In this document: piece after piece, positions 1-64,000 of the stretch | How the letters are laid out: each line of letters starts with the position of its first letter | Numbering within the stretch: position 1 is the first letter of the stretch | Origin: Zygnema cylindricum | Taxonomy: Eukaryota; Streptophyta; Zygnematophyceae; Zygnematales; Zygnemataceae | Assembly (NCBI GenBank): GCA_037447655.1 | Contig: JBBHKE010000125.1 | Span: 162,173-226,172 of the forward strand | Reading direction: 5' to 3' | Length of the DNA stretch: 64,000 nt | Program-made: the position numbers and the translations under genes | The notes under the pieces: generated by a model | Told to the model about the DNA's origin: nothing | Database searches by the model: none | What the model saw: the letters and a program-made list of their open reading frames with translations, nothing else

Positions 1-1072
1 GGTTACAGTTAGAGGTCGGTATTACCGAGAGTTATGAAACAGTGAAAATATCTACTGCGTTGGGCAATGACAGTGTAGATGTACTAAGCTACTTTTAGAC
101 TGTGAAAACGATGAAAGTTTGTCAAATTTCGTTTTCAACTTTTAAAAGTGCTAAGGGCCTAGTTTTGAGAGGCTTGTCTGTTGCCTCCTCTCAAAACGAG
201 TTATCTTAAGCGGCGGTAAGATCAGCATGTACCTAAGAGGGTGGTTTGCTGTTGCGGTTTGTGTGGTGTCTTTTTGCCGCAGCGGCTTGCCATGTTGGCA
301 TGGCAATAGTTGTACCGGACAAGGTACAACGTGAAACGACCTGACGGTGAGTAGAGGTTCGACAGAGATTTCGTAAATAGTTGGCCGTAGTCATGGATTC
401 TCCCCAAAAAATAGTTGGCAGTCCAGCAAAGTGCAACATGGAACAGGCCATGTTGATAACGGTACGGTTGTACCGTTCGGCGACGCCGTTTTTCTGTGGT
501 GTGTTTGGCGTTGTCGTTTGGTGGGAGAATCCATGTACGACTAGAATGGCGGCGAATTCTATTGAGCAAAACTCTCCTCCGTTGTCTGTTCGGAGAGTTT
601 TGATCCGGGAATCGTGAAAATTTTCAACTTTTGCTTTAAACTGTTTGAAAGTAGCAAAAGTGTCAGATTTTCATCGAATCATGTAGATGTGACAGTAACG
701 GGTTGCGTCATCTATAAAAGTGACAAAGTATTGAGAGCCATTATGGCTGGAGATTGACATTGGCCCTCATAGGTCAGAGTGGATAAGTTCAAGTGGTCCG
801 TTGGATTTGGATGTACTTGAAAGAAACGACGGTCGAGGGAATTTTCCTTCAACGCAACCGGAGCAAAAGGGTAATTTTTGATTAGCCAAAGGTTTGAGTC
901 CTGTTACAAGACCTTTGGTTAAATCATGAAGGCTGGAGCCGGATACGTGGCCAAATCGAAGGTGCCATTTGGAAAAGGTAACATTTGATGATGTTATTGC
1001 CATGTTGGGTGATCTAATGGGCGAAAATAGACGATAGTATGTAGATGTCTCCTTGTTTAACGCCGAATCCAA
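1..1072 (-). pseudogene. Ty1/copia integrase fragment, decayed
   Basis: Read on the minus strand, this is the GAG-pre-integrase domain followed by the integrase core of a Ty1/copia retrotransposon. The N-terminal part has the zinc-binding arrangement WHLRFGH...FCSGC (about 1000-870). The core shows the catalytic triad in order: Asp in FIDDATRYC, Asp in RTDNGGEF and Glu in NGVAERYNRT. It then continues through a typical WGESMTTANYLRN block near 240-300. A TGA at 671-673 interrupts the core, and the frame is lost after about 233, so the copy is dead. It is truncated by the window edge; the reverse transcriptase part would lie to the left. The domain call is seen directly; loss of function is inferred from the breaks. 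Confidence 0.85.
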
Positions 1073-1423
1073 CCCTAGTATTTGTTGGAGATAAAAAGCT
1101 GATACAAAACAAGAAGAACAAAAAAACTAAATAGAGAAAACATCTCAAGAGTGACCTCTCGAGAACTAGGTGTACTTTCCTATTCTGAAGAGGCACTTGA
1201 CCTTTCAGCCAAGAGCCACGATCAATATTTATAAACAGATCTAGACCAAAATCTTACCACGTAGAAACCTATTGACTGTAGAACACAGAAAGACTGAATT
1301 ACAGCAATCTTATATACTAGGAGAGACTACAGAATTCTAAATATCGAAATCCTGGAGAACAGAATTCAGAATCTCGAAACAATGTCAAAATATTAGCTTC
1401 TATCAAAGACTATATTTCTAACA
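1073..1423. other. Spacer between two opposed copia fragments
   Basis: I see no gene here. Reading leftward on the minus strand it leads into the pre-integrase domain, but it has stops in all frames and no conserved block. It probably contains the junction of two independent insertions, because the flanking copia fragments point away from each other. Confidence 0.5.
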
Positions 1424-1721
1424 GATGCTTGGTGATTTGGGCATTGTGATTGGTTGTTTGCAAATTTTCACTGACAGCATGAGTTTGATGGCTCTTGTGA
1501 AAAATCTGGTCTTTCACAAGTGAACAAAACATATCCGCATCGAGTGGCACTTCGTACGAGATTTGGTCGTTGCGAAGGAAATCGAATTTTCATACGCGTC
1601 AACTTTGGAGGAGGCCGCAGATATGTTAACCAAAGTGGCGGTCTATGATGTCCTCTTACAGGGTAGACCTAAACTAGGGTTGTTTTCAGTTTAAGAGGGG
1701 GTTTCACAAAGAGAGGGGGAT
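1424..1721 (+). pseudogene. Ty1/copia RNase H C-terminus and polypurine tract
   Basis: This plus-strand fragment translates into the last part of a copia RNase H domain, with IFTDSMSLMALVKN and EFSYASTLEEAADMLTK. It is clearly related to the intact copy near 22745-22996 in this window. A TGA at 1521-1523 replaces the Arg codon in the HKRTKHI block. The fragment ends with a GAGAGGGGGA polypurine tract at 1711-1720, directly before an LTR start. It belongs to the downstream LTR and not to the integrase fragment on the other strand. Confidence 0.85.
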
Positions 1722-2150
1722 TGTTAGGTTCTTTGTGAAACGACGTCTCAGTTCTGTTGAGCGTGGTAATATAATTTATATAGTTGCGTGTGGCGTGGTG
1801 TGATTGGTTTAGTTAAATATAGTTTGGTGTGGTTTCGCGTGCGTAGTACTTTAGTTATGTACGGCGGTATATTTGTTTCGTACAGTACCGCGTACTTTAT
1901 GTAGTTTCGGTAGTACTATGTTTTGATTGGTTCGCGCGTGTACTTTTGTACGACGTGCGATTGTGTTGTACTTGTTAGTTTCGTGAGAAGGTATTTAGGA
2001 CTTAGTCGTTTGGGGGAAAATTAATCTTTGTAAGGGGAAAACTTTCGGTGAAATATATTTGTCTTTTGCTGGAGTGTCTTCTCTTTGCTGTCTCTTGCTT
2101 CCGCATTATATTCAGTCTTTCTTCTATCTTTGTGTGAATCGATCCTTACA
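1722..2150 (+). repeat. Copia 3' LTR
   Basis: The LTR starts TGTTAGG directly after the polypurine tract. Its end is placed at a CA dinucleotide at 2150 by comparison with the LTR at 23021-23615, which has similar sequence just before its end (GGGGAAAA, GAAATATAT, then GATCCTT...CA). The start is well supported and the end approximate. A TATTTAGG at about 1991 is a possible TATA box. No 5' LTR of this copy is in the window. Confidence 0.65.
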
Positions 2151-3586
2151 GAGCAGTTATCCTTTGGTAAATTATGTGGCTCAGTCGGAAAAAAGTCAAT
2201 GACAAAGTGGGAGTACAAAGGGGTTTTCGATGGGAGATATAATTGGAGACGATTCTTCGGCATATTTTTTTTTAAGGAGTATCTCGGAGACAAGGGTAGG
2301 TTAGACGAAGAGGAGAGAAATAAAGGGATGATGGCGTCCTATGAAGAGGACAAATAAGAGAGAGAGAGGGCAGAGTTGTCCCCCTCAACTTTGTTCGGTG
2401 AAAGAGTTAGGCCAAGTAGAAGGGAAAAAGAGAGAGAGGGGGAGTGCAAGATCCGAAACGGGGATGACAAAGATGGGACAGGAGGAAGGGAAGGCGCAGG
2501 TGATACCTCCGAGGATAGAAGAGGGAAGGGTAGAGGGAGAAGAAGACCGAAAAAGTCTTCTTCTCATGCAAATCCAAGCAGTGATAATTGATGTTCTAAT
2601 ATCAAAGGAAGAACGGCTGAGGCTAGGGGGGGTTGGGGGAGAGAGGGTCGACACGAGTGAGGAGAGTACCATCTTTGGAAAGCAGTGAAGAGTTAAAACA
2701 TGATCGTGAAGGGAGGCTTCATCCGAAGCATTTGCCTTCTCCCTCTTTTAATCGAATTCTTGATAATGATTAAGTGGAAGGAGGGAGGAGGAGAGGGTAG
2801 GGCGAATTGTTTCGCCCGTTCTGTATCACGGAGACAAGAAGAGAATTATGGGGATTGGCCAGAGAATAGGAAATTGGAACATGTACTTTCCTTTCGTTTT
2901 GATTGTCAAGCGACAGAAGACAATGCAGACGAAGAGGTTACGAGTGCGAAAAGAGAGGAGAGACAGGAGAGGGAGGAGAGAGGGGAGAGAGGTGTAGAAG
3001 GGAGAGAGGCCAGGGAGGGCTATTTCGAGGGAGAAAAAGGCCAAAAACGTTCCGAACGGGAAAATCTTGGAATGGAGAGAGAAAAAGGGAGAGGAGCGAG
3101 AGAGAGAGGAGAGAGAGAGTCGTAAGGTCGAGGGAAACTCGGAGTAACAATCTTTTTTTGAAGTTCAACAAAAAATGGGAAAGGTGAGTTTGAGGGAGGA
3201 AGAGTCGTGGGTCGAGGAATTTAAAAACACCGGAGTCGAGGATTTATTGGAGACTTTTGGAGGATTTCAGAACCTATCAGAGGGATGGGATAAGAAAATG
3301 GGGGAAGAGGAGAAAAGGAGGTGTGACAATTGAAGCGGTGGTAGATAGTTAATTTACAGCAGAAGGGAAACAAGAATGATTGGTTCTGGAAAAAGACGAA
3401 AAGAGACGAAGGGTGTATATTCCGATTAGTAATTCTAATTTAGTAATTTTAATTTTAGTTCCGATGACATGGCTTTGTTTGTACTGGTTAAGGTATTTTA
3501 TGTAAAAAAAAATGATTAATGATATCGATACTATTTTTAGGTTCTAAGAAGGCTAAAATCTATGGTACTGTTATGTGTGTTATTAA
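2151..3586 (+). repeat. Purine-rich low-complexity tract and unannotated spacer
   Basis: From about 2290 to 3330 the plus strand is strongly biased to A and G, with many GAGAGG runs. The long open frames on both strands (Glu/Arg/Gly-rich on plus, Ser/Leu/Pro-rich on minus) are products of this bias and I do not call them genes. From 3330 to 3586 the sequence becomes A/T-rich and featureless. Confidence 0.7.
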
Positions 3587-5107
3587 TGTTGTTTTGGAAA
3601 AGTTAGTTTTGTGCGTACGCGACGTTTCGTGCGTACGCGACGTTTCGTGCGTACTCGACGCGATTTTTAATGCGTAAGTACTCACAAAATCTAATGTGGA
3701 GGTTCGATTATTTTTAGGTGTGGGGGAGAAAATGTATGAATTATATTGGAACGTATGGTATTGGATTTCAAGTGAAGCGAAGAAATATGGGCAAAAGTAC
3801 AGTTTGCGTAAAGGGAAATGGACGGCGGATCGCGAAGCGATCCGACGTGAGATAATCGACGTTTCATATACGAAATGTTGAAAGTGTACGTCGATCGTAC
3901 GGAACATAATGTGCGACAGGCGGCATTTATCAAAAAGGACGCCGCTGGTACGTAGAATCTTTTTTGGACAGATGTACCTTTATTTCAGCAAGCGACATTT
4001 ATGACGAAGTACGTGGTTGCGATACGGTACAGATTTGGATGGTAAAATATCATTTCGTCAAGTGGATAGAAGTGGCACGTGGCTTGACATCAAGGGTGCC
4101 AAATAAGAGTGACGTACGGTGGATATAGGCCGCCGTTATTTTTTTCAAGTAGTGGTGACGCGAAATCGCGTCAATCACACAATGTTTATTTTGGACGTCC
4201 CGGATTGTTGTACGAAATTCGAGTTTCGTTGAGTGACTCAGCATGACTCAGTATACGATTTTGTGAGATTGTGTGTACTTGAAAATATTTGGAACAACAA
4301 TGTTTTGTCTTATTTGTATTATTAAATTAGTGTTGATTATGACGTTTATATTTAAGTGGTTAATTAGGGTTTCGACAGTTTAATTTGTGTGTGAAAAATA
4401 TCGTACTTGTAGACAAGTGTACGCTTACGATTGCTTGACTCTCAGGTGTACGACGCTTACGATTAGTTTGATTTAGTGACAGTTACGTAATTTACGTTGG
4501 TTATTTTGACACTTAGTGATTCGTTGACAGCTCACAAGTGTATATATAGGAATGAGCTTTGTTACGAATTAATAATCAATGCTTAGCATGAAAAGTAGGG
4601 ACCGAAGATGTAAAATTTTAGGGTTGCCGATTTGGTCATGCATTTAAATGATACATTTATCATCTGATTATACTTCTGTTTATATGTGATGCATTCATTT
4701 ATTATTATATATATGTGTTAATTTTATGTTTGTTTGATATGCATTGTTAATGCATTTGTCCTAGGGTTTGTTATGTTGATTATTCTTAGATGTTATCCTA
4801 AGGTTTGTTTATGTTGATTACTCCATCAAACCTTAATGTTATGTTTGTTATATCATGCATTGTCTTAGGGTTTGTTATGATGATGGAGATATATTAAGTT
4901 TCTATTCCATGAAACCCTAGATGATTTCATGCGTCTGTGTACGCATGCTTGCTCCGCCTGTGTGCGGATGAATGATTGCATCTGTGTATGCATGTTTGTT
5001 AAATGGAGGATGCATTTCAAATGATTGTTCATTGGCCTAGCTTCGGTTAGCTTTTTGCATGATAGTTTGGGTGGCTTCTGCGGTCTATTTTAGACCAAAG
5101 AAAAAAA
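3587..5107 (+). repeat. Diverged solo LTR with ATTAA target duplication
   Basis: This is an older relative of the LTRs of the complete element at 7986-11276. Shared blocks include the TGTTG start, GGAAATGGACGG near 3816, a TATATATAGGAATGAGC promoter-like block near 4540, and the end block GGTGGCTTCTGCGGTC at about 5071. No internal region or second LTR adjoins it. The five bases ATTAA stand at 3582-3586 and again at 5108-5112, which fits a target-site duplication around a solo LTR left by recombination. At 1521 bp it is about 300 bp longer than its relatives because of extra segments near 3600-3800 and 4900-5010. Confidence 0.7.
3611..3662 (+). repeat. 18-bp tandem repeat inside solo LTR
   Basis: Two exact copies and one partial copy of the unit GTGCGTACGCGACGTTTC lie head to tail. 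The corresponding part of the younger LTRs has only one related stretch, so this is a local expansion in the U3-like region. Confidence 0.85.
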
Positions 5108-5112
5108 ATTAA

Positions 5113-5948
5113 CTCTAATAACAACACACGGTAGCTTCAGGGTTTTATTTTATGTAGAATATTTGGGTTTTACTTTGTTTCATTTTGTTTTCTTTTTTAT
5201 TTTGATTCCTCTTTCGTTTTTTTTGTATGTTTGTGTTTTTTCTTTTTTGGATTGTCTCATTTTGTTTTCGTTTTTATGTTTATTCATATGTTAGTATTTT
5301 TTTTGGGTTTTTTTTTTTTTTGACGTTACCTAGTCCTTTGTCCAACCGGAAACTCTTAGTTTTTTTTTTTTTTTACAGCTTTGATTATTTGTTTACTTTC
5401 CCTCTCACTAGCTTTGTTTATTTGTTTACTTTCCCTCTTACTAGCTCTTGCAGGGAAAGGGGGAGAGGGGGAGAAGGGGAGAGGGGGAGAGGGAGAGGAG
5501 AGGGGGAGGGGGAGGAGAGAAGGGGGAGAGGGAGGGCAAGGGGAGAGTTCGGTTTTATTTTGTCTGGTTGTTTTCTTTTTTTCAATTTTGATTTCTTGTT
5601 TTGCTTTTTTCATTTTTTTTTTAGATCTTTACACAATTTTGTAATGATAGGGAGGGAGGGACAAATGAAAACACTACATAAAACAAAACATTGCAACATA
5701 AAAACACTGCAAAATTTCGAATAAAAAATACAGCTTTCCGTTTAAAAGACAATGATCCTTGCCATAGTGAACATGGAGAAAAAAACGTTTTTTCTTTCCC
5801 TTACCACTGAATAATTTGTTCACTCTGTTTTTATTCGTCAATTTTGAGACTTTCAAGCCAAAAGCCTCCAAATTGCTTTTTTTTCAGTGACTCCAAACCT
5901 CCATTCTGTAAATAGATTTTACCAAAAAATGAAAGAAAAAAACAGTTG
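5113..5948. other. T-rich and GA-rich low-complexity spacer
   Basis: There are T-rich tracts at 5200-5400, a GGGGAGAGG purine block at 5455-5548, and A/T-rich sequence to 5948. The open frames across it consist of low-complexity residues. I see no gene. Confidence 0.6.
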
Positions 5949-5950
5949 TT

Positions 5951-5965
5951 CTCTCTCTCTTTCTC

Positions 5966-6056
<91 letters not shown>

Positions 6057-6206
6057 CTCTCCTTCTCTCCCCCTCTCTCCCTCTCTCTCCTTCTCTCTCC
6101 CTCTCCCCCTCTCTCCCTCCCTCCCTCCTTTCCTCCTTCCCTCCCTCCCGCCCTCCACCTCCCTCCCTCCCTCCCTCCCTCCCTCCCTCCCTCCATCCCT
6201 CCCTGC
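5951..6206 (+). repeat. (CT)n microsatellite grading into CCCTCC repeats
   Basis: A nearly pure CT dinucleotide run covers about 5971-6053 and passes into CCCT/CCTCC repeats to about 6206. It is a homopurine/homopyrimidine mirror-symmetric tract of the kind able to form triplex DNA. The long Ser/Leu and Arg/Glu open frames across it are artefacts. Confidence 0.95.
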
Positions 6207-7309
6207 CTCCTCCCCATGCGCGTAACGCAGTGTGCCTATGTAACTATTGAAAAGGGTAATGCGTAGTTCACTAGTTCTTTTAGACTCATGAGAAAGAAAG
6301 AGAGAGAGTACGAGAGAAGCAAACCATGGCTGCCTCTTTGGTCGCCAAGGCGGCAGTATGAGGCAAAAGACAAAAGTTGAACATGTAAACAAAATGGTGG
6401 ACTTTCCTATGTTTAATCCTATGTCCTACACAGTCTAGAATAGCTTGTCCTACGCAGTCTAGAATAGCTTGCCGCCCTATCCGCTATGTCGTTGTAAAAT
6501 CCTTGCAACTAGTTTGTATGATAAGTTAATAAACAAAAATTACGCGGCTAATTCATTTAACAACACAAACGAACAAAAAGTCACATGTTAATCGATGGTG
6601 CGTGTTTACATTACAACATCATCCATAGACGCGAAGCATCATGCATGGACGCCAATCTTGACCCTGTAAATAATTCTAATCGGACGGCCATCGCTGCAGC
6701 CGCAAACCCGAAATGAACCTTTTGGCGGCTTTTGGAGGTAGCATCACAAAGAGCCATGCTGCGGGATATAAATGGACACCGGAAAAGACGAGAGGAGGAA
6801 CCATGACTGCCAATCTGACAGATGTCATCGAGAAGGTCGTTCAGTACAATGACCGTTTAATTCGTTCATTGGCAGCTGTACCTTTCCATACTATACAATC
6901 GTGTGATTGGTCTAGGGTTTTAATTGTGGGCAGGTGTGAGTAGGTTGACTAGGATTTAGGCATTTTTGAGCCGCCTCTCTTTGTGCGAGCTTTTGTATAT
7001 ATAGGTCACCTTTGACCATTAATGACTTAATGCTCAAGGAGCAAATTCATTGATTTTTTTTGCGTTCGGCTCATGGGAGTCAAGCTCTCACAGTGGTGAG
7101 GGTGGTCAAAATATTTGTGTGCCAAGGTGACACTTATTCAGTGGGAAAGTCAAAGGTGAAAATATTATCCTAGAAGCTTAATGCAAACTCGATATTATGT
7201 GGGCAAATGGAAGCCACGAAGTTTCAATAACCAAAACTTTGAAATGCGACTTTGGATTTTAGAGAAGATTCTCATTACTAATTTGCATAGCGTTCAAATG
7301 TGCAAATAT
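6207..7309. other. Spacer with short tandem duplication; no supported gene
   Basis: An exact-but-one 24-bp unit containing CAGTCTAGAATAGCTT is duplicated at 6423-6446 and 6447-6470. A 76-codon open frame at 6713-6943 (plus) matches no family I recognise, and I do not call it. A TATATATAGG at about 6995 followed by a short leader-like stretch resembles a promoter or LTR remnant, but nothing downstream supports it. Confidence 0.4.
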
Positions 7310-7960
7310 TAAATTGCTACTTGTATTGTGACGGTTGTTGACATGGTTAAAACTTGTGACGGTTGTAGAAAACTACGAATCTTTAAACAATTGGTGACGT
7401 CTACAAAAACAGCGGACTGTTGTACACGTCGATTTTTTTGTGACATTATAGATGTTTAGAGTTTTGTGACTTTGTGAAATCATGCTCACTTGTCACGTCA
7501 TTAATATCATTTTTTTTCACCATGACATCCGGAATTCTTTCTTTTTTCTTATACCACTATATATGCCATCAAAATACAACTAAAGGTTTTCAAAAAAAAA
7601 AAATCTTTCACTTCATACCAGTATTATCGTATTTCATTTCAAGAAAAGAAATGATGGAGCAACAGAGTGAGAGGGAGGGGGAGAGACGAGGAAGTCGGAG
7701 ACTTTTCAAGAGGACCTATGAATGAAAGTGGAGGTCTGAGACCCCTTCAATTTTTTTTTTCGAACATGCTCGTCATTTTTCTACGTACATGCGTGTGACG
7801 AGCAAGGAAAAAAATAGCATGTACCGTCCCTCGTGCAAAAAATTTCAAAAACGTATGACGCTTGTGAATTGCTTTTCCTATTCGTCGATCAACTATTGAT
7901 TTTAATAAATCAACTCGCGAGTAGAATTCAACAGAAGTTTGAATATGAGCTGGCATGACG
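7310..7960 (-). repeat. Dispersed repeat family R2, minus-strand copy
   Basis: The reverse complement of this stretch is recognisably the same sequence as 33400-33960 and 55640-55990. Shared landmarks are the CACGAGGG block, the CATTCATAGGTCC/CATTCATGGGTCC block, a CT-rich run, and a GTGACGTC...CACAAGTGAG block. It has no coding potential. The long terminal structure is unclear, so I give no transposon class. Confidence 0.65.
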
Positions 7961-7985
7961 TGGTAGCGGGTTGAAATGATAATAA

Positions 7986-9177
7986 TGTTGGTTTTTGGGA
8001 AGATTCAGTTTCGTACATGCGTGCGCGTGCATATATATTTACTTGATATACTGTGGAGATTTGAAGAGATTTGTGGATCGGGGGAGTAAGTGTGCGAGTG
8101 AAATTAAATGGACATAAAGAACAAACTGAGTGGCGCGGAATGCGCTAGGAAATGGACGGTGGATCGCGAATCGATCCGACGATGATTTGAAATATTCGAA
8201 GTATTTGAAAATGTACGCCAGCCGTGCAAATCAAAATGCGACAGGTGTACTTTAGTTTTGACCGGCGGAATTTATGACATAGTACGTGGTCTCGGTACGG
8301 AAATAAATTCGGCTGTACGATATTGTTGACAAGTGGAATTTTTGTTTGGTTTTTGTGACCACGCGGCACGACATCGACGGTGCCAAATAAGAGTTACGGA
8401 CGGCGGACAAAGGCCGCCAATATTTCCAAGGGATCATATTGTTTGATGACGTGTAAATTAGGTGGACCGTACATATACGATGTCGGTTCACTACGTGGAT
8501 TTATCTACGAGTGACTAAGCAAGTTGTCGCTTATGACGCGTATTTTGCGGACGCGTCGGTGTAAATATTTGAAGAAACATTTTCTTGTCGTATATGTATT
8601 AATTTTTGTTATTTAAGTGATCAATTAGGGTTTTCGACAGTTTAATTTGTGTGTCTTTATTTGTCGTTTATGCAGACAAGTGTACGCTTACGATTGCTAG
8701 ACTTTCAGGTGTACGCTTACGATTAATTGATTCTTAGTATGTTATTATGGATATATATAGGAATGAGCTTGGTTAGGAATTAATCATCAATGCTGGTAAG
8801 TAAAGTGGGGACCGAAGATGTAGACTTTTAGGGTTATCGATTAGGTCATGCACTTTGAATAATATAATGATTATTTAATTATACTTTTGTTTATATGAAA
8901 TGCATTTGTCTTTATTATTTATTTATGTTATTTTATATATGTTTGATATGCATTGTTTATGCATTTGTCCTAGGGTTTGTTTATGTCAATTATTCCATCA
9001 AACCTTAGATGTTGTCATAGGGTTTATTTATGTTGATTATTCCATGAAATCCTAAATGTTGTTGTATGTTAAATGGAGGATGCATTTCAAATGATTGTTC
9101 GTCGACCTATTTTTGCTTAGCTTTTTGCATGATAGTTTGGGTGGCTTCTGCGGTCTATTTTAGACCAAAGAACAACA
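7986..9177 (+). repeat. 5' LTR of the non-autonomous element
   Basis: It carries a TATATATAGGAATGAGC block near 8751 that is conserved in all three related LTRs in the window, the most likely promoter. Just upstream is a duplicated GTGTACGCTTACGATT motif (about 8680 and 8710). Relative to the 3' LTR it lacks 20 bp after about 8608. The older solo LTR at 3587 retains that segment, so this is a deletion here and not an insertion there. Confidence 0.9.
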
Positions 9178-9191
9178 GGTTATGGGCCCAC
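9178..9191 (+). promoter_or_regulatory. Primer-binding site for an initiator tRNA-Met half-molecule
   Basis: GGTTATGGGCCCAC starts directly at the LTR boundary. It is the complement of the 5' strand of the anticodon stem plus the anticodon loop of plant initiator tRNA-Met (GUGGGCCCAUAACC), not of the tRNA 3' end. Drosophila copia is primed in this way by a cut tRNA-Met half. The match is seen directly; the mechanism is inferred from that precedent. Confidence 0.8.
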
Positions 9192-10064
9192 ACCCCATCT
9201 ATCATATGCTAGGTTAAGTCGATGTAGGTTTTTGTCACACGCATTGTAGCGGGTTAATATTGTCCTTGCTGGTTGTATTGCAGTAATGGTGTCTGTGTAC
9301 CCATGAGATCGGCCTTATCATAGTGTTGGTATGTGCCGAGTTTAATCTTGCATCGCCCCAATGGTTAACTTAGTGACAGTGCCGAAATGTCTACCCTCAA
9401 TGAAAATGATTAATTTTGAGAAATGATATTTTAGTTTTGGAAAATACATATTCGTTTGATGGAGAGACGTGGAAGGTGGAGATTTGACATGTGGTGGAGA
9501 GATCCAAATTTTGTGGATCGATGATTGTTGAAAATTGGATTTGTAATGTAGATTTTGAGTTGTTGGAAATTTTTGGGAAATGTGACATAATTAGAATTTT
9601 TGGGAAAATACTATTTGTTATATGAATTTTTATGGGAAATTTTGGGATTTGATAGTTTATGTAAAGGAAAAAAAATTATTATTGAAATCTAGATTTGTTT
9701 TAATGAGGTAGGAATTATTTGAGCGGGGATATATTATTAGTGTGATCTTTTGGCTTTAATTTTTAGTTGATTTGTGATAGAATTTTGGGAATGTAGATCC
9801 GGATTTAGATATTGGAAGGAATTATTTTGTTGCAATCGGAAAATGAAAAATATATATATTATGTATTATGAAATCTGGATGGTATGTGGAGGCAGCGAAA
9901 GCGATGGTGGAACAAGTGGGAAACTTCTGGCGGAGGCATTTGGTGGATACAGATGGAAGAGACAGCAAGAGGTGACAGTGGTGACAGCTGATGACGTAAA
10001 TCTATGGAGTGTGACAGATGATGACGTGGCGTCATGGATTTACGAAACTAAATCTTCGGGGGAG

Positions 10065-11276
10065 TGTTGGTTTTTAGGAAGATTCAGTTTCGTACATGCG
10101 TGCGCGTGCATATATATTTACTTGATATACTGTGGAGATTTGAAGAGATTTGTGGATCGGGGGAGTAAGTGTGCGAGTGAAATTAAATGGACATAAAGAA
10201 CAAACTGAGTGGCGCGGAATGCGCTAGGAAATGGACGGTGGATCGCGAATCGATCCGACGATGATTTGAAATATTCGAAGTATTTGAAAATGTACGCCAG
10301 CCGTACAAATCAAAATGCGACAGGTGTACTTTAGTTTTGACCGGCGGAATTTATGACATAGTACGTGGTCTCGGTACGGAAATAAATTCGGCTGTACGAT
10401 ATTGTTGACAAGTGGAATTTTTGTTTGGTTTTTGTGACCAAGCGGCACGACATCGACGGTGCCAAATAAGAGTTACAGACGGCGGACAAAGGCCGCCGAT
10501 ATTTCCAAGGGATCATATTGTTTGATGACGTGTTAATTAGGTGGACCGTACATATACGATGTCGGTTCACTACGTGGATTTATCTACGAGTGACTAAGCA
10601 AGTTGTCGCTTATGACGCGTATTTTGCGGACGCGTCGGTGTAAATATTTGAAGAAACATTTTCTTGTCGTATATGTATTAATAAATTAGTATTGATTATG
10701 ACATTTGTTATTTAAGTGATCAATTAGGGTTTTCGACAGTTTAATTTGTGTGTCTTTATTTGTCGTTTATGCAGACAAGTGTACGCTTACGATTGCTAGA
10801 CTTTCAGGTGTACGCTTACGATTAATTGATTCTTAGTATGTTATTATGGATATATATAGGAATGAGCTTGGTTAGGAATTAATCATCAATGCTGGTTAGT
10901 AAAGTGGGGATCGAAGATGTAGACTTTTAGGGTTATCGATTAGGTCATGCACTTTGAATAATATAATGATTATTTAATTATACTTTTGTTTATATGAAAT
11001 GCATTTGTCTTTATTATTTATTTATGTTATTTTATATATGTTTGATATGCATTGTTTATGCATTTTTCCTAGGGTTTGTTTATGTCAATTATTCCATCAA
11101 ACCTTAGATGTTGTCATAGGGTTTATTTATGTTGATTATTCCATGAAATCCTAAATGTTGTTGTATGTTAAATGGAGGATGCATTTCAAATGATTGTTCG
11201 TCGACCTATTTTTGCTTAGCTTTTTGCATGATAGTTTGGGTGGCTTCTGCGGTCTATTTTAGACCAAAGAACAACA
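10065..11276 (+). repeat. 3' LTR of the non-autonomous element
   Basis: This is a direct copy of the 5' LTR, preceded by the purine tract CGGGGGAG at about 10057-10064. It ends ACAACA at 11276 and is followed by the AATAA target duplication. Confidence 0.9.
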
Positions 11277-11281
11277 AATAA

Positions 11282-13614
11282 CGCCAAATTGCAATAGTTT
11301 CTAAGTTCTTCTAATGTTTCAGTATGACGGAAAGTCTACTTTTCGTACGGTGAGAATTTTCTCGTTGTAGGTCCAATTTTAGAGGAAAACGACGGTAAAA
11401 AAAACATTACTTCAATACATAGACAAACTTTGATTAGCGAAAAAGATGAGAGTGTTTTCTGGAGATTATTTTGGATTCTCCAAACTAATCGGCGTAAACC
11501 TTGATCGTTAGTTTTTCTGCTTTTCCAGATCCGCAACGCTAGCGCTTGACCCATCTAGTGCGTGGTTGTTGTCTTTGTTAGACGTGTGGAATCCGTCCAC
11601 TAGGGAAATTAAGATAATATCTACATTGAACGAGCGATGAGAACCTTACACCTCGCTAAGGCCATGTGCCTTCCGACATGGTGGATAGAGCCGTGAAACG
11701 CTTTCTTTGCCATCCACCGACCTGCATACAAGGGTTTTAGATTTTTTAATTTTAAAAAATTACAATAAAGTTGTTACGACGATATCATACGCATGTGGCA
11801 GTTGTTTTTAGGACGAGTTGCCATCAGCTCGTGGGCATAGCTCTCTCATACGTGTTATGTTTTATTAGTACCACATTCGCTAAAATTTTGATATAGATCA
11901 ACTTCAAAGTTATTGATCATCTTCAAAAAAAATTCAAACCGTGCAATCTGGTTTAAAATTTGTACTTGCGGACTATGTATTTGTACATCAACCTTTTTTA
12001 TGCCATTGTACGATCGAAATCTCCATTAAGTTGTTGTTTTTTTCAGCCTTTGGAAACTATAACTTCCTTTTCTAACAACTCTTTTTTCATCCTTTTTTTT
12101 TCGAAACATCTTTCAAACAACCTTCAAAGCTTCCATGTTCAATTTTGGTGGATTATCATCCACCTTGTAAGAAGGCGCACGGCCTCTGCGACGTGTAAAA
12201 TTTTCTTTAGTAGTCCGTCGTGTCTCTAATCTATATCATCTAAGTGAAGTCCGTCATGTCTCTAATCTATATCATTCAAGTGTAGTGATTCTACATAGTT
12301 TGCAATTGTCTACAACCCTCCTCGAGGAGAGTTGAGGACGTTAGCCACTGACAAAGTTTAATAGAGCACTTGCTTTGCGGATGAGGACCCAAAAAAAATC
12401 AACTAGTCAAATTGTGGGAAATTCTTGATTGATCTCTTGTAAGGATGTTTTTCAAAAAAAAAAAAAAAAAGGTACGGTATGGTATTTAAAAGGATTTTAT
12501 AAGCTACCTAATCTTCTGTTGGTAGAAACTCACTTCAAGTAAAGATTTTTTTCTGTCATTTTTAGCATGGTATGTAAAATGATCCTTTAAACTACCCCAC
12601 TTTTCATTGTTAGAAACTCACCGTACGTTAGGTTTTTTTCTTTCGTTCTCCCCAAAAAATGATCGTTGAACCTAGAAAATATTATGCTCTACAAAGAAAA
12701 TGAAGTAATCTAAGAGTATGCCCACATCCGCCTCAGGTTTTTTTTTGTGTATTTCTCAAAACACTTGCACTGAGAATTAGTTGGCCTTACAAAAAAAGAA
12801 ATGAAATCGAAAACAAAAATTTTTTGGGATAGAATACATGGTCTCATCCGGAACTCCCTCATCCAAGTCCGAGTCATCATCGACGAATAGTTTCCCCTTC
12901 TTTATTTGTTCATCGCTCCCCACATTATCATCTCCATCCATATCATCATCACCCGGATCCGGATCACCTCGGGCCAATTGCGTGAGCTTCAGATAAATCT
13001 CCACAAAACGCTTGTCCATATAGCGCAAAAGATTGTTGAATAGGTTGCGGATTGACCGAAAGGATTAAAGGGAAAATCCTCTTCGAATCCGGGTCCTAAT
13101 AAACTGAAAAAAAAAATCTCTATTTTAGGAGGCTTCTTGGGAGATGGGAGTTCATCCCAAGAACCAATGGAAAGGGCAGCCAATGGGAGAGGAGTATAAG
13201 GGGTAGGCTACCGCTTGTTTTCCCCCCCCGTTGCCGCCACACTCGCCACTTCTACGCAACAATTGGAGCACTAATCATGCTCTGGTAACAATTGATTGAA
13301 CCAATATAAAAGAAAACACTCATGGCAGCGGAATCATACACATTGCAAAGACCAAATGATTTCAGCCAAAGTCATACATTCAACTGAATCTTTACAACGT
13401 TAAATTAGGGATGCATTTCACTCACTCTATCACTCCATTTATCCCATTACTTCCAATGAAGAACTAATCCATTGCAGAAGCAAACCAAAAAACCACACTG
13501 AAGTAAGCACTCATCAAAATGATCAAATACACGTCTAAGTGTGCCTGCCATAGCTTCAACAACCTAAGCTACCATGCCCTTCCAAGCGAAGCGCAACGAA
13601 TCGGTTGTACAACA
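11282..13614. other. Spacer with MITE-like fragments and short duplications
   Basis: The part from 11330 to 11740 resembles the interior of the inverted-repeat element end at 54628-54990 (CTGGAGATT...GGATTCTCCAAAC and GGCCATGTGCCTTC), so it is probably a degraded copy. A 36-bp unit is tandemly duplicated at 12212-12247 and 12248-12283. An imperfect duplication of about 85 bp lies at 12485-12650. The rest is A/T-rich. Confidence 0.45.
12777..13028 (-). other. Acidic-tailed open frame of unknown origin
   Basis: An 83-codon frame encodes MDKRFVEIYLKLTQLARG followed by an Asp-rich stretch (DPDPGDDDMDGDD). Charge and composition are less biased than random frames nearby, and the layout resembles an acidic transposase C-terminus, but I cannot match it to a family. 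Upstream on the minus strand (to 13183) another short frame is not continuous with it. It may be a pseudogene remnant. Confidence 0.2.
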
Positions 13615-14822
13615 TGTTAGGATTGCAATGTATGAATTAATGTCGATTGTAGGGATGTTGGTTCGTAATTAGTGTGATTCAATTTGGTCGCGCGTCACGA
13701 CGCGCATTTCATTTTGTTTTGTTTAGTTTCATTTGTACTTTTTGCGTGTAAGTTTAACTAAGGGAATTGATCATGACAATGACTGTTTTGGTTGCGCACA
13801 GTCACTTACGTCACTTTGTCAAAAATTGTACGTTTCAAGTACATACTGGTACAAATAAAATACCGTTGAGTACAAGTTTGACGGTCAATCGGTTGGACAA
13901 CATTGACTTTCAAAATATTGTTTCAACCGCTTAAAATTTTGTCGCGCTTGCGGACGTTGACCGTCATAATAAAATTAGCAATTTACACGGTCGGTGAACG
14001 TTTACAGTAACAAAACTGCGGCAACCACATGTAAATAAAAGTGTTGCAGACAGTCACTTTTTGTCTTTACGTAAGCTCCACTGTGAGAGCACTTAGCCGC
14101 AAAATTTAAATTTAATCGTCCAAGCGTTACATTGAACTTAGACGCAAAGTGAACGAAACCTCTTTAAACTAAACTGAACTACTGTAAGTTTTGTACGGAA
14201 ATATTAAAACGCAAAAACCAAAATTTTGTTGTCAATGTAAGAATGTTGATTCGTAAATAGTGTGGCTTGATTTCGTCGCTCGTGACGACGCGCATTTTTT
14301 TCATTTAACTTCAATTGATATTTTTACGCCGGTTTGTTTTATTATAGTGTACAAAGTTGATTTCATTTCGTGTGTTTTAATATTTCCGTACAAGACTTAT
14401 TCTACTTTAGTTTAAAGAGGTTCCGTTTCACTTTGCGTCTAAGTTCAATGTAACGCTTAGACGATTAAATTTCAATTTTGCGGCTAAGTGCTCGCACAGT
14501 GGAGCTCACGTAAAGACAAAAAGTGATTGTTTGCAACACTTTTATTTACATGTGTTTGCCAAAATTTTGTTACCGTAAACGTTCGCCGGCCGTGTGAATT
14601 ACTTATTTTATTATGACGGTCGACGTCCGCAAGCGCGGCAAAATTTTCAGTTGTTGAAACAATATTTTGAAAGTCAAAGATGTCCAACCGATTGACCGTC
14701 AAACTTGTACTCAACAGTACTTTAATTGTACCAATATGTAATTCAAACGTACAATTTTTGACAAAGTGATGTAAGTGACTGTGCGCAACCAAAACAGTCC
14801 CTGCTATGATCAATTCCCTTAA
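13615..14822. repeat. LTR-like sequence containing a large foldback
   Basis: It opens TGTTAGG like the copia LTRs here. A block around TTCGTAATTAGTGTG...GACGCGCATTT (13655-13710) recurs in direct orientation at 14235-14300. Arms at about 13759-14211 and 14372-14822 are imperfect reverse complements of about 450 bp each, separated by about 160 bp. Matching landmarks are TAAGGGAATTGATC at the outer left end against GATCAATTCCCTTA at the outer right. The structure looks like two LTR-type copies, one partly inverted. The 109-codon minus frame at 14484-14813 lies in an arm and is not supported as a gene. Confidence 0.8.
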
Positions 14823-15092
14823 TTAATTAACTTTGTCTACACTGTTTGTTTCATTTCACTTCATACGCATTAAGTTTTCCATACAGGACTTCCAGTTGTT
14901 TCGCTTCGAGTAGTTACGATTTGCGTCGTTCCTTCATTTCGTCTTAGTTCAGTGGGACGTTTCGACATGATTGAGATACCATAATGAATAATTATCAATG
15001 TGTGAGCAATGTAGAATAAATGTATGATAAATGACTATATAAAATGAGTTTGTTTTGCTGAGCATGCATCTTGTCTCTTTCTTGGGATTATG

Positions 15093-15585
15093 ATAGCCTA
15101 TTCCCACCGGAGCATTTGTAACTTTTTGCCCATTCCGATGATTTTCCGAAAACTCAGCGGAAAATGGGTGTCGTTCACACCAAAATTCTGGCACGTAACT
15201 CCTATCGAAGGTGTCCTATGACACGTCACACGCTTTGACGTCATCAGACAAAAGCGCGAAAACAAATCTGTTTTTTGTCAAAATTACTATGTTTGAAGGA
15301 CGACGACGGTGGCTCAAAGTCATGCAGATTTTTCTCGCGAAAACAACGAAATAGCCGTTCGGATGTTGTTTTTGCTACGTCGGCTTTTCGGGTTACCGTT
15401 GGCCTGTTTCACATAAAGACGCAACTTTTACCCTACTTCTATATCCGGCAATATTTTGAGGAAGTTCATTTGTACGGTTTTCTGAGAACTTCCGAAATCT
15501 ACAAAGTCGGTGCTCGGAAAGCCGTACATTATTCGAACTTCCGTCTGTTGCGGAAGTGAATTTTTTTCCGGTGGGAACAGGCTGT
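15093..15585. mobile_element. Candidate MITE with 18-bp terminal inverted repeats
   Basis: ATAGCCTATTCCCACCGG at 15093-15110 is matched by its reverse complement with two mismatches at 15568-15585. Short ACTTCCG/CGGAAG hairpins occur inside. I could not find a convincing target duplication, so the class is open. The 94-codon plus frame inside (15275-15559) has no recognisable family. Confidence 0.35.
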
Positions 15586-16537
15586 GAGTCTTCAATGTGT
15601 TTGTATTGTTTGAATCATTTTGCAATTGTGAACGCGTAAAAGGACATCGAACCAAACAAAGGTAATGAGACGTCAACACAAATCGCGAAACCATGCTCTA
15701 GAAATCGTATCGAGCAGCGCTAACCGAAACATCTTCGAAATCCGCGGACGCCCGATTCTCAAAGTGAATCCAACACTCTTCCCCTCACAATTTTACTCTC
15801 CATGAACGGTCTTTCTGTACTCCTACCGTCGATTCCTAACTAAACCGGTACCTAACTTGAATGTCATTAGGTTTCTCCTCACAGGTAGGCAACACATCTA
15901 ATAACTTCGTTTTGCACTGCCTCTTTCGTTTTCCTTAATTAAAATTCTGGCAAAACAACTTCTAATTCCTCAGTCTTTTCCTCCTTCCTGTTTTCCTCTC
16001 CTCCTTCCTATTTTCCCTCTCTTCATTCCTGTCTTTCTTCTCTCTTTCATCTACTTTACACTGGTCTTAATAGACTGCCAGCTGTCACAACAACCTGCCA
16101 CTTCATATGCACTCTCTTTTCACAACTCTGGGACTCATATTTGCAACTTCTATTTTCCACTCCCTCACATGGGTACCCCTTATACTCATCCTTTTCTTCT
16201 TTCTTTACCCTTTTGAGACGGGCTATCCACACAACCCATCACTGCAATAACTTGTTTCGGATGTTTTGATCCAATCCATTTGTGCACTATTTAAAGCGAA
16301 AGAAATAAATACTTGGCAATAAATATGAATCAATTATAATGGGCAACATTATTTTTCCCCGTTCTCCACAGCTCCTAAGGGATGCATCACTGCATCTCAC
16401 GATTCACAACTCACAAACTTTCAAAAACTGATTACATTTATTCATCATTTTTGATGATCTAAGACACAAAATGCATAGAGATACTCAGACGCCCAATCTC
16501 AAGATGCAGCTGAACCAATTTGTAAAGCATACCAAAC

Positions 16538-16541
<4 letters not shown>
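15586..16541. other. Spacer downstream of the expansin gene
   Basis: CT-rich from about 15960 to 16060, otherwise A/T-rich. Its right part (16380-16540) should hold the last exon and 3' end of the minus-strand expansin gene. An AATAAA-like signal reads on the minus strand near 16440. I could not assign the terminal exon. Confidence 0.4.

Positions 16542-16542
<1 letters not shown>

Positions 16543-16596
<54 letters not shown>
16543..16596 (+). repeat. (GA)n microsatellite
   Basis: A pure GA run of 27 units. It begins four bases beyond the donor site of the last recognised expansin exon, inside the following intron. Confidence 0.95.
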
Positions 16597-16598
<2 letters not shown>

Positions 16599-16601
16599 CA
16601 C

Positions 16602-19197
16602 TTGTTATCATATTGACCAGTTTGATATAAATGGGGCCACGAATTGGTTCCCTTGCATAAAATTCATAATATGCACCGCCCCTATCATGTATCATCGGAT
16701 AAAAATCGCTATATCCAGCCTGTTTAGAAGAAAAGGAAAACGATATAATCGTTAAAATTCAGACATGAAACTAAAAATAAAACCCGAAATCCCAAAAATC
16801 TAAAAACATAAGAGTTCCGACCTGCCTTTTAAAAATAAATTACCATCTCTAAAGGGCAAAATAATTAAGAACGCCGATATCACTTAAACTTAATTCAAAT
16901 ATTATTCATACAAATATTTTTAGTTTAAAAACACTTAAGAGGACTTTAATCATCAAAAGTCGGGTACTGAAGGCCCAATTATATCAAAATTCAAGAAATA
17001 CATATAGAATCATTTGTTGGAATCTTAGTTTAGAAATATAAATTCTTACCTCTTTCATAAATTCAAAATTTGTTTAAGGTTTGTTAAAGTATTGGTTTAG
17101 GACTCTAGATTTATTACCGGTTTAAAGTAAACGTTGGTAACAGTTCCCGGACCGCCAACATTTCGGATAAGAAGACTTTTCCACCAATCATTTGATTCGG
17201 GTTTGAAAGAAAAAGCGATTTTCTTTTTCTTATATACACATGGAGTCCTGCCCAGAAAAAAAATAAAAAAAGAGAAAAACAAAGAGAAAACAAAAATGGT
17301 GTCATTTTAGGGCTCAACACCTTTTTTAATACGTGAAAAAATTACATTTAGCCCAAGGTTTCCATCCGAGAAAAAACAAAAACAAAAAGTTAACAAGTAA
17401 AGAAACATACGGGGAAAAAATTAACAAATTAAGGACAAAAAACCAAGAAAAAATAAGAAAAAACTCGGTAAGTTTTCCATTTCAGCTCAATTTGCATTCA
17501 GCTTTCGTCCAACATTGAACCCAATTTTTAGTTCAAGTTCAAGCTCAATAAAAAGAAAAGTGTACCAATTAATATCAATTAAAATCAATTAAATCAATAA
17601 AATCGATGAAATCATTAAATCAATTAGAAATTACTCAAATTCAATTACATTCAAGGTGAATTTGTGAATTCTAGCTCATTTAAAGTTCATTTATGAACGA
17701 ATTTCAAGTCCCATCTTGGGATTCAAAATTATTTCCTCATCATGTCAGTCATTAATATGTCATCCATTATTTCTTCCATTTCTTCCTTTGATTCATTACT
17801 TAATTCATTAGTCAGTGGGTAGTTGACTAACTTATTATCTAACTTATAAACTAACTCATGACCTAACCCATTAATTTTCTCATCAGCTAACTCATTAATT
17901 GAGGGAGAGGGAGAGGGAGAGGGAGAGGGGGAGTGAGAGGGGGAGTGAGAGGGGGAGTGAGAGGGAGAGAGGAGGGAGAGGGAGAGGGAGGGGGAGGGGG
18001 AGAAAGAGAGGCATTAATTACTTGATTTGTTTCATTCATTCTTGATCCATTCATTTGTTACCTTTTGAAAATAAGTTGATCCATATAACCCGCATTAGGA
18101 AGAACGTTTTCTTGTCCTTTTCTAGCCATGGCTCCAAAAGCTTCCCAGGTCATATCAAAATGGGCCTTTCCGGGTCCACACCAATTAGGGTCTCCTCCTC
18201 CGGGGCACACGTCAGTCACCGTGATCGTGAAAATCAATCAGATCAGGATCCGTCGAGGATTTCAGATCTTTTTTTGTTTTTTTTACCTTATAGCACGCCC
18301 CACATCCCTCTCCTCCCATCCAGAGGGCCTCACTGACAGCTGTCGACATCCTTCTCTGCGCCAATATGTTCAGATTGCCGTATCCACAGGCGCCACCTGG
18401 CATCAATAAAGGATTACACGTGACAAATGTCAGATCGGCCATACGGAATGCATTGGTGCCCACGTGGCAGTCGCATCTATGATGCGAATTTTCCGCGATT
18501 TGTCGAAATTTTCATCCACATGGGAAAATTCGGATGTCAAAATCTTAAATGTCAGATTTGGCATTGTTTGTTGATTTTTTTTTTTTTTTTGGGTGCTCTC
18601 AGTCTGTTTCTTTTATTTTATTTTCAATTTTTAAGTAAAATTGAAGAAATTTTCGAAATATTTTTTGATTTTTCACTCTTTTTTTATCTTTCCCAAATTT
18701 TTTTTTTTTTTTTTCTTGGCAATTGGTGACATCTTATCAAACATCCTAAGTGATAAAACACTAAATAATGTATCCGATTTCTTATATTATTTAAGAGCGA
18801 TTAATCTATTTGGATTTCCATCAACGTTCGCAAATGTGAAGAAAATCTTAATTTTCAAGTTCATCTACCAATGTCACAAATTTTAGCGGTAAATGTCTAA
18901 TGTCTACCAATGTCACACATTATGCAACTAGATTGTCAATCGTTTACCAATGTCACACTTTTTACAGCTAAATGTCAAAACTGTCTACCAAATCTAGCGT
19001 CAAATTCGTCTACCCATGTCACACTTTTGAAGGCTCAAATTCTCACCGTCAGGATTTCCCTCTCCTGGTCTCCCCGGGTACCACGTGGCAGTCGCATTCC
19101 TCCACTTCGTATCATAAATTGGAGCAGATTCGACACGTGGCAATAGGAGAAGCATTACGAGAGGCCACATGGCGATGAGAGAGAGAGAGTGCTCCAT
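16602..19197 (-). CDS. Expansin, five exons recognised, one frame break
   Basis: Expansins are secreted proteins that loosen cell walls without hydrolysis. Exons read on minus: 19197-19047 (signal peptide MEHSLSLIAMWPLVMLLLL, then ATATWYPGRPGEG), 18396-18287 (GGACGYGN...EGCGACYK), a block ending at 18062 (FTITVTDVCPGG...WCGPGKAHFDM), 17247-17118 (PCVYKKKKIAF...RNVGGPG) and 16719-16602 (YPMIHDRGGAYYEF). All boundaries used are GT-AG and phases agree: exon 1 gives G and exon 2 GT to form the Gly of the GGACGYG motif. The N-terminal barrel with its HFD motif and the C-terminal binding domain are both present. Between CYK and FTITVTDVC the frame shifts by one base, with no usable acceptor between; this is either a mutation or a sequence error. 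The last exon is not identified. The ATG at 19197 is preferred because it starts the signal peptide. Confidence 0.85.
18863..19030 (+). repeat. Degenerate 35-42 bp tandem repeat in expansin intron 1
   Basis: About five copies of a unit containing CTACC(A)ATGTCACACTTTT and AAATGTCAAA lie head to tail within the first intron. The last copy runs up to the exon 1 donor. Confidence 0.75.
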
Positions 19198-19248
19198 GCC
19201 TTGTCGAAACACACGAAAATATGTTTCACTTTTGTAACTATTTAGCAA

Positions 19249-19263
19249 GTTTTATACTATATA
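19249..19263 (-). promoter_or_regulatory. TATA box of the expansin gene
   Basis: TATATAGTATAAAA reads on the minus strand 52-66 bases upstream of the chosen ATG. This leaves room for a leader of about 25-35 bases and argues against the in-frame upstream ATG at 19248. Confidence 0.5.
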
Positions 19264-20447
19264 TTTTTTTTTTTTCACTATGGTACTTTGAATTTTCGGA
19301 AGCTTTCGGGATTGGTCGCCAGATCAGCCGTGTCGTTTTCGGGGGAGACCTGGGAAGGTTTTATAGCCGATTTGCAAAGTTCCGTACAGTACTTTACTGA
19401 ATCTGGCGGGACCAATCACGCTTCGCCGATTGTCGACCGCATTCGAGGCACCGACATAAAGCACTATTGGCAGGACTGCAAATAATTATTTGCCAAATTG
19501 ACTTTTTACCGTACGTTTCGTACATATTTTGTACTGTAGTGTTTCGCATCGATACCCTATATCGTAGCATCGAAAACTTCAAATGTGATAATCAACATGA
19601 TACCGATATCGCGATGCCTTACAATAATCGACCGGAATTGTTTTTTTATTAAGGTAATTTAGATGTATGAAATGTACCAGAATTGAATACAGAGAATTAC
19701 GAAAGAAAAGTATTGTACGAAGCTGCGTGTCCCAATTGCTGATACACGATATAGTTATGAATACAGTGCGATTATTGATCGTCTAGGATATCGTGTCGAT
19801 ATAATGGCAATCGAAAACCTAACAAAAGTGAATATCGATTTGGTTGTACCCTTTCGATATTCAGCATAATTATTCTGCACTCAAGCTGTACGGACAACAA
19901 AAACCGGTGGCGGTTTCAAGACTTGCGGTCGACTGCGGCCACACAAAATCCACGCGCGAGCTACAGTAGGTTCAGTCTGTCGTTATAGGTGGTGGACAAA
20001 ACGACAAAGTATGAAACGTCACTTGAAACGTGCGAAAAAACGCTATCAGCGGTTCTCCCGTACAATACACGCATTTTATGGTTGTAAGAATCGCACCGTT
20101 TCCGGTTGTTTACGCACGTTGAACCGTGGTACAAGAATATACTGCCACGTGGAATGTCCGTAAATGTCCGCGCTCGAGAATACGATACAGTACAGTAGAC
20201 TCGGAAGCATGTCACGCATTGGGAGAAACGACAAAGCCAGAGAGTACAAGCTTAATGCCACGTGGAATGTCGGTCCCCAAAAAACTTGAGATCTCCTCAG
20301 AAAACGACATAGCTCTTTCGTCAGCAAATTCAATGAAGTTACAAAATAATTAAGGTACGGCCCCGTGTAACTGTAACTTGGCGAGCTTATTTTGTATTCT
20401 AGCGAAGATTCTTCTTACACTGTTTTGAATGTGTAACAGTATATTTG
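19264..20447. other. Spacer upstream of the expansin gene
   Basis: No gene recognised. CACGTGG-type motifs occur at about 20146 and 20255, each within a repeated CCACGTGGAATGTC context. Short CGATATCG-type motifs are frequent at 19560-19870. The open frames are short and unsupported. Confidence 0.4.
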
Positions 20448-21052
20448 TTAGGGTGTGTCTCCATGTGCCAAATTAAGAGTTTTTTTCTGTCGTTTTACTC
20501 TAAAAATTTAACGTCGTACCGCTTAAGTTTCAACCGTACAAAATAATAGAAGAAATGATACGTACATTTTGCGTCATCTTCGAACTGACAATGTACTATA
20601 TGTTGTCGTCTTGTGTTTTCGACCCACGGCCACGACAATAAACGTCATCTTCAACCTTTACTTTAAATCTCATCGGCGATGTGTTTTTAAACAAATTATT
20701 TTCGCTACACAAATAGTAACAAACATTCCCACGTGTTGAAAATTTTCAAAAATTGAAAACGAATTCAAACGACGACGAAAAGTACACGATTCGCTGTGTT
20801 TTGTCCTCCGTTTGCGTCAATCAAAATGACGCAGTTTGTTTTGTTTTGTCGGGTTTCGTGCAGTACAGTTCTGTTTTATTCATTTCAGGGGTCTCAAGAT
20901 TCCGATGCCATTTCACGAAAACGTGAGAAATCTCTAAGGCCGCCACGTCAACTCGCACGTGCCACCTGTCTCACGCAGCCTCACATTCTCTCCTTCAAAC
21001 TTCACTATTCCTCATCCTGTCACGAGGTGGCGGCTCTATAGTGACCGGCTAG

Positions 21053-22996
21053 AAGCTGGAGAAAACAGAATTTGAAATTGGTGATCTTAATGACATTGAG
21101 GGTTCGGATTCGGAAATTGAGCCGGAATCCACATCCAATGTTAAGTGGGGGAAAGGTAAAATTAAGGAGAATGTAAATTTTGGTAACATTGGTGGGGATT
21201 GGAGAAGCGAAAATTCCCGAATGTCTTCGGACACGAGGAAATCTTCGTCTTCTAAATCGAGTGGTCCAAATGTCATTGAGGAGGAATCGGCAAAGGAGGA
21301 GAAAGAATTTGAGCCGAGGAGGAGTATGCGAGAAAATAGGGGAAAGAAACCGGCTCGTCTTTCTTTTGATGGTAAGGGGAATGTGGAAAATTCATATTAT
21401 TTTATTTCGGCGGAGAGGGAGGATGATTTTCTTTTATAGCAATCATTATGTGAAAATAAGCCGGGCGATCCGCAATCGTATGTGGAAGCACGAAAATCAT
21501 GCGATTGGGAGAAGCATTGGAAACCGGCGTGGGAGCGAGAACTTCAATCTATTATCGACAATCGTACGTTTGAGGAGGTAAGCCTACCGGAGGGTAAAAA
21601 GGCTATTGATGCGAAGTGGATTTTTAAAACCAAAACTGGTGCATCGGGGGAAGTAGTAAAACATAAGGCTCGGCTAGTTTGCAAGGGCTTTCAACAAAGG
21701 GAGGGGATAGATTATACGGAGACATATGCACCGGTTGTTAAGTTTGATTCTTTGAGGATGATTATTGCTATTGCCGCTGCCGGCAAAAAGCACATTCACC
21801 AAATGGACGTAGAGACGGCGTTCTTGAATGGTGACTTAGAGGAGGAGGTTTATATGAAAGTTCCGGAGGGAGTAGTGTCGAAGGAGGGGAAGGTATGGCG
21901 GCTGCGAAAGTCCTTGTACGGACTAAAACAGGCACCGCGGACTTGGTATTTACGATTACACAAGGTCCTTACCGAATTTGGATTCGTCCGAACAGTTTCA
22001 GACTCTGGAGTTTACGTGAAAGGTGAGGGGGAAGATCAAATTATATTTTCTGTCTACGTGGATGATTTCTTGATGATATGTGACAAGTTGACGCGAATCG
22101 CAGAATTGAAGGAGTACCTAAGTCTACATTTTAAAGTCACAGATTTGGGAGAAGTACGATACATTCTTGGAGTGGAATTTTTGAGGTACGATAATGGGGA
22201 TATTAAATTGTCGCAAGCGCAATATTGTAAAGAAGTACTAACAAAATTTGCTATGTTGGATTCTAAGCCGGTTTTGACACCACTAGATTCCAAACTACAA
22301 TATCGCAAACTTGAGGAGGAGGAAACTGTCCACGTGCCCTATCGTGAGGCCGTTGGAAGTTTAATGTATTTAAGTGTGGCCACGCGACCGGATATTTCAG
22401 CCGCAGTTTCTGTCGTGAGCCGATTTTGTCAGGCTCCTAAAAAGATTCATTGGGAGGCCGTGAAGAGGATATTTCGTTACCTTGCGGGTACAATCGAGAT
22501 TGGTTTATTGTTCCGATCTGTACGGACATCTTTGGAGTGCGTGGGATATTGTGACGCAGATTGGGGTGGAGATTTTGACACAGGAAAATCAACGTCTGGA
22601 TATGCTTTTGTTTTTGGCGGCGCGTCAGTTTCTTGGAGTTCACGACTCCAACCAACTGTTGCTTTAAGTTCAACCGAAGCAGAATACATGGCGGCGTGTC
22701 ACACATCTAAGGCGTCGATTTGGATCAAGGAACTACTTGGCGAATTGGGGATTTCAATAGGTTGTATGAAAATATTTTCTGACAGTATGAGTTCGATGGC
22801 ATTGGTGAAGAATCCTGTCTTTCACAAGAGGACAAAACATATTAGGATTCAGTGGCATTTCGTACGCGATTTGGTCACGGTAAAGGAAATTGAATTTTTA
22901 TATGTTTCGACGTTGGAGGAAGCAGCGGATATGTTGACAAAAGCCGCGGCCCATGATGTACTTTTGAGGGGGAGACCTAAATTAGGTTTGATGTGA
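21053..22996 (+). pseudogene. Ty1/copia reverse transcriptase-RNase H, one nonsense codon
   Basis: The frame opens after a TAG at 21050 and encodes the hinge between integrase and reverse transcriptase (EPRRSMRENRGKKPARL). After a single in-frame TAG at 21437-21439 it continues as an uninterrupted 504-codon frame from 21482. That frame has DAKWIFKTKTG, KARLVCKGFQQREGIDY, QMDVETAFLNG, the catalytic YVDD (residues 192-195) and RNase H motifs YCDADW, ALSSTEAEYMA and FSDSMS. The 3' end is intact with polypurine tract AGAGGGGGA at 23011. Gag, protease and most of integrase are missing on the 5' side. The reverse transcriptase could fold if expressed, but the element cannot move alone. Confidence 0.93.
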
Positions 22997-23020
22997 TGAT
23001 TACAAGTTTGAGAGGGGGAT

Positions 23021-23615
23021 TGTTAAGTCAAAATTTGTAATCGGCCGTCGCGGCCTGTCGCGCGGCCGACTATTCTGTCTTTTTCAGTCAAAGTTGTAGT
23101 CGGCCGTCGCGGTCTGTCGCGCGGCTGGCTAATTTGTCGTTACGTTAAGTTAGTGTGATTAATTTGTCATTACGCTAAGTTAGTGGTCACGAGTGGTTTT
23201 ATTTAGTCGTGTAGTGGATTGTAGTTTTCTTGGATTCTTGGAGATTCAGTTTGACTATGACCAGGTTATGTTTCGTTTGGTGTGTACGGTTAGTATGTAT
23301 GTTTTGTCTTTAGTTAGTTTTGGTCGTACGTGTGAGTTGTGCCGGCAGTTCTTTGAGTTTCGCTGTTGACACGTATTGACTTGTACGCACTTAGTGCGCA
23401 CTATATGATTTGGGTTGATTTGTAGTTTGAAGTAGTGACGTCACAGTAACTGTACTATATACTGCAGATTAGAGGGAGTAGGAAGTTAATCTTTTATGGG
23501 AGAAAATGTCTATGAAATATATTGGCTTTTGTGGACAGTTCGTTCTTATCTGTATGTTTTATTTTTGCTTCCGCTGTAGTCTTGCACTCTGATTTTTTGT
23601 GTAAGATCCTTTTCA
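23021..23615 (+). repeat. 3' LTR of the copia fragment
   Basis: It starts TGTTAAG right after the polypurine tract. A TATATAC near 23458 is a possible TATA box. The end is placed at TTTTCA by alignment with the LTR at 1722-2150 and is approximate. Confidence 0.7.
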
Positions 23616-24034
23616 TGATTGATTCCTAATTGATATACAATCTAACTCACACAATGGCTTTATAACTTAGCCGTAGAAACAATCTAGAACACTAACTCTA
23701 GAAGTGTCTAAATGTACTTAGACGTAAATGTGGTACAAAACAAAATGAAACTACTAGAAACCAAACTGACAATCATATACGACAAACTTAACTTACGCAA
23801 AACGAAGCTACTAGACGTACGTCGCGTGAAACGAAACTTCTCGACGTAGGTACTAGAACGAAACGAAATCAAATCTAATCGTGTACGTGTGAAAAGTACA
23901 CGCACGAAATAATACATCAAACTATACGAAACAAAACCCAAAGTACGCAAACCGACGCACGACCAAATCTATATCCACACTAACTACGAACCAACGTAAC
24001 TTAAACGTAGATTCAAAAATTGTACGTCCTAACA
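23616..24034 (-). repeat. Minus-strand solo LTR of a related copia family
   Basis: On the minus strand it begins TGTTAGGACGTAC at 24034 and contains a block TTGGTTCGTAGTTAGTGTG related to the LTR-like sequence at 13615. It abuts the preceding LTR in opposite orientation, so one probably inserted at the edge of the other. The left border is approximate. Confidence 0.5.
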
Positions 24035-24573
24035 CGACAAGATTAACAGAGGGCTCTCTGTTACATTTAGCCGTACAATTAGGCTCAAAAGCTCACTGTA
24101 CGGCTTCTTACAACGTGCGCTAGACAGTGACACGTGGCAGGTCAGGCAATTTGAGCCGTCAGTATGGAGACTTCGTTAGGCGTTTCGCCGCGGCCGTCAC
24201 GTCACCAGCCTGTCACAGCAGAAGGATCGTGAGAGGCGTACGACTAATGTACGGATACTGTCTGGCACCTCTTACCGACGATTGGTAACGGATATCGGAT
24301 TCTAGGTGTGCGCCGATCATTTCTAGGAGGGGTGGCCACAGCTTTTGTCTCTGACACGTGTCTAGATATTTACAAAGAATATTCATAATTGTCTTTTTGC
24401 GTTCGTAAGGCACACCGACAATTTATCTCATGGTGTGCAGAATATCCAAAACTGTACAGAATACGGACTTTCTTTGTTTGTCTTGGTGTATTTTTATTTG
24501 TTTTTCCTTCCCGCGATCGTGAGATCCGACAAAGATATTTAGTAAAAGACCGCGACCGACATTCGGCTTTTTT

Positions 24574-24654
24574 CCGTACACTTGCTCATATTTGTCGCTT
24601 ATCTTCCAAAATTTGCCGTACACCGGCTCAGATTTGTCGCTTACCTTCCAAACG
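24574..24654 (+). repeat. Tandem pair of about 40 bp
   Basis: Two copies of CCGTACAC..GCTCA.ATTTGTCGCTTA.CTTCCAAA lie side by side in non-coding sequence. They are part of the inverted-repeat element interior. Confidence 0.8.
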
Positions 24655-26318
24655 TGGAGATATCTTTCAGATTATTCGTTCGAGCATAGTGTACGATAAA
24701 TTGGAATATTCGTTCACATCCACATGTGATACGATGAATTTCCATACACGGTAGCCGACGATTACCGACAATGTTTCACACTTCGAATTAAAAATTGCCA
24801 CGTCATAATGTCTGACACCCTGCACCTTCGCTGAAAATATTTGACTATTCTGAACAGACGTACCAGTTTCCACACGTGACACATAATATCTGTCGGTCAC
24901 AATTTTTTCATAAATATCTCCGTACGAGTCACGTAGAATTGTACTGTTAAGTCGCTTGTAGGCTTGTGGATGTCGATGATGTAAAGTACTCGGAAGCATC
25001 GTTTGACGTCATCTAATTTTTTAAAGGCTTTTTTTCTTCATGCAATCTTAACTTATCTAATTTTCTTTGTATTCTAGCGAAGATTCTCGTTACACGTTTA
25101 TTTAAGTGTCCCAATGCTTAAAAAAAAAGAAAAATGCTTAAAAAGGAAATTGTTAGTTAAGTTTGCGACGATTGTATAAGTGGACAATGCCGGTTTTTTA
25201 GGGTTTTTAAGGATTTTTTAGGGTTGTCACCATCTACTATGTGTGTTGTTGCACATTAATTAGTAATTTTTTGAAACTTATTGTGACGTCGCATGACTTT
25301 GCGTGACATGGTAGAAGTACGGCTTTTCAGTCCTTTCACCCCTATGGTGATCAACTGTTCAAGGGTTGAAAAAGATACCTTTGCCTCTCTCTCCTGTACG
25401 GTCGCCGTGACATGACACTGAATTCTTGAGAACCCTGGGGAAAGAACATTTTCCCATCCGTAGTGGATGCAAACGGACAAAAAAAATAAATGTAATTTTC
25501 CTCGTCGTTTGAGATCCTTTGAAATTATTGAAATCTCTTACACGTGTAAATATTTTTTATTATTATTGGTGGAGCTGTTATACTTTAAATTAAAATACAT
25601 GTACTATATGTTTTAACGAAAAGTTTGAAGCTGACGTGGCACTGCGTGGCCGTGGGTCGAAAATCACAACACGACAAAATGTAGTACATTTTAAGTTTGG
25701 AGATGACGCGAATTCTACTTTCATTATTTTTCAATTTATTCGTACGGTTGTAGTTTCATAGGTACCGCGCTAAGTTTTAGAGGGAGAAAACCATAGATGT
25801 CCCGTGCGCATATTACGCACGGTATAAACTAACGAATACTACGTACGGTACGCATCGAACGCTTTTTAAAAGTTAATAAAATGCGTACCTTGCTTTGTAC
25901 CCGTACATTATTTTTACAATTACGTACAGTGTCCGTCAATGTTCGTACATTTTTGGGTTATTTAGGGGATTTTAGGGTTTCCAAGGTACATTGCCGTACG
26001 TTCCTCTATATTTCAGTACGGCTGTCGTAGATATTCCGTACTATTGGGTTTTTTAGGGTCCACTCTCATACAATTCTGTACATTTATGTCAAATTTCCGT
26101 ACTTTTTAAGATTAAAAAAGGATTTTATAAGATTGCGCTTTCCGTACGTTTTTGTACATGGCCGTACAGCAAAATTTACACGAATTTTACGAAAAATATG
26201 AAAAAGACGAATACTACGTAGTTTTCGTAAAAAAGTTGAAATCCGTACGAATTGGACATCAACGGAGAAAACGACAGAAAAAAACCGTTACCCTCCGGCA
26301 CATGGGGATACAACCTAA

Positions 26319-27429
26319 ACTAAATCATGTAATTTACTTTTGAAGCATCGTTTTTATTTATTTTTCAGTTCGCACTTTAAGTCCACACTTTTAGTTCGCA
26401 CTTTTAGTTCGCACTTTTAGCCTGCGACGTTCTCCTTTTGTTCGCTCGTTTCGAATAAAGTGTTCATTCAACCTTTGGTTCATTTTGTCGCTAGTGTAGT
26501 GTAGTATTGAGTTTCCTCATTCGCTTCGAATCGTATTTCAAAGTGGCGCATCATCCGTACGGCCGTACGGTAAACACTTAACTGAAACTTTTCAAAAATT
26601 TACGACCGAGACCAAGTATGAAATGGAAAAGTTTGTTCTCTTTTTTGGGGTCGCAGTGACAATTATTTTTTGCCATGTTTTCCGAGTATTTCTCAAAAAA
26701 AAAAAAAAAAAAAAAATGGAGAGACGTATGAATTTATATTTAAGTTGAGGATATCATTTCGATCTATTAACCAACAATGGGAAAAAAACAATGAAACAAC
26801 TTAAAGGAAATACAAACGAAAAGAAAAATCGGTTGTGGTCACAAAGTAAAATAATAAAATTTAAATGATTTGTGAAAAAAAAACAATAGACAAATATCCA
26901 CTGTTGGAGAAACTCCACTGTTGGACAAATTATTGCAAGGTGTGCCCAACATTCAAATTCGGTGACATTTCAGCGTTCTATACTGAAAATTGTTAATGGT
27001 ACAACTGTTTTTTTTTTGTTTTTTTTGCGAAAATTATCAAATTTTTACTGCGAGCACATTTGGAGGAAGATAACACTAAATTAATAAAATGTTTTGGTGA
27101 CATTTCAGCGTCTTATACTGAAAACTGTCTATGTAGAAGTGATTTACTTTTAATTTAGGCAAAAATTATAAACTTTTTACTGTGAGCACATTTGGAACGC
27201 GATAGTACTAAATCAAAAACCGATGTATGAATGTTTGTTCAAAAATTCTGATGTTGGTGTGGAGACTTAACAGGAAACGAGTGGCCATGGATGTGCCACG
27301 TGGCATATTTGTTTTTCGGAGTTTTATATTTGCTTTTCTGGTGGGATTCGTTTTTGGAGTTCCTATCGCAACAAAAGATCGTACGTTCCATTTTTTTTTT
27401 TTAAAGAAGTAAACAAACTGCATTATAAG
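26319..27429. other. Spacer with a 135-bp tandem duplication
   Basis: GGTGACATTTCAGCGT starts at 26961 and again at 27096, each followed by the same order of blocks (TATACTGAAAA, T-rich run, ATT-rich run, GAGCACATTTGGA). This is a diverged tandem duplication of about 135 bp. Four short AGTTCGCACTTTT units lie at about 26368-26418. No gene is seen. Confidence 0.6.
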
Positions 27430-28579
27430 TTTAAAAGCCTGTTCTCTCTCTTTCCCTCTCAACCTCCCTCTCTCTCCTTCATATGTTTAAAGTTGAAATC
27501 AGGTGCTCTGTCATGTGCTCTCTATTTTTCTCGCTTTTTCCCTCACTCTCCCGAATATACTTAACATTGAAAAGCATATGCTGTCTTTTGCTCTCTATTT
27601 CACTTTCTCTCTTTGATATATTTCACGTTGGAAAAAATGTTCCTATCTCTCCTCAACATAATCGACTCTAGAAACAAGTGCTCTCTCGCTCTCTTTGTCT
27701 CGCACTCTCTCTCTCTCTCCTTCATATGCCTATTGCTAGGGTTTGCCAAAAATCATGTGCAGTCTTCTTTTACCCCTCTCCCGTCTCGTCCCTTTCTCCT
27801 TACTGTTAAAAGCATGGCCCTCTCTCTCACCTCGACTTAACGCTAAAAATAATATGCACGCTCTCTCTCCCGCTTTTGTGTGACATTATGGTAAGAAACA
27901 TTGGGTCTCACTCTCCTCCACTTCCTCAGTCTCAATCTCTTTTTCTTATAAAAGCATTGAAAAACATGTACGTGTTATCTCTCCTCCTCTCTCTCTCTTT
28001 AACATAACGTTAAAAGGCTTAGCGTGATCTTCTGTTCCTATCTCTTCTCAAAAATAATTAGCACTAAACTACATATATTGTTTCTCTTTCTCTCTATCAT
28101 AAATTCAATGTTAAAGCATATTCTCCCACTCTCTCCCTCCATCTCTCTCACCTTAATATGTAACACTAAAGAGTGGGTGCTCTTTCTTGTCCCCCGCTCA
28201 ATTAATGTGTCTTTTGACATCTTACCCTCTCTCTCTCCTTAATGAACTCTATTACAAAATTTTGTTAGACTCTTCATTTCCCTATCCCTTTCCCTCTCTC
28301 CTTTTAATAACTAACATTAACATGATACTAAGCATTTGGTCTCTCCCTCTCTCCCTTGAATACAGTTAATCTTCAAAGTTGTTTCTCTTGTATTCTCTCT
28401 ATTTATTACTCGTAAGATTTGGTAACAAGTACTTGCTTTTTCTCTCACACTCACGCCCTCTCCCCCCCCCTTCTACCTCCCCGTCATATAATTCAAGTTA
28501 AAAAGAAATATATTCTCTCTTTCTTTCTCTCTCCATCTCTCTCCTTCATATACCTCGCATTAAAGATCTCTCTTTCTCC
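27430..28579 (+). repeat. CT-rich minisatellite with AT core, left block
   Basis: Degenerate units of roughly 65-75 bp alternate a CTCTCTCTC tract with an AT-rich core close to ATATACxTAACGTTAAAAxCATGTGCT. At least 14 cores can be picked out. Unit identity is low, so the array is old. Short open frames across it are composition artefacts. Confidence 0.8.
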
Positions 28580-30516
28580 TTGGTATGGTCGACCGAATCG
28601 AAGAAGAATCTTGATTTCTATGAAAAGGATGATGTCATCAATTTCTCTGACATTAAGGATTCGGATTGAACTAGGAACGGCAATCCAATGTCAATTTCAA
28701 GAAAGAGAAATTGAATTCAGATTTGGGTTCCGAAATCGTCCACGTTGACATTGATTTTTGAATTAATGTGATCCGAAATTCTAAAATGTCGTCGGGAATC
28801 TCGTAAATCATTGTCGAACAATTTCCGGTCCTTCAAGAAAGTACTCGAGATAATAGAGGGAAGAAATCGAATCGGCTCTCCTATGGCTCAATTGGTGGCG
28901 ATAATTTCAATTCACATTATTCGTAAGGAGTCGAATTTCTTCTTGTAGTATAATGTGTGAGTATTTGGCCTGCGATCCTCAATTATACAGTGAGGTAAGA
29001 AATTCGTGTAATTGGGAATCGAAGTGGAAGTCGACATGGAGGAGTATAAGTCTATAATGGAAAATCAAACATTTGAGGAGTTATGATTATTTGAGGGGAA
29101 GAATACAGTTGATGCTAAATGGGTCTTCAGATGCCAAAAGGGTCTTCAGAACAAAAATTGGTGCATCAGGTGAAGTAGTGAAGTGGAAGACTAGGGTAGT
29201 TTGCAATGGATTTTAGCTAAGAGAGGGGGTAGATTGCATAGAGACATATGATGCGGTTCTGAAGGTTGATTAGGTAAGGATGAGTGTTGCGATTGCCGTT
29301 GCGAGGAAGAAGAAATTTTTTCAAATAGATGCCAAAACGACATTTTTGAATGAAGAATTAAAAGACGACATTTATATGAGGATACGTAAAGGCGTCACAA
29401 AAAGCTACAGCATAGCGCCTTCGCAAATCCCTTTGCAGGTTGAATTAGGCGTCTCGTAGCTGGTATTTGCGTCTTCACAAAGTTAACTTGGACTAAAATC
29501 GCGTATGGTTTATAATTCGAAAATGTACCCAAAAGAAAGAGTCCATCAAATTGTATTTTCATTTGTCTATGGTTTTTTAATGTCGGTGGATAGTCATGTA
29601 TATTGAATGCGTACTTGCCTCAACATTAAAAAGTAACGGATCTTGGCAAAGTAAGTATGTTTTAGGGATTTAGGTGATACGCCATATAATTGGGACATAA
29701 AGTTAAGTTAGGGCGCAATATTGTAAGGAGTTTTAGCGCAGTTTTCGATTCTTGATGCAAAACCGGTTTCAACGCCTATGGACCCTAAATGTCAATAACT
29801 AAGGTTCAACGACGAAAGGACAATTGATGTACCGCATCGCCAAGCAATTGGGTGTTTAATGTAGCTAAGTGTTGGAAAGCGGCCCGATATGTCTTTTGTC
29901 GTTTCAATTATTAGTCGATATTGCCAAGCGTCTAAGAAATTGGGGGGTATCTCAAAGCATATATTTCGCTACTTAGGGGGTACAGTGGATATTGACCTCG
30001 TATTTAAATTGGAAAATGATTTTCAGAGTGCGTCGGATATTGCGACGCCGATTAGGATGGGCATGTTGATTCGGGCCAACCCTCGTCTGGATGCCTTCGT
30101 GTTTGGCGGCGCGACGACCGTATGGAGTTCGCGCCTCCAACTGAACATGGCGCTGATTTTTCAGCGAAGGAAAATATGGCCGCTTGTCACGCATGTAAAA
30201 CGTGTATATTGATAAACAAAATGTTGGGCAAAATTGAATTTCTTATTGGATGTTTAATTTATTTTACTAAGAGTATGAGTTCCGTGGCACTTGTGAAAAA
30301 TTTAGCTCTTCACAAGTGCTCTATACACATACGCATCCAATGGCAATTTGTCCGAGATCTCGCGGTGGCAAAATTAGCGGAATTTCAATTCGTATCGACT
30401 TTTGAAGATGTTGACAATACGATGAACAAGGCGGCGACTTTGGATGTGCTTTTGAGAGGGCGACCTTAGTTAGTGCTGATGTGAATGGCGACGTTTCTCT
30501 CAATGAAGTGGGGGAA
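28580..30516 (+). pseudogene. Heavily decayed Ty1/copia polymerase
   Basis: It parallels the copia fragment at 21053-22996 along its whole length, starting at nearly the same homologous point. Recognisable are DAKW (29110), a GF...REGVD..ETY block (29205-29250), RNase H blocks at 29889-30212 (FVFGGATTVWSS) and SMSSVALVKN near 30275, ending with the tract GTGGGGGAA at 30508-30516. Stops and frameshifts are numerous. The catalytic YVDD is reduced to VYGF near 29560 by a six-base loss, so this copy is catalytically dead. It sits between two blocks of the same minisatellite. Confidence 0.9.
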
Positions 30517-30968
30517 TGTTACAATCCATAGGACAAATGTTGGGCGCGGAATCGAATCGATTTTGTGTTTGGTACTTTGTTGTCATATTTCGCGTCAGCA
30601 AAAAATTCTTTGAATTCGCGAAAGTACTTGTTTGTTTGTTTTACGACAGTTTTTGTTGTTTCAGTTCGCGTCTGAAAATGTCAGTACGTTTGGCGTACTG
30701 TTGTGTTTTCTATTATTTTTGGTATGGGTTGTTGTGTAGCTATGTTTCCGGTCTTCGTCAAAACTAGTGTTCTGGTGTATTCTATGGAGAGGTTGCAGAA
30801 TTCTGGAGGATTCTTGGCGACGCACGGTCACACGTGTTGAGCCATAGCTGGATGTAGTATTTAAGGGACGCCATGGCTTTGCATAGAAAAAACTGAAGGA
30901 ATATGTGGAATGTTAGAAGAGTAAAGGAGAGAGAAGAGAGAACATTGTTATTATTGTTTTTTTATTCA
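30517..30968 (+). repeat. 3' LTR of the decayed copia element
   Basis: It begins TGTTACAATCC directly after the purine tract and ends near TTATTCA at 30968, similar to the LTR end assigned at 23615. TATTTAAGG at about 30858 is a likely TATA box. Boundaries: start firm, end approximate. Confidence 0.65.
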
Positions 30969-31099
30969 TGTGAGATTATCTTTTCCGAATTTTACTTTAG
31001 TGTCATCTGAAGGTGACGCAATGTTGTTCAATGTTAATGCTTCCACTGTGGTTAATAAACATTTTTTGGTGAGCATTGAGATGTCAATGAATCCTTTCA

Positions 31100-32480
31100 A
31101 AGACAATACTTTTTTTCTTTCTTTCTTTGAAATACGTAGTGCCAGAGATAATGCGAAAAAGCATGTGCTCCTTCTCTTTGATACAGTTAATGTTAAGAAC
31201 CATGTGCTTTCTGTCGCTCCTTTTCTCAATATACATAATGCTTATGATCACACGCTCTCTCTCTCCCCCTCTCTCTATGCATGATACAAAATATTTAAAA
31301 TTATATGCTCTTTCTCTCTCCCTCTCACACTCTCTCTATCTCCCCCAAATATAACTAAAGTTAGAATTAATGTGCTTTTTACCTCTCTCCTTTAGACACA
31401 ACGTTAGAAGGCATGTGCACGCTTCTACTCCCTTGATATGCGCAATGTTAACAAAAATGGTTTATCTCTCTAACCCCCTCACTTTCTCTCCTCTATATTC
31501 TTAATTTTAGAGCATGTGTTGTTCCTCCCTTTCTCCTCTCCCTTTCTTTAAAATAAAGCACATTAAAAAGGTTGTGATGTCTCTCCCTATCAACCTCTTC
31601 TCAAATAATGGAAACAAAACATTTTCTCTCCCTAACCTCCCCTATCGTTTTGTGTAGCTAACTCTCCCTTTTCTATCTCTCCTTGTCTTTAAAAACACAT
31701 GCTATTCTTCATGCCCTCACTCTTTTATACACATAACGTTTAAAGCATATGCCCTCGTCCTTTCTCTCACTTATCCTCTCTCTCCATCTCTCTCTCTCTA
31801 GCATTTATTAACTTGATGTTAAAGAGCATGTGCTCTCTCTCCCTATTTTCCCTGCTAAACATGTAATCTCTTTCATCCCCTGCCTTTTGTCTCTATTCTG
31901 TATTTTCGCAATAAAAGCATGTACGCGCTCTATATCTCTGTCTCTCATCCTTCGCTCCTTCAACTCTTTACCACTGACATACCTAAGGTTAAGATTGTCC
32001 AGTCTCCATAGTTTTGGTGTTCACAATCTCTCCTTATGTACACAATGTTAAAAATCATACGCTGTTTTCTCGCGCTCAACCTGTCTTCCGTCACTCTCTC
32101 CTTACTGTAGGTACATTAGAAAACACGTGCTGTCTCCTTCTCGGCCGATTTGAAATTTAACGTTAGCATGGCTCTTTCTGTCCTCAACATAATAGAAATT
32201 AAAATACACGTTCTCTCTCACCTTCTCTATATTTTTGCCTTTGATACTCTCAAGGTTTAAGATTAAGTTCTCTCCCTCTCTCTCTCTCGCCGTAATATAC
32301 TTATTGTGCAATAGTATGTGCTCTACTTTACTCTATTCCTCACTCTTTATACTCCTATTTCCTTTATATTCAAGACGTCATAATGCTTGTGCTATATTCC
32401 CATCTCTTTAATATACGTGATGTTGAAAATCATACAAAAGCTTTCTTCCCCTCACACAAACATCGTGATGGATAATAAGT
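31100..32480 (+). repeat. CT-rich minisatellite with AT core, right block
   Basis: It has the same unit type as 27430-28579, with CT tracts alternating with cores of the form ATATACxTAACGTTAAAAGCATGTGCTCT. The two blocks together span about 2.5 kb once the retroelement between them is removed, so one original array was probably split by the insertion. About 130 bp (30969-31100) next to the LTR is non-repetitive. Confidence 0.8.
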
Positions 32481-32696
32481 CATAATTAAATTTCATTAAA
32501 CGGGCTACAAGAGGAATTTCATATGAAGTATCACATCAACTGGTCTTAATCCATCATGTAAGTTTATATGAACCTGATCTCATGCCTATCCTATTTTTCT
32601 AATCACGACTCATGTGGTACATACATTCTTTCATGTTTTTTTTTTTTTTCTTGTCATTTTTTGACAATGCATGGATCTAAACAACGGTTTGTGCAG
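32481..32696. other. Presumed intron upstream of the PAN exon
   Basis: A/T-rich sequence with a T-tract at about 32637-32649, ending GTTTGTGCAG. This is a good acceptor context for the following exon. Confidence 0.4.
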
Positions 32697-32841
32697 CGTG
32701 CAACGGCATAAATTACTCTTACACCACTTATGCCAATGTTGACGCCCCGGGAATTGACATAGCAAGTTATACAGCGACCTCTGCTTCGGAGTGTCAACAG
32801 AAGTGCACACAGGAATGCGCTTGCACAGGATTTAGGAGTCT
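32697..32841 (+). CDS. PAN/Apple-like domain exon, cut by an assembly gap
   Basis: After a GTGCAG acceptor the frame reads CNGINYSYTTYANVDAPG, then DIASYTATSASECQQKC and TQECACTGFRS before the Ns. The spacing of cysteines with ECQ..C...C.C.GF and a preceding D-x-x-G-x-D is the usual pattern of PAN/Apple domains, which bind protein or carbohydrate in extracellular proteins, including plant lectin-type receptors. The exon starts in phase 2 (CG then TGC). No other part of the gene is recognisable: the left side is separated by simple repeats and the right side is lost at the gap. The full protein type cannot be named. Confidence 0.6.
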
Positions 32842-32851
32842 NNNNNNNNNN
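32842..32851. other. Assembly gap of 10 N
   Basis: Ten undetermined bases of arbitrary length. The sequence on the right of the gap is anomalous (see the mirror repeat), so the join may be wrong. Confidence 0.99.
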
Positions 32852-33455
32852 GGAGCAGGTTTTAAAAATGTTTAGCACACCGCGCACGCACCAAGCAAAA
32901 AGTAAGAGACAAACCCGCCATGAACTTGATTTTAGTGGGGGAGCTCCACTAAAACCTACTTCAAAAAAAAACCCGACCTAAGAGAACGGGCCCCCAGCTT
33001 TACCCCTTTTGCGGTTTTACTCAAGTGTACTGCTGTATGTGCGGCATGTAGGTTTTCATACTTAACTGCAAGTGAGATGAAACCATTTTTTTACGCTTAG
33101 AGGTACCAGTACCATTTAGGGTACTTCCCCGTGTATTAAAGTATCTACTTTTCTCTGTCTTTTTGCCCTTAAATTGAGGGAACTTTGACAAAAACTTTAA
33201 CCGTACGAGAAAATCATTTTTACCAAAGTAGAGTGAACGTCAATTCATACTTTTGGATGTACGGCGTGTATGTCGTCATGTGAACTCATTTTGGCGTTTT
33301 CCCCATTTCGACCCCCGGGCAAGAGAATCCAGCCCAAAAAAAAACTTCATCCAAAATCACCTCGAGGGGGTGATTTTAGTTCAAGTACCGCCCAAACAGA
33401 GAATGAAAAACGAACCACGCACGCGCCACACGATTTGTAAAAATTTTGGACGAGG
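32852..33455. repeat. Perfect 239-bp mirror repeat (reversed, not complemented)
   Basis: Bases 32852-33090 read backwards are identical to 33217-33455 on the same strand, base for base in every segment I compared, with a 126-bp spacer (33091-33216). This is not an inverted repeat: no complementation is involved. The right arm is the natural orientation, because 33410-33490 continues into sequence homologous to the reverse complement of 7771-7860 and contains the GTACGG words typical of the window. The left arm shows GGCATG instead. The left arm therefore looks like a string-reversed copy placed beside the gap. Confidence 0.97.
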
Positions 33456-34480
33456 GAGAGTCCTCGCTATTTTTATCTGTGCCCGTCACGCGCTATGTAC
33501 GGAAAACAAATTGCAGGGGTCTCGGACTTCCACTTGCATTCATGGGTCCCTTGCAAAATATTTTTCAGTCATCGCCTCTCCTCATTCCCTCTCACACTAT
33601 CGCTTGTATCTCACACTTTTTAGAATGAGACACGACAATATTGGTATAAAATGAAAGATCTTTGAAAAAAATATTTTTCTATTTTTTTTAGGTTTTTATT
33701 TAATGGCAATTCGAATAAGAAACGCAGAAAAAGTAAAATCGGGAAAAAATTTCTTGAATCCGTGACGTCGACGTTGTCACAAGTGAGAGTGATGTCACAA
33801 TGTCACCAAACCCTAAACATCTTCAATTTCACAAAAATCTAGAAGTCTACAACTGTCGATGTTTTTGTTGGCGACACTAATCGTCCGAAGCTTCGTAGTC
33901 GGCTTCAATTGTCACAAAGTTGTATCTACGTCTACAACCGTCACATGTTAAAGGTTCGATTTCATTTTCGCACATTGGGAGGCTCTTCAAAGTAGTACGG
34001 AGAATCTTCACTGGTCCAAAATACTTAATCAAAGTACCGATTACATGGGGACGTACCCTTAGTCATATACATAAATGTTCACTTCCGCTAATACAGGAGA
34101 TATTTAAATAGTGTATACGATCATTCCGTACATTAACTGTTTGTTTTATCATAAAAGTACATAACACGTGTGAGATAACGACGTCAACACGGGAAAGCGC
34201 ACTCAAATTTGGTTCATCTCAATTCTTCTTAATTTGAATTGAATTTAAACCCTAAAAAAATTAGAAAAAACGTGAACCTGTTCTCACATGTTCAATAAAT
34301 GTATAGATAAACAAGTGTTACGCATGTGAACTACATTGTGTGAATTTATAAGTGTTGATGTTATTTTCTCCACTTAAAAAATCTTTTATCCGTGCACACT
34401 TGTCCAATTTTTTAACAGAGATCGTCAATCGCAAGGTGGGAAATTGCAAACCGGCAACTTAATGATCTCACGAGTGTGCA
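33400..34480 (+). repeat. Dispersed repeat family R2, plus-strand copy
   Basis: It shares landmarks with 7310-7960 (inverted) and 55640-56400 (direct): CATTCATGGGTCC, a CT-rich stretch, GACGTCGACG..TCACAAGTGAG, CTAAACATCTTCAA, and further on CCTGTTCTCACATGTTCAA. Non-coding. It begins within the right arm of the mirror repeat. Confidence 0.65.
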
Positions 34481-34611
34481 CGAAAAAAAATATGTTTAAC
34501 TTAGCGACTTTTTTTACACCATTAGCGATACTGTTTTTTATAACGTTAACGTTTTTGCCAGTTAGAGTCCCTAAAATCAAAAATTAGTGTAGATACTACA
34601 CTTTTGTATCT

Positions 34612-34659
34612 CTAACCCTAAAAACCCTTTTGATAACCCTAAAAACCCTAAAAAACCAT
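34612..34659 (+). repeat. Telomere-like CCCTAAA motifs
   Basis: Four AACCCTAAA-type motifs occur within 50 bp, with irregular spacing. The plant telomere unit is CCCTAAA. The short irregular cluster is more likely chance or relic than a true interstitial telomere. Confidence 0.35.
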
Positions 34660-34671
34660 AAGGAGGATTAA

Positions 34672-35411
34672 GGGTCGAGTTCCATCAGTCGTTTTTGTAA
34701 TCGTATGGCTAACTCTACAGGTCGAGTCAATTGAGTCGATGTTCCATCATGAAGAGTATGTAAACCAAATGTTATACTTTGAGTGGCACCACATGGGTTT
34801 TGACCGGATATTTAAAGTCTTTTCAAAATCGTCACACCGACAAATTTCACTTCAAATCTTCACTTGCGTACCATGTACCTGCGTACCAAGACATAATACG
34901 ACAAAAAAATTGTACTTTTTGGAAACGCTAGTCTTTCGCGCCAGCTCATTTTTTCCGGTTCTTGTTTTCAAACATGACGAAAAATCCTTTGCCGAAAATA
35001 GTGTGACCAAAGAGCGTTGCCAGAATTAGCGCGACGAAGGACCGTTTCGAAATTACATTTTTGATTTTTCGTTGCATTTTGAAAAGTACATACCATGTGC
35101 AAATTTCGTCAATTTTCGTTGGTTTTCCATCGTGACACGTAGTTTATTGGTCCAGCGTGTCACGATTTTTTATTCTGTATCTGCCAGCCCACCTCTTACA
35201 GGTACGTTGGCAGTTACACATAAAAATGAAGCGAACGCCTCGCGGATGAACATCCGACGGTAACTTTTACCTCCTAGACCTTCAGAGAGTATTGGTAAGA
35301 TTCTCTGTAATGTTATTTCGCATAAAAAAACAGTATAAGTTGTACGGTTCGGTATGGATAGTCACGGATTTTGGTAAACTACCCCACTTTTTGACTGATG
35401 GAACTTGACCC
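34672..35411. mobile_element. 740-bp MITE, GGGTC-type ends, TAA duplication
   Basis: GGGTCGAGTTCCATCAGTC opens the element and the reverse complement of GGGTCAAGTTCCATCAGTC closes it (one mismatch in 19). TAA flanks both ends (34669-34671 and 35412-35414). A 3-bp TAA/TTA duplication with G-rich ends is typical of PIF/Harbinger elements. No transposase is inside. The ends resemble those at 20451, 26315 and 54628, so they may share a mobilising enzyme. Confidence 0.65.
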
Positions 35412-35414
35412 TAA

Positions 35415-36196
35415 TATGTAATTGCCCGAGATAATACGACAAGGAACCATTTCCGAAGAAGTCATTATCGTACTTTTAATTAGCGGTGCGATAAAAAATA
35501 CATGTGCACGCTTTCTCACATGTTTGCACGTGTGAAAAAAAGCAAATTTCCAACTATAAATATTGACAAGAGCGACCGCCTTTAGACGGTTGGATGTCTC
35601 CACAAGCGGACAAAGCATTTATAGCCGTTCATTCTAATCGAAAGATTGTCGAAAAAGGTTAATATCATTTTTTTATGACAGGTGTCCATGGGTCTAAACC
35701 CTAAAAGATTAAAAAATTTAATAATTTGAAAGCATAGTAAAATACTAAAATGGTCTAAAATCGTGCGATTTTTTCAATTTTTTCGATTGAAACGTATAAT
35801 TCATGACTTTTGAAAAAATTGCAAAAAGACACGATGTACTTTTTGTCTGGTAAACTAAACGAACAATTTACGGGATAAGTACAATATTATCCATAAAATG
35901 TATGTTTTTTTACGGAAATGTACGGAATTCGAGGAAAAGATACGTTGTAGTTATTGGTACTTTCGGTCTAGTGAACTCAACCGAAATATCACGGAACTTG
36001 TACGTCATTTCATTCATAATGTACAGACATTTTCGAAAAGAGAGGTTGGAAACGTCACACTATTTTTGTGCGATAAGTTTGAAAATTGTAAGGGCCTCTT
36101 CTTCAAATATTTTTGAAAGAAGCCGCTATGGAATATTGAAAACGAAACCGCAAGGAAGCCGCCTCCTTATATCCCACTCTCTTCCCTCCCAAGCTT
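35415..36196. other. Spacer, no gene seen
   Basis: A/T-rich non-coding sequence leading into the hAT relic. Short frames at 35898-36312 are not supported. Confidence 0.4.
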
Positions 36197-36232
36197 TTGA
36201 CTATCCTCTCTTCCAAAATTCGACAAAAAACC

Positions 36233-38261
36233 ATGCCCAAAAATCGAGGAGAAAAGTGGGAGAACGTGAAAGCTGCAAACGGTGGGATTTTTGTGGCCAA
36301 CCAATTATGTGACTGTATTTATTTCAACTTCGAATGTACCGCCCAAGCAACGAGGATCAAAAATCATCTCCTTGGAAACGTCAGGAATGCAAGAATTAGA
36401 GCCTGCACAATGTGTCCAAATGAGGTGAAGGAGGAGTTTAGTGCATCGAAAACCCATAAATCTGCAAATTCCTCTCTAAAACGTGTAATGTGCGACTTGG
36501 ATGATCTCACCAACAGTTTTCCACCGATTTCGAGTACCAAAGTAAAGGGTGTGCAGACTATAATAAAACATGCATTTAATAGGTATAATAAGAAAGAGGT
36601 CAATTTAGCCTAGGTTACGGCTTTCTTTGCCAATGGATTGCCCTTCCGACTTTTAGAGGATCCATATTTCAAGGTAGCGGTGACTAAGACTAGTGATCTA
36701 GGTGGATCTTACAAGTTGCCAATCCGTAGTGCAATGAGAAATCGTCTCCTAGTAGAGACTTAGGCGAATGTGAAGAAAAAATTGGCAAGTTACTAAGAAA
36801 CTATTTCTACCACTGGTGCCACGATCACATCAGACGGGTGGACAACAACATATGATAAACCTCTCCTAAATATTATAGCTGTCACCCCGAAAGGTGACAT
36901 GTTTTTGACGGCAGAAGACACGAGTGGGCATATTAAGGACGCCGACTACATATGTCAGGTGTTGGAAAGGGAGTACTTGCTATACGGGTGGAGAATGTGG
37001 TGCAGATTATTACCGATTCTTCCCTAGTGAACAAGGCTGCAGCCTCGTTGCTCGCGGCAAAGTACCCTTCTATTACGTGGATGACATGCGTTTCACACAT
37101 TCTCGACTTGATGTTGGAAGATTTGAGTAGGTTGTCATTTTTCTCCAAACCTATTCGAGTGGCAAAAGAAATTGTGAAATTCATGAATAATATCATAGCA
37201 TGAGTGTAGCCATATTCAATCAAATTTATAAACTTTGGCTTCTGAAACTTGGAGAGACTAGGTTTGCTTCAAATTCTATTATGCTCCAGAGATTATTAGA
37301 TGTGAAAGAGAGTTTGGAGTGTTTGATGTTTAATGACAAATTCAAGGAATGGGTGGGGAAGCCTATGTACAGGATAGAGGGGGCTAAGATAAGGTGCCAC
37401 ATTTTAAGCACAAAATTTTGGGTTAGAGTGAGTGAGGCCGTGTCAATTTCAAAACCCGTGGTAAGGTTAATGAGGGAACGCAACAAAGGTGGCCCGAAAA
37501 TGGGGAAGGTTTACCACGGTTTTTAGGCGATTAGACAATTTTTTGAGACTTAAGCTTGCGTTGGAGGAGGTAATATTCATGAGGGCATGCAGATTTTGGA
37601 AGAGTTGAAGATAGCTTGGGTGGTGAGGTGGAAGATGGCGCATAGCCCCGTTTATGCGACCAACTTTGTACTCGATCCGAAATCCGGAGTATCAAAGTCG
37701 TGCATAAGGGGAACATGCAAACGCGATAGTTATGGAAGGTTTTCATACAATGTTGGAGAGGATGCTTCCAAATGTGAAGGAGATAAAAGATGCCCGTATA
37801 CAGTTGTCAAAATATAGAGGTTTTGAGGTAGCTTTTGGTAGGGATGTTACACTATCTTGTGCAAAGAAGATGTCGGAGTTGAAGTGGTGGCAAGAGTTTG
37901 GCTCTGCCACTTCTATCTTGCAGAAGGTTGGAGTAAAATACTTGCACAATGCTCAGTTGCCAGCTCTTGTGAGCGGAATTGGTCAACATATGACCATATA
38001 CACTCCAAGAAAAGAAATAGATTAACGGCTAAAGGGGCTAATGATCTGGTGTGGGTTTTCACTAATCTCAGATTGTTAAAGACGACTAAGGATGTTAGTT
38101 ATGAAGAGAGCATGATGGCATGGGAAGAAGAGGAAGGGGAGGTAGGGGAAGAGGGCTCGGATGAAAACATCATGGACGTTTATGTAGGGGAAGAGGATTT
38201 AGAGATAGATGAAAAAGATGTACATTTTTTTTGGATTAATATAATTGCTCTTTTTTTATAA
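36233..38261 (+). pseudogene. BED-type hAT transposase relic
   Basis: The parts of an hAT transposase appear in order: a decayed BED zinc finger (RGEKWENVKAANGG...ATRIKNHLLG), the DUF659-type catalytic start SDGWTTTYDKPLLNI (about 36830), a block VVQIITDSSLVNKAA..LLAAKYPSITWMTC (about 36985-37090), and the C-terminal CSVASSCERNWSTYDHIHSKKRNRL block (about 37950-38025) followed by an acidic tail. Three in-frame stops (36611, about 36762 and 36795) and several frameshifts (first near 36960) inactivate it. The second half of the usual BED cysteine pair is also altered. The copy at 62126-64000 belongs to the same family. Confidence 0.9.
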
Positions 38262-39191
38262 TTTTGTTTTTTTATGTCGAGCTATGATTAATGTGAAAAA
38301 TTTCATTTGTACATGGTCTACTTTATTTTTTTGGTGTAGTGTGTTGTCTGATAGATAGAGAGAGAAGGGAGAGAGAAGGCGGCCATGGCTGCGTGTCAGA
38401 TAGGCTCGGACACACGGAATTTGATAAAAATGTGCCCTTGTGGACGTTCGGACCTTGATGTGCCTGAGTCCTAACGTAGCCTACATCCACACTCTCCGCT
38501 GCTAGTTGATGAAAGAATTCCGATACCGACATGGAGTGTCATGTTTATTTAAACATTTATAATATTTTAGCGCTCATTTAACGGAAAACTTACAAACTGC
38601 GCTATATGTAGTTTTTTTTTGTTTTAATTGTACGAAATTGTACAGATGAAAATTCATTAACGATTTTTTACGATTTATTCAAAAGGTTCAATGCGCTCTT
38701 TACGTATAATTTGTCCCGATTGAAACGTTCACACTAATCGCTATGAACAACTATGCGTATAAGGAATGGACCTGTTTTAAAAACCGGTTTGTCGAAGGTC
38801 CTTTTTATCTCGGTACGGTGCTGCGGTGTTTATGCGGTCCGTACTGTATGTCTCGGTCTACCGGCACGGTCCAACAAGCCGTCTGAGCGGTAGCTAAGAG
38901 TCAAAAAACATAACTAGTTACATATTTAAAGGGCTAACCTAAAACGGCCGTGTGACCTTGCACTCAATTACTATTTATTTAATACTGATTTCGTTTTAAT
39001 ATTGATTATTCACTATTTTGTTGACACAAATTAACGAATACGCAATGTCGTTCGAAGCTTAGTTACGACTGTCATTGCTTACCATTGATACCGATACGAT
39101 ATATCGATTTTCCAATAGACGTTTGCCGATATTAATATATACGCATGTGAGGACATACCGACATTCCGATATGTTTTCTATCATCCATCGG
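38262..39191. other. Spacer between hAT relic and MITE cluster
   Basis: T-rich and then A/T-rich sequence, presumably including the 3' untranslated end of the hAT element. I could not find its terminal inverted repeats. Confidence 0.4.
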
Positions 39192-39259
39192 CAGAGGTCG
39201 CAATCGGGTACCCGAATCCGTACCCGATCCGGTCAAAATTTTAGCTTTTGCGACCTCTG
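39192..39259. mobile_element. 68-bp hAT-type miniature element
   Basis: It starts CAGAGGTCGCAA and ends TTGCGACCTCTG, perfect 12-bp inverted ends. The 8-bp duplication TCCATCGG is exact at 39184-39191 and 39260-39267. Eight-base duplications and CAG-type ends define hAT elements. At 68 bp it is little more than its two ends. Confidence 0.85.
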
Positions 39260-39284
39260 TCCATCGGTCAAGGAGTCCTCACGT

Positions 39285-39459
39285 CAGAGATCGCAATCGG
39301 GCACCTGAATCTGGCTGTACCCGTTGTTTTTTTTGTTTTTGAATAACCCGGGGGAATCCGACCGGCCGCCAAAATTTAACACCCGAACCCGTTCCTCATC
39401 CGACGCGGTCGGTCTGCTACGAATCGGGTACGGATTCGGGTACCCGATTGCGACCTCTG
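39285..39459. mobile_element. 175-bp hAT-type MITE, second copy
   Basis: Left end CAGAGATCGCAA and right end TTGCGACCTCTG differ by one base. Next to the ends are CGGGTACCCGA-type blocks like those of the 68-bp element. The flanking 8-mers do not match, so the copy may be recombined or the duplication eroded. Confidence 0.65.
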
Positions 39460-39915
39460 ACCGCTGCCTCACATCGCATGGTCATATCATACTCTATCGA
39501 ATTGCTGGCGAAATATATTTTCATCCCAAAAGGCGTCGCTGGATTAATTTTGTCGAATCTGGCGTAAGGGACGATTCCTCGATATCCACTATGACGATTT
39601 TTCAACTAGGCGTACCCTCGATACGCAAAACATAATCAGTTCGCATCGCTCTTTTCTTTTTCCGTTACACAGTACGGAAAAGATTGTTACACGTGGCATG
39701 CCACGCTATATACAATGAAAAATATAATACAGTATATTAATATTTTATAAAGTACTATTATATAGCGTACTATATTTTTTCCACTTATCGCAGATAAGGA
39801 ATTTATTGGTCTCGGAGCGATATATCGGAACCCTTAACCGTTTGGTAACCGAAAACTACCGGTATTGGTGTTATCGCTATAAATTCATTGCCGATACACA
39901 ACACTAGAAACAAGT

Positions 39916-40781
39916 CAGAGGTCGCAAAAGTCAAAAAAATTCATACCCGAAACCGACCGTTTTTTTTTTTTCAAAATCTGAGTAACCGACGCCCGACCGA
40001 GTTTTGTCACGCTCCAAAATTGTTAACCGTTAACCGACCGTCGTTTACGAAAAAAAAATTAACCGAATCTTGATTTTTCGCGACTAACCATGCCCGCCCG
40101 TAACCGGAAAAGTACAAAATTAATCAATGTACGACGGAGTAAGCCAATAATTACAATTTGTCGCGTTCCTTAAGATTTGCGAAATAAATAGTGTACTACT
40201 GTGTTAGATTTGCGACGCTTTGTCGCGTTGCCTAAGATTTGCGAAATGAATACTGTACTACCGTTTCAGATTTGCGACGCTTTGTCGCGTTCCCTAAGAT
40301 TTTCGAAATGAATAGTGTACTACCGTGTCAAATTTGCGACGCTTTGTCGCGTTCCCTTTGATTTGCGAAATAAATAGCTTACTACAGTACCGTGTCAGAT
40401 TTGCGACGCTAATCATGATGTCACGTACTTCCACGATGCCAAAGAGTACAAAGTACATGAATGTTGGATTATCTTTTTGTAAGATTCGCGAAATGAATAG
40501 TGTTAGTACCGTATCAGATTTGCGACGCTAATCATGATGCCACGTACTTCCACGATACCAAAAGTACAAAGAACAATAATGTTGGAAAAAAAAGTACAAA
40601 CTTTTCTTTTTTTTTGGTTTTTTGTTTGACCGACCGTAACTAACCGTTTTTTTTTTCTTGGTGAGTCAACCGACCGTAACCGCCCGATCCCAAAAATTTG
40701 GCAACCAAATCCGTTCCGGATCCGGCGCGAGAGGTCGGTTAACGGTCGGTCACGGTTTCGGTTGACCGTTTGCAACCTCTG
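39916..40781. mobile_element. 866-bp hAT-type MITE with 8-bp target duplication
   Basis: The element starts CAGAGGTCGCAAA and ends with the reverse complement of CAGAGGTTGCAAA. AAACAAGT is exact on both sides (39908-39915 and 40782-40789). Subterminal sequence is rich in ACCGACCG/CGGTCGGT words. It encodes nothing and carries a tandem array inside. Related copies are at 53950-54432 and 57954-58410. Confidence 0.9.
40157..40540 (+). repeat. 60-bp tandem array inside the hAT MITE
   Basis: About six imperfect units built on GATTTGCGACGCTTTGTCGC, a GTTCCCTAAGATTTGCGAAA block and ATGAATAGTGTACTACCGT lie head to tail. The related copy near 54060-54190 has about two of these units on the other strand, so copy number varies between family members. 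Confidence 0.85.
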
Positions 40782-40789
40782 AAACAAGT

Positions 40790-41703
40790 GATGGAAAAAA
40801 TCACGCACGCGTTTACTGCCATACAAAATTGAGCTCTATTCGATACACATATATATCGACAAGCGATATAGTAGAATAACTAATAAGAGACACTCACATA
40901 TCCGATGTACATAATACATGCATATGAATGAAGTACTAGGACAAAAATATCATTTAACATGCCAATTTTATGTATACAACTGATAAATACATCAATACAA
41001 ATTGTCTTTCACTAGCAAAACAAGTCTCAAAAGAGTCCGACGGTAAAATGGAAATATAAACAATTTAATGTTACATGCCTGAAAAATATTCAGTGGTTAC
41101 ACTGGACTACAATTTATTCCAAGTTTTCAAACTTCACAAATATACAAAAGGTTTTTGAATCACAATTTCTTTTCTCCAAACTTCTAATATTCATTTGCCC
41201 TCTAATCGTCACTTACCTTCCTACAAAGTGGTTTTTCACTCCTTATTGAAACTATTATCATCTCTTGAACAACAAACTTCAATTCTCAAATTTTACAAGC
41301 TGATATTTTTCTTCACTGCATGAACAATTAAACCCTCTTCACAAGATTTTTGTGGACGATTAAGTTTAAAACATAAGACCAAAAGGGCATCATTTCAGAA
41401 GAATTCTACAGGTTTTCAGAACTCCCTCCATTGACACCTCATCTCCTACATCTTCAAAGATTCATTTTTTTTTTTAAAATGAAAGTTCGTAACTTGAAAA
41501 TCACTTTCTTACCTACATCTCTTCAGAGCCTCATCATTTTTCTTATAATGAAGGCTCCCATCATGTAACATTTAATTAAGGTAATGGTCAAAGATGGTGA
41601 TCGTAAATCGTGACCGTAGATTGTGACTGTAGACTGTAACCATAGATCATCACCGTAGATCGTGACAAATATAACCCTCGTTTTCAGAGATTCGTCCCTT
41701 TTC
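40790..41703. other. 3' flank of the PP2C gene
   Basis: A/T-rich sequence that should contain the 3' untranslated region of the minus-strand phosphatase gene; its poly(A) site is not assigned. A degenerate repeat of about 15 bp, GATCGTGACCGTAGA-like, runs from about 41597 to 41671. Confidence 0.5.
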
Positions 41704-44700
41704 TTATGATGGAGATTGTGATTGTAAATCTACCACCACCACACTAATATTGTCGGTACTCCCTCGAGCCAATGCAACTTTTGTGAGTAAAGCCGCGGCC
41801 ATGGAACAAGGACTTCCTTGCCCATCATCTCCTTGCTTTTTCCTCCTTTTTTCTAAGCATTGACCAACAATTTTACAAGCAATTTCGTTTGAAAGCACGT
41901 CCCATAGTCCATCACTCGCAAGTATTATAAAATCGTCTTGTTCTGCCCGCATAGTGTATGTCATTTCAGGCTTCGAAATCACATATGGTTTAAGAACACG
42001 ATCGCCTGTAAAAGTCCAAGAAAGGAATTGACTTTCCCATGTCAATCGCTTGTTTTTAAGTCTTAAAAGGATAAGATTTCCACTTTCAACAAGATTTATG
42101 TTACAAAATGTTTTGACTTTAAAGTCCCAAACACAGCATATTAAATCCTATCAAAAAGTACTAAAGTACGCTGTCAAACTACTGAAATTACTTTGACTTT
42201 GTGAAACAAAAAGAAAGCTTACGCTTCCACATTCCAACTCAAATTCTTTTCATGAAAGGTACGCCATACGGAAACACATGAAACATTTTGGAAACATAAA
42301 GAAACACAAAGAATCACATGATTTCAGCCTTGAAGTCCCACATTCTATGGTCAATTTCATCCATTAAAGTTAAAAGCCTCACCTATAGCTCGTGACATCG
42401 CCAATACTCCGAGAACGCGAAAACCTTCTTGATATATCACTTTTCCTCCCGCCGCCTCCACCCGACGCATTTCATCGGGACGTTGAGGCTATATTAAAAA
42501 ATTTACAAAAAAAAACACAATAAGAAACTAAGAAACTTCCTCCGTCTCTCTCTAATCGACTGGATAAACAGTCACTTCCTCCTCCTAATCCTCTGTATAA
42601 ACAAATCTCCATGTATATGCAGTACTACAGTTTCTTGATTGTAAAAAACTTCCAAGGGTAAAATGTCACACTGACCTTATGATCCGAAGAAAGCGGTAAC
42701 ACCATCCCTCCTCGACATAGAACCGCACGAGAATCTCCGCAGTTTGCGACAAATATTTGATCTTGACTCACAACTGCCACAACTGCCGTAGAACCGACAA
42801 ACTCCGGAGCAATGGCTTCATGTTTGCAACAATTTCCTTTCCCTCTTCCACAGTTCCCGGGAAATAAACAAAACCCATTTATTTCTGCGTCGATTTTAAA
42901 AAACGTCGATTCGAGAGCCCGACCCATACAATTTCTTAACTCTTCTGCAGTTCCCTCGCAAGCTATTGAGCTTCTTTTCAGTTCTTCTGATAAAGTGATG
43001 TGGAGTTTCTCTGCACAGTGTTTTGCAGCCTGAGGAAGGAGAGAAAAATAAAGTAATAACAAAGGTCAAACAAGAGAGTGAGGGATGGGAGAAAGAAAAT
43101 TGTACATATAGATTCTCCCTTGTTGAAGTGTAATGTTGAATATAAATGTTTCGAAGAATGTTGATGTAAATGTTTTGGTGAATCTGCATTAAGATGACAT
43201 TTCATAAGATAAAAGATTTACAGGAAGGCAGGCAATGTTATAATACTAATTTATGATATGACCCACCAAAAAAGGATGTTTTACACCAATGGTTTGTAGC
43301 AATTCCTCCTCTAAAAGGAGAAATGAAACAAAAAAGAAAATAAAATAAAATCAGTAAAAATAAAAGATTTGTAGTCAGAAGCAAATTTACCCACCTAATC
43401 AGATACAAAACGCAAAACACAAAACAAAAAAGAAAGAAAACAAGATCAGTAAAAGTAAAAGAGTTCTAGTCAAAAGCAAAAATTCACCCACCTGCCAGCC
43501 TCCATGGCCATCATAAACTCCAAAAAAATGTAAAGGCTCATCTCCCGACTTCACTCCCACTCCCATATCTCCACTCCCCATAGAAACCTTCTCCTTTAGA
43601 CCCTTTTGTATCCCTTCTTTCGAAGCAACTTTCCATCCAGTAGTTGTAAAAGCCGGATGGGCCGCGACGGCATCTTCCATTTCTGGCCGTCTCCCACAAA
43701 CTGACACGTGTCCATGAGGAGGCCAGTTCCAATCCGGTAATCTTCCGGACAAAAACTCCGTTTTTTGTAACCGATTCGTTTCTGACGAACTTACACAAGC
43801 CGGAGCTTCCCGCGTCTCTCTCGAAAATCGAGGAGGAAGATCTTCGAAATCCCCTGGAGATCTCGTCCCACTGGGAGACGGATATTGACTCCTTGTACAG
43901 GATAGATCTGTAGCCGTTAAATCTCCACTGCAAGTTGATGTAGTAATTCCACTAGAAGCGCGACTCTCGTCGTCCTGTTTTTTTTGGGAAGTAAGGTTTT
44001 CTGTCCAAGATTTTGGTCTTGAAGGTTGGTGACTTTGCGAGGCTTGGCAACTTTGTGAGGATTGGTAACTTTGATTCCTAAAAGGTGAATTTTGAGAGGT
44101 TATTGTACAAGAAGTGAGAGAAGAGAGGTTAGGGAGTTGCAAAGAGCAGATTGGGTCCATAGAGCCCATAGTTGTCGCAGACATTGTCCGTAAACCGTAG
44201 TTTGGAGAAACGGCTTTCAGTGATTGGGATTTTTCCTCAGCCACAGGAGAAGTTCTTTTATTGCTGTTATTGGTAACGTTGTGTCCCATAAATAGTGTAT
44301 TTCCAGTCCACTTTAGCGCCCCCATGTTATTCGGTTTTATTGGTCTTCGAGGTTTTTTACTTTCTTGATTCTCGAACGATATTGTTGACCTGCACAAACA
44401 ATAAAAGAAAATAAATCTTTTTATCTTTTTCGATTTCTACACGATAGTCTTGCTAGGCTTATTGAAATAGCTTATAATCAGCATTATATTTACCAAACCA
44501 GATAAAGAAAAAATGAATGTGGCGTTTTTTTTTTTAAAAGAACCACCACTCAATAAAAGTCCCGAGATGAACTTATCCAACAAAAGAAAAAACATGATGG
44601 GCTTTAAAAAACCCAAGTCTTTGCCTCCAGCTTACAGGTCGACAGCTTCACAAATTCAGAAAATATTATTTTATCATTTTTTCAACCATGACTCATGACA

Positions 44701-45964
44701 TTCATGATTTTTACTATAATTTACGTTTAGCTACATGAAAACCATTAAAACAAATTACAATGTAATAATTTGTACTTTTAATCTGACATCAGGACCAATC
44801 ATTCTTTTAGAACCAATCATTCTCTTATAAAAGAAAACATTCGTGAATAAATTTCTCGGTCGAGATACCAATACATACATGAAGCAGCTTAAAAATATCA
44901 TAATTAGCAAACCATGGTCATATCGTTGGATTAAACTTCATCTATCAGCGTTTGATATAAAATCAACTAAAGAAAGAAGTAAATAGCATTTTCAATGCTA
45001 GCAAAATGAACAAAAAATACAAATTCAATGTCAACATCTGACGAAATCCACATAAGAAAAGAGGAGCAAAGAAAACTACAGTAAGCAACATCGATACAAA
45101 ATACAAAATTGATTAACATCTGATGGAGTCGATGTAAAAAGAAAACTTCAACATTAACAACATTAACACAAAATATAAATTGAATGTCATCGAAAAAGAG
45201 ATGTGATGATGGCATTCAACACCAATAACAACGAAATCAAACAAAATTGGATGTATGACTCCACAATAAAAGATAACAATTGAATGTTTAGACCCTAGCG
45301 AAAGTGAGAAAATCGAAACAAAGATGATAGTCAAACATTATCATAAAAACCAAATTTTAGATCTTTGATAACCTCTTCCTAAGCGTTTGGATTCTCAATT
45401 CTCCATCAAAAATTCATATTTCAATAGCAAGCAAACAAGTAATCCAAACTATGACCAATCCGGTTAAAAACCTTCAACAAGTTCCAAAAGCCATCACTTC
45501 AGTCATCTTCAATTGACACCTAGGAAACACTATTTCCATGCATCAAATGAGCCATACTCTTTCCAAACTTCACGATTTAACAATTCCAGCAATCCAACGT
45601 AAAAAATTGACCGATATTTAGCTTAAACATAGAGAATCGACCAATGCTCAAGAAAAAAAATCCAATTCAAACACAGAAAATTGACCGATATTTACATCAA
45701 AACATAGAGGATCCACTGCTATTCAAGTGAAAACATGCAATCAAAAGTCAAAAATCCTCCGATATTCAGCTGAAAGCATGTCAAGTCCAAAAATTATAAA
45801 AAAAAAAATTTAAAAGGTCCTCACCTTCCTCCACTATCCCGCTTTCTGCATGGGCGAGAAGACAAGGAGTTAAGATAAGGGCCACCATGACTTCCTCCCT
45901 CTGAGGTTGCCTGGGGAGGCCCTCTGGTCACTGTAGCCATAAGGCTCTCAGTTTCACCGTCCAT
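41704..45964 (-). CDS. Clade A-type protein phosphatase 2C
   Basis: This is a Mg/Mn-dependent Ser/Thr phosphatase; clade A members repress SnRK2 kinases and are inhibited by abscisic acid-bound PYR/PYL receptors. Five exons join in phase: 45964-45825, 44389-43492, 43029-42676, 42488-42383, 42005-41704, all GT-AG, giving 599 residues. Residues 1-280 are a Ser-rich, low-conservation extension. The catalytic domain shows MEDAVA (D286), VYDGHGG (D340), [15 protein letters not shown] (about 440), [34 protein letters not shown] (D531) and GSTDNIS (D584), so the metal centre is complete. The stretch [10 protein letters not shown] has Gln484 where ABI1 and HAB1 have the receptor-contacting Trp (KVIQWNGARV), and DGHGG is followed by WQ where SQ is usual. 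A KRRKK near 552 could be a nuclear signal. Length exceeds the usual 400-550. Confidence 0.96.
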
Positions 45965-46017
45965 CCAGTCAGATATAAGATTTCCTGGTAAAGCGAGAGA
46001 AATATAGTCTGAGAGAG

Positions 46018-46029
46018 TGTATATATGTG
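46018..46029 (-). promoter_or_regulatory. Possible TATA box of the PP2C gene
   Basis: CATATATACAC reads on the minus strand 55-65 bases before the start codon. CT-rich sequence lies both just downstream of it and around 46110-46140. The short leader is plausible but unproven; a 5' untranslated intron cannot be excluded. Confidence 0.35.
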
Positions 46030-46139
46030 GCTGGCTGGTCTTGATTCAACTTAATATAGGACAAGCTACAAGCTCTGAGCAGGAAATAGGTCGAAGAGAA
46101 TAAAAGGATGAGGAAAAAAAAGAGAGAGAGATGGCAGAG

Positions 46140-48349
46140 GGAGAGGGAGATGAAGAGATGACAAGCTGCTGGAGAAAGTTCCAGACCTTAAGATTGACAA
46201 ACGTAAAGCTTAGTCTTAAAAAAGTCTTAATAATAAGCTGGCAACAGTGGTATGTATACTTGTCACGTGTCTTGCTGCAGAGGTCAGATTTTGACGTCGC
46301 CTGCAGTTGCCAGAAAGCAGTGTAAGCGCTGCAAGCAGTGTATTGCCAAGCAGTATATTGGCTAGCAGTGTATTGTATTGCCAGAGAGTATTGTAATTGG
46401 AAGCAAGGATGATTTTGTAGCTGGCTGCAGCTGCAGGATGATGTAGGGATGATTTGATTCAGACTGGATATACGAAGGTCCGAAGAGAGCGGAGGTGATG
46501 TAGCTTAGGGTTACATAACAAAGGTACACTGCTGCTGGATCTTTTGGTAGGAGTTTGGGATTTGTATATACTATATAGGATACGATTTTCGGCTGGAGCC
46601 GTCGAATACGGACAGTGATCACATACGCAAAGTCAAATTTAAAATTTTGTGCGGGGGAATTGTACGAACTTGGTAGCCGGGATGATGTAGGGATCGAAAA
46701 TGATGCTGCATAGGGTGAGGCAACATACGGGTTGCAGTGGCAGGTTTACAAATTTTTTTTGGTTAGAAATTTTTAGGAGGGACGGAAAGTGGCTGAGGAA
46801 GTCTGTGATTGGCTGGTGAGGGAATTGTAAGTAAAATGTTGATGACGTCTCTGTTCGTGAGCAAGTGCATGAATGTGATAAAATGATGATGATGATGGTA
46901 AGATGATGTAAGCTGGTAGCTCCGGTGCAAGAAAAAGTGTCAAAATACTACGACAGCACAGCAGGCTGCAGGCTACGTGGCAGCAGGTCCTCGTCCCCGT
47001 GCGCAGTCACGGAAAATGAAATCTTTTTGGCCAGTTAGAGACATTCAGGAGCTACATCTGGACAGCCACCTATCCCGACCAAGTACACCTGTCAATGATT
47101 TATGTGCCGGGCAGGAAAATAAAAATCTTCGAGACCGCGTGGCAGCTCACGCAACCCAAAGGATTCAAAAGTTCCTTGCGATATTTTTTTCACCGACGTG
47201 CCGTCCACTGTCTTGGCATATGTAGGGTAGGTTGCGAACAGCATAACAATCTCTACATCTGGAGTGTAAATATTCTGTCACTCCTACACTGGTACACAGC
47301 ACTACCCAATCCGGCTGCCACGCGCATAAGAGTTGGACCACAATGACATCACCTCCACACACAAAGGAGTCTGCCGCCCGACATAAAGACTCGGGCTTCA
47401 TGTGCCGTACAGATCTTATTACCGCCCCTGAAAGTCGGGCGGCAGCGGTCTGCTGGATTCTGAAACGAGCCATCTTTACCGCGGAGAATTTCAACGGGCG
47501 GTTTCTGAGCCCGACAAAACGAAGTCTATCTGCACATCATTCCAAACAGCTGTCTTTTGTCGACTTCAAAATTCAATAGTTCAACGCTCATGTCCTAGAA
47601 ACGACAACAGCCGTTCTCTGAAAAATGACAAAGTACCCCGGATCTTTTGATAAAAATCTCCTTTTTTGGGGGGGTGTGGTCCAAACTTGCAGGAAGAGTT
47701 CAATACCCCCTCGCCACGTGGCAACGGGAAAATCTCGAAACATGAAATACGCAGTGGACTTCGCATGCGTGAAAATGTAGAAACATGTTCCCGCATGCGT
47801 CGCGTAAAGTACATAGTTTTACTAGAAAATCGAACATTTATGTACGATTTATGTACGATTTTTTCATTAATATCGCGTTGAAATCCATGTGCCTATCCGG
47901 AAATCGCCAAATTTGTCGGCAAGTTTGAAAACGTCAAATGCCTAAAACAAGATAGTCAATACCCGCAATCCACATGAAGCATTTCGATTTGAACAGCAAC
48001 AACTGAACGTACGGTACATGCTGCGTTCACAGTTTCGCTCTAAATGGCGTGCATGGCGTTTGCGCATACCAGATTTACCATATGTCCATGCGTCCGTACA
48101 CAGTTTGAGGTTGAAGTAGAAGTAGAACCACACGGGACCATGTTTATCGTCAGCGTCAGTAGTATTTAGGCGGATCTGGATGTTTTGCGAAAAAAAAATG
48201 ACGGTATTTCGTTGACATTCTGAACGGGCGATCTACAAATTCCACGAATCTTGGAAAAACCGTACAGGTGACGCAAACCGTTTACATACAGTACGGTAGA
48301 GATACATATATTCGTATATTACCCACTACCTAGCACTCAGCCCTGTTAG
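46140..48349. other. Intergenic region upstream of the PP2C gene
   Basis: No gene recognised. A palindromic GCCACGTGGC, a G-box that also contains the ACGTGGC abscisic acid-response core, lies at about 47702, too far away to assign to the phosphatase. Short frames such as 46977-47225, 47165-47494 and 47581-47814 lack family matches. An array of AGTGTATTG-type repeats is at 46335-46380. Confidence 0.4.
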
Positions 48350-50150
48350 GAAACTTTATATCAAAAAGTGCGAAGGAAAAATCCATCAAGGTACAAAGGG
48401 GTTCAAAAAGAGGAAATAGACGCTTAATGCTAAAGAAAAGCCAAAGGAAACTAAGGTAAAGAAAACATGTGAAGACTCCAAATCTAACTAAAACAACTGC
48501 CAAAACTAAGAAAATTTACTAAAGATGACACTAAACAAAAGGAAAAACTACACAACCCTAACACACTAAACTCCACACCCCTGAAGATTGTGGATGTGGA
48601 TTGGATCCCTTGGTGGAAGATCAGGGAGGCCCCGTCGGTCATCCGCCACCGTGCTCCACCGTAGAAGGGCCGCGGCTTGCGCTCGTTGAAGAGCTACTCA
48701 TACTCGTAGACGGTAAAACGCAATGAGAAGGATCAGAGGAGGGCTTCCCGAACGCCGGGTCTCAAATGTTTTCTTCGCACAGTCGTGGAGGAAATCATCA
48801 AAGGACTTGTCCAAAGTACCAAAAAAATTTGCAGCAAATGGCACAAATTGGTCCACCGGGTCTCGGTGAGCGTAAACTCTCTCCTTAAAGTTGGTGCATC
48901 CTGAGCCGCCACAACCGTATGTACCGCCGCGCGAGAAGAAACGTGGGTCCCAGTCGGATCCGTGAGGACCACATCACCCAAAGTCCTCCCAGCCCCATGG
49001 AGGAAAACTAAGTCAACCCGAGGACTTCTAAGGTCGTTAGACTGGGAGCGAGGAGGTATTGTATGAGAAACTTCGCGCCTCACCGTGTAGCCTGCGTAGG
49101 TGCCAATTGCAGCAATTGAGTCGTGAACCAAATCACGCACAACTGTACGTTCACCTCCCCTAGAGCAACGGAGTAGATGAATTCCGTCCAAGTCGATAGG
49201 TTGATTACAAACATAATGGGCTCGCCCAAGAAGCGCAGGGTGAGGCAAACCCAAACGAAGACGTAAGGCAGATGTGAACTGGTCTGACGTCAGACGAAGG
49301 GTCGAAAAAATTGCCGTGGCTTGCAACCACACACCAGCCCCTGGCCCAAAACACCAACGCAGTCGAGCAAGCGATAGAGCAGAAGGTAGCGTGTTAAAAA
49401 AGTTATGGAATTCAGCGGCTGCAAATTGCTCAGTTACACGTTGTTGGAGATGAATGTTGTTGTTGGACATAAAAGTTTGAAAGGGCGGAACCTAGATGCT
49501 TGCATCAGGTGGGAGGAGCATACGCACGGAGAGACGAGTCTCATGAAAAAGAAAAAGGTTTTCCTCCACCTTAGGGATGACCTGGGCCAGAATTGGAACG
49601 TCGTCGATAATAAATCGAGAGGTGATGGTAGGTGCCACGAATGACGAACTACCCAAATATGCCGCCAGCGCAACTCTAACCAAAGGAATCAAATCTAAGC
49701 CTTCATTCGAAATAGGGAGACTTGCTTGTTGGCGGCCAAACGAGCCCTTCGGCAGATCAAAAATCTCATGCCCAACGAGGTGGTGGAGTACGCTAAAGAA
49801 TTTGTCGTGAAAGTCCTTAAGAGAAGACAAAATCGGAGTTGTTGGTGGGACAGTCCGGGCAAGATAAAGAGGAAGTTGAGAAAAACAACGGGTGAGGATT
49901 GCAAAAGCCACTTGGGAGTCAGAGAGCTTAGGAAGGTCATCAGAGTGCGAGAGGTCTTCCAACAAAGCATCTGTAACAACCTGATTCACAAAGGATGGGG
50001 TTCCAATAGGGGATCCTAAAGCTTTAATTCCCTTTGTTGAAGACGCAACTCGAAAACCCATAGGGACCGGGTAGTCGAAAGGTAAACCTTGGGGGCACCA
50101 TGCTACACACTTAGATGGGTTAACCGCAAGGGTCAAAATTTGAGAACTCG
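48350..50150 (-). pseudogene. 5'-truncated LINE reverse transcriptase, 3' half
   Basis: The frame 50136-48733 on minus encodes the part of a non-LTR reverse transcriptase after the catalytic YADD: LAVNPSKCVAWCPQG, then KGIKALGSPIGTP, a long linker, RLRLGLPHPALLGRAH, and a C-terminal zinc-like block CNQPIDLDGIHLLRC. One in-frame TAG at 49492-49494 divides it; otherwise it is open for about 467 codons. The T-rich tail to about 48350 is the probable 3' untranslated region. The catalytic palm is missing: the copy stops at about 50150, beside an hAT fragment. Such 5' truncation is normal for LINE insertion. The element cannot move. Relative: 56779-57860. Confidence 0.85.
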
Positions 50151-50156
50151 CAAATG

Positions 50157-50592
50157 ACCTCGGTGATGACGTTGATTTCGGTAGTCATCAACGTATCACA
50201 GAAAAACGAAAAACATCGCAAAGTAAAGACGATTTCCACAATATTTTTGGTGAGAGCGATGAGCAAAATGAGGTTTTTATTACCACCGACAAAAAACGCT
50301 CGTAACGACGAAATGAAACGTTATTTTAGTTTAAAATTAACCAACAACGAAATATTAAACTTTAACATACTTGAATGGTGGAAAAAAATATGTACGTGCG
50401 AAAGATGGAGGATTTCCTATTCTAGCCGGTGTTGCTATATCTATTCTAGCTATTCCGGCTTCTAACTCCATGTCTGAATGCAATTTTTCGGATGTCGGGA
50501 ACGCGATAACAAAGAAGAGGAGCTCACTAGCTGCTTCAATTGTTAGTGATCTTTTGTGGGTTAGATCCAACCGAGATCTTTTAAATGCATAG
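50157..50592 (+). pseudogene. hAT C-terminal dimerisation domain relic
   Basis: The pieces NNEILNFNILEWWKK (about 50341-50390) and FPILAGVAISILAIPASNSM with SECNFSDVGNAITKKRSSL (about 50410-50540) form the conserved hAT dimerisation domain. It ends LLWVRSNRDLLNA and a stop at 50590. A frameshift near 50390 separates the first block from the rest. It is a different hAT family from the two BED-type relics. Everything upstream is lost where the LINE fragment begins. Confidence 0.85.
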
Positions 50593-50861
50593 TTTTTATT
50601 TTGTTTTGGGTTCTAATTATTCTTATTCTCTTAGTATTAGTTATCATGTTTTTTTTTCCTTTGAAATTTTTGTTGCATTTCACAAATTTTCTAGTGTTAT
50701 TCTGTTTTTTTTTTTAAACCGGAGTGCTTATTTTTATCAAATTACCAAAGCGTCGTATGTATACCAAATTTAGATTTATAGATTTTTGTGGTGTTTTAAG
50801 TTTGAGGTTGAGAATTTGTACAATAGAGTCGAAAATAAAACGAGGTTGTTTTTTGTTTGAT
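50593..50861. other. 3' flank of the hAT relic
   Basis: T-rich sequence, probably the 3' untranslated part of the hAT element. No gene. Confidence 0.4.
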
Positions 50862-51231
50862 GCTACAAAATATTTTTTGTTTTTTTTGCTCATCACAATG
50901 TGTTTTTTGTCAATTATTTTTCTATGTGAAAATTTTTTTTTTTTTAAACATACATAATTGAAAATTTACCTTTTATGCATAATTCATAACATAGTATCGT
51001 AGTCGAAAGAAAAACCTTCCGAAAATTGTAACAAAAAAAAATAGATTTGCGAGAGAATAAACATTAATATAAGGGTTTAAGCATTAATCTAAGAGTTACA
51101 CGCAAAATTAGGAACAAATCCCTTGAAGGAGGTGAATGTCGAGGAAATAAAATATTCGTAAAGGGAGATTGCAAAAAGTAAAAATTGTAAAAAGAAGAGG
51201 TACACGAGCTTTTTTTTTGCAAAGGGAGATC
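50862..51231 (+). repeat. 360-bp direct duplication, copy 1
   Basis: It is nearly identical to 52546-52910, including GCTCATCACAATGTG, AGTATCGTAGTCGAAAG, GGTTTAAGCATTAATC and GGTACACGAGC, ending at GCAAAGGGAGAT. The copies lie about 1.68 kb apart in the same orientation. Copy 1 follows the hAT 3' end directly, so the repeat may be the 3' tail of that hAT family. Confidence 0.9.
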
Positions 51232-52545
51232 TTTCTCCGTTGATTTTTCCACCACCTCTTCTTCCTTTGTCTCCTCCGTTGAAGATGGATCTGCTTTCTT
51301 TTTGAATCTGCTTCCTCCAAACCTTGGAGGGACTCCAAGACTTGATGGACGTCCCACTCGTCCACTCACTATCCCCCAAAACCTTTTCTTGCATAGTGCT
51401 TCTATCATCATACTTTCGTAGTATATGAAACCAGTTCCATTAAAGATGGGTACTCTAGAGGGTGAACCTATAACCTAAAGCTGTGAGACCTCCATAAGTT
51501 CTCAGAGTGGACACCTTCCATTAAGCCTCTCGGATAACCCTGACCCCTTTGTGTTTCAGCAAGAATAACTGCCACCATCGCAAACAAAAACTCTGACCAC
51601 CTTCACCCCTGTCAAGGCAAGACTCCCCTGAGTCAATAGCAAAAAGAATCTCTGAATTTGCTCCCCTGAGCAATTAGTAATGGAGGGTCAAAGTTGACCT
51701 TTTGTTCAGAAGCTCTCTGGGAGAGAGGGTCCTATGTACCAATTTTTCTAAGTCCTATCTCTCTCACAGACTCTATCTACTGATGTACGGAGCCAATTAT
51801 ATTTCATTTCTATACACAAAAGTACAGCTGCCGATATTCTTTCTGTATGGATATTGTACGACATGGCCTAAAAGTCGACACATGTCATATCCAGATTCGG
51901 CCCCGTAATTCCCGAAGATGCCGCGATGCAGCGCAATTTCGCCACGTGTCATCCGATGTGGCGTTGGCCGAAAAACGCAAAGATTCTCTTGCGCGATCTC
52001 GGCTTTCTTCCCGGCCGTGCGATTGAATGCAAATTTTAATCAGAGCCGTCATAAATACTTGCGCGGTATTTGTTTCGTTTAAATTAACAAATGCGCGATA
52101 CTTGTTTCTTATCCGTACCTTAATTCGTTCTTCTACATAAGTGACTCTATGTATTCCGTAAGCGATTGCCGTTAAATGAAATATCCTACGGAACTATTTG
52201 TAAATAAATATAAAACCCTATACTATGTATCGTAACATCTAGATTTAACGGTTTGGCTACCGGCTACTGGCGCTCTGACGACCGGCAGGTACCAGGATCA
52301 AATCCTGGTTGGATCATTAAACCTTTTAGTAAATAAACTACCATTCAATAAATCAACTAATCTATTTCCCGTAAACCTTTGGATAGCCTAGGTAGCCATG
52401 GCTTTAGCTTCCTCTCCAACTTCTCAGTGACTGCGACAAGTGTGGGAGTTGGAGAGAGAAGATAGAGATAGACTGCCTCGGCTTCTTTGTGTATTTCTAT
52501 TTAGACCTAGAAAATACTTAAAAATGACCATCAATTTCTACATTT
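51232..52545. other. Spacer between the two duplication copies
   Basis: A minus-strand frame (51411-51064) runs from here into copy 1, with a hydrophilic start (VGRPSSLGVPPRFGGSRF, then a Glu/Lys-rich stretch) that might be an exon or retroelement remnant; I do not recognise it. A GGTCAAAGTTGACC palindrome lies at about 51687-51700. A tRNA-like stretch is at 52242-52316 (see findings). Confidence 0.35.
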
Positions 52546-52910
52546 AATACTACAAACTTTTTTTTGTTTTTTTTGCTCATCACAATGTGTTTTTTGTTAA
52601 TTTATTTTCTATGTGAAAACTTTTTTTTTTTAAACATATATAATTGAAAATTTACCTTTTTTGCATAACATAGTATCGTAGTCGAAAGAAAAACCTTCCG
52701 AAAATTGTAACAAAAAAAATAGATTTGCGAGAGAATAAACATTAATATAAGGGTTTAAGCATTAATCTAAGAGTTACACGCAAAATTAGGAACAAATCCC
52801 TTGAAGGAGGTGAATGTCGAGGAAATAAAATATTCGTAAAGGGAGATTGCAAAAAGTAAAAATAGTAAAAAGAAGAGGTACACGAGCTTTTTTTTTGCAA
52901 AGGGAGATGT
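52546..52910 (+). repeat. 360-bp direct duplication, copy 2
   Basis: Second copy of 50862-51231, with small deletions (for example loss of an ATAATTC segment near 52665). Its right border, GCAAAGGGAGAT, is shared exactly and then the sequences diverge. Confidence 0.9.
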
Positions 52911-53072
52911 ACCAATACACCACTCATTGTTATTAGTATTATTAAGTCGCTACTACTTATAGCCGAAAATCACAAAATATAGTTAACAACATTATTTAAG
53001 TACGTGGACTATAACTTGCCACGTCTCCTTGCATTAAATAGTATTATTAATCATAATTGTCCATTTACACTA

Positions 53073-53211
53073 CACCGCGAATCGTAATTAGAGTTATTAA
53101 CGCTAATCCCGTCACCACGAATTTTGACCCAAAACCTTAAAAAGAGTAAATAACTATAAATTTTTCTTTACATTATTCAAGGTACTCTTTGAATCAACGT
53201 TAACAACTCTA
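53073..53211 (+). repeat. Left-end fragment of a mariner-like MITE
   Basis: It repeats the terminal CACCGCGAATCGTAATTAGA after a TA, but no matching right end is found. A GAGTTATTAACG near its left and CGTTAACAACTC near its right form a short inverted pair. Likely a truncated neighbour insertion. Confidence 0.5.
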
Positions 53212-53826
53212 CACCGCGAATCGTAATTAGAGTAATAAAAAAATTAGAGTAAAAAAACAAAAAAAAACAATTAGAGTAATGAACTCTAGTTTATGTGATA
53301 GAACTTTTTCACAGAGGAAGTTTACTCTAATTTATTTAAGTACTATATATTGGGTTGTGTCGGCAATAAGTTTTCGCGCTGAAATTATGAACACTAAATT
53401 ACGTAGGCGTACAAAATTTGTCAGTCCGTATAGTTTTGACGTCGTTACGACGTTAGTAATATTTGTCGCGTTGAATGTCAATTAGTGTTCACACTGACGA
53501 CGATGCTGTCGACGGACGAAAGATATGCGGACGGCTTTTTTTCGATATGATTCATTTTTCGTTTAGTGCGATTTCACATGTGATCACAATTCTATTAAAT
53601 AATTATTTGTACCTTTTCACTTAAAAAAGTACAATTTTGCACGGTCTAACGTCGTCCGTACTTCACACTATTTAAAACGAACCTATATTACAAATTTTTA
53701 CGATTATTAAACTTACCTAAATTATAATATTGAAAAAATTAGAATCGTTTGCTCTATTTGATGTGATAGAGTCGAAATTTCGAGCGACCGAATTAGAGTA
53801 ATTTACTCTAATTACGATTCGCGGTG
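53212..53826. mobile_element. 615-bp mariner-like MITE
   Basis: The ends CACCGCGAATCGTAATTAGA are perfect inverted repeats of at least 24 bp, with TA on both sides (53210-53211 and 53827-53828), as in Tc1/mariner insertions. Inside, the ACTCTAATT-type end motif recurs. No transposase is visible; the 68-codon frame at 53279 is not supported. Confidence 0.85.
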
Positions 53827-53949
53827 TAGTATAGTTCCATTTTAAATAGTGTGGCTAAAGTACAGAACTGTACCGTATTAACGGAAATGTACAAAAAAAG
53901 ATTTGATACATGCCGTTATGATGTACCTGCGTTTTCACAAACTGCGTAG

Positions 53950-54432
53950 TTCAAACGTCATAATGACGTGAAACTGTACGGTTTGACAGAATGCGTTTTT
54001 ACAAACCGCGTAGTGAAAACGTCATAATACTTTGTACTCTTTGATATCGTGGAAGTACGTAACATCATCATTAGCCACGCAAATCTGACACGGTTCATTT
54101 CGCAAATCATAGGGAACGCGCCAAAGCGTCGCAAATCTGACACCGTAGTACATTATTTATTTCGCAAATCTTAGGCAACGCGACAAATCGTAATTATTGG
54201 CTTATTCATACGTCGTACATTAGTTAATTTTGTACTTTTTCGGTTACGGGCGGGCACGGTTAGTCGCTAGAAATCGAGTTTCGGTTAAATTTTTTGTTCG
54301 TAAACGACAGTCGGTTAACGGTTAACAATTTTGGAGCGTGACAAAACTCGGTCGGGCGTCGGTTACTCAGATTTTGAAAAAAAAAAAACGGTCGGTTTCG
54401 GGTATGAAATTTGTTGACTTTTGCAACCTCTG
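53950..54432 (-). mobile_element. Partial hAT-type MITE, related to 39916-40781
   Basis: The right side ends TTGCAACCTCTG and carries the same ACCGACCG-type subterminal sequence and two of the GATTTGCGACGC units, in reverse orientation to the 866-bp copy. A matching left CAGAGG end is not present, so the copy is truncated near 53950; that border is approximate. Confidence 0.7.
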
Positions 54433-55639
54433 GTTCGGCCGCTAAAACGCGAACTCTGTTTGAGCCGATTCAAATCAGCACCGGCGATACGAGGTTAGGC
54501 GTTCGGTTTGGCTCGATCAAACCGAAGGAGGTTTGAACTAATGTGCCGAAATACGACAATAATGTGCTTAAAGGTACAAAAGTATTGAAGATACTTCTGA
54601 ATGAAAGTACAACAAAATGGTCTATTAGGGTGGGGCTCCATCAAACAAAAAGTGAGGTTGTTTACTGGAAAACGAACCTTTCCGTACTAAACCGTACCAC
54701 TTTTTTTCTTTTTTTATAAAACATATTTACTGGAGATTTGTCAAGATTCTCCAAACTTTTGGGGAAATATTTCGACCGTCTAATTTTGACTTTTCGAAGC
54801 AAATACTCCTTTTGTCTAGTGCCTGGACAGTCTCCTCGACTATCTCCATGAAGACACTCGCCACACACTGGACCTGTCTATTGGTACACTTAGGAAGCAA
54901 AAGATATAATCCACGGCGGATGAGCGATTACAACCTAAAATTTGGCAAAGGCCATGTGCCTTCATACAAGATGTATTGAAATCCCTTGGAAGCAACGAAT
55001 TTTTTGTTGCTAAAGGATATCCTCTAATGCTTCTTTTCCTTAACGGTTAGGACTTTGCGTTTAAAACATAATGCCATGATTTGTGTAATGATAAATTACG
55101 CACATAAAAAAACTAAAATTTAATGCGGTTATACAAATCTTAAACTTCGCCCGTGCGTACAGATACGATGTTCATATTTTATGCTTTTAAAAGCTTTTAA
55201 TGTTCTCGCATGTCTCAACAAAAACATACATGAATCCAATTGAAGTGAAACATGTAGGCGATAGGCCCTTTATTGGCACGACTTGATGGATAAGTGATAA
55301 AAATATTAGTGCCACTAAACGTGTCCATACGATTATTGGAAATGCCTGATGGAATGCCTCATGGACAACGCCACTTATTGGATGCACAAAATAGTACGCT
55401 AATTTGATGAAATGATGCTAAGAGTTTTTAGGTTTCTTGATACTTTGACACTTCGATCACTACAACGGTACGAAATCCAACGGTTTTTACTCGTCCAGGA
55501 CCTTCATGTCAAGTTTTAAACCTAGTTGAGTTAGGCCAAAAGCGAGCCAAACATAACTGAACCTAACCACACTGAGTTGGTTTGGTTCACCGATTGATCC
55601 AAGAATTTCAGTGGACATTCACGTGCCATGATTATTAAA
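54433..55639. other. Spacer with one MITE end
   Basis: TTAGGGTGGGGCTCCATCA at 54625 is an end of the family at 34672 and 20451. The following 350 bp resemble 11330-11740. A matching right end was not found. No gene. Confidence 0.4.
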
Positions 55640-56400
55640 CCACTTCCATCCATGAGTCCTTTGCAAAAGTTTATGTCGTCGTCACCTCTTTGCCTCCCTC
55701 TTACACTATCTCTCCTCTCCTCTTCCTCTGATGAAACAGAAAAATAATGGTTTGAAATGAAGAGCTATAAAAAATAAAAGAACATTGCTAGTGTACCACT
55801 TTCGTTTTAGTCTGATGGCAGCTCGAGTGAGAAAAGATAAAAAAAAAAAACTGAAAACCATAGCGAAAAGTTGTAAAATTAGTGACGTCGACGATCTCAC
55901 GAGTGAGCACGACATCAAAATGTTACAAAACCTTAAACACCTACAATGTCCCAACAGACTAGACTTCAACAACAGTCATTACACCGTGCGACGTCCCTAA
56001 ATTACAACCCTTAAACATAAAATAAAATTATTAATTATATTTTATCCTTCATTTGCGGTTTGATTAGTGGCAATCACTGTGATTCAAAATGTACTGTAAT
56101 AGTGTCATAGACAATATGTCCCACTGCGTACAAACACTGATCGTTTTTTGTTCATAACTATAAGAAAAGTGCCAGAAAACAAAGTCGACACTATAAAGTG
56201 AGTTGCGTTGACATCGAAAAGCACACACAGGTTTGATTTGCTAAAATAAATACGAAAGAAAATAAAAGGAACTTGTTCTCACATGTTCAAACGTCTTAAT
56301 ATACGAACACATGTTAACGGCTAAATTATAAGATTGTGTTTTCGAACTATTGTAAGATGTGTAAATTAGAGTTGATTTTTTGTTGGTCGTTTAGTGGTTA
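55640..56400 (+). repeat. Dispersed repeat family R2, third copy
   Basis: It is direct to 33400-34480, sharing CCATGAGTCC, GTGACGTCGACG..CTCACGAGTGAG, TAAACACCTACAATG and TTGTTCTCACATGTTCAA. Non-coding. Confidence 0.6.
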
Positions 56401-56778
56401 ACCCAAAATAAGATTAATGACACTATATGATTATGTACTAACAAATCACGATCTTGTTTCTTGAACGTTAATAACTGTCGCAATTTGAAGTAACGATTTC
56501 GTTATAGCATATTGTAACATTTGAAAAGTAGTAAGTAGAGTCTTCACTAAAATAAATGGTTACATCTCAAAGTTTCGGCTACATAGGCACGACCCTTGAG
56601 TATGGATGCATTTCTTAAAAAGTCTGACCAACCATAAACTAATGTTGTTAACGTTCATAATATCGGTGATAGGATCATCCAAAAACGGTGGGCGGTGTAT
56701 TCAACACTAAAACGACGTGATATTGTAATTTTATACACTTTTACGGGTGCAACAACATATCATTGATTAGGTAGCCGC
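56401..56778. other. Spacer, no gene seen
   Basis: A/T-rich. No conserved block recognised before the LINE relic. Confidence 0.35.
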
Positions 56779-57860
56779 GTGAAAGTACTAGAGTCGCTCC
56801 CTACAATTGAAGCGGGACCGGGCGAATGGCTAGAGATTGGCTTGTTACTACTCCAACTTTTGTATCACCCCGTTTACCTTCTCCTCAAATTCATGTTAAG
56901 TTTTGCTACAACTTGGCTTGGCGGAACCATCACTTTTAAAGAAGCATCATTCTATCGGTTGTCAACATATGGACGAGAAAAGATTCCGGTTGTTTCTCTG
57001 CTCACATTGTGGGGAGCCATTAATAATACACAACGTGGTACGAGATGCCATCTCTACTGTGGATTATAATGAGAATACATTGTTAACAACAAAGTGTCCC
57101 ATATACCCCCGCCGCGTTTTTAAGTTTGGGGTACTTATGGCCGTTGTGTGGATGTTTTATTTTTACATGGATTGACGAGAACATTGGGTGACGTTGTTCT
57201 CATGGACCCTATAACACCCTATGTTTCCTCAGACGCAACATTGCATACCGGGGTTGGGAATCAAGATGCACCGACCTCCAAAAAACGAAATTTTGCGCAC
57301 CGAGACGTAGCTGACACTTTTATACCATTTGTTACGTAGATCTTTATGACCTTTGACTTTTCATTTGACAAAGTTTGATGTGATTACGCACAACGATCCT
57401 TTAAAGTTGGAAGACTTGACAAGCCTTATCTAACTCTCATGTGGGCTTTCTACCGCAATTGTATCTCTGTAGTCTTCTCATTCCCTAGCTTCCGCCTTCA
57501 TCCTACACTGCACGAAAGTGAATGATGGTCGAGGATTGCAAGACTTACCCTCGTGCCACTCAAAGCATATAAACGATATCCATTATCTTGACCTTTAGTG
57601 TGCTATAGTATTAGGCTAAAACGTCTATTTTAGTTTGTTTTAGTTTTACTACGGTTTAGGTTTTGCTTTTTCTTTATTTTGTACTTGCTTTATGTTTTTG
57701 GCTTTTATTGGTGTGTAATCTCTGTTTTGTCTTTAAGTCCTTATAGTGGTTAGTCTTTTACCTTTGATGGTCATCAAATATTTTTAGGTATAACAATGTT
57801 TTTTTCTTTAATGGTCTTACCATCGTGTTTTTGCTAATGAAATATATAATAAGGAAAAGT
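56779..57860 (+). pseudogene. Second LINE 3' relic
   Basis: The block VLFLHGLTRTLGDVVLMDP (from about 57150), followed by SDATLHTGVGNQDAPTSKK, parallels VFLHGAGRTLGDVVLTDP and AAVHTVVAAQDAPTLRR of the LINE at 48350-50150. Upstream the zinc-like region survives as LFLCSHCGEPLIIHNVVRDA (about 56980) in another frame. Several frameshifts make it a pseudogene. The T-rich tail from 57600 ends near ATGAAATATATAATAAGG at 57838-57855, comparable to the tail of the first copy. Confidence 0.7.
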
Positions 57861-57953
57861 CTCCTGTTTCGAGGGCTTCAGGACGACAAAAGAAGGTACT
57901 TTAATCTTGCTTTAGTCTTTGCAGCCACGCGAAAGGGCAAAGGAGCCTATAGT

Positions 57954-58410
57954 TAGAGGTCGGAAACGGTTAACCGAAACCGTAACAAAACGTCAACCGA
58001 CCGCCCGCGTCAGATCCGGAACGGATTCGGTTGCCAAATTTGGGCGGTTGGGCGGATTCGGGCGGGTGATTCACGAAAAAAAAAATCGATTACGGTCGGG
58101 TAAGCAAAAAACGAAAAAAATTGAAGGTTTTGTACTGTTAATGCTATCCAACATTATTGTAATTTGTACTCTTGGTATCGTGGAAGGTATAAGGGGATAC
58201 ACCACTAATTATATACTTATTCGGGTACGGGCGGGTACGGGTAGTCGCGAGAAATCGAGTTTCGGTTAACTTTTTTTTCGCAAACGCGTAACGAGTAATG
58301 GTTAACAATTTTGGAGCGTGGCATAACCCGGTCGGGCGTCGGGTACTCAGATTTTGAAAAAAAAAATGTTCGGTTTCGGTTATCTAAAATTTTGACTTTT
58401 GCAACCTCTG
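57954..58410. mobile_element. 457-bp hAT-type MITE
   Basis: It starts TAGAGGTCGGAAACGG (C to T in the first base) and ends TTGCAACCTCTG, with the family's CGGTCGGG subterminal words inside. Flanking 8-mers CCTATAGT and CCTGTTGA agree at only five positions, so the duplication is eroded. Confidence 0.75.
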
Positions 58411-61369
58411 CCTGTTGATGAGGACTTGTAGTCCTTTCAGAAATTTAGTTGTGTGACAAACTCCATGAATCAAAATATTGTCGTGAAATTGTAATTTGGC
58501 AGCATCGTGCCTCTGCACATCGTATATCGGCGCTGACGATTCGATGCGCGTGACTACATTCAAAGTGTTCAAACCAGTCTTTGTATCCTGATGGAGTGCC
58601 CATCGCCAGGAGTGCACGAAAATCTTTCTTCTATATGCAAGTATAACCGTATGCTCTGTGGCAAATCGGCAATGCAAACCTGGCAGCAATACGTTCGTCG
58701 GTCATCATGAACCTCTGACGTCGCAGTCAAGCTGTCCAAATCTGTATTGACCGTACTGATTCTGGACGATTATGGTCATGACATCGGATTGGTTGTGATG
58801 GAAAATAGGGCAGCGGGCTTAGCAGACAATTGGGAGCTCAAATCCGATTTTGTTTTAGGGTTCTCAAAATAGATCCTGATCGTCAGATGCGTTCAAAATT
58901 TCGTATGCCGCCGGAAATTTGGAACTTCAACTTTTAGCACTTATCAGAAGGTGCCACGTGGCAAGAAGCGCATTTCATCTTCCACTCAAACAACAGTGTA
59001 CCTTGCTACTCATAGTTTTTGCGTGCGAAAATAGTAGGCCCATACGATATGTATACAATTTGTTTAGGTATACAATATGCACAAAGCCACAAACCTACGT
59101 AGTATAGTTTCAACAAAAAGATACTTGAATAGGTGTCAAAATATAATAGAATAATGGAGTTTTTTCAGGGGGCTAAAAGGGAATTTGAAATATCTTATGT
59201 AGATTTTACAAATCCAACGGTCGAAGATTAGATGCAAAACTTTGCGGCCATGCCACCCCTTTTGTACCCCCGGACTCAGATGGTTTACCATCGTGCTTTT
59301 TAATCTATCCTGCGATAAAAGGAAACGGTCCAATGGGATAGGTACAGTACTGTACCGTACCATTCATGTACAATATTCACGATCGGCAAAAAAAATAAAT
59401 TGGTCCGATCCCGACCGTTTATTTTCTTTTCCGGCCCTTCCCGTTAGATCTATTGTCGCCAGCGTTATATAAAAAAAATGGTACCGCACGTCGACGCTTG
59501 AAAATGACGTCATTTCCAGTAGAAATGCTGAGGTCTATGGTGGCGTTATTGTACGGTCATATCTGGTGTGCCTTCTGTACACATATTAAATATGCATATC
59601 ATATAGCTATTTTTGTAATTTGTTCGCACGAAACGGACAGGTTGTAAGTTTGTAACAAGCCTACTTTTAAAACTAGGGTATTACAGTACACCATGAATCG
59701 TTGATAGTGTTAATGTTTTTTTCGTCTCTTACAACATATTTTCTCCGTACACACATGTCGGATTGTGGATCCGACGGATGCTATTGCAAGGTAAGATTCT
59801 CAGCTTCCGATTAGCGGTCTCAAATTGAAAATCGCACAAGAGTGTACGGAGAAAAGATGCTTGCTAAAAAATTGTTAGCACTAATAGCGATACACGGTGT
59901 ACAGTACTGTACAGTACCGCTCAGAAAATACCATATCGATCGTATCGATTATATACCTGATCTGATAAGCACCACTTCCGTACCGTCGAAGCACCGATTG
60001 CGAAATAAAATTGCCCTCCTTCCCTCCCGTCCTGTCTCTCACTCTCCCTCCCTCCCTCCCTTTTTCCCTCCCTCCCTTTTTCCCTCCCTCCCACCCTCCT
60101 ATATGCGAATGTCACATGGCGCCACGTGGCTTTCATATAATAGCATTGCGATCCAGCTATGTGTACACGTGTCTTTTCCTCCTCTCAGTTTCCCTCTGCT
60201 TCTTAGTTTCCCAGAGGGAGGCGAAAATCGGTCCGGTAAGCTATAGACTATGGCTCCATGGAAACCGGATTTACATTTTTTTGGTACTATTTATAATACG
60301 AATGCAATTATTCCTAGTACGAATGCTATTGTTTTTATTACGAATATTTGCCTCAATTTTTTAATTATGTTTCAATTATGTTTTAGTGGTTTTTTTGGTG
60401 TATTTTTTTTTACTTTTGTGTACACAACATGTAGGATGAAATGTATCAAATATTGTGAAGTTGTACCTTTATTACTGTGGATAGAATTGTGTATGTGTAT
60501 TATCTATATGTATATGTGCTAATTTTGATTCACAAAAAAAAATTGTCTAATGGTCTAAAATTTTTGCATACATTGCATAAGAATTGATGTGATTCGCACT
60601 AATAACAAAAAAAAAATCAGTACTAAAAATTATATATACATTTCGTTTGGCGCTAAATTTTGAAAAGTTTACACTTTAAATATTGTGAAAGTCTCAAGGT
60701 TGTCCCCTTTGCATTAAAATTAGAATGGTTTAAACAGCAATTCCCTCTCCTCCTCTCTGGAAATGATCTCATTCTGATCTCACTGATCTCGATGGCCATA
60801 AGCCCTACCGTGACATGCGGTAACATGTGTACATCAAAAAATTTGATTTTAAAAATCGCAAAAAAAATGACTTTGACCGCGTTGACTCCGTGTTCTAAGT
60901 TGACTTTGTCTTATTATAAAAGTCAACGGCTTTTGATGTGTCAATATGACAAGGCACTATTTGATTTTTGTAATAGAAGTGGAAACGTACCGAAAGGTAC
61001 AACTATTTGTTGTACAACGTGAACCAAATATGATGTGTATTTATTAAAAGGTGGATCTATTGAGGTATATATAGTTTTACTGATGTAGAAGGGAAAAATT
61101 GTCAAGAAAATTTGTATTCGGGAATCAGTTATACATTTTTTTTGATTTTTTACAAGTTTTCCGTTACATGTGCATGCTTTTTCCTTTTGTTCGTTTTTTT
61201 TCCTATTTCCATTTTCTGGTTCTTTTCTTTTCATTATTGTTCTTGAATCTACATTATTTGCGGTGTCCAAGTTGGCTTGTTATCAAGTCTTTCTTCACAC
61301 TACCGTGAAATGTGATTGTAAAAGTAAAAATAAACAATAATGACAAGAGTAACCATCAAAAAAAAAAAA

Positions 61370-61372
<3 letters not shown>
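58411..61372. other. Long spacer with simple repeats; no supported gene
   Basis: A 101-codon minus frame at 58384-58689 is not recognisable. GCCACGTGGC motifs lie at about 58954 and 60121. A CCCTCC-rich block covers about 60018-60098. T-rich sequence fills 60280-60420 and 61130-61230. I see no splice-supported exon or transposon end. Confidence 0.4.

Positions 61373-61462
<90 letters not shown>
61373..61462 (+). repeat. (AT)n microsatellite
   Basis: An uninterrupted run of 45 AT units. Self-complementary and a likely cruciform or polymerase-slippage site. Confidence 0.97.
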
Positions 61463-61464
<2 letters not shown>

Positions 61465-62125
61465 TAGTAGTTCAAATCGCTTACTACGCACGAAATGAAC
61501 GCGTGAATAATACGTTTGATTCGCATTTATCGATTTTAGAAAATCGTTAAAATGCGTACTCGATTATGTATCCGTACGTTTCCGTACATTTTTCGAAATT
61601 TGAATTTTAAAATTTAATATTTAAAATTTTAAAATTTGAAATTTAAAATTTTTAATACATTAAAATAAGTAAAAAACCAGCGAAAGTGAAAAAACCTGCG
61701 ACGGCAACCTCGGCGCTGAACCACAAACCAACGACCATGGCTGTTGAACTAGCGACCAGACTGCCTCGTCGCGACCAGACTGCCATGTCGCTAGTTGGGG
61801 AACCAGCGACGAGGTGGTCTCACCGCTGAACTATCAACCAGCGACAAGGTTGCCTCGTTAAGCAACCGGGCTGCCTCTTCGTTGGTTCAGCATGGCCCTA
61901 CATAACATGTCAATAATTTAAAAAGAAACATTGACGTTGAATAATAATAATAAAAAAAATCCTTTTATTAAATTGAATAATTTTACTGCATGCCAATAAT
62001 GAAAAAAGACAAGTTCGCATTGAAGCAAAAAAATACCATGTTTGTATTTACTTAACGGATATGGTTTAGTGTTCACACTAAAGTTAACTCAACTCATTGA
62101 ATAGACATTTCTCCTATATTTGTCT
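61463..62125. other. Spacer with AGCGAC-motif repeats
   Basis: From 61675 to 61890 a motif near CAGCGACnAGGnTGCCTCGT recurs several times in both orientations, with an AACTAGCGAC/GTCGCTAGTT inverted pair at about 61748-61798. The left part resembles 25830-25930 (AAAATGCGTAC...TGTATCCGTACG). The right part is the 3' flank of the hAT relic. Confidence 0.5.
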
Positions 62126-64000
62126 TCACTCAAAATCTCCTTCCTCCAAATCTAGGTCAATCATGTCTTCCTCAAAATCCTCTTCCCCTACCTCCCCTTC
62201 CTCATCTTCCCATGCTATCATGGTCTCTTCATAGCCGACATCCCTAGTCTTTTGTAACACTCTGAGATTGTAGGAGACCCATACCATATCATTGGCCCCT
62301 TTAGCCGTCAACCTATTTCTTTTCTTAGCGAGAATATGGTCATACGTTGACCAATTCCGCTCATAGGAGCTGGCAACTGTGCATTGTTCAAGGATTTTTA
62401 TTATTACCTTCTGCAAGATAGGGGTGACAGACCCTAGGAGTGACAAAGCCAAAACGTTGCCACCATTTCCACCTCGACATCTTCCTTGCACAAGCTTTGG
62501 TTACCTCAATACCAAAAACACCCTCATTTAGACAACTCAACGTGGGCCTTATCTTGGTCCTCCACATTTGGTAACATCCTTTCAAGCATTGCTTGTAAAT
62601 CTTCCATTACCGTCGCATTTGAATGTTGCCCATATGCAACACTTTTGTACTCCGAATCGAGTACAAAGCTGGCAGCATACATGGGGCTATGTGCCATCTC
62701 CGACCTCGTCATCCAAGATGCCTTCAGTTCCTCCAAAATCTGCATGCCTCATAATTTATTTCTTCTCCATCGCAAGATAACTTTTGCAAGAACTGTTCAA
62801 TCATGTAAAAACCGTAATAAACCTTCCCCACATTCGGGGCACATTTGTCACACTCCCTCATCAACCGCACCACAAGCTCTAACATTGTCACGGCCTCTGT
62901 CACTCTGTTCCAAAACTTCGAGCTCAAAATGCGACATTTAATCTTAGCTCCCTCGATCTTGTACATAGCCTTGCCCATCCATTCCTTAAACTATCATCAA
63001 ACATTAAGCGCTCTAGCCTATTCTTCACCTCTAAAAACCTCTGGAGCATGACAAAATTCGTAGCAAACCTAGTCTCTCCATGTTTGAAAAGCCGAAGTGC
63101 AGAGATATTATTGAACATGGTTGCACTCATGCTATGATTCGTGATGAATTTCAACACCACTTTTGCCTCTTGGACAGTTATTGAGATAAATGCCAACCTG
63201 CCCCAATTCTCCAACATCAAGTCCAATACATGGGTAGAGCATGGCGTCCACGTGATCGAAGGGTGCTTTCTCACGAGCAACAAGGCTGCAACCTTGTTCA
63301 CAGGGGCAAAATCTGTAACAATATGCACCACATGCTCGACCCCTACCGCAAGAACTCCATTTTGCAACACCTTACAAATGTATTTGACATCCTTGATTTG
63401 TCCAGTCTTCTTCTGCTGTCGAGAACATGTCACCTTTGAGAACATGTCACCTTTGAGGGTGCCAGCTAGAATATTTAGGAGAGGCGTGTCACCAACTGCT
63501 GTCCACCCGTCTTATGTGATCGTGGCACTGGTGACCTTAATTGTTTCCACGTAACTTACCAAATCTTTATTTACAATCGCCTTGGTTTTTGACAGGAGAC
63601 GAGTTCTCATGGCACTTCGGTAAGGTAACTTGTAAGACCCCCCTCTATTTCCGCTCTTCTTCACCGCTGCCTCAAAGTATGGGTTATCCAATAGTCGGAA
63701 CGACAATCCATTGCCTCCTTGTTATGCTTATTAAAAACATTATTTATTTTCGTTTGCACACCTTGTACTTTGTTACTCTAGATCGATTGAAAACTGTTGG
63801 TGAGTTCATCCACATCGCATGTTAAACATTTATGAAAACCATGGAAAGATTTTACGGTTTCAGATGCACTAAACTCCTCCTTCACCTCGTCTGGACACAA
63901 AATGCAAGTTGTAATCCCTGCACTCTTCACATTTCCAATAAGGTGGTTTCTAATCCTAGTGGCTTGATTGTGGTATTCGAAGTTGCAATTGATAGAGATA
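62126..64000 (-). pseudogene. Second BED-type hAT transposase relic, cut by window edge
   Basis: On minus, from the window edge: part of the BED finger (NQATRIRNHLIGN, then CILCPDEVKEEF), SFRLLDNPYFEAAVKKSG, a DGWT block near 63505 where the preceding Ser codon has become TAA, HVVHIVTDFAPVNKVAA (about 63300), WTPCSTHVLDLMLEN, and the C-terminal CTVASSYERNWSTYDHI block near 62370 with an acidic tail to 62126. A 17-bp tandem duplication at 63421-63454 and several frameshifts disrupt it. It is the same family as 36233-38261, with different lesions, so the two decayed independently. Confidence 0.9.

Follow-up and report, generated by a model that had tools for sequence, protein, structure and literature searches.

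The window, by which we mean the whole 64-kb stretch of Zygnema cylindricum DNA analysed here (C98:162173-226172), contains a perfect mirror repeat, M2, with arms of 239 bp, directly beside a run of ten N. With a probability of about 0.98 this repeat is an assembly artefact, in which an extension or gap-filling step would have attached a wrongly reversed, untrimmed piece at a gap-facing contig end. The mirror is most likely neither a feature of the genome nor a new kind of DNA structure. Reversed copies with this geometry stand at gap edges and recur. Thus the artefact is wider than the earlier note had seen: it is recurrent in the assembly, and a second instance, M1, is present in the same window. 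The elements of M2 are as follows.

10-N gap: 32842-32851 (C98:195014-195023), no strand; N run in the sequence
M2 left arm: 32852-33090, no strand; reversed, uncomplemented copy of 33217-33455, interpreted as sequence wrongly inserted where the contig ends at the gap
M2 spacer: 33091-33216, plus strand; 126 bp, read as the true contig start, with about 24 bp of flank followed by the start of the repeat element
M2 right arm: 33217-33455, plus strand; read as true genomic sequence within the repeat element
Interspersed repeat: 33115-34061, plus strand; about 947 bp, with imperfect terminal inverted repeats and copies elsewhere in the genome

A base-by-base comparison of the reversed left arm with the right arm gave 239 identical positions out of 239. 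The match stops sharply at both ends, with no extension on either side, and the left arm begins (32852) immediately past the gap. The earlier note had claimed a mismatch-free mirror with equal arms, the left one touching the 10-N gap, and this description is exact. Chance is ruled out as the origin of M2, as the longest mirrors in 20 order-2 Markov simulations of 64-kb sequence were 15-24 bp. When the window was scanned for exact matches (direct, reversed, complemented and recoded), long reversed matches were observed at two places only, and the next-longest reversed match in that scan, low-complexity words excluded, was 18 bp. The longest reversed match in the window outside the M1 and M2 regions is an (AT)n microsatellite of 89 bp that mirrors itself.

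On the other side of the gap, a short stretch (32695-32841) resembles, by eye, an exon of a PAN/apple-type domain. It is truncated by the 10-N gap, and a gene model across it would be broken there.

The right arm belongs to an interspersed repeat, which we tentatively label MITE-like. The genome (352,776,454 bases in 2,689 contigs) was searched with 33217-33900, and 40 scored forward matches, including the query itself, were obtained from 3,276 candidates; at least 39 other matches have identities of 89-92%. For all seven copies examined, colinearity with the window starts at 33115-33118, 24-27 bp into the spacer, and continues across the right arm in the direction of 34061. The first 24 bp of the spacer lie outside this homology test. 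The left arm as written aligns to none of the seven copies. Such homology points to the right arm as the true sequence, as the earlier note had proposed. One of the arguments of that note was that the continuation of the right arm is homologous to 7771-7860 on the opposite strand. An opposite-strand match does exist, but its interval is a different one: 33488-34012 corresponds to 7773-7261, with 70% matching positions. The other argument, based on GTACGG words, agrees with the counts. The right arm contains one such word and the left arm none, and in the rest of the window GTACGG and CCGTAC occur 38 and 39 times, against 6 and 14 for GGCATG and CATGCC.

Markov models of order 1-5 also favour the right arms over their reverses, by 4.0-13.8 log units for M2 and by 3.1-6.9 for M1. 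However, this test of direction is weak evidence, since 78-99% of window pieces are likewise positive. For the spacers it was mixed in M1 (-0.3 to 2.5) and went against the forward direction in M2 (-2.4 to 0.0). Homology was therefore used to decide which arm is true.

The second mirror of the window, M1, is larger and occupies the very start of the window. Its arms (1-348 and 416-763) are identical in 348 of 348 positions and are separated by 67 bp.

M1 left arm: 1-348, no strand; reversed, uncomplemented copy of 416-763, directly after an N run
M1 spacer: 349-415, minus strand; taken as the point where the true contig begins, with the Copia integrase frame of the right arm carrying on through it
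M1 right arm: 416-763, minus strand; read as true sequence, degenerate Copia integrase coding

The base that precedes the window, C98:162172, is the last of a run of 2,241 N, so that the left arm begins directly after this run. A long run of N may stand for withheld sequence instead of an assembly gap, which is unlikely for a run of ten; this run was taken as a gap because the M1 arm starts exactly at its end. An open minus-strand frame (350-670) spans the spacer and most of the right arm. Its match to the rve profile (integrase core) is weak, with E 2e-6 and 28.5 bits, below the curated cut-off of 32.6. The adjoining region 771-1126 matches the gag_pre-integrase profile with E 3.6e-11. The residues encoded in the spacer seem to resemble a continuation of the Copia integrase. 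No genome match was found for the reversed arm of M1 besides itself.

Some further features of the window were recorded. Region 41707-44436 on the minus strand likely contains protein phosphatase 2C exons: 41707-42147 matches the Pfam PP2C profile (E 7.1e-16), and 43402-44436 has no Pfam match and a PP2C-like motif seen by eye. Two similar direct copies of about 1.1 kb, sharing long exact stretches, are located about 2.1 kb apart at 8059-9176 and 10138-11275. A long CT/GA-rich simple-repeat region at 5922-6425 gives rise to low-complexity open frames.

Scaffold C98 was surveyed over positions 1-266172 of 305,397 and over its last 1,500 bases. The first of these regions contains six N runs. Its comparison with its own reversed string (low-complexity filter on, E <= 1e-3) produced three perfect long mirrors, each starting directly after an N run: M1, M2 and a third one, M3.

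M3 mirror: C98:239997-240235 and 240388-240626 (L027:3825-4454); 239-bp arms, 152-bp spacer, directly after a 10-N gap

The remaining two reversed matches in the 266 kb pair the M3 arm with forward sequence elsewhere, and in a complement-only comparison of the same region matches came from the M2 and M3 arms alone. No filtered match in the 266 kb, reversed or complement-only, lacked an arm of M1, M2 or M3. Forward homology in M3 begins at position 238 from the gap, which is the junction of arm and spacer, and the spacer is colinear with forward copies of the repeat.

Among the 12 edges of the six N runs, three have these long perfect arms and seven have no arm. At one of the other two (C98:146550 onwards) there is a doubtful, purine-rich arm of 52 bp with two mismatches and a spacer of 144 bp, and at the last a CT microsatellite mirrors itself over 36 bp. 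The first 1.5 kb of ten scaffolds were also scanned. One of these starts is all N. Among the nine readable ones, eight have no mirror and one (L043) has only a 19-bp self-palindromic match. No mirror was found in the last 1.5 kb of C98. As the scanned ends carry no mirrors, scaffold ends without a gap seem unaffected, although the sample is small.

The same anomaly was found elsewhere in the genome. A genome search with the reversed M2 arm (32852-33090) found seven places including M2 itself. Six touch a gap, and the match in the seventh, L033, ends 35 bases from one, inside a 520-bp mirror arm that does touch it. In all seven loci a mirror arm begins directly at the gap (offset 0), with a length of 239 bp in the window and of 87, 259, 221, 520, 300 and 281 bp in L030-L035, respectively. 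By contrast, gaps and mirrors are both absent from the roughly 3.7 kb examined for each of seven forward copies of the M2 repeat (L002-L008). This sample is not random, as it consists of the full-length matches with the best scores.

The reversed M3 arm, which comes from a different repeat, gave 20 genome matches including M3 itself. Twelve of the 19 others were examined, the remaining seven being the lowest-scoring, of 26-59 bp. In each of the 12 the distance from the match to a gap is at most 174 bases, and in 11 there is an offset-0 mirror arm (80, 116, 119, 277, 138, 261, 311, 129, 266, 222 and 200 bp). The exception, L049, is 14 bases from a gap and has no mirror partner within the 1 kb examined. 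In three cases both edges of one gap are affected: L032 (221 and 58 bp), L033 (37 and 520 bp) and L059 (67 and 222 bp).

In total, 21 loci with reversed sequence were collected. Each of them touches an N run or has one no more than 174 bases away, and 20 have an offset-0 mirror arm. They involve unrelated sequences: M1 lies in a Copia integrase region, M2 and six loci belong to the MITE-like family, and M3 and 12 loci to a different repeat family. Over these loci and the filtered 266-kb comparison, the anomaly was observed at gap edges and not elsewhere.

The order at these loci, from the gap inwards, is the reversed piece and then the contig. The mirrored part is 37-520 bp long, and the loop is 25-156 bp, or 215 bp for one 58-bp arm. 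Since the spacers of M2 and M3 are colinear with forward copies and that of M1 lies in an open frame, the break is placed at the junction of left arm and spacer. Placement of the pieces was judged by comparing the loci with forward and reversed repeat sequence. In 12 of the 21 loci (M1, M2, M3, L031, L032, L034, L035, L053, L056, L057, L058, L059) the piece seems to be wholly within the contig edge, as forward sequence sets in roughly where the arm ends, or because the spacer was judged to be forward. In five loci (L030, L033, L050, L052, L054) the reversed sequence continues past the mirrored part through the spacer, so that the piece extends across the contig edge and includes sequence that lies on its far side. 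As for the remaining loci, L049 has no mirrored part in the stretch examined, and L051, L055 and L060 are in neither class. The pieces sometimes differ from the contig, in 1 of 520 positions in L033, 1 of 261 in L055 and 4 of 119 in L052. In these three loci the piece therefore represents independent sequence data and is not a copy of the contig text.

These observations are best accounted for by the following scheme. A contig-extension or gap-filling step would add a piece, either a read or a local consensus, to a gap-facing contig end. The piece would be written reversed without being complemented or, equivalently, a piece from the opposite strand would be complemented without being reversed. 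Its overlap with the contig would be left untrimmed. A piece that duplicates sequence inside the contig edge would then read as reverse(R), spacer, R. The five edge-crossing pieces fit this model, as an intended extension would cross the edge. We infer software as the cause, and also which of its operations failed. As far as the sequence goes, this supports the earlier note, which had proposed that gap filling or file handling produced the left arm by string reversal. Three observations count against the model: arms are absent at seven of the 12 gap edges of C98, the pieces inside the contig edge (12 of 21 loci) would add no new sequence to the gap, and L049 is near a gap and yet has no mirror partner in 1 kb.

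One alternative, which we consider distinctly unlikely, is that foldback-chimeric reads, which carry inverted duplications arising in library preparation or amplification, became attached to contig ends and that complementation was lost in software. The arm-loop-arm geometry with its short loops would be explained, as would the 12 loci where the piece is inside the contig edge, which is what a foldback would produce. However, two faults would be needed where one suffices. Moreover, the reversed sequence from beyond the contig edge in L030, L033, L050, L052 and L054 is expected of a spanning piece and not of a foldback, and the spacer ends are complementary over 0-2 bases only in the ten edges tested. 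Even less probable is an error in decoding colour-space (SOLiD) data, in which decoding in the complement phase would have made a mirror repeat out of a true inverted repeat or a chimeric foldback. Indeed, a phase error may turn a reverse complement into a plain reverse. However, the A-C/G-T and A-G/C-T recodings would also be expected, and neither of them, in either direction, gave any match over the 266 kb of C98 (filtered, E <= 1e-3). In addition, five or more of the pieces are not foldbacks but stretches of the genome that extend across the contig edge.

It is exceedingly improbable that the mirrors are real DNA, that is, that a biological process copied 239 bp, 348 bp and other segments reversed and uncomplemented, with the assembly afterwards breaking there. 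In favour of this reading, the mirrors recur and their arms agree exactly or almost exactly. However, none of the 21 loci is farther than 174 bases from an N run, an offset-0 arm is present in 20, and the filtered comparison found none elsewhere in the 266 kb. Furthermore, a mirror has no k-mers in common with its partner on either strand, and thus a break of the assembly at its first base would be unexpected. A living process making string-reversed DNA copies in the genome of Z. cylindricum is likewise very improbable, because every example examined sits at or beside an N run. Such a process would need copying parallel to the template, and no polymerase is known to do this.

The artefact reading has parallels among known assembly errors. 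Misassemblies in gap closing or contig extension likewise place wrong sequence at gap-facing contig ends, here within repeats and with the overlap untrimmed. The gap-filling errors that are known involve incorrect or duplicated sequence whose strand orientation is still valid, whereas here the string is reversed without being complemented. Among the open-licence papers listed in literature searches, no title or beginning of an abstract describes strings at assembly gaps that are reversed but not complemented. Among known structures, inverted repeats and foldback chimeras have the same arm-spacer-arm geometry. However, the M2 arms are plain reverses and not reverse complements, and thus an inverted repeat was rejected; arms of this kind, as written, should not form antiparallel pairs with each other. 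H-DNA, described as forming at homopurine-homopyrimidine mirror repeats (PMC13404959), also involves two arms that are mirror-symmetric around a spacer. This identity was rejected too, since the M1 and M2 arms are 52-53% purine and contain no pure purine or pyrimidine run longer than nine bases.

Three long arms per 266 kb would correspond to some thousands in the 353 Mb, a rough figure that comes from one scaffold, the one where the finding arose. Reversed strings escape ordinary repeat and strand checks, because neither strand matches the source. They may be annotated as unique DNA or as spurious genes, and they may mislead surveys of mirror repeats or H-DNA. Such arms become apparent at once when the sequence next to a gap edge is reversed and compared with that edge. 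As biology, the mirrors of Z. cylindricum are most likely nothing; they matter for the quality control of its assembly.
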